Shown: piece after piece, positions 1 through 34,211 of the stretch
Numbering within the stretch: position 1 is the stretch's first letter
How the letters are laid out: every line of letters begins with the position of its first letter
DNA from: an uncultured Alphaproteobacteria bacterium
GTDB taxonomy: Bacteria > Pseudomonadota > Alphaproteobacteria > Puniceispirillales > Puniceispirillaceae
DNA length: 34,211 nt
Direction: 5' to 3'
NCBI GenBank assembly: GCA_913048595.1
Contig: CAJWVJ010000007.1
Coordinates: 1 to 34,211, forward strand
Notes under the pieces: generated by a model
What the model was told of the DNA's origin: nothing
Database searches by the model: none
Seen by the model: the letters and a program-made list of their open reading frames with translations, nothing else
Translations under genes and position numbers: made by a program

Positions 1-640
1 TCACCAGCTGGTTGTTGCCGCTGACAAGGCGGATCACCGCCGAGGGGTCGAGCCCATAGGCCTCGATCGCGGCCGCATCAAGAAGGATTTCGAGAACCTC
101 CTCGCGGTCCCCGCCGATCTTCACCTCGAGTACGCCCTCGAGGGATTCGACCTTGTCCTTGATCTCGCGGGCCGCCAGAACCATTTCGCGCTCGGAAACG
201 GGACCATAGAAGGCCGCTGTCAGGATCGGAAAGAGCGACAGGTTGACCTCGGTCACTTTCGGTTCATCCGCCTCGCCCGGAAGGTCGGGTCGCGCGTCGT
301 CGACGGCCTGGCGCACATCATCCAGAATACGGTCGATATCCTCACCGGCGTCGAATTCCAGCGATACCGACGCATAGCCTTCCGAGGCCACAGAGGTCAT
401 CTTGTCGAGACCCTGGACCGACCGGAGATGCTTTTCCATCGGCTTTGCGAGAAGACGTTCGGCATCCTCGGGCGAGATGCCCTCATAGACGACCGAGACA
501 TAGGCCACAGGAATATCGACATCCGGTGTCGCTTCCTTGGGAATCTCGAGATAGGACATGTAGCCGAAGCCACACAGCACAAACAGCAGGACGAACACCG
601 CGCCGGTGCGCGAAAAGGCGGCGCTGATCACGCCGGTCAT
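1..640 (-). CDS. RND-family efflux transporter permease subunit, N-terminal part (truncated by window edge)
   Basis: Minus-strand reading from ATG at 640 gives MTGVISAAFSRTGAVFVLLFVLCGFGYMSYLEIPKEATPDVDIPVAYVSVVYEGISPEDAERLLAKPMEKHLRSVQGLDKMTSVASEGYASV..., typical of the AcrB/MexF-like N-terminus. Starts with an ATGA overlap with the upstream adaptor gene. Confidence 0.9.
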   Translation of the reverse strand, partial: MTGVISAAFSRTGAVFVLLFVLCGFGYMSYLEIPKEATPDVDIPVAYVSVVYEGISPEDAERLLAKPMEKHLRSVQGLDKMTSVASEGYASVSLEFDAGEDIDRILDDVRQAVDDARPDLPGEADEPKVTEVNLSLFPILTAAFYGPVSEREMVLAAREIKDKVESLEGVLEVKIGGDREEVLEILLDAAAIEAYGLDPSAVIRLVSGNNQLV

Positions 641-1914
641 GTTGCCGGCTCCGGCGAGACGCGGACCGGATCGCCTGCATTGACAAAGGCCTGGCCGAAG
701 GTCAGGAGCCTGGCACCATCGGCAAGGCCGGAGACAAACACCTGCTCGACGCCGGAGCGGACAAGTTCGACCGGCATCACACGCACCGTGCCGCCATCGT
801 CGATTTTCGCCGTCAGCGAGCCGTCGCCCGCCACCGACAGATGCGCCGGTGACATGCCGAAGGCGGGCTGGAACCCGACATCAATGCTGGCCTCGACCGT
901 CATGCCGGCGCGAAGCTCGCGCCCCGGGTTCGGCACCGTCACCTCGACGTCGAATGTACGTGTCGCCGAGCTGGAGATCGAGGCGATCTTCGTCACCGCG
1001 CCATTACGCATGCCGGCGCCGGCGACATTGATGCTGACTGGATCACCGACCGTGACCTCGCCGATACTGGTCTGCGGCACGGCGACGACGATTTTCAGCT
1101 CGTCCATCGCCAGGATGGTGGCCGCCGGCGCGCCAGCAGCAATCTGCTCGCCACGCTCCAGATGCACGGTCTCCAGCCAGCCGCCCGTGGGGGCCGTGAT
1201 GGTGGATTTCGCCAGCTGGTCACGAAGCACAGCCAGGTTCGATCTGGCCGTGGCGAGGCGCGCCCTGTTCTGGGCGATCTCGACTTCCGCGTGAAGGTTC
1301 CTGGCCAGGTCGATCTGCGCCAGAGTCATGCGGGCATTCTCATAATTGGCCTTTAGCTGGGCCAGTTCGACAGGCGCGCTGAATTTCTGCGAAGCCAGCT
1401 TCTCGGCGATGTCCAGGCGCTGCCTGGCGACATCGAGGCTTGCCTCGGCAGCGGCGCGCTGCTCGGCATAGGTGCCGCGGGACTGGGCCATGGCGCTGTC
1501 GAGCGCGGTTGTCGCCGCGTCAATCTCGGCCTTTGCGGCGGTGATGCGCGCAGGAAGCGTGCTGGTGTCTATCTCCACCAGAACGGCACCGGCTTCGACC
1601 GCCTGCCCCTCGGCAAGCGGGACAGCCCTGGCGGTGCCGCCGATTTCGGCAGACACGGTGACAACCGCCTTTGGCTGGGTCACGCCGCTGGCGCGGATCG
1701 AACGGCGCACCTTGCTGTTCTCGACAATCACCGAAGAAATGATCGGGCTGACAGATGGCGGCGCGGCAGCGTCCGCGGCCGGGGCCGCCACAGCAGCGGG
1801 TGCCGCGGCCATGTCTGGAGCGGTCTCATTCTTGCCAAGCTGGCCAGATGCCATCCAGCCAGCCGCGCCAAGAGCGACAAGTGCCGCCCAGATATAGGAG
1901 GATCGGAATTTCAT
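637..1914 (-). CDS. RND efflux periplasmic adaptor subunit (HlyD/MexE-like membrane fusion protein)
   Basis: 425 aa with N-terminal membrane anchor, biotinyl-lipoyl-like and coiled-coil segments (AEIGGTARAVPLAEGQAVEAGAVLVEIDTSTLPARITAAKAEID...), directly upstream of the RND permease. Confidence 0.9.
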   Translation of the reverse strand: MKFRSSYIWAALVALGAAGWMASGQLGKNETAPDMAAAPAAVAAPAADAAAPPSVSPIISSVIVENSKVRRSIRASGVTQPKAVVTVSAEIGGTARAVPLAEGQAVEAGAVLVEIDTSTLPARITAAKAEIDAATTALDSAMAQSRGTYAEQRAAAEASLDVARQRLDIAEKLASQKFSAPVELAQLKANYENARMTLAQIDLARNLHAEVEIAQNRARLATARSNLAVLRDQLAKSTITAPTGGWLETVHLERGEQIAAGAPAATILAMDELKIVVAVPQTSIGEVTVGDPVSINVAGAGMRNGAVTKIASISSSATRTFDVEVTVPNPGRELRAGMTVEASIDVGFQPAFGMSPAHLSVAGDGSLTAKIDDGGTVRVMPVELVRSGVEQVFVSGLADGARLLTFGQAFVNAGDPVRVSPEPAT

Positions 1915-2017
1915 AATGCCATCGCCGGGAGTCTGTCTCGCCTGCGCGTTATATAGTCGCAGAAACGCTTTTGAACAAGGCGGCTATGGGGCGGGAACGC
2001 GGTTCCTGACGCAGAAT

Positions 2018-3622
2018 TTACCCGGCCACATCCTCAAGGATCATGCCGGCGGCGCGGCGCGCCAGCATCATCGTCGGCGCGTTGGTGTTCGCCGATGTGA
2101 TATTGGGAAAGGCCGCCGCGTCACAGACCCGCAGCCCGTCCATGCCATGGACCCGAAGGCGGGAATCCACCACCGATGTGCCGGCATCGGGCCCCATCCG
2201 GCAGGTGCCGCACAGATGAAACACCGTGCCGCCGCGCTGGCGAAAGTCCGCCAGCACCGCCTCGTCATCCATCGAGGCCAGCGGGGTCAGCGGGTCGCCG
2301 GCAAGAAGACCGCGAAGCGCCGGGGTCGCCGTCAGCCGTTCGACAAGCCGCGCCATGGCTAGCGCTTCGGCGCGGTCATCGGGATGCGACAGGTAGTTCG
2401 GGCGGATCGACGGGGCGTCCGCCACGCGCGGCGAGGTGATGACGACGCTTCCCTCGCTTTTCGGGCGGCAGCTGTTGAAGCCGATGATGAATCCCGAGAA
2501 ATTGTCGGGCTTCATAAGTACGCGCCGCCCCTTGTAGAGCGCCTGATAGCTGACCGGGTTCAGATAGATCTGCATGTCGGGACGGGCCAGCGAGTCGCTT
2601 GTCTTCACCAGACCGCCGAACTGGTTGACGCTGAGCGCCATCGGGCCGCGCCGACTGACAACATACCGGAGCATGGCGCGAAGCCGGCCGGGCCAGTTTC
2701 CGAACACGTCATTCAGCGTCGGCCTGTTGGCCCGGAAGATATAGTTGATCCCGAAATGATCCTGAAGATGCTGGCCGACCCGCGGTGAATCATGAACCAC
2801 CCTGATCCCGATGCTCTGCAGGTGGCGGGCGTCGCCCACCCCGCTCAGCTGCAGAATCTGAGGCGATCCCACCGCGCCGGCGGCAAGGATGACCTCGGCT
2901 CCGGCGCGTACCTCGCTGTCGATCCCACGGCGGCGATAGCGGACGCTGACGGCGCGCCGCCCGTCAAAGCCGATGCGCCTGACCTCGGCCCCGGTGAGAA
3001 CATGCAGGTTGGGGCGCTTCATCGCCGGCCGCAGAAAGGCTCTGGCGCTGGAACAGCGCAATCCGTTGCGGGTTGTTGTCAGATAGGGGGTCACGCCGAC
3101 ACCCTCATAAAGGGGCGTGTCCGCCACCGGAAGCTGGCCCTGCCGGCAGATATCGACAAAATCACGCCCGATGCTGTGGTAATCGTCGCTGCAATCGCTG
3201 ATGGTCAGGTGCGGGGCCGCAGGATCGCCATCCGGCGGTAACTCAAGCGACGCGAATTCCGCGGCCACATCATCATAGGACCAGCCGTCATTTCCGGCCG
3301 CCGCCCAGTCGTCATAATCGCCACCCTGGCCCCGGTGATAGACCAGCGCGTTGATCGAGCTCGACCCGCCGAGAACCTTGCCGCGCGGGTGATAGATGAC
3401 GCGCCCGTCCAGCTGCGGCTCCGGCTCCGAGCTGTACATCCAGTTCACTGCCCGTTCCTGGAACAGCACGCCATAGCCGATCGGCACCTGTACCCAGAAG
3501 CGCCGGTCGGATGGGCCTGCCTCGAGAAGCAGCACCTGATGGCGGCCGGAGGCGCTGAGCCGCTCGGCCAGGACGCATCCCGCCGAGCCAGCGCCAATGA
3601 TGACATAGTCGAATTCGCGCAC
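2018..3622 (-). CDS. GMC family oxidoreductase (choline/alcohol dehydrogenase type)
   Basis: N-terminal FAD motif DYVIIGAGSAGCVLAERLS, HPRGKVLGGSSSINALVYHRG and C-terminal HLCGTCRMG...VDSRLRVHGMDGLRVCDAAAFPNITSANTNAPTMMLA. Confidence 0.95.
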   Translation of the reverse strand: MREFDYVIIGAGSAGCVLAERLSASGRHQVLLLEAGPSDRRFWVQVPIGYGVLFQERAVNWMYSSEPEPQLDGRVIYHPRGKVLGGSSSINALVYHRGQGGDYDDWAAAGNDGWSYDDVAAEFASLELPPDGDPAAPHLTISDCSDDYHSIGRDFVDICRQGQLPVADTPLYEGVGVTPYLTTTRNGLRCSSARAFLRPAMKRPNLHVLTGAEVRRIGFDGRRAVSVRYRRRGIDSEVRAGAEVILAAGAVGSPQILQLSGVGDARHLQSIGIRVVHDSPRVGQHLQDHFGINYIFRANRPTLNDVFGNWPGRLRAMLRYVVSRRGPMALSVNQFGGLVKTSDSLARPDMQIYLNPVSYQALYKGRRVLMKPDNFSGFIIGFNSCRPKSEGSVVITSPRVADAPSIRPNYLSHPDDRAEALAMARLVERLTATPALRGLLAGDPLTPLASMDDEAVLADFRQRGGTVFHLCGTCRMGPDAGTSVVDSRLRVHGMDGLRVCDAAAFPNITSANTNAPTMMLARRAAGMILEDVAG

Positions 3623-3682
3623 CCGATGATCTCCCTGCCGAAGGGGTTATTCTTCTGTTGGACAGCAGATTTCGGATGTTCT

Positions 3683-4897
3683 CTATTCGCCCCTTACCAC
3701 CGCAGGGGCGGCGTCCCAGCGCACATGCATGGAAAGCGGCCCGCGAAAGGCCCAGCCGCGAAAGGCGGCCGGCCTGTCGGCATCAAGCCGAAGGCCATGA
3801 AGGCGTTCGAACATCATCGGCAGCGCGACATCGGCCACAAGCGCCCGCGCGGCAAAGGCGCCTGCGCAGAAATGCGGACCGGCCCCGAAGGCGATATGTT
3901 TTCGCGTGTCACGGCGGATATCGAATCTGTCTGGGTCGGCGAAATGCGCCGGATCGCGGTTGGCAGCCCCGAACATGAAGAAGGCGCGCCCGCCGGGCGT
4001 GATGGTGACGCCATCAATCTTGGCATGCCCGGCGATGCGGCGCGGCGACATGCCGATGGGGGCCATCCAGCGCACATATTCCTCAAACGCCCGGTCCCAT
4101 CCCGCATGGCCGTCCCGCAGCGCGGCAAGCTGGTCGGGATGGGTCAGCAGGGCCCAGGCGGCACCGGCGATGGCGTCGCGCGGCTCGTTCTGACCACCGC
4201 TGATGACAAGCTTGACGTTCGCATGTATCTGCGCAGCGCTGGCCGCGGCGCGCTGCAGCACGGCGATCACCGAAACGCCGGCGGCTGATTCGGGATCAGG
4301 CGGGCTGCTGGCGAAGTCGGCAAGCCGGTCCCCGATCGCCAGGTCAAGCGCTGCCACCGCCGCCAGGCAGCGCGCCTCGGTATCGGCATCACCGGCATAG
4401 TTGGAAATGCCGTCGATCATCGCCTGGGAATGGGCATCCATCTGCTTCGCGCTGACATTGTCGAGGCCGGTGATCAACCGCAGCGCCTCGCCCGACAGGG
4501 GCATCGCGTAATCGGTGCAGAGATCGGCCACCCCGCGCGGTGCCAGGCTATCCAGAATGTTCGCAGCCGCGGTGCGGAAGGCGGCGCGCCAGTGACGCTG
4601 GACGGTGCGCGGCGAGACAGCGGGCTGCATGGCCCGCCGCTGCGTCTGGTGCGCGGCACCGTCATGGCGCATCATGTTCTTGCCCATCAGCCGCGTCATC
4701 AGCCCGCCTGGCTGTTCCGAGCTGAAGACATCCACCCGTTTTTCCCAGACATCGATATCGTCACGCCGCGTGAAGACGATGCCGTCGAGCTGCGGGACGA
4801 AGGCAACCGGAGCGGTCTCGCGAAGCCGCGCCAGTTGCGGGTAGGGGTCATGCCACAGGGCATCCATGTCGATGTCGAAATGCGGGGCGGCGGTCAT
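3683..4897 (-). CDS. Cytochrome P450
   Basis: Heme-ligand motif HIAFGAGPHFCAGAFAARAL, ExxR-like motif EEYVRW, and an I-helix-like segment VISGGQNEPRDAIAGAAWALLTHPDQL. Confidence 0.93.
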   Translation of the reverse strand: MTAAPHFDIDMDALWHDPYPQLARLRETAPVAFVPQLDGIVFTRRDDIDVWEKRVDVFSSEQPGGLMTRLMGKNMMRHDGAAHQTQRRAMQPAVSPRTVQRHWRAAFRTAAANILDSLAPRGVADLCTDYAMPLSGEALRLITGLDNVSAKQMDAHSQAMIDGISNYAGDADTEARCLAAVAALDLAIGDRLADFASSPPDPESAAGVSVIAVLQRAAASAAQIHANVKLVISGGQNEPRDAIAGAAWALLTHPDQLAALRDGHAGWDRAFEEYVRWMAPIGMSPRRIAGHAKIDGVTITPGGRAFFMFGAANRDPAHFADPDRFDIRRDTRKHIAFGAGPHFCAGAFAARALVADVALPMMFERLHGLRLDADRPAAFRGWAFRGPLSMHVRWDAAPAVVRGE

Positions 4898-4943
4898 GAT
4901 GCGAATCCTGCCGCCCCGCGCCTGTGCTGTAAAGCGTGCCGCC

Positions 4944-5393
4944 CTATGGCTGCGCGGCCGGACGCGCGGCCGGGCCGCTTGTCAGCATGCGCCCGACGGC
5001 GAGGCCGGCCAGCATCATCAGGGCAAACAGAAGCGCATCGCCCGGCACCAGAAGAAGCGACGAGATGGCCGGCCCCGGGCACAGCCCGCCAAGGCCCCAG
5101 CCAATGCCGAACAGCGCCGACCCGATGATCAGCCTGCTGTCGATGGCATTTGCTGTCGGAAGACGGAAGCCTTCATTCCCGGCAGTGAAAACCGGGCCTG
5201 CACGACTCATGACAAGACGATGGCCGATGGAATTGGCGACAACCCCGCCGCCCATTACGAAGGCAAGCGAGGGATCCCAGATGCCAAACAGGTCAAGGAA
5301 GCCGGCCACCTTGGACGGGTTCAGCATGCCCGACAGGGCCAGCCCGCCGCCGAACAGCGCGCCAATCAGGATCAATGAGATATGTCGTGTCAT
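4944..5393 (-). CDS. YeeE/YedE-family (DUF6691-like) sulfur transporter half
   Basis: MTRHISLILIGALFGGGLALSGMLNPSKVAGFLDLFGIWDPSLAFVMGGG...GWGLGGLCPGPA; the ATG at 5393 is more plausible than the longer ORF. Confidence 0.85.
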   Translation of the reverse strand: MTRHISLILIGALFGGGLALSGMLNPSKVAGFLDLFGIWDPSLAFVMGGGVVANSIGHRLVMSRAGPVFTAGNEGFRLPTANAIDSRLIIGSALFGIGWGLGGLCPGPAISSLLLVPGDALLFALMMLAGLAVGRMLTSGPAARPAAQP

Positions 5394-5403
5394 GCCCCGT
5401 CCC

Positions 5404-5838
5404 CTACAGCACGTGACGGACGAGATAGACGGTGGCAAGGCCGGTGGCCATGAAGGTGGCCACCGCCACCGTCGATCGGGGCGACAGCCGCGCCAGGCCA
5501 CAGATTCCATGGCCCGATGTGCAGCCGGACCCGACCGCCGTGCCAATCCCGACGATGAAGCCGGCAACCGGAAGCAGCATGCCGGAGGCCGCCGGCACGA
5601 TCTCCACGGGACGGCCAAGGAGATGGATCACCGCAAACGGCCCCGCCAGCATGCCGATGACGAACATCACCCGCCAGGCCATATCCCCCTTGCCAGCCGG
5701 CATGACAAGCCCGCCAAGGATGCCGCTGACACCCATTACCCGCCCGTGGGTCAGCATCAGCAGCAGCGCCGCCAGACCGATCATCACGCCGCCGATCAGC
5801 GACGCGTAGGGCGTGAAATTCTGAAGATCAATCACCAT
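5404..5838 (-). CDS. YeeE/YedE family protein (sulfur transport half)
   Basis: MVIDLQNFTPYASLIGGVMIGLAALLLMLTHGRVMGVSGILGG...GSGCTSGHGICGLARLSPRS, the signature Cys motif of YeeE/YedE. Confidence 0.85.
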   Translation of the reverse strand: MVIDLQNFTPYASLIGGVMIGLAALLLMLTHGRVMGVSGILGGLVMPAGKGDMAWRVMFVIGMLAGPFAVIHLLGRPVEIVPAASGMLLPVAGFIVGIGTAVGSGCTSGHGICGLARLSPRSTVAVATFMATGLATVYLVRHVL

Positions 5839-5874
5839 GAAACCATCCCCTGAATTGCTCACAATGGTGTTATG

Positions 5875-6564
5875 TCAGGCGCCGCCATGCGCCTTCGACC
5901 AGCCACGCGGGTCATGAAGGAACGCCTCGACCTTGGACAGGGTGTCCTCATTGAAGCTTCCCGACTCACGGCTTGCCGCCAGCACGTCCCACCAGGTTGA
6001 CAGGTAGTGGAGCTGAATCCCCTCCGACGCCAGCTGTTCAGGCGTATCCTTGAAGATGTCGTAATAGAAGATCACGAAGGTGTGGCCGATCTCGGCGCCG
6101 GCGGTACGGATCGCCTCGACAAAGCTCAGCTTGCTGCCGCCATCGGTGGCCAAATCCTCGACAAGAAGCACCCGCTGGCCGTCCCTGATGTCGCCCTCGA
6201 TGCGAGCGTCGCGGCCAAACCCCTTGGGCTTCTTGCGGACATAATGCATCGGCAGGCCGGTGCGCTCGGCAAGCCAGGCGGCAAACGGAATACCGGCCGT
6301 CTCGCCGCCGGCCACCGCATCAAGGCTTTCATAGCCGATATCGTTCATGATCACCGTGCGGCCGTAATCCATCATCTGCGCGCGCATCCGCGGGAAGGCG
6401 ATGATCTTGCGGCAGTCGATATAGACCGGGCTTTTCATGCCGGATGTCAGGGTGAAGGGGTCGTCGGCGCGGAACAGAACCGCCTTGACCTCGAGAAGCA
6501 TGCGGGCCACCGATCTGGCGATGGCAGGCTTGTCGTAGCTGTGAAGAATGTCTTGGTTCGCCAT
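5875..6564 (-). CDS. pyrE: Orotate phosphoribosyltransferase
   Basis: [53 protein letters not shown]...[23 protein letters not shown] (PRPP-binding motif). Confidence 0.93.
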
Positions 6565-6611
6565 GGGTCCTCCGTCATGCCGGCGGAGTGTAGTCAAGGC
6601 GCGGTGGCTTG

Positions 6612-7304
6612 TCATCCGTCAGGGTGACGCGACTCATCCTCGTCCCGCGCGAACAGCCATCCCAGAAGCCGGGCCGCCGCCACAGCCGCAATCATCTGCG
6701 CCAGGATAAAGGACGGCGCATCGGCCGGCAGGATGCCGGAAAAACTATCGGTGAAGGAGCGCGCGATGGTCACCGCCGGATTGGCAAAGCTTGTCGAGGC
6801 GGTGAACCAGTAGGCGGCGGTGATATACATCCCGACAAGCGCCGGGATCGCCTCGGGCCGCCAGCGCAGCCCACCGAAGATCACCGTCAGCAGCCCGAAG
6901 GTGGCGACAAATTCCGAGGTCCATTGCGCCGGACCAGTCCGCACATTCTGCGAAAGCTGGAGCAACGGCATCTCGAACATGAAATGCGCCAGCATCGCCC
7001 CGCAGATGGCCCCGCCGACCTGCACGAACATGAAATGCGCGGCATGGGGAAAACTCATCTCGCGGCGAAGAAGAAAGGCCATGGTCACCGCCGGGTTGAA
7101 ATGCGCGCCGGAGACCGGCCCGAACACGGTGATCAGCACATAGAGAATGGCCCCGGTCGGGATGGTGTTGCCGAGAAGCGCGATGGCGAGATTGCCGCCG
7201 GCAAGCCGCTCGGCCATGATCCCCGATCCGATCACCGTCGCCAGGAGAATCATCGTTCCTGCGAATTCGGCCACAAGCCTGCGGGCGTGCGCGGCACTCG
7301 TCAT
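6612..7304 (-). CDS. MIP family aquaporin/glycerol facilitator (AqpS-like by context)
   Basis: Two NPA boxes, [13 protein letters not shown] and [12 protein letters not shown], in a hydrophobic 230-aa protein; 4-bp overlap with arsC. Confidence 0.9.
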
Positions 7305-7789
7305 GGCAAATCTCCAATGGCGCGGATCCGCGGCATCAGATCCGCAAGCGGCGCCTCGTCAAGCGCCAGAAGGGCGTCCACACGCGCCTTCATCTGGTCA
7401 TAGGTCGCAGCGAAGGCATCCATGATCTGCTGCCGGCTTCCGGTGACGGCGGCCGGGTCTTCCACACCCCAATGCGCGCTGTGCGGGTGCCCCGGCCAGA
7501 CCGGGCAGACCTCGCCGGCGGCGTTTGCGCATACGGTGATCACGAGATGCATCTCCGGCGCGGCGGCTCCGGCGAATTCATCCCAGCTCTTCGACCGCGC
7601 AAAGCCGTGATCCAGCCCGCGCGATTCAAGTGTCGCGATGGCAGCCGGGTTCGGCAGTCCGGCCGGCATCGAGCCAGCCGAAAAGGCCTGATAGCGGCCG
7701 GCGCCGTAATGGCGAAGGATCGCCTCGGCGAGGATCGAGCGCGCGGAATTGCCTGTGCACAGAAAAAGAACGTTCAAAGGGCTTGTCAT
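7301..7789 (-). CDS. arsC: Arsenate reductase, low-molecular-weight phosphatase type (ArsC)
   Basis: [25 protein letters not shown] (CX5R-type active site), ...[33 protein letters not shown]. Confidence 0.93.
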
Positions 7790-7837
7790 TCAGGATACCT
7801 GTTGGCATTTCACATCACACAAGGATACGACGCGATT

Positions 7838-7993
7838 ATGACAAAAAGGTTACAGAAGCGCGATCTGCCCAGCAAGATTTGCGCAAGCTGCGGGCGGCCC
7901 TTCAACTGGCGCAAGAAGTGGGAACGCGACTGGGAACAGGTGCGATACTGCTCGAAACGCTGCGCCGGGCAACGTGGCAAGCCCACCTCATGA
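7838..7993 (+). CDS. DUF2256-like small zinc-ribbon-type protein
   Basis: ATG at 7838 gives [51 protein letters not shown], with CxxC and CxxxC pattern. Confidence 0.8.
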
Positions 7994-8407
7994 GGCCGCG
8001 GCACTGACCGCCGCCTCGATGCGCGCCTGTTCGATCACCTCGGCCACCATGCCGTTCTGCAGTGTCTCGCCTGCACCGATGTCATCGATATAGATGCCGA
8101 AATCATCACGTCCGGCGCGGTCGGCCGGCACCCAGGCGAACAGGCACTGATGGCTCTTCGGGCAGTCGGCGGCGGCGGCATCCTGCAGCGGTTCTGCATT
8201 GTCAAAATGCCAGGTCACGGCGACCGCCACGAAAAATGACTGTATGCCACGGCCGACTACATCCATTGTCACCGGCATCGTGACCACCACATCGCGGCTG
8301 CCGGAGGCGGCCATATAGGTGGCAAGATCGCCCTCATGCTCGGCCATGATGACCGACAGGGGGACAAAATGCGCGACAATCTCGCCTTCACCTTCGGTCG
8401 ATGGCAT
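7988..8407 (-). CDS. Hypothetical protein
   Basis: 139-aa ORF filling the gap between the DUF2256-like gene and phoB; no family recognised by eye. Confidence 0.55.
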
Positions 8408-8541
8408 GGGGCGGCCTCCTCGGCTCGAACACTGACGCCGCGCACTCTGCCAGCTTCAGGCCGCCTTATCCAGCGTCAATCCGCGCCGCCCCGGAACACG
8501 GTGAATGACGGCCGCAAGCGCCGGTCTGCCACTGTGAGATT

Positions 8542-9252
8542 TCAGGCTTCGGCCGGTGCGCGAAGCGCGTAGCCGCTGCCGCGCACCGAGTGGATCAGGT
8601 TGGGCGTGCCATCATCATTGATGCGCGGCGCGTTGATGGCCTTGCGAAGGCGCGAGATATGGACATCCACCGTGCGCTCCTCGACGAAGACGCCATGCCC
8701 CCAGACGAGGTCCAGAAGCTGGCCGCGGGTGAAGACCCGGCCGGGGCGTTCCATCAGAATGGCAAGAAGGCGGCTTTCCTTCGGGCCGAGCGACACAAGA
8801 TGCCCGCCACGGGTGATTTCCATGGTGGTCTGGTTGAAGCGCAGGTCGTGGAATTCAAGAATTTCATCGGCAAGCGCGGGATGGGCCCGGCGCAGCAGGG
8901 CCCGCACCCGGCTGATCATCTCGCGCGGCGAGAATGGCTTGGAGATATAATCATCAGCGCCGATGTCGAGACCGAGGGTGCGATCCCCCTCCTCGCCACG
9001 CGCGCTGAGGATGATGATCGGCAACCACTTGGTTTCGGAGCGGGCACGAAGCGTGCGGCACACATCGATGCCGGACATCTGCGGCATCATCCAGTCGATG
9101 ATCGCCAGGTCGGGCCGGTGCTCCTCGATCAGATCGAGCGCCTGCTGCCCATCCCCGGCGCGTATCACATCAAAATCGGCCTGCGCCAGATTATAGGCCA
9201 AGAGTTCCAGCTGGTTTGGCTCGTCATCGGCAACAAGGATGCGGATCGACAT
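8542..9252 (-). CDS. phoB: Phosphate regulon response regulator PhoB
   Basis: MSIRILVADDEPNQLELLAYNLAQADFDV...IDWMMPQMSG...winged-helix RVFTRGQLLDLVWGHGVFVEERTVDVHISRLRKAI. Confidence 0.93.
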   Translation of the reverse strand: MSIRILVADDEPNQLELLAYNLAQADFDVIRAGDGQQALDLIEEHRPDLAIIDWMMPQMSGIDVCRTLRARSETKWLPIIILSARGEEGDRTLGLDIGADDYISKPFSPREMISRVRALLRRAHPALADEILEFHDLRFNQTTMEITRGGHLVSLGPKESRLLAILMERPGRVFTRGQLLDLVWGHGVFVEERTVDVHISRLRKAINAPRINDDGTPNLIHSVRGSGYALRAPAEA

Positions 9253-9304
9253 ATTGATCAGGTTCCTTTTCTCTTCCGACAGACACCAGCAGATGCCACA
9301 GGAT

Positions 9305-9323
9305 CGTTACAATTTTGTGACGC
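9305..9323 (-). promoter_or_regulatory. Pho box between phoR and phoB
   Basis: Minus-strand GCGTCACAAAATTGTAACG, two 7-bp-like half sites spaced 11 bp, upstream of the phoB ATG at 9252. Confidence 0.65.
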
Positions 9324-9344
9324 GGCTATTTTGTGACGCGGCTA
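9313..9344. repeat. Perfect 16-bp x2 tandem repeat (ttttgtgacgcggcta) spanning the phoR stop codon and the Pho box half site
   Basis: Sequence ttttgtgacgcggctattttgtgacgcggcta read directly. Confidence 0.95.
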
Positions 9345-10463
9345 TCCATCGCCGAGAACCGGCAGCGACACGGCGAATGTCGTGACACCGTCGGCAGAGC
9401 TGGAGATCTGCATCCGGCCCCGATGCCGGTTCACGATATGCTTGACGATGGCAAGCCCGAGGCCGGTGCCGCCAATCTGGCGTGACCGCGCCTTGTCGAC
9501 CCGGTAGAACCGCTCGGTCAGGCGGTGCAGGTGCTTTTCGGAGACGGGCTCGCCCATGTTGGTGACCGAGATGACAACCAGGTCATCCCCCTGCGCGCCG
9601 ATGTCGATGTCGACGTCGATGGTGGTGTCCTCGAACCCGTATTTGATCGCATTCTCGATCAGGTTGTGAAAAACCTCGTTGATTTCGTCCGAATAGCCCT
9701 TCATCACAGGCCGGTCCGCACTGTTGGGCCGGCTGTCCGACAGCAGGATCCGCATCCGGCGCTGCGCGGCGCGCGCCTCGAGGCTGGCGATCACCGATTT
9801 CACCACCTCCAGAAGCGGCACCCGCTCGTCCGGCACGATATGCTCGTCAACCTCGACCCGCGACAGCGACAGCAGATCGTCGATCAGCCGCGACATACGT
9901 CCGGCCTCTTCCTCCATGATCTTCAGAAAACGCTGTTGCGTCGGCCAGTCCCGCACATCATTGACCAGGATGGTCTCGATGAAACCGGCAAGGCTTGTCA
10001 GCGGCGAGCGAAGCTCATGGCTGACATTGGCAACGAAATCCCGGCGGACCTTCTCGAGGTTGCGCTGCAGCGTCATGTCGAGAATCAGCACCATGATCAG
10101 CCCGTCATCCATGCGCCGGATGCGGACATTGAATTCCATGGCGACGCTTGTCTGCGAGGAATGAACCAATGTGCATGAGTTCTCGCAACTGGCAACAACC
10201 TTGCCGACATCATCCGAGGTGAAGATGTCGAGAAGCGGCCTGCCGACAAGACCTTCGCCAAGAAAGCGCACCGCGGCGCTGTTGGCGGACAGTACGATGC
10301 CGGAATCATCAGCCACAAGAAGCCCGTCATCAAGCATGCGCCCGACTTCACTGAGCACGCGTGGCTCGATGACAGATGCGGTGTCCTTGGGGGCGTTCAT
10401 CTCTGACCCGTTGCGTGTCTGCGCGGCAAGGCAGGCCTCGGCGCTGCGGTGAAAATATAGCAA
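9342..10463 (-). CDS. phoR: Phosphate regulon sensor histidine kinase PhoR (start may instead be ATG at ~10400)
   Basis: PAS-like segment, H-box [26 protein letters not shown] boxes IENAIKYG... [20 protein letters not shown]; immediately upstream of phoB. Confidence 0.92.
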
Positions 10464-10490
10464 GGCCGGTCGGGAGTGACCAGCCTTGCG
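10455..10490 (-). terminator. Hairpin between phoR and ppx, terminator-like on the minus strand
   Basis: Minus strand GCAAGGCTGGTCACTCCCGACCGGCCTTGC followed by TATATTTTC; 7-bp plus 4-bp stem. Confidence 0.6.
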
Positions 10491-10504
10491 AGGCGGCGTG
10501 GCGC

Positions 10505-12019
10505 CTACGCCCCCTCGATCTGCGGTGCCAGATTCGCGCTTTGCGCCAGCTGGAAGAAACGGCGCTTGGCATGGCTGTCGACAAGCGGCACGCCGCTGGG
10601 ATCGACATGCAGCGTCAGCACCCTGCCGTCATGGCTGAGACGAAGCTTCTGCAGGTCCTGTGCGGTGCCGCCGGAGAAGGTCAGCGCGAACCGCAGCCCC
10701 AGCCCGATGGTCGTGGCCTCGGCGCGGCGGCGGCGGCCAAGGATGGCGGACAGCTCCGGCGGCCGCGATTTGTTCGTCTTGCGCCCGACATAGCGGTGAT
10801 AGATGGCGGTGGCCAGCCAGATGCGTTCCTTGTGGGTGACGCAATTCACCGGCAGGCCAAGAACCCGCCGCGCGCCAAGGTCGCCGCGCACATCCTCATG
10901 TTCGTTCCAGCACATGTCCGACAGGAAACAGGCCGCCTCGAGAAGCCGTTCATAGCGCGCCCGGTTGCGTTCCGCGGTCGGGTCATCATCCGACCCGTGG
11001 CGGCGGAATAGCGGGCGAAGCAGTTCGACAAGCGCCTCCGGCACCCCGGCGAACCGGTGTGAGGCGCGCGATATCTCCTGACAGACAACCTGCAGGAAAT
11101 CGGCACGGTCACCGTCCCCGAGCTCACGGTCGGCAATCAGCCCGTCGCGGATGCTGGTGCCGCTGACGACAATCCGACCGGCGGCGCTCTGCTGAAGCAG
11201 GTTCCGCATGATCAGCGCCGCCATCGGCATGGTCTTCTGGCGGCCAAGCGGCACACCCGACATGTCGGGGGATTCGCGGCAGAAGGCAGCCAGAAGATTG
11301 TCCGCCTCGTCACCCGGGATACGAAGCCCGTGAAGCACCGGAAGCGGGTATCCGGTCTGTTCGATGTAGGCAAGCCCGAGCGCGCGGAACGACCCGCCAA
11401 CACCATAGATGCGGTCTGTCCACCCCGCGCCAAGCCAGGGGGCCTTGTCGAAGGCCGCGCTGATCTCTTCCTGCGAGACAATCGACAGATGTCCGAAATT
11501 GAAGCTTGTCGAATTCAGCACCGCGCCGCGTTCAAGCTGGACGACTTCAAGGCTGCCACCGCCAAGATCGGCGACAAGCCCCGATGCCTCGGGAATGTTC
11601 AGGGTCAGGCCGCGCGACACGAAATGCGCCTCCTCGACCTGCGTCAGCACCTGGATGGGCTTGCCGATGATGGCCTCGGCTGGACCGGTGAATTCGACCC
11701 CGTTGCGGGCGCGGCGGACCGCCGCCGTCGCCACAGCATGGATCGTGGTCACCCCCATCGCCGACATGATCCGCGCAAACCGCGACAGCGCCGCCAGCGC
11801 CACCTGGATGCGGTCCGGCTGCAGCATGTCATCCTCGCCAAGCCCCTCGCCAAGACGGCAGTTGGATCGCTCGTTGAACAGCGGGAACGGATAGCGCCCG
11901 CCGCTGGCATAGATCACAAGCCGGATGGAATTGGACCCGATATCGATCACCGCGATCGGAGCTTCGCGGCCGGTCTTGCCAATTTCGGCCAGTACGCTGG
12001 TGCCTGCCTGCATCGCCAT
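10505..12019 (-). CDS. ppx: Exopolyphosphatase / guanosine pentaphosphatase (Ppx/GppA)
   Basis: APIAVIDIGSNSIRLVIYASGGRYPFPLFNERSNCRLGEGL...VADLGGGSLEVVQLERG...; the 5' part of the 612-aa ORF overlaps thiolase and is spurious. Confidence 0.9.
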   Translation of the reverse strand: MAMQAGTSVLAEIGKTGREAPIAVIDIGSNSIRLVIYASGGRYPFPLFNERSNCRLGEGLGEDDMLQPDRIQVALAALSRFARIMSAMGVTTIHAVATAAVRRARNGVEFTGPAEAIIGKPIQVLTQVEEAHFVSRGLTLNIPEASGLVADLGGGSLEVVQLERGAVLNSTSFNFGHLSIVSQEEISAAFDKAPWLGAGWTDRIYGVGGSFRALGLAYIEQTGYPLPVLHGLRIPGDEADNLLAAFCRESPDMSGVPLGRQKTMPMAALIMRNLLQQSAAGRIVVSGTSIRDGLIADRELGDGDRADFLQVVCQEISRASHRFAGVPEALVELLRPLFRRHGSDDDPTAERNRARYERLLEAACFLSDMCWNEHEDVRGDLGARRVLGLPVNCVTHKERIWLATAIYHRYVGRKTNKSRPPELSAILGRRRRAEATTIGLGLRFALTFSGGTAQDLQKLRLSHDGRVLTLHVDPSGVPLVDSHAKRRFFQLAQSANLAPQIEGA

Positions 12020-12021
12020 TC

Positions 12022-13212
12022 TCAGACAAGCTCGATGGCGATGGCGGTGCCCTCGCCGCCACCGATGCAGATGGCGGCGATACCGCGCTTCAGTCCACGC
12101 GTCTCGAGCGCGTTCAACAAGGTCACGATGATGCGGCTTCCCGAGGCGCCGATCGGATGGCCAAGGGCGCAGGCCCCGCCATTCACATTCACCCTGTCGG
12201 CCGGGATGCCGTGTTCGTGCATGAAGGCCATGGGGACCACCGCGAAGGCCTCGTTCACCTCCCACAGATCGACATCGCCAACCGTCCAGCCAAGCCTGTC
12301 CATAAGCCTGGCCGCGGCCGGTACCGGCGCGGTGGTGAACCATTGCGGGGCATGCGAATGGCTGGCATGGGCCAGAATCCGCGCGCGTGGTTTCAGGCCC
12401 TGTTCAGCCGCCATGGCAGCGCTAGTCACCACAAGGGCCGCCGCCCCGTCGGAAATCGAGGACGCATTGGCCGCGGTCACGGTGCCATCCTTGGCGAAGG
12501 CCGGTTTCAGCTGCGGAATCTTCTCTGGCCGCGCCTTGCCGGGCTGTTCGTCGGCGGTGATGACAATCTCTCCCTTGCGGGTGGCCACGCTGACATCGGC
12601 AATCTCGCCGGCGAAGACGTCGCTGGCCTGCGCCGCCAGCGCGCGTTCCAGCGAGCGCAGCGCGAAATCATCCTGCGCCCCGCGCGAGAACTGGTAGCGC
12701 GCGGCACAATCCTCGGCAAAGCTTCCCATCAGCCGGCCGCGGTCATAGGCATCCTCCAGACCATCAAGGAACATGTGGTCCTGAATCGTCTGATGGCCAA
12801 GTCGCGCGCCGCCGCGGGTGGATGGAGACAGGTAGGGGGCGTTGGTCATGCTTTCCATGCCGCCGGCGACAACAAGGCCGGCGCTTCCTGCGCGCACAAG
12901 GTCATGCGCCATCATCACCGTCTTCATGCCCGACCCGCATACCTTGTTCAGCGTCGATGCCGGCACGTCCTCGCCAAGACCGGCAGCGAACCCCGCCTGG
13001 CGCGCCGGGGCCTGGCCCACCCCGGCAGGCAGCACGCATCCCATGATCAGCTCATCAACTGATTCGGCGCCGGTACCGGCATTGGCAAGCGCGGCGGCGA
13101 TGGCCGCCCCGCCAAGCTGCGGCGCGCTCAGCGGCGCAAAATCGCCCTGAAAAGCGCCCATTGGCGTGCGGGCGGCACCGGCAATGACGATGTGGTCGGC
13201 GGCATCTGACAT
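12022..13212 (-). CDS. Acetyl-CoA acetyltransferase (thiolase)
   Basis: MSDAADHIVIAGAARTPMGAFQGDFAPLSAPQLGGAAI...LNKVCGSGMKTVMMAHD...NVNGGACALGHPIGASGSRI...AAICIGGGEGTAIAIE. Confidence 0.95.
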   Translation of the reverse strand: MSDAADHIVIAGAARTPMGAFQGDFAPLSAPQLGGAAIAAALANAGTGAESVDELIMGCVLPAGVGQAPARQAGFAAGLGEDVPASTLNKVCGSGMKTVMMAHDLVRAGSAGLVVAGGMESMTNAPYLSPSTRGGARLGHQTIQDHMFLDGLEDAYDRGRLMGSFAEDCAARYQFSRGAQDDFALRSLERALAAQASDVFAGEIADVSVATRKGEIVITADEQPGKARPEKIPQLKPAFAKDGTVTAANASSISDGAAALVVTSAAMAAEQGLKPRARILAHASHSHAPQWFTTAPVPAAARLMDRLGWTVGDVDLWEVNEAFAVVPMAFMHEHGIPADRVNVNGGACALGHPIGASGSRIIVTLLNALETRGLKRGIAAICIGGGEGTAIAIELV

Positions 13213-13403
13213 CAGGTCTCTCCCCGGAGGCCGTGGCTGACAGCGCAACAATGGCGCGTGCCGATCCTAGGGGGCATGGCAGTCTTTTTCAAACCTTTGC
13301 GGCATCGCCGGACAATGGCTGTGTTTTTCATGCCGCCGGGCACCGGCAGCTATGGCATAATATGCGGGTGAAGGGACCCGATCGGACGAGGCAGGGCGAC
13401 AGG

Positions 13404-14699
13404 ATGCGTATTCTTCAATCAATGCTGACGGCCCTTGTCAGCGCGCCGACGCGCATCGGTGTTCTGGGCTGGCTCCAGGACCGCGAATTCGATGACGCCC
13501 CCGAGGCGCTGGTCGAAGCGGTTCTGTCGGCAACCGGCGAAGTGTCCTCGCTTGTCTGCGCGGGACGGCTTCTCGACCAGATCGAAACAATGGATGCTTC
13601 GGCGCTGGCCGACCTCGTCGCGCATCTCGCCGAGTCCCATGATCTGGACACGGCGGCGCTGTCGGCGGCGGCGGCGGCGTATGGGGGCAATCCCGACCCG
13701 AAAGGCCTTGCCGATATCGCCCGCCTTGCCGAGCCGCGCTGGGTGGAATTGTTCCGGCGGCTGAACGCCACCGATGGCGGCACCGTGCGTCTGGTAAGGC
13801 TGCGGCAGCGTGTTCTCGACATGGGTCGCAAAAATATCTCGGCGGCGCGGCTTGATGGCGGGCTGCAGTCGCTTCTTCGGATGTGGTTCAACCCCGGCTT
13901 TCTGATCCTGCAGCCGATCGACTGGTCGACGCCTGCCAATATCCTGGAGAAGATCATCGCCTATGAGGCCGTGCATGCCATCTCCTCATGGGATGATCTG
14001 CGCGCAAGGCTGGCCCCCGAAGACAGGCGGTGCTTCGCCTTCTTCCACCCGCTGATGCCAGAAGAGCCGCTGATCTTCGTCGAGGTGGCTTTGACCGAGG
14101 AGATTCCGCGGGCCATCGAACCTGTGCTGCAGATCGAGCGCGAGGCACTTGCCGCGCATCAGGCCAGCACGGCGGTGTTCTATTCGATCTCGAACTGCCA
14201 GCCCGGGCTTGCCGGTATTTCCTTCGGCAATTTCCTGATCAAACGGGTGGCGCAGGAGCTGAAGCAGGAATTTCCCGAGCTGAAGCGGTTCGTCACGCTG
14301 TCACCTGTTCCGGGGCTGATGAAATGGCTTCGCGGCGCGCAGCCCGACCTTGCCGCGCGGTTCGACGGCGCGGATGCCGGCTTCTGGAATGGCGAGGCGG
14401 CGGATCAGGAAAAGCCCTTCCTTGCCGCGGCGATGCGATATTTCACCAGGTCCGACCGGCCGGATGGCTGGCCGAATGACCCGGTGGCGCGCTTTCACCT
14501 TGGCAATGGCGCGGTTCTGGAACAGCTCAATTACGGCGGCGACAGGTCCGGCAAGAGCATGGCGCAGTCGGGCGGGCTGATGGTGAATTACCTGTATGAC
14601 CTGAAAGTGGTCGAATCGAACCACGAAGCCTTCCATGAAACCAAGGCCGTGCCGCTGTCCTCAGCGCTCAGGCAGCTGCAGAAATCAGTTTCCGGCTGA
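13404..14699 (+). CDS. Malonyl-CoA decarboxylase
   Basis: AISSWDDLRARLAPEDRRCFAFFHPLMPEEPLIFVEVALTEEIPRAIEPVL...FYSISNCQPGLAGISFGNFLIKRVAQELKQEFPELKRFVTLSPVPGLMKWL; start codon uncertain (13362 also possible). Confidence 0.9.
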   Translation: MRILQSMLTALVSAPTRIGVLGWLQDREFDDAPEALVEAVLSATGEVSSLVCAGRLLDQIETMDASALADLVAHLAESHDLDTAALSAAAAAYGGNPDPKGLADIARLAEPRWVELFRRLNATDGGTVRLVRLRQRVLDMGRKNISAARLDGGLQSLLRMWFNPGFLILQPIDWSTPANILEKIIAYEAVHAISSWDDLRARLAPEDRRCFAFFHPLMPEEPLIFVEVALTEEIPRAIEPVLQIEREALAAHQASTAVFYSISNCQPGLAGISFGNFLIKRVAQELKQEFPELKRFVTLSPVPGLMKWLRGAQPDLAARFDGADAGFWNGEAADQEKPFLAAAMRYFTRSDRPDGWPNDPVARFHLGNGAVLEQLNYGGDRSGKSMAQSGGLMVNYLYDLKVVESNHEAFHETKAVPLSSALRQLQKSVSG

Positions 14700-14713
14700 A
14701 GCGCATAGCCCGC

Positions 14714-15712
14714 TCAGCCATCCCGCCTGAGATGTGACAGGCGCTGCTGCTGCGCCGCCAGCGCGGCGTGATATTCCGCCGCCAGCCTGTCCACCAGATC
14801 AGCCACGCGCGGCACATCACCGACGCTGCCGACACCATGGCCGGCCGACCAGATATCCCGCCAGGCGGTGCGTTCGTTCGTGCGCGCGCTCAGCGCGTCG
14901 GCGATTTCGCGGCTGATCTCGGCCTCCGGCGCGCCGCCGCCTTGCGGCGCGATCCCGGCCTCGGCAAGGCTTGCGGCAAGGAAATTGGCATTGACGCCGG
15001 AGACCCGGTCGGTCTCGACGATATCCTTCACCGTGCTGTCCAAGATCATGCTCTTGTAATCTTCGGGCGAACGACATTCGGCCGTCCCGATGAAGCGCGT
15101 TCCCATATAGGCAAGGTCGGCCCCCATCACCTGCGCGGCGGCAATGTCACCGCCTGTCGCCATCGCGCCGGACAGCATCAGCGTGCCGTCAAACACCTGG
15201 CGGATTTCGTTGACAAGGGCGAAGGGGCTGGCCTTGCCGGTATGGCCGCCGGCCCCCGCCGCCACCGCGATCAGCCCGTCGACACCGGCCTCGATGGCCT
15301 TGTTCGCGTGACGCAGATTGATCACATCGTGAAACACCAGCCCGCCATAATCATGCACCGCGCCGACAAGTTCCGGCACCGCGCCAAGCGAGGTGATGAC
15401 AAGCGGCACCCGGTGGCGGATGACCATGTCGAGCTCGTCCCGAAGCGCATCATTGCTGCGATGCACGATGAGATTGGCCCCGAAAGGCGGGGCCGGATGG
15501 CCTGTTTCGGCCTCGATGGCGGCGCAGCCCTCGCCGATCTCGGTCAGCCATTCATCAAGACCTTCGACAGATCGCCGGTTCTTCACCGGCAAACTGCCGA
15601 CGATGCCGGCGCGGCAGCAGGCCAGAACCAGTTCCGGCCCGGACGCAAGAAACATCGGCGCGGCGATCAGCGGCAGCCTGAGGCGCCCGTCGAAGATCGG
15701 GGATAACGGCAT
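14714..15712 (-). CDS. NAD(P)H-dependent flavin oxidoreductase / nitronate monooxygenase family
   Basis: RLRLPLIAAPMFLASGPELVLACCRAGIVGSLP...GAGGHTG...LSGAMATGGDIAAAQVMGADLAYMGTRFIGTAE. Confidence 0.9.
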   Translation of the reverse strand: MPLSPIFDGRLRLPLIAAPMFLASGPELVLACCRAGIVGSLPVKNRRSVEGLDEWLTEIGEGCAAIEAETGHPAPPFGANLIVHRSNDALRDELDMVIRHRVPLVITSLGAVPELVGAVHDYGGLVFHDVINLRHANKAIEAGVDGLIAVAAGAGGHTGKASPFALVNEIRQVFDGTLMLSGAMATGGDIAAAQVMGADLAYMGTRFIGTAECRSPEDYKSMILDSTVKDIVETDRVSGVNANFLAASLAEAGIAPQGGGAPEAEISREIADALSARTNERTAWRDIWSAGHGVGSVGDVPRVADLVDRLAAEYHAALAAQQQRLSHLRRDG

Positions 15713-15861
15713 GGCAATCTGTCCCTGTTCACACCCCTGAGGAAAAAAACCTGATTCATCTTTCAGGGCCGGCGCGGTGATGGCAACGGGTTTCTTGCCA
15801 TCCCGCCAGCGCCGTTACAGACCGCTGGACATCAATTGAAAATCCGGACCAAGATAGCGCC

Positions 15862-16410
15862 ATGCCACATGACCATCACGACGATAACCCGCACAGCCTG
15901 CTGCCGTCCGAACCGGCGCTGAGGGTCAAGGCGCTGGAGACCATCCTTGCCGAGAAGGGGCTTGTCGATCCGGCTGCACTGGATGCCATCATCGACCTAT
16001 ATGCGCATGAGATCGGCCCGCAGATCGGCGCCAGCCTTGTGGCGAAGGCCTGGGTGGATGACGGGTTTCGCGCCGGGCTTCTTGCCGATGCCAACACCGT
16101 GATCACCCAGCTTGGCCATGGTGGCCGGCAGGGCGAGCATGTGGTTGTGGTCGAGAACAGCCCCGACACCCACAATATGGTCGTCTGCACGCTATGCAGC
16201 TGTTACCCCTGGCCGCTCCTCGGCATTCCGCCGGGATGGTACAAGTCGGACGCCTACCACGCCCGCGCCGTTCGTGAACCGCGCGCCGTGCTTGCCGAGT
16301 TCGGCGTCACCCTTGCCGACGGCATGGATGAGGCGGCGCTGGCCGCGCTGGTCACGCGTGATTCGATGATCGGCACCGGCCTGCCACGGGCCCCGGGGGC
16401 ATCGACATGA
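15862..16410 (+). CDS. nthA: Nitrile hydratase subunit alpha (cobalt-type motif)
   Basis: Metal-binding motif VVCTLCSCYPWPLLGIPPGWYKSDAYHARAVREPRAVLAEFGV; the CTLCSC form is the one associated with Co-type enzymes. Confidence 0.95.
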   Translation: MPHDHHDDNPHSLLPSEPALRVKALETILAEKGLVDPAALDAIIDLYAHEIGPQIGASLVAKAWVDDGFRAGLLADANTVITQLGHGGRQGEHVVVVENSPDTHNMVVCTLCSCYPWPLLGIPPGWYKSDAYHARAVREPRAVLAEFGVTLADGMDEAALAALVTRDSMIGTGLPRAPGAST

Positions 16411-17090
16411 CCCGCATCCATGACATGGGCGGGCGCTTCGGTGATGGTCCGGTGCCGCGCGAAGCGGATGAAACCAGGGTGTTCGCCATAGGCTGGCATG
16501 CCCGCGCGCTGGCGCTGACCGTGGCGGCAGGGGCGCTTGGCAAATGGAATATCGACGCCTCGCGCCATGGCCGCGAACGGCTGCCACCAGCCGATTACGC
16601 ACGGCTCAGCTATTACGAGAAATGGCTCGCCGGGCTGGCGAAGATGCTCGTGGAACGCGGCATCGCCACTGCCGAGGAAATCGCCGCCGGACGAAGTCCT
16701 GCGCCGGCGCCTGATGACCTGACGGAAAAATGCCTTGTCGCCGCGCGGGTGGTGCCTGCCCTTCGCAGCGGCGGACCCTCGGCGCGCAGCAGCACCGCCG
16801 CCCCGGCCTTTGCCATCGGATCGCGGGTCCGCACCCGCCCGATCGCCGAGAATGAAACCGTGGCTGGCGGCCATACCCGCCTTCCCGCCTACGCGGCCGG
16901 ACGGCCGGGCACAGTGGTTCTGCGTCATGGCGCGCATGTCTTTCCCGACAGAAACGCGCATTTCCACGGCGAGGCCCCGCGGCATCTCTACACCATCAGC
17001 TTCGCCGCCTCCGATCTGTGGCAGCATGCCGAATCCGCCGGGGACGAGGTGCGGCTCGATCTGTGGGAAAGCTATCTGGTGCCGGAATGA
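16407..17090 (+). CDS. nthB: Nitrile hydratase subunit beta
   Basis: N-terminus MTRIHDMGGRFGDGPVPREADETRVFAIGWHARALAL; C-terminal FPDRNAHFHGEAPRHLYTISFAASDLW; ATGA overlap with nthA. Confidence 0.92.
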   Translation: MTRIHDMGGRFGDGPVPREADETRVFAIGWHARALALTVAAGALGKWNIDASRHGRERLPPADYARLSYYEKWLAGLAKMLVERGIATAEEIAAGRSPAPAPDDLTEKCLVAARVVPALRSGGPSARSSTAAPAFAIGSRVRTRPIAENETVAGGHTRLPAYAAGRPGTVVLRHGAHVFPDRNAHFHGEAPRHLYTISFAASDLWQHAESAGDEVRLDLWESYLVPE

Positions 17091-17425
17091 CAGGGGGTAT
17101 GACGGGCGGACCCGGACCTGACATGCCCTTTGCCGCGCCCTGGCATGCCGCCGCCTTTGCGATGACGGTGCATCTTCATGAACGTGGCCTGTTCACCTGG
17201 CCTGACTGGGCCGCGGCGCTTGGCCGGGCCCTTGCCGCCGACGAGAAGGCAGGCCGCCTTGACGGAAGCGATGATTACTACCGCGCCTGGATTGCCGCTC
17301 TTCAGGAGCTGCTGGCGGCGAACGGCGTCGCCGGCGCGCCGGAGATCGAGACTGTGATGAAGGAATGGAAGGCCGCCTATCTGGCGACCCCTCATGGAGA
17401 GCCGGTGAGGCTGGCGGCGCGCTAG
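17087..17425 (+). CDS. Nitrile hydratase accessory/activator protein
   Basis: MTGGMTGGPGPDMPFAAPWHAAAFAMTVHLHERGLFTWPDWAAALGRALAA...DDYYRAWIAALQELLAANG; beta-N-terminus-like fold, ATGA overlap with the beta subunit gene. Confidence 0.85.
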   Translation: MTGGMTGGPGPDMPFAAPWHAAAFAMTVHLHERGLFTWPDWAAALGRALAADEKAGRLDGSDDYYRAWIAALQELLAANGVAGAPEIETVMKEWKAAYLATPHGEPVRLAAR

Positions 17426-18264
17426 CTGTCGGTCCAGACAGGGCGGCGCTTTTCGATGAAGGCATTGATTCCCTCCTCGGCATCGCGCGCCAGCATGTTC
17501 TCGACCATCACCGCCGCCGCATGCTCATAGGCCCCGGCGAGGGTCTTTTCCGCCTGCTGATAGAAGGCAGGCTTGCCAAAAGCGACAGTGGCGGTGGATT
17601 TGGCGGCAATCTTGCGGGCCGTCTCCATCACCCGCCCGGTCAGCTCGGCGGCCGGAACGGCGTCATTCACCAGCCCGATTTCGGCGGCGCGCGGTGCCGG
17701 ACAGGGATCACCCGTCAACAGCATTTCCATGGCGTGCTTGGCCGCCACCTTGCGCGACAGGGCCACCATCGGGGTTGAGCAGAACAGTCCGATATGGACG
17801 CCAGGCGTGGCGAAATGCGCCTCTTCAGCGGCAAAGGCAAGATCGCAGCTGGCCACAAGCTGGCAGCCGGCCGCGGTCGCGGTGCCGGCCACCTCGGCGA
17901 TCACCGGCTTGGGATTGGCCGGAATGGAAGACATCAGCGCGGCGCATTGCGTCATCACCCTGGTGAAATAGGCGCGACCACGGTCCGCCACATGCGCCGG
18001 GTCCCGGCGCGCCGCGGTCATTTCCTTCAGATTGTGGCCGGCGCAGAACACCGGACCGGTGGCGGCGATGACCACCACCCGAACCGCCGGGTCCGCCGCG
18101 GCATCCGCCAGCGCGGCCGCCAGCGCCGTCATCATCGCCTCGGACAGGGCGTTGCGCGAGGCCGGCGCGTTCAGGGTGAGCCGCAGGACGCCGTCACCGT
18201 CAAGGTCGGCCAGAACAAGGTTTTGGTTGTCATCGGCGGTTATCTTGGTCATGGCGCACTCCAA
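17422..18264 (-). CDS. Enoyl-CoA hydratase/isomerase family protein
   Basis: LTLNAPASRNALSEAMMTALAAAL...GPVFCAGHNLKEM...PKPVIAEVAGTATAAGCQLVASCDLAFAAEEAHFATPGVHIGLF. Confidence 0.93.
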   Translation of the reverse strand: MECAMTKITADDNQNLVLADLDGDGVLRLTLNAPASRNALSEAMMTALAAALADAAADPAVRVVVIAATGPVFCAGHNLKEMTAARRDPAHVADRGRAYFTRVMTQCAALMSSIPANPKPVIAEVAGTATAAGCQLVASCDLAFAAEEAHFATPGVHIGLFCSTPMVALSRKVAAKHAMEMLLTGDPCPAPRAAEIGLVNDAVPAAELTGRVMETARKIAAKSTATVAFGKPAFYQQAEKTLAGAYEHAAAVMVENMLARDAEEGINAFIEKRRPVWTDS

Positions 18265-18320
18265 GCCTGATCACAGGGGAAGGCTAGCGCCGCTGCGGCC
18301 AGGCTGGCAAGACGCGGCGG

Positions 18321-19034
18321 TCAGCTTTCATCGGAAAGGCCGCTTGTGTTGTCGGCCTTGGGCCGCTTGGTGTCGATGGCCACCCCGGTCTCGACAAACA
18401 TGATCTGTTCGGCGAGGCCGGTGGTGAAATCACCCATACGTTCGAGATTCTTGGCAATGAACAGCAGATGCGCGCCGTTCAGTGCGGAAATCTCACCAGC
18501 TTCCATCTGTTCGATGACATGGCGGAATATATTGGTGTGAAGCTTGTCGACATGCATATCGGAATTGCGGATGGCCTGGGCGGTTTCGAGATCACCTTGC
18601 TGATAGGCGTCCATCACGTCATCGATCATCGACGCCACCATGGTGCCGATCTCGATCAGCTGGTCCCAGGGAAGCTGGTTCGCGTCGCTTTCCATGATGG
18701 CCTTGGTGCGCTTGCCGACATTGCGGGCATAGTCACCAATGCGCTCGAGGCTGTGCGCCGCCTTGGCAGCCGACAGCACGCGGCGCAGATCATCGGCGCG
18801 CGGCGCACGGACCGTGATCACCATAAGCACCCGTTCATTGACCTCGGCCTCCAGCGCGTCGAGCTCCGCATCCTGCTCGATCATCATCTGCACACGGTTT
18901 TCCTGGAAGTCCGACATGGCGCGAAGGCAGGCGTTCAGCTGCCGGCTGGCAAGCATGCCAAGGCGCACGAGTCCCATATTCAGGTCCGCAAGGTCCTTTT
19001 CGAAGGCGCTGCTTGTATGTGCCGGCTGGTTCAC
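18321..19034 (-). CDS. phoU: Phosphate transport system regulatory protein PhoU (probable GTG start)
   Basis: AFEKDLADLNMGLVRLGMLASRQLNACLRAM...RAPRADDLRRVLSAAKAAHSLERIGDYARNVGKR...LERMGDFTTGLAEQI; follows pstB. Confidence 0.93.
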   Translation of the reverse strand: MNQPAHTSSAFEKDLADLNMGLVRLGMLASRQLNACLRAMSDFQENRVQMMIEQDAELDALEAEVNERVLMVITVRAPRADDLRRVLSAAKAAHSLERIGDYARNVGKRTKAIMESDANQLPWDQLIEIGTMVASMIDDVMDAYQQGDLETAQAIRNSDMHVDKLHTNIFRHVIEQMEAGEISALNGAHLLFIAKNLERMGDFTTGLAEQIMFVETGVAIDTKRPKADNTSGLSDES

Positions 19035-19088
19035 CTGATGTCCTTTGCTTGCTTCATAATGCCTCGGTACGCGCACCTGCGCGGCGGA

Positions 19089-19934
19089 TCAACCGAACCG
19101 CCCGGTGATGTAGTTCTGGGTCATTTCATGTTCCGGATTGGTGAACACCTGTTCGGTGTTGCCGACCTCGACCAGCTTTCCAAGATGGAAATAGGCCGTG
19201 CGCTGCGATACGCGTGCCGCCTGCTGCATCGAATGGGTGACGATGACGATGGTGAACTGGCTGCTCAGCTCGTCGATCAGCTCCTCGATCCTGGCTGTCG
19301 CGATCGGGTCCAGCGCCGAGCAGGGCTCGTCCATCAGAATGACCTCGGGGCTGACGGCAATCGCGCGGGCGATGCACAGGCGCTGCTGCTGGCCGCCCGA
19401 CAGGCCAGTGCCGGGCTGCTGCAGCCTGTCCCTGACCTCGGCCCAGAGTCCGGCGCGCTCAAGCGAGCTTTCGACAATGTCATCCAGCTCGTCGCGGCTT
19501 GACGCCAGCCCGTGAATCCGTGGGCCGTAGGCGACATTGTCGTATATCGATTTCGGGAACGGGTTCGGTTTCTGGAACACCATGCCGACGCGGGCGCGAA
19601 GCGGCACCACATCCACATCCGGCGCGTAGATGTTATAGCCATCAAGGGCGATTTCCCCCTCGATGCGGCAGATGTCGATGGTGTCATTCATCCGGTTCAG
19701 GCAGCGAAGGAACGTGGATTTGCCGCAGCCCGACGGGCCGATGAAGGCGATGACCTGTTTTTCGGCGATGTCGAGCGTTACATTGTCGATGGCCTGTTTG
19801 TCGCCATAATAGACATTGACGTTCCGCGCCGTCATCCGCGGATGGTCCGTGAAGATGTTGCCGACGGTTTCCGCCGGGACGTGCGAGACTTCCAAATCCT
19901 GCTTGCTGGGGGCGTTCATGACCTGCATTTCCAT
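19089..19934 (-). CDS. pstB: Phosphate ABC transporter ATP-binding protein PstB
   Basis: Walker [22 protein letters not shown], signature [36 protein letters not shown]. Confidence 0.96.
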
Positions 19935-19956
19935 CTTGTGCTGTCCCTTGGCGTGT

Positions 19957-21261
19957 CTACCAGCGCCGCTCGAGTTTCTTGCGGATGACGATCGCCGCCG
20001 CGTTCATCAGGATCAGGAACGCAAGCAACACCATGATAGCCGCACTTGTCTTCAGGATAAACATCCGTTCGGCGAAGTCGGCCCACATGAAAATCTGGAC
20101 GGGAAGAACCGTTCCCGGATCGGTCACGCTTCCCGGCACATCGACGATGAACGCCACCATGCCAATCATCAGAAGCGGCGCGGTTTCGCCAAGTGCCTGC
20201 GCCATGCCGATGATGGTGCCAGTCAGCATCCCCGGCATCGCCAGCGGCACCACATGGTGCAGCATTGTCTGCATGCGCGAGGCGCCCACGCCAAGCGCCG
20301 CATCGCGGATGCTTGGCGGCACGGCGCGAATGGCGGCGCGTGACGAGATGATGATGGTCGGCAGCGTCATCAGCGCCAGCACCACCCCGCCGATCAGCGG
20401 GATCGAACGCGGCATGCCGAAAGTGCCGATGAAAACGGCAAGGCCGAGAATGCCGAACACCACCGACGGCACCGCGGCCAGATTGTTGATGTTGATCTCG
20501 ATGATCTCGGTCACGCGGTTCTTCGGGGCGAATTCCTCGAGATAGACAGCCGTCGCCACCCCAAGCGGGAAGGACAGCACCAGGCAGACGGCCAGCGTCA
20601 GGATCGAGCCGACAAGCGCGCCGTAGATACCCGCCATCTCGGCGTTCCGCGATGCGCTGCCAAACACAAGATAGTCGCTGAACCGGAAGCTGATCAGCCC
20701 CTTGTCATTCAGCACATCAATATAGCCGATCATCTTGTCATTGATGCGGCGGTCCTTTTCCGGCGTCTCGCGCTTGATGAAACCGCGAAGGAAGCTGTCG
20801 ACATCATCATCGACGGCGAAGGTCATGGCGCGGGTGGTGCCAAGGATCGACGGGTCGTCCAGAATGGCGTTGCGAAGCCGCTGTTCGGCGCCCTGCGAGA
20901 TGATCTTGCCGGCGGCCTTGCGTCCCGACCGCCCGGACGCGCCAGCCGCCTCGTACAGCGCCGTGCGGATCACCCCGCGCGCATCGCCGTCATACAGGGA
21001 CTGGACCGACAGATCGCCGGCCGGGTCGAGCTTGGCGCGGTCGAGAGCCACCTCGATCGTCACATAATGCTGGAAAAAGCCGGGGATGCCCTTCGAGAAG
21101 ATCGAGACAAACAGCGTCACCAGAAAGGCCAGCGCGATCCCGATGGCGATCCGGCCATATATCCGGAACCGCTTTTCACGGCCGCGCCGCGCCGCAAGGC
21201 CGGCGGCGACACGCTCGGCGGCCATCGCTGGTGACATCATCTGTTTCCCGGTGTCACTCAT
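19957..21261 (-). CDS. pstA: Phosphate ABC transporter permease PstA
   Basis: Hydrophobic permease with [36 protein letters not shown] and [50 protein letters not shown] at 21261 overlaps the pstC 3' end. Confidence 0.93.
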
Positions 21262-22681
21262 ATTGCTCTCTGTATTTCTTGACGATCTGAAGCGCCATGA
21301 AGTTGAGCCCCAGCGTGATGACAATCAATGTCAGCGCCAGCGCGAAGGCGGACAGCGTCTTGGCGGATTCGAATTCCTGATCGCCGACAAGGATGGTCAC
21401 GATCTGCGAGGTTACGGTGGTCACCGCATCAAGCGGGTTGAGCGACAGGTTGGCGGCAAGGCCGGCGGCCATCACCACGATCATCGTCTCGCCAACAGCG
21501 CGCGAAACCGCCAGCAGGATGGCAGCGACAATACCCGGAAGCGCGGCGGGAAGAACAACCTGGCGCACCGTCTCGCTCTGCGTGCTGCCAAGCCCGTAGG
21601 CGGCGTCGCGAAGCGCCTGCGGCACCGCGTTGATCACATCGTCAGACAGCGACGAGACAAAGGGGATGATCATGATCCCCATCACAAGGCCGGCGGCAAG
21701 CGCCGATTCCGAGGCGACGTCGAGACCAAGGCTCATGCCTGTCGAGCGGATGAAGGGCGCCACCGTCAGCGCCGCGAAGAAACCATAGACAACGGTCGGC
21801 ACGCCGGCGAGAAGCTCCATCAGCGGCTTCACCAGCGACCTGACCCGCGGGGTGGCGTATTCCGACAGGTAGATGGCGCTGAACAGGCCGACCGGCACCG
21901 ACACGCTGAGCGCCACCACCGAGATCAGGAATGTGCCGACAAACAGCGGAACCGAGCCGTAGGTGGCCAGACCCATCTGTCCAGAGCCGGCGCGCTCGGC
22001 CCCTTCGAACTGCGGGTTCCAGGTGGTGCCGAACAGGAATTCCGAGACAGGCACAAGGGCGAAGAAACGCATCGATTCGAAAATCACCGAGAAGACGATG
22101 CCGATGGTGGTCAGGATGGCGATGGCCGAGCTTGCGGCGAGGATGGTCATCACGATCCGCTCGACCGCGTTGCGTGACCGGAAGGCCGGATTGACCATGC
22201 GATAGGCGAACATGCCGCCAAGAAGCGACAGCGCCAGCACGGTCACATTCTTCAGCAGGCGCGAGGTGTCTTCCCATCCATGCCAGGCCTCGGCGGCGGC
22301 ATAGACCCAGTCCGGCTGCTCGCCGAAATTGATGCCGTTCACGACATTGTAGATCTGGGCGAGGACGATGACTTCCTTGTAGTTCTCGCCTGCCTTCACA
22401 TCCGCGGGAATGAAGCCCAGCGCCAGCTTGTTGAAGACGATGTCGTCACCAATGGCGAGGATGGCAAGAAGCGACAGCGCCGGCAGCGCGGCGACAAGGC
22501 CGGCGAACAGGCCGTAATAATGTGGCAGGGAATGAAGGCGCGCGCCAGCGGCGCGGACGGTCCTGGAGGATCGTGTGCCCAGATAGAAATAGCCGGAGCT
22601 GATGAGGAGAACCGCGATCAGAAGCGCAAAGCTGTCCACCTGTTCCTCCAGGCCAAAAAGAAAAGAAGAGCCAGCCATCAC
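21254..22681 (-). CDS. pstC: Phosphate ABC transporter permease PstC (GTG 22681 or ATG 22678 start)
   Basis: LSEYATPRVRSLVKPLMELLAGVPTVVYGFFAALTVAPFIR...LGSTQSETVRQVVLPAALPGIVAAILLAVSRAVGETMIVVMAAG. Confidence 0.94.
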   Translation of the reverse strand: MMAGSSFLFGLEEQVDSFALLIAVLLISSGYFYLGTRSSRTVRAAGARLHSLPHYYGLFAGLVAALPALSLLAILAIGDDIVFNKLALGFIPADVKAGENYKEVIVLAQIYNVVNGINFGEQPDWVYAAAEAWHGWEDTSRLLKNVTVLALSLLGGMFAYRMVNPAFRSRNAVERIVMTILAASSAIAILTTIGIVFSVIFESMRFFALVPVSEFLFGTTWNPQFEGAERAGSGQMGLATYGSVPLFVGTFLISVVALSVSVPVGLFSAIYLSEYATPRVRSLVKPLMELLAGVPTVVYGFFAALTVAPFIRSTGMSLGLDVASESALAAGLVMGIMIIPFVSSLSDDVINAVPQALRDAAYGLGSTQSETVRQVVLPAALPGIVAAILLAVSRAVGETMIVVMAAGLAANLSLNPLDAVTTVTSQIVTILVGDQEFESAKTLSAFALALTLIVITLGLNFMALQIVKKYREQYE

Positions 22682-22692
22682 TAGCTGGCTCT
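22655..22692 (-). promoter_or_regulatory. Terminator/attenuator-like hairpin at the pstS-pstC junction, with the pstC start codon in its loop
   Basis: Arms agagccagc (22667-22675) and gctggctct (22684-22692), 9-bp perfect; loop 22676-22683 contains the GTG/ATG start; minus strand continues TCTTTTCTTTTTGG. Confidence 0.7.
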
Positions 22693-22709
22693 CCCTTATA
22701 TTTCCAGTC

Positions 22710-23768
22710 TTACTTCAGCATGTCGGCTGTCAGTTTCGGCAGGTCCTTCATGGCGGCGGCATATTGCGCACGCTCGGCCTCTGGCATCGGGATCATGCCG
22801 GCGTCTGACAGTGCGCCGTCCTCACCCCAGTGCTTAACCCACTCGGCCATATATTCGGCAATGCCCGGGACAACGCCGACATGGGCATGCTTGACGTAGA
22901 AATAGAGCGACCGCGACACTGAATAGGAGCCTTCGGCTATCTCGTCAAAGGTCGGGTTGGTGCCGTCGATGACAGCGCCGTGCAGGGTGTCGCTGTTCTG
23001 GTCGAGATAGGAGAAGCCGAAGATGCCGTATGCGGACGGATCTTCCTGAAGCTTCTGGACGATCAGATTGTCCTGCTCGCCAGCCTCGACATAGGCGCCG
23101 TCAGTGCGCATCGCGCGGCAGGTCTTCGCCTTGGCACCGGCCGCCTTCAGGGCTGCCTTGGCCATCTCGTCTTTTTTGCAATAGCCCTTTTCATTGACCA
23201 TTTCGGCAAAGGAGGCGCGGGTGCCGGAGGTTGTCGGCGGGCCATAGACGCGGATTTCGACATCAGGATAGTCGGCGTTGATGTCGCTCCACTTCTTGAA
23301 CGGGTTCGGCACCATGTCGGTGCAGTTCACGTTGGTCGATCCGTCGGCGCAGGCGGGAACCATGGCGGTCAGCGCCATGCCCAGATCGGCCTTGGAAATG
23401 ACCAGCGGCACACCGTCCTTCGAGTTGGCGACCACGATGCCGTCGTAGCCAACCTTGATCTCGGTCAGGTCGACACCATTGCCGTCGCAATATTCCAGCT
23501 CACCAGTCTTCATCCGCGAAGACGCGTTGCCGATGTCGATGAACTCGGTACCGATGCCTTCGCACACACCCTTCTTGCCAACGGACGATCCGCCGGATTC
23601 AACAACGGGGGTCTTGAAGCTTGGGTTGTTGCCAAGCTGCTCGGCCACAATGGTGGCAAAGGGAAGAACGGTCGACGAACCAGCGATGCTGATATAGTCA
23701 CGCGCGCTGGCGGCGGTGGTCACGCCGACAAGGGCAACCGCACCGGCAAGGGCAAAGGTGAAACGCAT
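22710..23768 (-). CDS. pstS: Phosphate ABC transporter substrate-binding protein PstS
   Basis: Signal peptide MRFTFALAGAVALVGVTTAASA then RDYISIAGSSTVLPFATIVAEQL...ESGGSSVGKKGVCEGIG...GPPTTSGTRASFAEMV. Confidence 0.94.
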   Translation of the reverse strand: MRFTFALAGAVALVGVTTAASARDYISIAGSSTVLPFATIVAEQLGNNPSFKTPVVESGGSSVGKKGVCEGIGTEFIDIGNASSRMKTGELEYCDGNGVDLTEIKVGYDGIVVANSKDGVPLVISKADLGMALTAMVPACADGSTNVNCTDMVPNPFKKWSDINADYPDVEIRVYGPPTTSGTRASFAEMVNEKGYCKKDEMAKAALKAAGAKAKTCRAMRTDGAYVEAGEQDNLIVQKLQEDPSAYGIFGFSYLDQNSDTLHGAVIDGTNPTFDEIAEGSYSVSRSLYFYVKHAHVGVVPGIAEYMAEWVKHWGEDGALSDAGMIPMPEAERAQYAAAMKDLPKLTADMLK

Positions 23769-23819
23769 GATGTGTCTCCTGCGAGGGGTTTGATAATGAC
23801 GCAGGTCTCCGCGACAAGC

Positions 23820-23838
23820 GTTACAAAATAATGTCACC
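23820..23838 (-). promoter_or_regulatory. Pho box (promoter-distal or -proximal half of tandem pair) upstream of pstS
   Basis: Minus-strand GGTGACATTATTTTGTAAC: TGACAT/TGTAAC half sites spaced 11 bp. Confidence 0.7.
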
Positions 23839-23840
23839 AG

Positions 23841-23859
23841 CATTACAGTTTTATGACGC
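23841..23859 (-). promoter_or_regulatory. Pho box upstream of pstS
   Basis: Minus-strand GCGTCATAAAACTGTAATG, close to consensus CTGTCATAAAACTGTCAT; about 21 bp from the adjacent box. Confidence 0.78.
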
Positions 23860-24049
23860 CGAGCAGTGCATTTCTAACGAGTTGTTTTCATGTTTTAAAA
23901 TTCATATTTCACAGTTAGACGCCACCGCCGGCGGCAAAATGTGACATGATTGTCGCCCTGATTGTGACCGACGGCATGACGCTGGGCCGGAGTCGCCACG
24001 CCCCCGGCGAACGCCTTGGACCACGAGCTGTTTGTGAGGAACCTGTTTC

Positions 24050-24835
24050 ATGGCCGAACCAGACATCCTGCCGCCGCTGATGGTGGCGCCGAACGGGGCC
24101 CGCCTGACGGATGACGACCATCCGGCGGTGCCTGTCACCATCCCGCAGATCGTGGAAACGGCCCGCAGATGCGCTGCAGCAGGCGCCGGGGCCATGCATT
24201 TCCATGTGCGGGACGCGGCCAAGGCCCATATCCTGGATACGGGCCTCAACCGTGAGGCGCTTGCCGAACTGGCGATTGCGGTGCCCGGCCTGCATCTGCA
24301 GATGACCACCGAGACGGTGGGGCGTTATGGGCCGGACGATATGCGGCGTCTCGCCCGCGAGGTGGTTCCGCCCGGCGTTTCGATCGGCGTGCCGGAGATG
24401 ATTCCCTCGAGACAGCCTTCGGCCGAGGACGCCGCCTTCTATCAATGGCTTGCCGATACCGGCATCCGGACCCAGCATATCTGCTACCAGCCGGAACATC
24501 TTCGCCTTCTCGGCGCGCTTCTGGACGCCGCCGGGCTGCCAAAATCGGGGCCATGGTGCCTGTTCGTCATCGGCCACTACACCGGCGCGATCTCGCATCC
24601 TGACCAGATCGACAGCTTCCTTGCCGAAATGCGGGCCGCCGGCATTGACGGTGACTGGGCCATCTGCGCCTTTCGCGAGGAAGAGGCGGCCTGCATCCGT
24701 CACGCGGTCCGGCTTGGCGGCAAGCTTCGTGTCGGGTTCGAGAATTCGCAATTCATGGCAGATGGCAGCATCGCGCCCGATAATGAAAGCCGCGTCGCCG
24801 AGGCGGCGGCGATGATGGCGGCGGCCAAGATTTGA
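24050..24835 (+). CDS. BKACE family beta-keto acid cleavage enzyme (DUF849-like)
   Basis: LPPLMVAPNGARLTDDDHPAVPVTIPQIVETARRCAAAGAGAMHFHVRD (metal-binding HFH), ...GDWAICAFREEE...LRVGFENSQF. Confidence 0.88.
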   Translation: MAEPDILPPLMVAPNGARLTDDDHPAVPVTIPQIVETARRCAAAGAGAMHFHVRDAAKAHILDTGLNREALAELAIAVPGLHLQMTTETVGRYGPDDMRRLAREVVPPGVSIGVPEMIPSRQPSAEDAAFYQWLADTGIRTQHICYQPEHLRLLGALLDAAGLPKSGPWCLFVIGHYTGAISHPDQIDSFLAEMRAAGIDGDWAICAFREEEAACIRHAVRLGGKLRVGFENSQFMADGSIAPDNESRVAEAAAMMAAAKI

Positions 24836-24853
24836 CGGAACAGGAGTGGTTAG

Positions 24854-26230
24854 ATGGGGATGACAGGCTCTGCCTATCAGATGCTGTGCCGCAGCTGCCT
24901 CCGCCGCGGCTATGACGGCGGCGATGCGCCGCGGGCGACATGCCCTTATTGCGGGTCGGATGACGTGCGCAGCAGCCGCGAGCTGTTCAGCCTCGCCATC
25001 GCGCATATGGATTGCGATGCCTTCTATGCCTCGGTCGAGAAGCGGGACGACCCGTCCATCCGCGACCGGCCGGTGATTGTCGGCGGGCGCGAGCGCGGCG
25101 TTGTCGCGGCGGCCTGCTACATCGCGCGGCGCTTTGGCATCCGTTCGGCGATGCCGACCTGGCAGGCGCTGAAGCGGTGCCCCGACGCGGTGGTGATCGG
25201 ACCCCGCATGAGCCATTACACAGCCATCAGCCGCGAGATCCGCTCGCGCATGCTGGCGCTGACCCCGCTGGTCCAGCCGCTGTCCATCGACGAGGCCTTT
25301 CTCGATCTTTCAGGCACCGAGGCCCTTCATGGCTGCCCGCCCGCCGAAGCGCTTGTCAGGCTTCAGCGCGGCATCCGCGAGGAGATCGGGATCACCGTGT
25401 CCATCGGGCTGAGCGGCACCAAATCGCTTGCCAAGATGGCCTCGGACCGTGACAAGCCCGATGGTTTCTTCGCCGTCGATATGGACAGCGCGCCGGCCTG
25501 GCTGGCCCCACAGCCCGTCTCGGTGCTGTTCGGGCTTGGCAAGGCGGCGGTGGCGCGGCTGAACGCGGCAGGCATCGAGACATGCGGCGATCTGGTGTCC
25601 GCGCCGGACGGCCAGCTGTCCGGATTGCTCGGGCGCGGCGCTTCGACCATCCGCAACCTGGCGGCCGGAATCGATCCACGGCCGGTTTCGCCGGATCGCG
25701 AGGCAAAAAGCATCTCCAGCGAGACAACCTTTGTTCGTGACCTGTCCACCGCGGCCGAGCTGGAGGCGGAGCTCGAGATGCTGTGCCAGAAGGTATCGAC
25801 GAGGCTGAAAGCGCAGCAGCTTGCCGGAGGACGGGTGACGCTGAAGCTGAAGCGTCCCGACCACCGTATCCTGACCCGAAGCCAGAGCCTGCCCGAGAGG
25901 ACCGACAAGGCGCATGTGCTGTTCACGGTGGGGCGTGAGCTTCTGGGGCGCGAGATCGGCGGCCACAAATCATACAGGCTGCTTGGCATTGGCGCGGATC
26001 AGCTTGGCCCGCCGGGCGAGTCCGATCTGCTGGCGCTTGCCGATGAGGGGACGAGCCGGCGTGACAATCTGGAAGCCGCGATCGATGATCTTCATGCCCG
26101 TCTGGGCGAGGACGCGCTTCAGAGCGGGCGTCAGTTCACCCGCAAGCACCGGCCGGAACGCGACGCTACCCGCCAGCGGCCGTCGATCGAGAGCCTGTCA
26201 GGACCGGATGACGGCGACCAGCAGGGCTAG
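24854..26230 (+). CDS. dinB: DNA polymerase IV (Y-family) with N-terminal CxxC...CxxC zinc-ribbon
   Basis: IAHMDCDAFYASVEKRDDPSIRDRPVIVGG...PLSIDEAFLDLSG...SIGLSGTKSLAKMASDRDKPDGFF; N-terminal LCRSCLRRGYDGGDAPRATCPYCGSDDV. Confidence 0.94.
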   Translation: MGMTGSAYQMLCRSCLRRGYDGGDAPRATCPYCGSDDVRSSRELFSLAIAHMDCDAFYASVEKRDDPSIRDRPVIVGGRERGVVAAACYIARRFGIRSAMPTWQALKRCPDAVVIGPRMSHYTAISREIRSRMLALTPLVQPLSIDEAFLDLSGTEALHGCPPAEALVRLQRGIREEIGITVSIGLSGTKSLAKMASDRDKPDGFFAVDMDSAPAWLAPQPVSVLFGLGKAAVARLNAAGIETCGDLVSAPDGQLSGLLGRGASTIRNLAAGIDPRPVSPDREAKSISSETTFVRDLSTAAELEAELEMLCQKVSTRLKAQQLAGGRVTLKLKRPDHRILTRSQSLPERTDKAHVLFTVGRELLGREIGGHKSYRLLGIGADQLGPPGESDLLALADEGTSRRDNLEAAIDDLHARLGEDALQSGRQFTRKHRPERDATRQRPSIESLSGPDDGDQQG

Positions 26231-26236
26231 GTCAGG

Positions 26237-27406
26237 TCAGAGCGGCAGGCCGACATAATTCTCCGCCACCATCTGGCGACCGGCTCCCGACGTCGTGACG
26301 TAGGCAAGCTCGGCCTCTTTCATCCGCTGCTCGAACGCGTCGTCATTGAACCGGTGCGTCAGGTTTGTCAGCCACCAGGAGAACCGCTCGGTCTTCCAGA
26401 CACGGTCAAGCGCCCGGCGCGAATATTCATCAAGGGCAGACTCGTCCCGTTCGGTGCAGAAGGCCAGGATGGCATCATACATGTAATGCACATCCGAGGC
26501 GGCGAGGTTCAGCCCCTTCGCCCCGGTCGGCGGCACCACATGCGCCGCGTCCCCGGCCAGCATCAGCCTGCCAAAGCGCATCGGCTCTGCGACAAAGCTG
26601 CGAAGCGGGGCGATGCTTTTTTCCAGCGACGGGCCGGTCTCGAGCGATTCCGCCATGTCCGGCGGCAGGCGAAGGCGGAATTCGTCCCAGAAGGCGTCAT
26701 CCGACCAGTTCTCGATCCTGTCGTCGACATCGCACTGGATGTAGTAGCGCGAGCGGGTCATCGACCGCATGGAACAGAGCGCGAAGCCCCGCGCGGTATT
26801 GGCGTAGACGACCTCATGCGCCACCGGCCGCGTGTCCGACAGCAAGCCGAGCCAGCCGAACGGGTAGATTTTCTCATAGGTCGTGATGGCCGATTCCGGC
26901 ACCGATTTCCGGCTGACACCGTGATAGCCGTCGCAACCCGCAACAAGGTCGCAGGCAACGCGGTGGGTCACGCCGTCCTTCACATAGGTGACATACGGGT
27001 GGCTTGTATCGATGTCATGGATGGCGACATCGGCGGCCTCGTAGACTGTCTCGCTTCCCGCGCTGTCACGGACCTCGCACAGATCGCGTGTCACCTCGGT
27101 CTGGCCATAGGCTGTGACCACCTTGCCGCCGGTATGCTGCGACAGGCCGATGGAGACGGATCTGTAATCGAAAGCCAGCTGGACCGCGTGATGCGCTATG
27201 CCTTCGGCGGCAAGCCGCGTTCCGGCCTCGGCGCGGTGGATCAGGTCGACGGTGGTCTGTTCGAGAATCCCCGCGCGGATCCGCGCCAGCACATAGTCCT
27301 GCGTCTGGCGTTCAAGCACGATGTTGTCGATGCCGGCAAGATCGAGAAGACGCCCGAGAAGAAGACCGGACGGGCCGCCACCCACAATCACCACCTGTTT
27401 ACGCAC
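26237..27406 (-). CDS. pobA: 4-hydroxybenzoate 3-monooxygenase (PobA-like flavoprotein)
   Basis: VVIVGGGPSGLLLGRLLDLAGIDNIVLERQTQDYVLARIRAGILEQTTVDLI...GWLGLLSDTRPVAHEVVYANTARGFALCSMRS...LMLAGDAAHVVPPTGAKGLNLAASDV. Confidence 0.93.
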   Translation of the reverse strand: MRKQVVIVGGGPSGLLLGRLLDLAGIDNIVLERQTQDYVLARIRAGILEQTTVDLIHRAEAGTRLAAEGIAHHAVQLAFDYRSVSIGLSQHTGGKVVTAYGQTEVTRDLCEVRDSAGSETVYEAADVAIHDIDTSHPYVTYVKDGVTHRVACDLVAGCDGYHGVSRKSVPESAITTYEKIYPFGWLGLLSDTRPVAHEVVYANTARGFALCSMRSMTRSRYYIQCDVDDRIENWSDDAFWDEFRLRLPPDMAESLETGPSLEKSIAPLRSFVAEPMRFGRLMLAGDAAHVVPPTGAKGLNLAASDVHYMYDAILAFCTERDESALDEYSRRALDRVWKTERFSWWLTNLTHRFNDDAFEQRMKEAELAYVTTSGAGRQMVAENYVGLPL

Positions 27407-27435
27407 CCTACGACTCCCAACCGCGCAAGATCATC

Positions 27436-28230
27436 TCACCGGCGAAAGATAGTCGGGAACCAGTCCTCCCGCAAGCGATCACCGGGCCGCATCCCGTGCC
27501 CTGGAAAGGGCGGCGAGGTGCGTCCCGGCCGTTCGACAAAGCGGGCGTCATCCCCCACCAGCCGCAGCGAGAAGGCCCGCCTGCGGATCGGACTGTCATT
27601 GCCGCGGGCGCCATGAAGGATACGGAAATCAAAGGCCACCGCGTCGCCGGGCTGCATCTCCCATTCCAGGATTCGCATCCCTTCCGCGTCGGGGTCGGGA
27701 ACCGGCATATAGGCGTCCTCGTCCGGGTAGAAGGCATCCTCGTTCAGCCATTTCGTCGGCAGCACCGGCTTTGGCCAGAGATGCGATCCGGCGACACAGC
27801 GAAGGCTCGCCGCACCAACCGGATCGACCGGGCACCAGAAACTGAGAGTCTGCTGCCCCTCGACAAAATAATAGGGGCTGTCCTGATGCCAGGGCGTAGG
27901 CTTCACGGTGCCGGGCTCCTTCACCAGAACATGGTCATGGAACAGCTTGGCGCTGTCCGAGCGCATGAGATCAGCCGCCACCTCGGCCGCCGGCGCGTGG
28001 CGAATCACCTCGGCGAAGGGCGGGATGCGGCTCCAGTTGCAATAGTCATCAAAGAACCGTCCGCCCTCGCCCGGCTTCAGGTTTTCCGCCGCATAGGGGC
28101 CGGGGTCGGCCATGTTCATCTCGATTCCGGCGGCGATCTCGTCAACGAACCCGGCGAACAGACCGCGCACCAGCACAGCGCCGTCGCGGGCGTAATCATC
28201 AATATGCTGCTGCGTGACGAGCGGATGCAT
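27436..28230 (-). CDS. Phytanoyl-CoA dioxygenase (PhyH) family protein
   Basis: Fe(II)/2OG motif PTPWHQDSPYYF and distal FDFRILHGARGNDSPIRRRAFSLRLVGDD. Confidence 0.88.
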   Translation of the reverse strand: MHPLVTQQHIDDYARDGAVLVRGLFAGFVDEIAAGIEMNMADPGPYAAENLKPGEGGRFFDDYCNWSRIPPFAEVIRHAPAAEVAADLMRSDSAKLFHDHVLVKEPGTVKPTPWHQDSPYYFVEGQQTLSFWCPVDPVGAASLRCVAGSHLWPKPVLPTKWLNEDAFYPDEDAYMPVPDPDAEGMRILEWEMQPGDAVAFDFRILHGARGNDSPIRRRAFSLRLVGDDARFVERPGRTSPPFPGHGMRPGDRLREDWFPTIFRR

Positions 28231-28262
28231 GACGGATGGTCCCCCTGGTGAATGCGGCCGTA

Positions 28263-29480
28263 TCAGCTTGTGATCAGAAGCGAGTCCCGGTCGAGCGAGA
28301 AATTGGCGTAGATCGGCAGGAAGGCGCTGCCGATGGCGCGTGCGGTGATCCCGATTTCAGCCTGCTGAAGGTCGGGAAGGTGCACGCCCTTGGCGTTATA
28401 GCCGGCAAGCGCGGCGCGCGTCAGCTCAAGGAGATCGCGCGTCCTGTCCTCGGGAAGGCCGCCGGCCAGGATCACCGCATCCAGATCAAGAACCGACGCC
28501 GTCGCCAGAATGGCAAAGGCAAGGCTGTCCGCCGCGCCGCCGGCCCATTCGGTGAAGATGCGGACGGTCTCGTCATCCTGCTCGCCATAATAGAATGAAT
28601 GGGGATCATCGCGTCCGGCGGCGCGCGCCATCGCCTCGAAGCCGGTCAGCGAGGCGCGGTCGATGAGCTGGGCCGGGATGCCGTCGCCGCCAAGCCCGGT
28701 GGGAAGCGAGCCGATGGCCGCCGCCGCCCCGTGCGCGCCTGTCTGAAGCTGGTTGGACAAAACCAGCCCGCCGCCGACAAAGCTGCCGACATAGAGATAG
28801 AGGAAGTTCTGGATGCCCTTGCCGCGGCCGAAACACAGTTCGGCAAGGCAGGCTGCGGACACGTCATGAAGAAGATAGGTCTTCGCGCCGACACGGCCTT
28901 CAACCTCGGCCAAGATGTCGATGTCGTTCCACCCGTCAAGCGCCCCTGCGGGCAGGTTCAACTCGGCCTCCCAGCCGGCAAGGCTTCTCGGCATGGCAAT
29001 TCCGGCCCCGAGAATGCGGGTCTGCTGCTCGGCCGGCAGATCGGCAATCAGCCCGGGAAGATTGTCATCAAGGAGTGCCAGGACAGCCGCCGCCTCCGGC
29101 ATCGCGAAACGCTCGGTCCGGCGGGCCAGAACCGTGCCGTCGAACCCCATGGCGATGAGGTCGAGCGAGCGCCGCCCGATCTTGATGCCGATCGAGACAG
29201 CGCCAAGCGGGTTGAGGGCAAAAGGGGTCGAAGGCTGGCCGACACGACCACGGGTCTTGTCGCCGCTGAGAAGAAGGCCGCTTGCCGTCAGGCGCTTGAC
29301 GATCACCGTCATGGTCTGGGCCGACAGACCGGTCATCCGCGCGAGGTCGGCCTTGCTGAGCCAGCCGTGACGGCGCAGAAGCGAAACCACAAGCCGTTCA
29401 TTATACTGGCCGACACTGACCTGATTGCCACCATGAAGCAGCTCTGAACGGTGGTCGCCAATGGGGGATTGCGTCTTCAT
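28263..29480 (-). CDS. ROK family transcriptional regulator
   Basis: N-terminal HTH LLRRHGWLSKADLARMTGLSAQTMTVIVKRLTASGLL followed by ROK sugar-kinase-like domain (VSIGIKIGRRSLDLIAMGFDGTVL...YVGSFVGGGLVL...AVILAGGLPED). Confidence 0.9.
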   Translation of the reverse strand: MKTQSPIGDHRSELLHGGNQVSVGQYNERLVVSLLRRHGWLSKADLARMTGLSAQTMTVIVKRLTASGLLLSGDKTRGRVGQPSTPFALNPLGAVSIGIKIGRRSLDLIAMGFDGTVLARRTERFAMPEAAAVLALLDDNLPGLIADLPAEQQTRILGAGIAMPRSLAGWEAELNLPAGALDGWNDIDILAEVEGRVGAKTYLLHDVSAACLAELCFGRGKGIQNFLYLYVGSFVGGGLVLSNQLQTGAHGAAAAIGSLPTGLGGDGIPAQLIDRASLTGFEAMARAAGRDDPHSFYYGEQDDETVRIFTEWAGGAADSLAFAILATASVLDLDAVILAGGLPEDRTRDLLELTRAALAGYNAKGVHLPDLQQAEIGITARAIGSAFLPIYANFSLDRDSLLITS

Positions 29481-29639
29481 GCAGCGTCTGTCCTGTCTTC
29501 CTGTGCTGCCGTGTATGCTACCTTCGCCGGCGCGTGGACGCCCCTTCGGATCATCATGGCCAGCCTAGAATAGAACCCCCCTGAGCCGGCCCGCAAGACA
29601 CCTCGGGGATGGCAGTTTTACCACTTTGCGGTCTTTTTT

Positions 29640-29656
29640 TAAATCAAATTGATTTA
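29640..29656. promoter_or_regulatory. 17-bp AT-rich palindrome upstream of gap, candidate repressor operator
   Basis: taaatcaa-a-ttgattta: perfect 8-bp arms around a single base, in the ROK/gap divergent intergenic region; a TTGACC -35-like hexamer lies just downstream (29661-29666). Confidence 0.55.
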
Positions 29657-29716
29657 TTAATTGACCCAGCCCATCCGGATCGGCTATTCGGTAAACAGGA
29701 AACATGGGGGAACGTC

Positions 29717-30715
<999 letters not shown>

Positions 30716-30791
30716 TGCTGGAAGGCTGACAGGCGGCGCGCCGGAACCCGGCATCGCCACGGCAGACAACATCACGGCAGCGGAAACGGAA

Positions 30792-32240
30792 ATGAGCGAA
30801 TCAAAGGTCCCCTCGGTCAACCTGTCCCCAAGCGACTATGTGATCATCGGTGGCACCGGCGATCTGTCGCTTCGCAAGATCCTGCCGGCGCTGTTCTGGC
30901 GCTATCTCGACGGGCAGATCACGGCGGATTACCGCATCGCCGCAGCCTCGCGCCGCGACATCGCGATCGACGAATTCGCCGCCATGCTGCGCCCGTTCTG
31001 CGAAAGCGCGTTTGCCGACGGCACCGCCGGCGAGGATGAATGGCAGGGATTTCTGGCACTTGTCTCGATCATCACTCTTGATGTGAAGGGCAGCGAAGGC
31101 GGCGACAAGCTGGCAGAATTCATCGCCGAACGCGCGGATAGCGGCCGGCCGACCATCTTCTATCTGGCCATCGCGCCGAGCCTGTTCGGCGACGCCACCC
31201 GCCTTCTTCGTGATTGTGGCCTTGTCGTGCCGCAGGCCCGCCTTGTCGTGGAAAAGCCGCTTGGCCATGATGGCGAATCGAGCCGCGCCATCAATGCCGA
31301 GCTTGCCGAAATCTTCGATGAATCGCAGATCTACCGGATCGACCATTATCTTGGCAAGGAGACGGTCCAGAACCTGATGGCGCTGCGCTTTGCCAATGTG
31401 ATTTTCGAATCACAGTGGAACAACAACCATTTCGACCATGTGCAGATCACCGTCGCCGAGACGGTCGGGGTCGACAACCGCGCCGGCTATTACGATGCCT
31501 ATGGCGCCATCCGCGACATGGTGCAGAACCACCTTCTGCAGCTTGTCTGCCTTGTGGCTATGGAACCGCCATCATATTTCAACGCCGACCAGGTGCGGGA
31601 CGAGAAGCTGCGCGTGCTGCGCGCCATCCGCCCCCTGTCCGCCGAGGATATTTCCTGCGGCCAGTACCAGGAATATATGCAGGAGCTTGGCAACAGCTCG
31701 AACACCGAGACCTTCGTGGCGATGAAGCTGGCCGTCGACAACTGGCGCTGGGCCGGAGTGCCCTTCTATATCCGCACCGGCAAGAAGCTGGCACGGCGCG
31801 CCTCGGAAATCGTCATCACCTTCAAGCAACGCCCGCACGATATCTTCCAGCGCAATGGCGGCGGCGACATCGACAGCCCGCCGAACAGGCTGATCATACG
31901 CCTGCAGCCAAGCGAAGGGCTTCGCCTGCAGCTGATCTCGAAGGAGCCGGGGCCCGGCGGCATGCGGCTGTTCCCCTCCGAGCTCAACCTCAGCTTCGGC
32001 GACACCTTCGAGACACGCCTTCCCGACGCCTATGAACGGCTGCTGATGGACACGGCGCGTGGCAACCAGACCCTGTTCATGCGACGCGACGAGGTGTTCG
32101 CGGCATGGGACATCATCGACCCTGTTCTGACGCTGATCGCGGGCAAGACACCCTCGCTCTACCGCTCCGGCACGATGGGACCGGAGGATGACCTTCTTGT
32201 CGCCGACGGCCGCGCCTGGATTGATCCTTACGACGACTGA
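30792..32240 (+). CDS. zwf: Glucose-6-phosphate 1-dehydrogenase
   Basis: SPSDYVIIGGTGDLSLRKILPALFWRYLDGQI...VEKPLGHDGESSRAINAELAEIFDESQIYRIDHYLGKETVQNLMALRFAN. Confidence 0.95.
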   Translation: MSESKVPSVNLSPSDYVIIGGTGDLSLRKILPALFWRYLDGQITADYRIAAASRRDIAIDEFAAMLRPFCESAFADGTAGEDEWQGFLALVSIITLDVKGSEGGDKLAEFIAERADSGRPTIFYLAIAPSLFGDATRLLRDCGLVVPQARLVVEKPLGHDGESSRAINAELAEIFDESQIYRIDHYLGKETVQNLMALRFANVIFESQWNNNHFDHVQITVAETVGVDNRAGYYDAYGAIRDMVQNHLLQLVCLVAMEPPSYFNADQVRDEKLRVLRAIRPLSAEDISCGQYQEYMQELGNSSNTETFVAMKLAVDNWRWAGVPFYIRTGKKLARRASEIVITFKQRPHDIFQRNGGGDIDSPPNRLIIRLQPSEGLRLQLISKEPGPGGMRLFPSELNLSFGDTFETRLPDAYERLLMDTARGNQTLFMRRDEVFAAWDIIDPVLTLIAGKTPSLYRSGTMGPEDDLLVADGRAWIDPYDD

Positions 32241-32336
32241 TCCGCAGACAGGGCGCTGGAATCGCCGGCCAGAGCTGTGCGATACTGGTCCCTGTCTCGC
32301 GATATGCCTGCAACCTGACGGCACGGGAACCTTGCC

Positions 32337-33719
32337 ATGACCCAGCTTCACGACCGCATCGCCACCGTTCTCGAACGGATCCGCCTGCGAAGCCACGACC
32401 GGCGGCAGGCCTATCTGGACGATATCGCCGCCATGGAGAAGTCGCCCGACAGCAATCGCCGCGCCGTGTCCTGTTCCAACATGGCGCATGCCGCTGCCGC
32501 GGCCGGCCCCGACCAGGACAAGGTTCTTGGCGGCGGCGACAGCCTGGCGCCGAATATCGGCATCATCACCGCCTATAACGACATGCTGTCGGCGCATCAG
32601 CCCTTCGAAGGCTATCCGCAGGTGATCCGCGCCGCCGCGCGCGCCGCCGGCGGTACCGCACAGGTGGCGGGCGGCGTGCCGGCCATGTGCGACGGTGTCA
32701 CCCAGGGCCGCCCCGGCATGGAACTGTCGCTGATGAGCCGCGATGTGATCGCCATGTCGACAGCCGTCGGCCTGTCGCACGGTGTCTATGACGCGGCGCT
32801 GTGCCTTGGCGTCTGTGACAAGATCGTGCCGGGCCTTGTGATCGGGGCGCTGTCCTTCGGCCATCTGCCGGTGATCTTCGTGCCTGCCGGCCCGATGACA
32901 AGCGGCCTGCCGAACGCCGAGAAGGCGGCGGTGCGAAAGGCCTTTGCCCGCGGCGAGGCGACCCGCGCCGATCTTCTGAAATCCGAGGTCGCCGCCTATC
33001 ACGGCCCCGGCACCTGCACCTTCTACGGCACCGCCAATTCGAACCAGATGCTTATGGAAGTGATGGGGCTGCACCTCCCGGGGTCGGCTTTCGTCAATCC
33101 GCATGACGACCTGCGGCACGCGCTGACCGTAGCGGCGACCGAGCGCGCCATCGCCACATGCGTCATCGACTGTGACCCGAAACAATCCGCCCTCGCTTGG
33201 TACCAGGACCGCCCGGATGAAGAGCCGCCGGTGGTCGACGGCTATCAGGCCGAAGGCCGCCGCCTCGACCGGACCGGCAGCCTCGCCCGAATGATCCGCG
33301 TCGCCGAAACCGACGAATTCGAATTGGCCATCATCGACACGGCGACCGGCGCGGCTGGCGCGCTTGGTGAAGCCGCGCGGGCGGCTGACTTTTGCGTCGT
33401 GCCCTGCCGCCCGGCGCATCTCGATTCGGCCGCGATGAGCCAAACAATCGCGACCCTGGCCGCCAGCCAAACGCCCTATGCCGTGCTGCTTAACGCCTGC
33501 CCGCCGGCGCGGGGCATCGACGGCGACGCCGCGATCGGGAAATGCCGCGACCTTCTGGACGCCGAGGGAGTTCCGCTCTTTCGGACGGCGGTCTCCGCGC
33601 ATGCCATATTTGGTGATGCCCTCCGCCACGGCTATGCGGTCACCGAACGCGCGCCCGACAGTCCGGCGGCAGTGGAGATCGGCGCGGTGCTCGATGAGTT
33701 ATTGGCGTTCCTAAATTGA
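32337..33719 (+). CDS. Chimeric ORF: N-terminal ~265 aa of 6-phosphogluconate dehydratase (Edd) fused in frame to the C-terminal part of a ParA-family ATPase
   Basis: First part: [19 protein letters not shown]...[22 protein letters not shown]...[55 protein letters not shown]...[33 protein letters not shown]. Second part: [32 protein letters not shown]...[12 protein letters not shown]...[25 protein letters not shown]...[12 protein letters not shown]. Confidence 0.85.
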
Positions 33720-33963
33720 CGCGCGGCCGACGCGGCGCGCGACTTCAACTTGTTGGCCTTGCGAATTTATCGCGCGGTTTCAAGATGACAGCAGATATCG
33801 CCATCCCGCCGGCTTTGGGGGGGATGCGACAGTCCTCTTATAGGTTTGGGGGTGGTCGCTAAGCCTGGTTCGCTTCACGCCTTCACCCCACCGGCTGTGC
33901 CGGCCGAATGACGAGCGGGGAGCCTTGGGATTGGTGCGTGCCTCTCCGCCACCGTTTAAACAC

Positions 33964-33986
33964 AAAAAACCCGGCCGGAGCCGGGT
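33964..33986 (-). terminator. Rho-independent terminator, minus strand
   Basis: Minus strand ACCCGGC-TCCG-GCCGGGT followed by TTTTTTGTG. Confidence 0.75.
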
Positions 33987-34119
33987 CGAAACGGAAAGTT
34001 TGGTTGCGGGGCGGAATTATGCGTTCGCCGCCTGGTAGCTCCGCTGTCCTACAACACGATGTTTCATAACGTTTTTCCGGTCGAACCACCAGGTTCGTTC
34101 ACCCCCCACGCCTAACAAT

Positions 34120-34155
34120 AAATAAAGCCCCCGGCGACGCCTGGGGGCTGTATTT
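34120..34155. terminator. GC-rich hairpin just downstream of the tRNA 3' end, probable (possibly bidirectional) terminator
   Basis: agcccccggc gacg cctgggggct with one bulge (34126-34149), flanked by AT-rich tracts on both sides. Confidence 0.6.
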
Positions 34156-34157
34156 GC

Positions 34158-34211
<54 letters not shown>

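Follow-up and report, generated by a model that had tools for sequence, protein, structure and literature searches.

The stretch of DNA analysed here (hereafter the window) spans 34,211 nucleotides and constitutes the entire contig C7, one of 135 in a draft genome of 1.87 Mb whose completeness is estimated at 69.4%. Near its 3' end, on the plus strand, gap (glyceraldehyde-3-phosphate dehydrogenase, 29609–30715) and zwf (glucose-6-phosphate dehydrogenase, 30792–32240) stand in the conserved order gap-zwf-edd-eda; zwf is the usual upstream neighbour of edd in congeneric genomes. The next open reading frame (ORF), at 32337–33719 on the same strand, runs for 460 codons from an ATG start to a TGA stop with no frameshift. 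Elsewhere in the window, the genes at 8542–23843, recognised by eye from their translations, appear ordinary: an apparent phosphate regulon on the minus strand with a PhoB/PhoR-like pair (8542–10463) and PhoU-PstB-PstA-PstC-PstS-like genes (18321–23843), plus other genes, among them nitrile hydratase-like genes (15862–17425).

The initial annotation described the 460-residue product as a 6-phosphogluconate dehydratase (Edd) that turns into a ParA ATPase, and profile searches bore this out. Residues 5–274 match positions 1–267 of the 601-position edd profile TIGR01196 with 416.7 bits, below the curated cut-off of 708 bits for a full-length Edd, and residues 72–281 match positions 2–213 of 316 in Pfam ILVD_EDD_N (IlvD/EDD family, PF00920). 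The Edd half shares 93% identity with the complete enzyme of the nearest congener, and the gene has the same neighbours, zwf and gap, as in congeners. This half retains Cys118 (in a Cys-Asp-Gly motif), Cys160 and Cys227, putative Fe-S ligands assigned by analogy with Cys112, Cys154 and Cys220 of the Shewanella enzyme (PMC5770437). A conserved serine of the C-terminal domain and parts of the dimer partner both contribute to the active site in this family (PMC5770437). The ORF differs from a complete Edd in that the match ends at position 267 of 601: the C-terminal domain, with the conserved catalytic Ser and the substrate-binding Thr, is absent from C7, and the C-terminal part lies on another contig of the genome, C6.

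The second half matches the ParA partition ATPases (NF041546, ParA_partition). Residues 263–454 align to positions 20–203 of the 203-position profile with 83.9 bits, that is, a score of 84 where the cut-off is 180. The alignment thus begins only at profile position 20 and reaches the profile end, with VID-DP (Walker A') and the remaining C-terminal fold present. Taken with the genome searches, this match delimits the C-terminal 189 codons of a plasmid-type ParA (33150–33719, plus strand) that lacks the P-loop. The deviant Walker A motif KGGxGKTT had been noted as missing, and a motif scan of the whole ORF found neither it nor KGG nor any GK[TS]. Without a P-loop, a ParA protein is not expected to bind or hydrolyse ATP. 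If the fused protein were made, neither dehydratase nor ParA ATPase activity would be expected of it, as the initial annotation had also anticipated, given that the Edd catalytic Ser/Thr motif, the Edd C-terminal domain and the ParA P-loop are all absent from the predicted sequence.

The switch between families had been placed around codons 262–275. A junction zone at about 33120–33156 agrees with this; however, Edd similarity does not stop at codon 262, since nucleotide alignability with intact edd genes extends through about 33156 (codon 273–274). By profiles and alignments, the zone (plus strand; 40-base junction sequence CCATCGCCACATGCGTCATCGACTGTGACCCGAAACAATC) is compatible with Edd and with ParA (LAVAAxxxGxxxCVID). 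Its VAATERA segment, proposed earlier to suit both families, lies in a stretch that aligns gap-free to the P-loop-to-VID segment of ParA relatives, e.g. TAVAAEATGERVCVIDADP. Because the stretch fits both proteins, the exact join can be located no more closely than about 33120–33156. The microhomology-type, similarity-guided join that had been suggested is supported. Across the join the reading frame continues, in register with ParA. GC content is 0.67–0.68 on either side with no composition shift, and the codon usage of the ParA half falls at the low end of the window's range but not outside it, so that codon usage, whose comparison on the two sides had been put forward as a check, is not decisive. 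An open frame of 685 codons on the minus strand (31572–33629), antisense to zwf and the chimeric ORF, also crosses the join; it is a by-product of high GC and not a gene.

C7 continues for 1.06 kb beyond the join. Downstream of the ORF, 33720–34160 is a non-coding stretch, assigned to neither strand, with terminator-like hairpins; searches of 40 related genomes found no relative of this DNA between the ParA stop and the adjoining tRNA gene. Between two of the hairpins we saw, by eye only, a very short minus-strand frame (34020–34070; MKHRVVGQRSYQAANA, then stop), which is probably due to chance. C7 terminates inside a tRNA-Met gene (34161–34211, minus strand), which was detected by Rfam but, being truncated there, escaped Aragorn. 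The tRNA-Met gene is a repeated gene of a kind that frequently forms contig ends.

To place the two halves, we compared them with other genomes. Of the 11 congeners, 10 carry edd as a single frame of 612–624 amino acids, whose resemblance to the query ends at residue 274–283; the eleventh genome (77% complete) gave no edd match. None of the 60 nearest genomes, and none of 136 genomes of the order, held a relative of the ParA half. Its matches elsewhere are ParA proteins about 25–40% identical and come from alphaproteobacterial plasmids and other orders of the class, the closest relatives (33–40% identical) being likewise on plasmids or in those other orders. A search of plasmids, phages and viral contigs for a donor returned distant plasmid relatives only, with a DNA-level match only at the tRNA. 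No Edd-ParA fusion was found when the whole ORF was searched against 40 other genomes. A recurrent fusion, which the initial annotation had allowed for as an architecture shared by many genomes, was thus rejected for the genomes searched.

The first base of contig C6 lies inside edd, at the equivalent of window position 33028, and the 377 residues encoded from there match profile positions 225–597 with 514 bits, i.e. the other 62% of edd. Next on C6 come eda, a transporter-like gene and a glucokinase-like gene (glk). Since C6 starts in edd at the homologous base, and congeners carry gap, zwf, edd and eda in a single unbroken run, C7 and C6 would appear to flank one assembly gap in edd. The search of the genome that had been proposed for edd, eda and the 5' part of parA yielded the rest of edd and eda, but neither an intact edd nor the missing 5' half of this parA. 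Other ParA-type matches in the genome are separate frames on C17, C46 and C121, each with its own P-loop region. The two other IlvD/EDD family members, in frames of 634–665 amino acids (C14:4099–5604 and C78:6782–8191), fall far short of the edd cut-off; they are presumably dihydroxy-acid or sugar-acid dehydratases.

The two contigs share about 129 bases of edd, which are only 86% identical; the two contig ends thus represent different molecules. Within the overlap, C6 shows 87–93% identity to six congeners, whereas C7 (33028–33149) is the outlier, at 84–88% to the same six; among themselves these congeners are mostly 86–94% identical over the same positions, with one pair at 99%. Upstream of 33028, C7 does not stand out from the group, with 88.6% DNA identity to its closest congener, G005 (32337–33027). 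Substitutions private to the window against all six congeners number 9 in 496 positions before 33041 and 7 in 89 after it (Fisher p 0.005, supporting rather than decisive, as the region was chosen after inspection). Of the 16 substitutions private to the window, 7 thus fall in the final 100 bases of edd on C7. On this basis edd on C7 can be divided into a genus-typical 5' part (32337–33052), which by congener comparison includes a highly conserved block at 33012–33052 that holds the C6 start and is a likely assembly branch point, and a segment at 33053–33149 with the cluster of private substitutions (7 of the 16 in aligned edd), probably from another strain (all plus strand).

We consider the ORF to be very probably a chimera of assembly, at a probability of about 0.87, the genome being metagenome-assembled or a similar draft. 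This was one of three options raised by the initial annotation, and it is favoured by the presence of the rest of edd and of eda on C6, the intact genes of congeners, the lack of the fusion elsewhere among the genomes searched and the nearby contig end; of the other two, neither loss of the Entner-Doudoroff pathway nor a novel function of the protein found support. The assembly graph may have branched in the conserved edd block (about 33012–33052) common to co-occurring related strains. C6 would begin at this branch with the continuation of one strain, and C7 would have been extended for about 100 bases along the edd of another strain. C7 may then have passed, via the short edd/parA similarity at about 33120–33156, into the back half of a foreign parA, probably plasmid-borne, before ending in the tRNA-Met gene. 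In short-read metagenome assemblies inter-species chimeric contigs are common; one benchmark counted about 22 per genome for megahit (PMC11261854). C7 and C6 resemble such inter-genome chimeric contigs (PMC11261854) in switching source in a conserved stretch near a contig end, and in that the complementary part of the gene lies at another contig end of the same assembly (C6, equivalent of 33028). The organism itself most likely has an ordinary edd gene of about 615 codons, arranged as gap-zwf-edd-eda-(transporter)-glk, and the fused protein need not exist.

Several observations count against a chimera. A random join would preserve both the frame and the ParA register in one case out of three at best, but their preservation is accounted for if the join was guided by similarity. 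Neither does base composition change at the join, and the codon usage of the ParA half remains within the range of the window. Moreover, a fusion confined to one strain would look much alike in comparative tests. We weighed an actual break of the gene in a single strain, in which edd was interrupted by recombination with, or insertion of, a plasmid or island carrying parA, or was brought together with parA by a deletion. This would leave a fused non-functional pseudogene, with the rest of edd lying beyond the insert. The junction is open and in frame, a plasmid-type ParA is followed by a tRNA-Met gene as at integration sites, and C6 could represent the far side of the insertion, with a mosaic at the target site explaining the divergence of the edd overlap. 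Yet an overlap of 129 bp at 86% identity is unlike an ordinary target duplication, the 1 kb carries no integrase or further mobile gene, and edd is intact in 10 of the 11 congeners. In a survey of SAR116, the probable clade of this genome, all genomes lacked 6-phosphofructokinase and had the Entner-Doudoroff pathway (PMC8547437); loss of Edd would therefore be costly, as only the pentose phosphate route would be left (PMC8547437). We regard such a break as unlikely, and as likewise unlikely the specific outcome of one strain in which integration of a plasmid-like element, or deletion into it, through a short edd/parA similarity produced a true edd::parA fusion that switched off the Entner-Doudoroff dehydratase in a lineage that probably depends on it.

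A chimera could also have formed at the bench, during library PCR or multiple displacement whole-genome amplification, via the same short similarity, and been assembled from few reads. The short sequence shared at the join would suit this origin, as would two changes of origin within some 100 bases, roughly the length of a short read, and an incomplete genome of a size also found among single-cell genomes. However, such joins seldom attain consensus depth without amplification bias, and those that arise by amplification are most often inverted, which makes a wet-laboratory origin very improbable. A functional fusion, in which the Edd cluster-binding domain and the ParA domain acquired a new role, is hardly credible: the frame is uninterrupted and the Edd N-terminal domain retains its three cysteines that are putative Fe-S ligands, but searches of genomes, plasmids, phages and viral contigs gave no further example, the ParA part has no P-loop, and the Edd part lacks the C-terminal domain with its conserved catalytic serine and the segment needed to complete the active site of the partner (PMC5770437).

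The main value of this locus is as a warning that a join in a draft assembly can yield an intact-looking reading frame across two protein families. Such joins can be exposed without reads by looking for the complementary half of the gene at other contig ends of the bin and for the intact gene in congeners. If the fusion were true, a central enzyme of sugar degradation would have been lost in a lineage that probably lacks phosphofructokinase.
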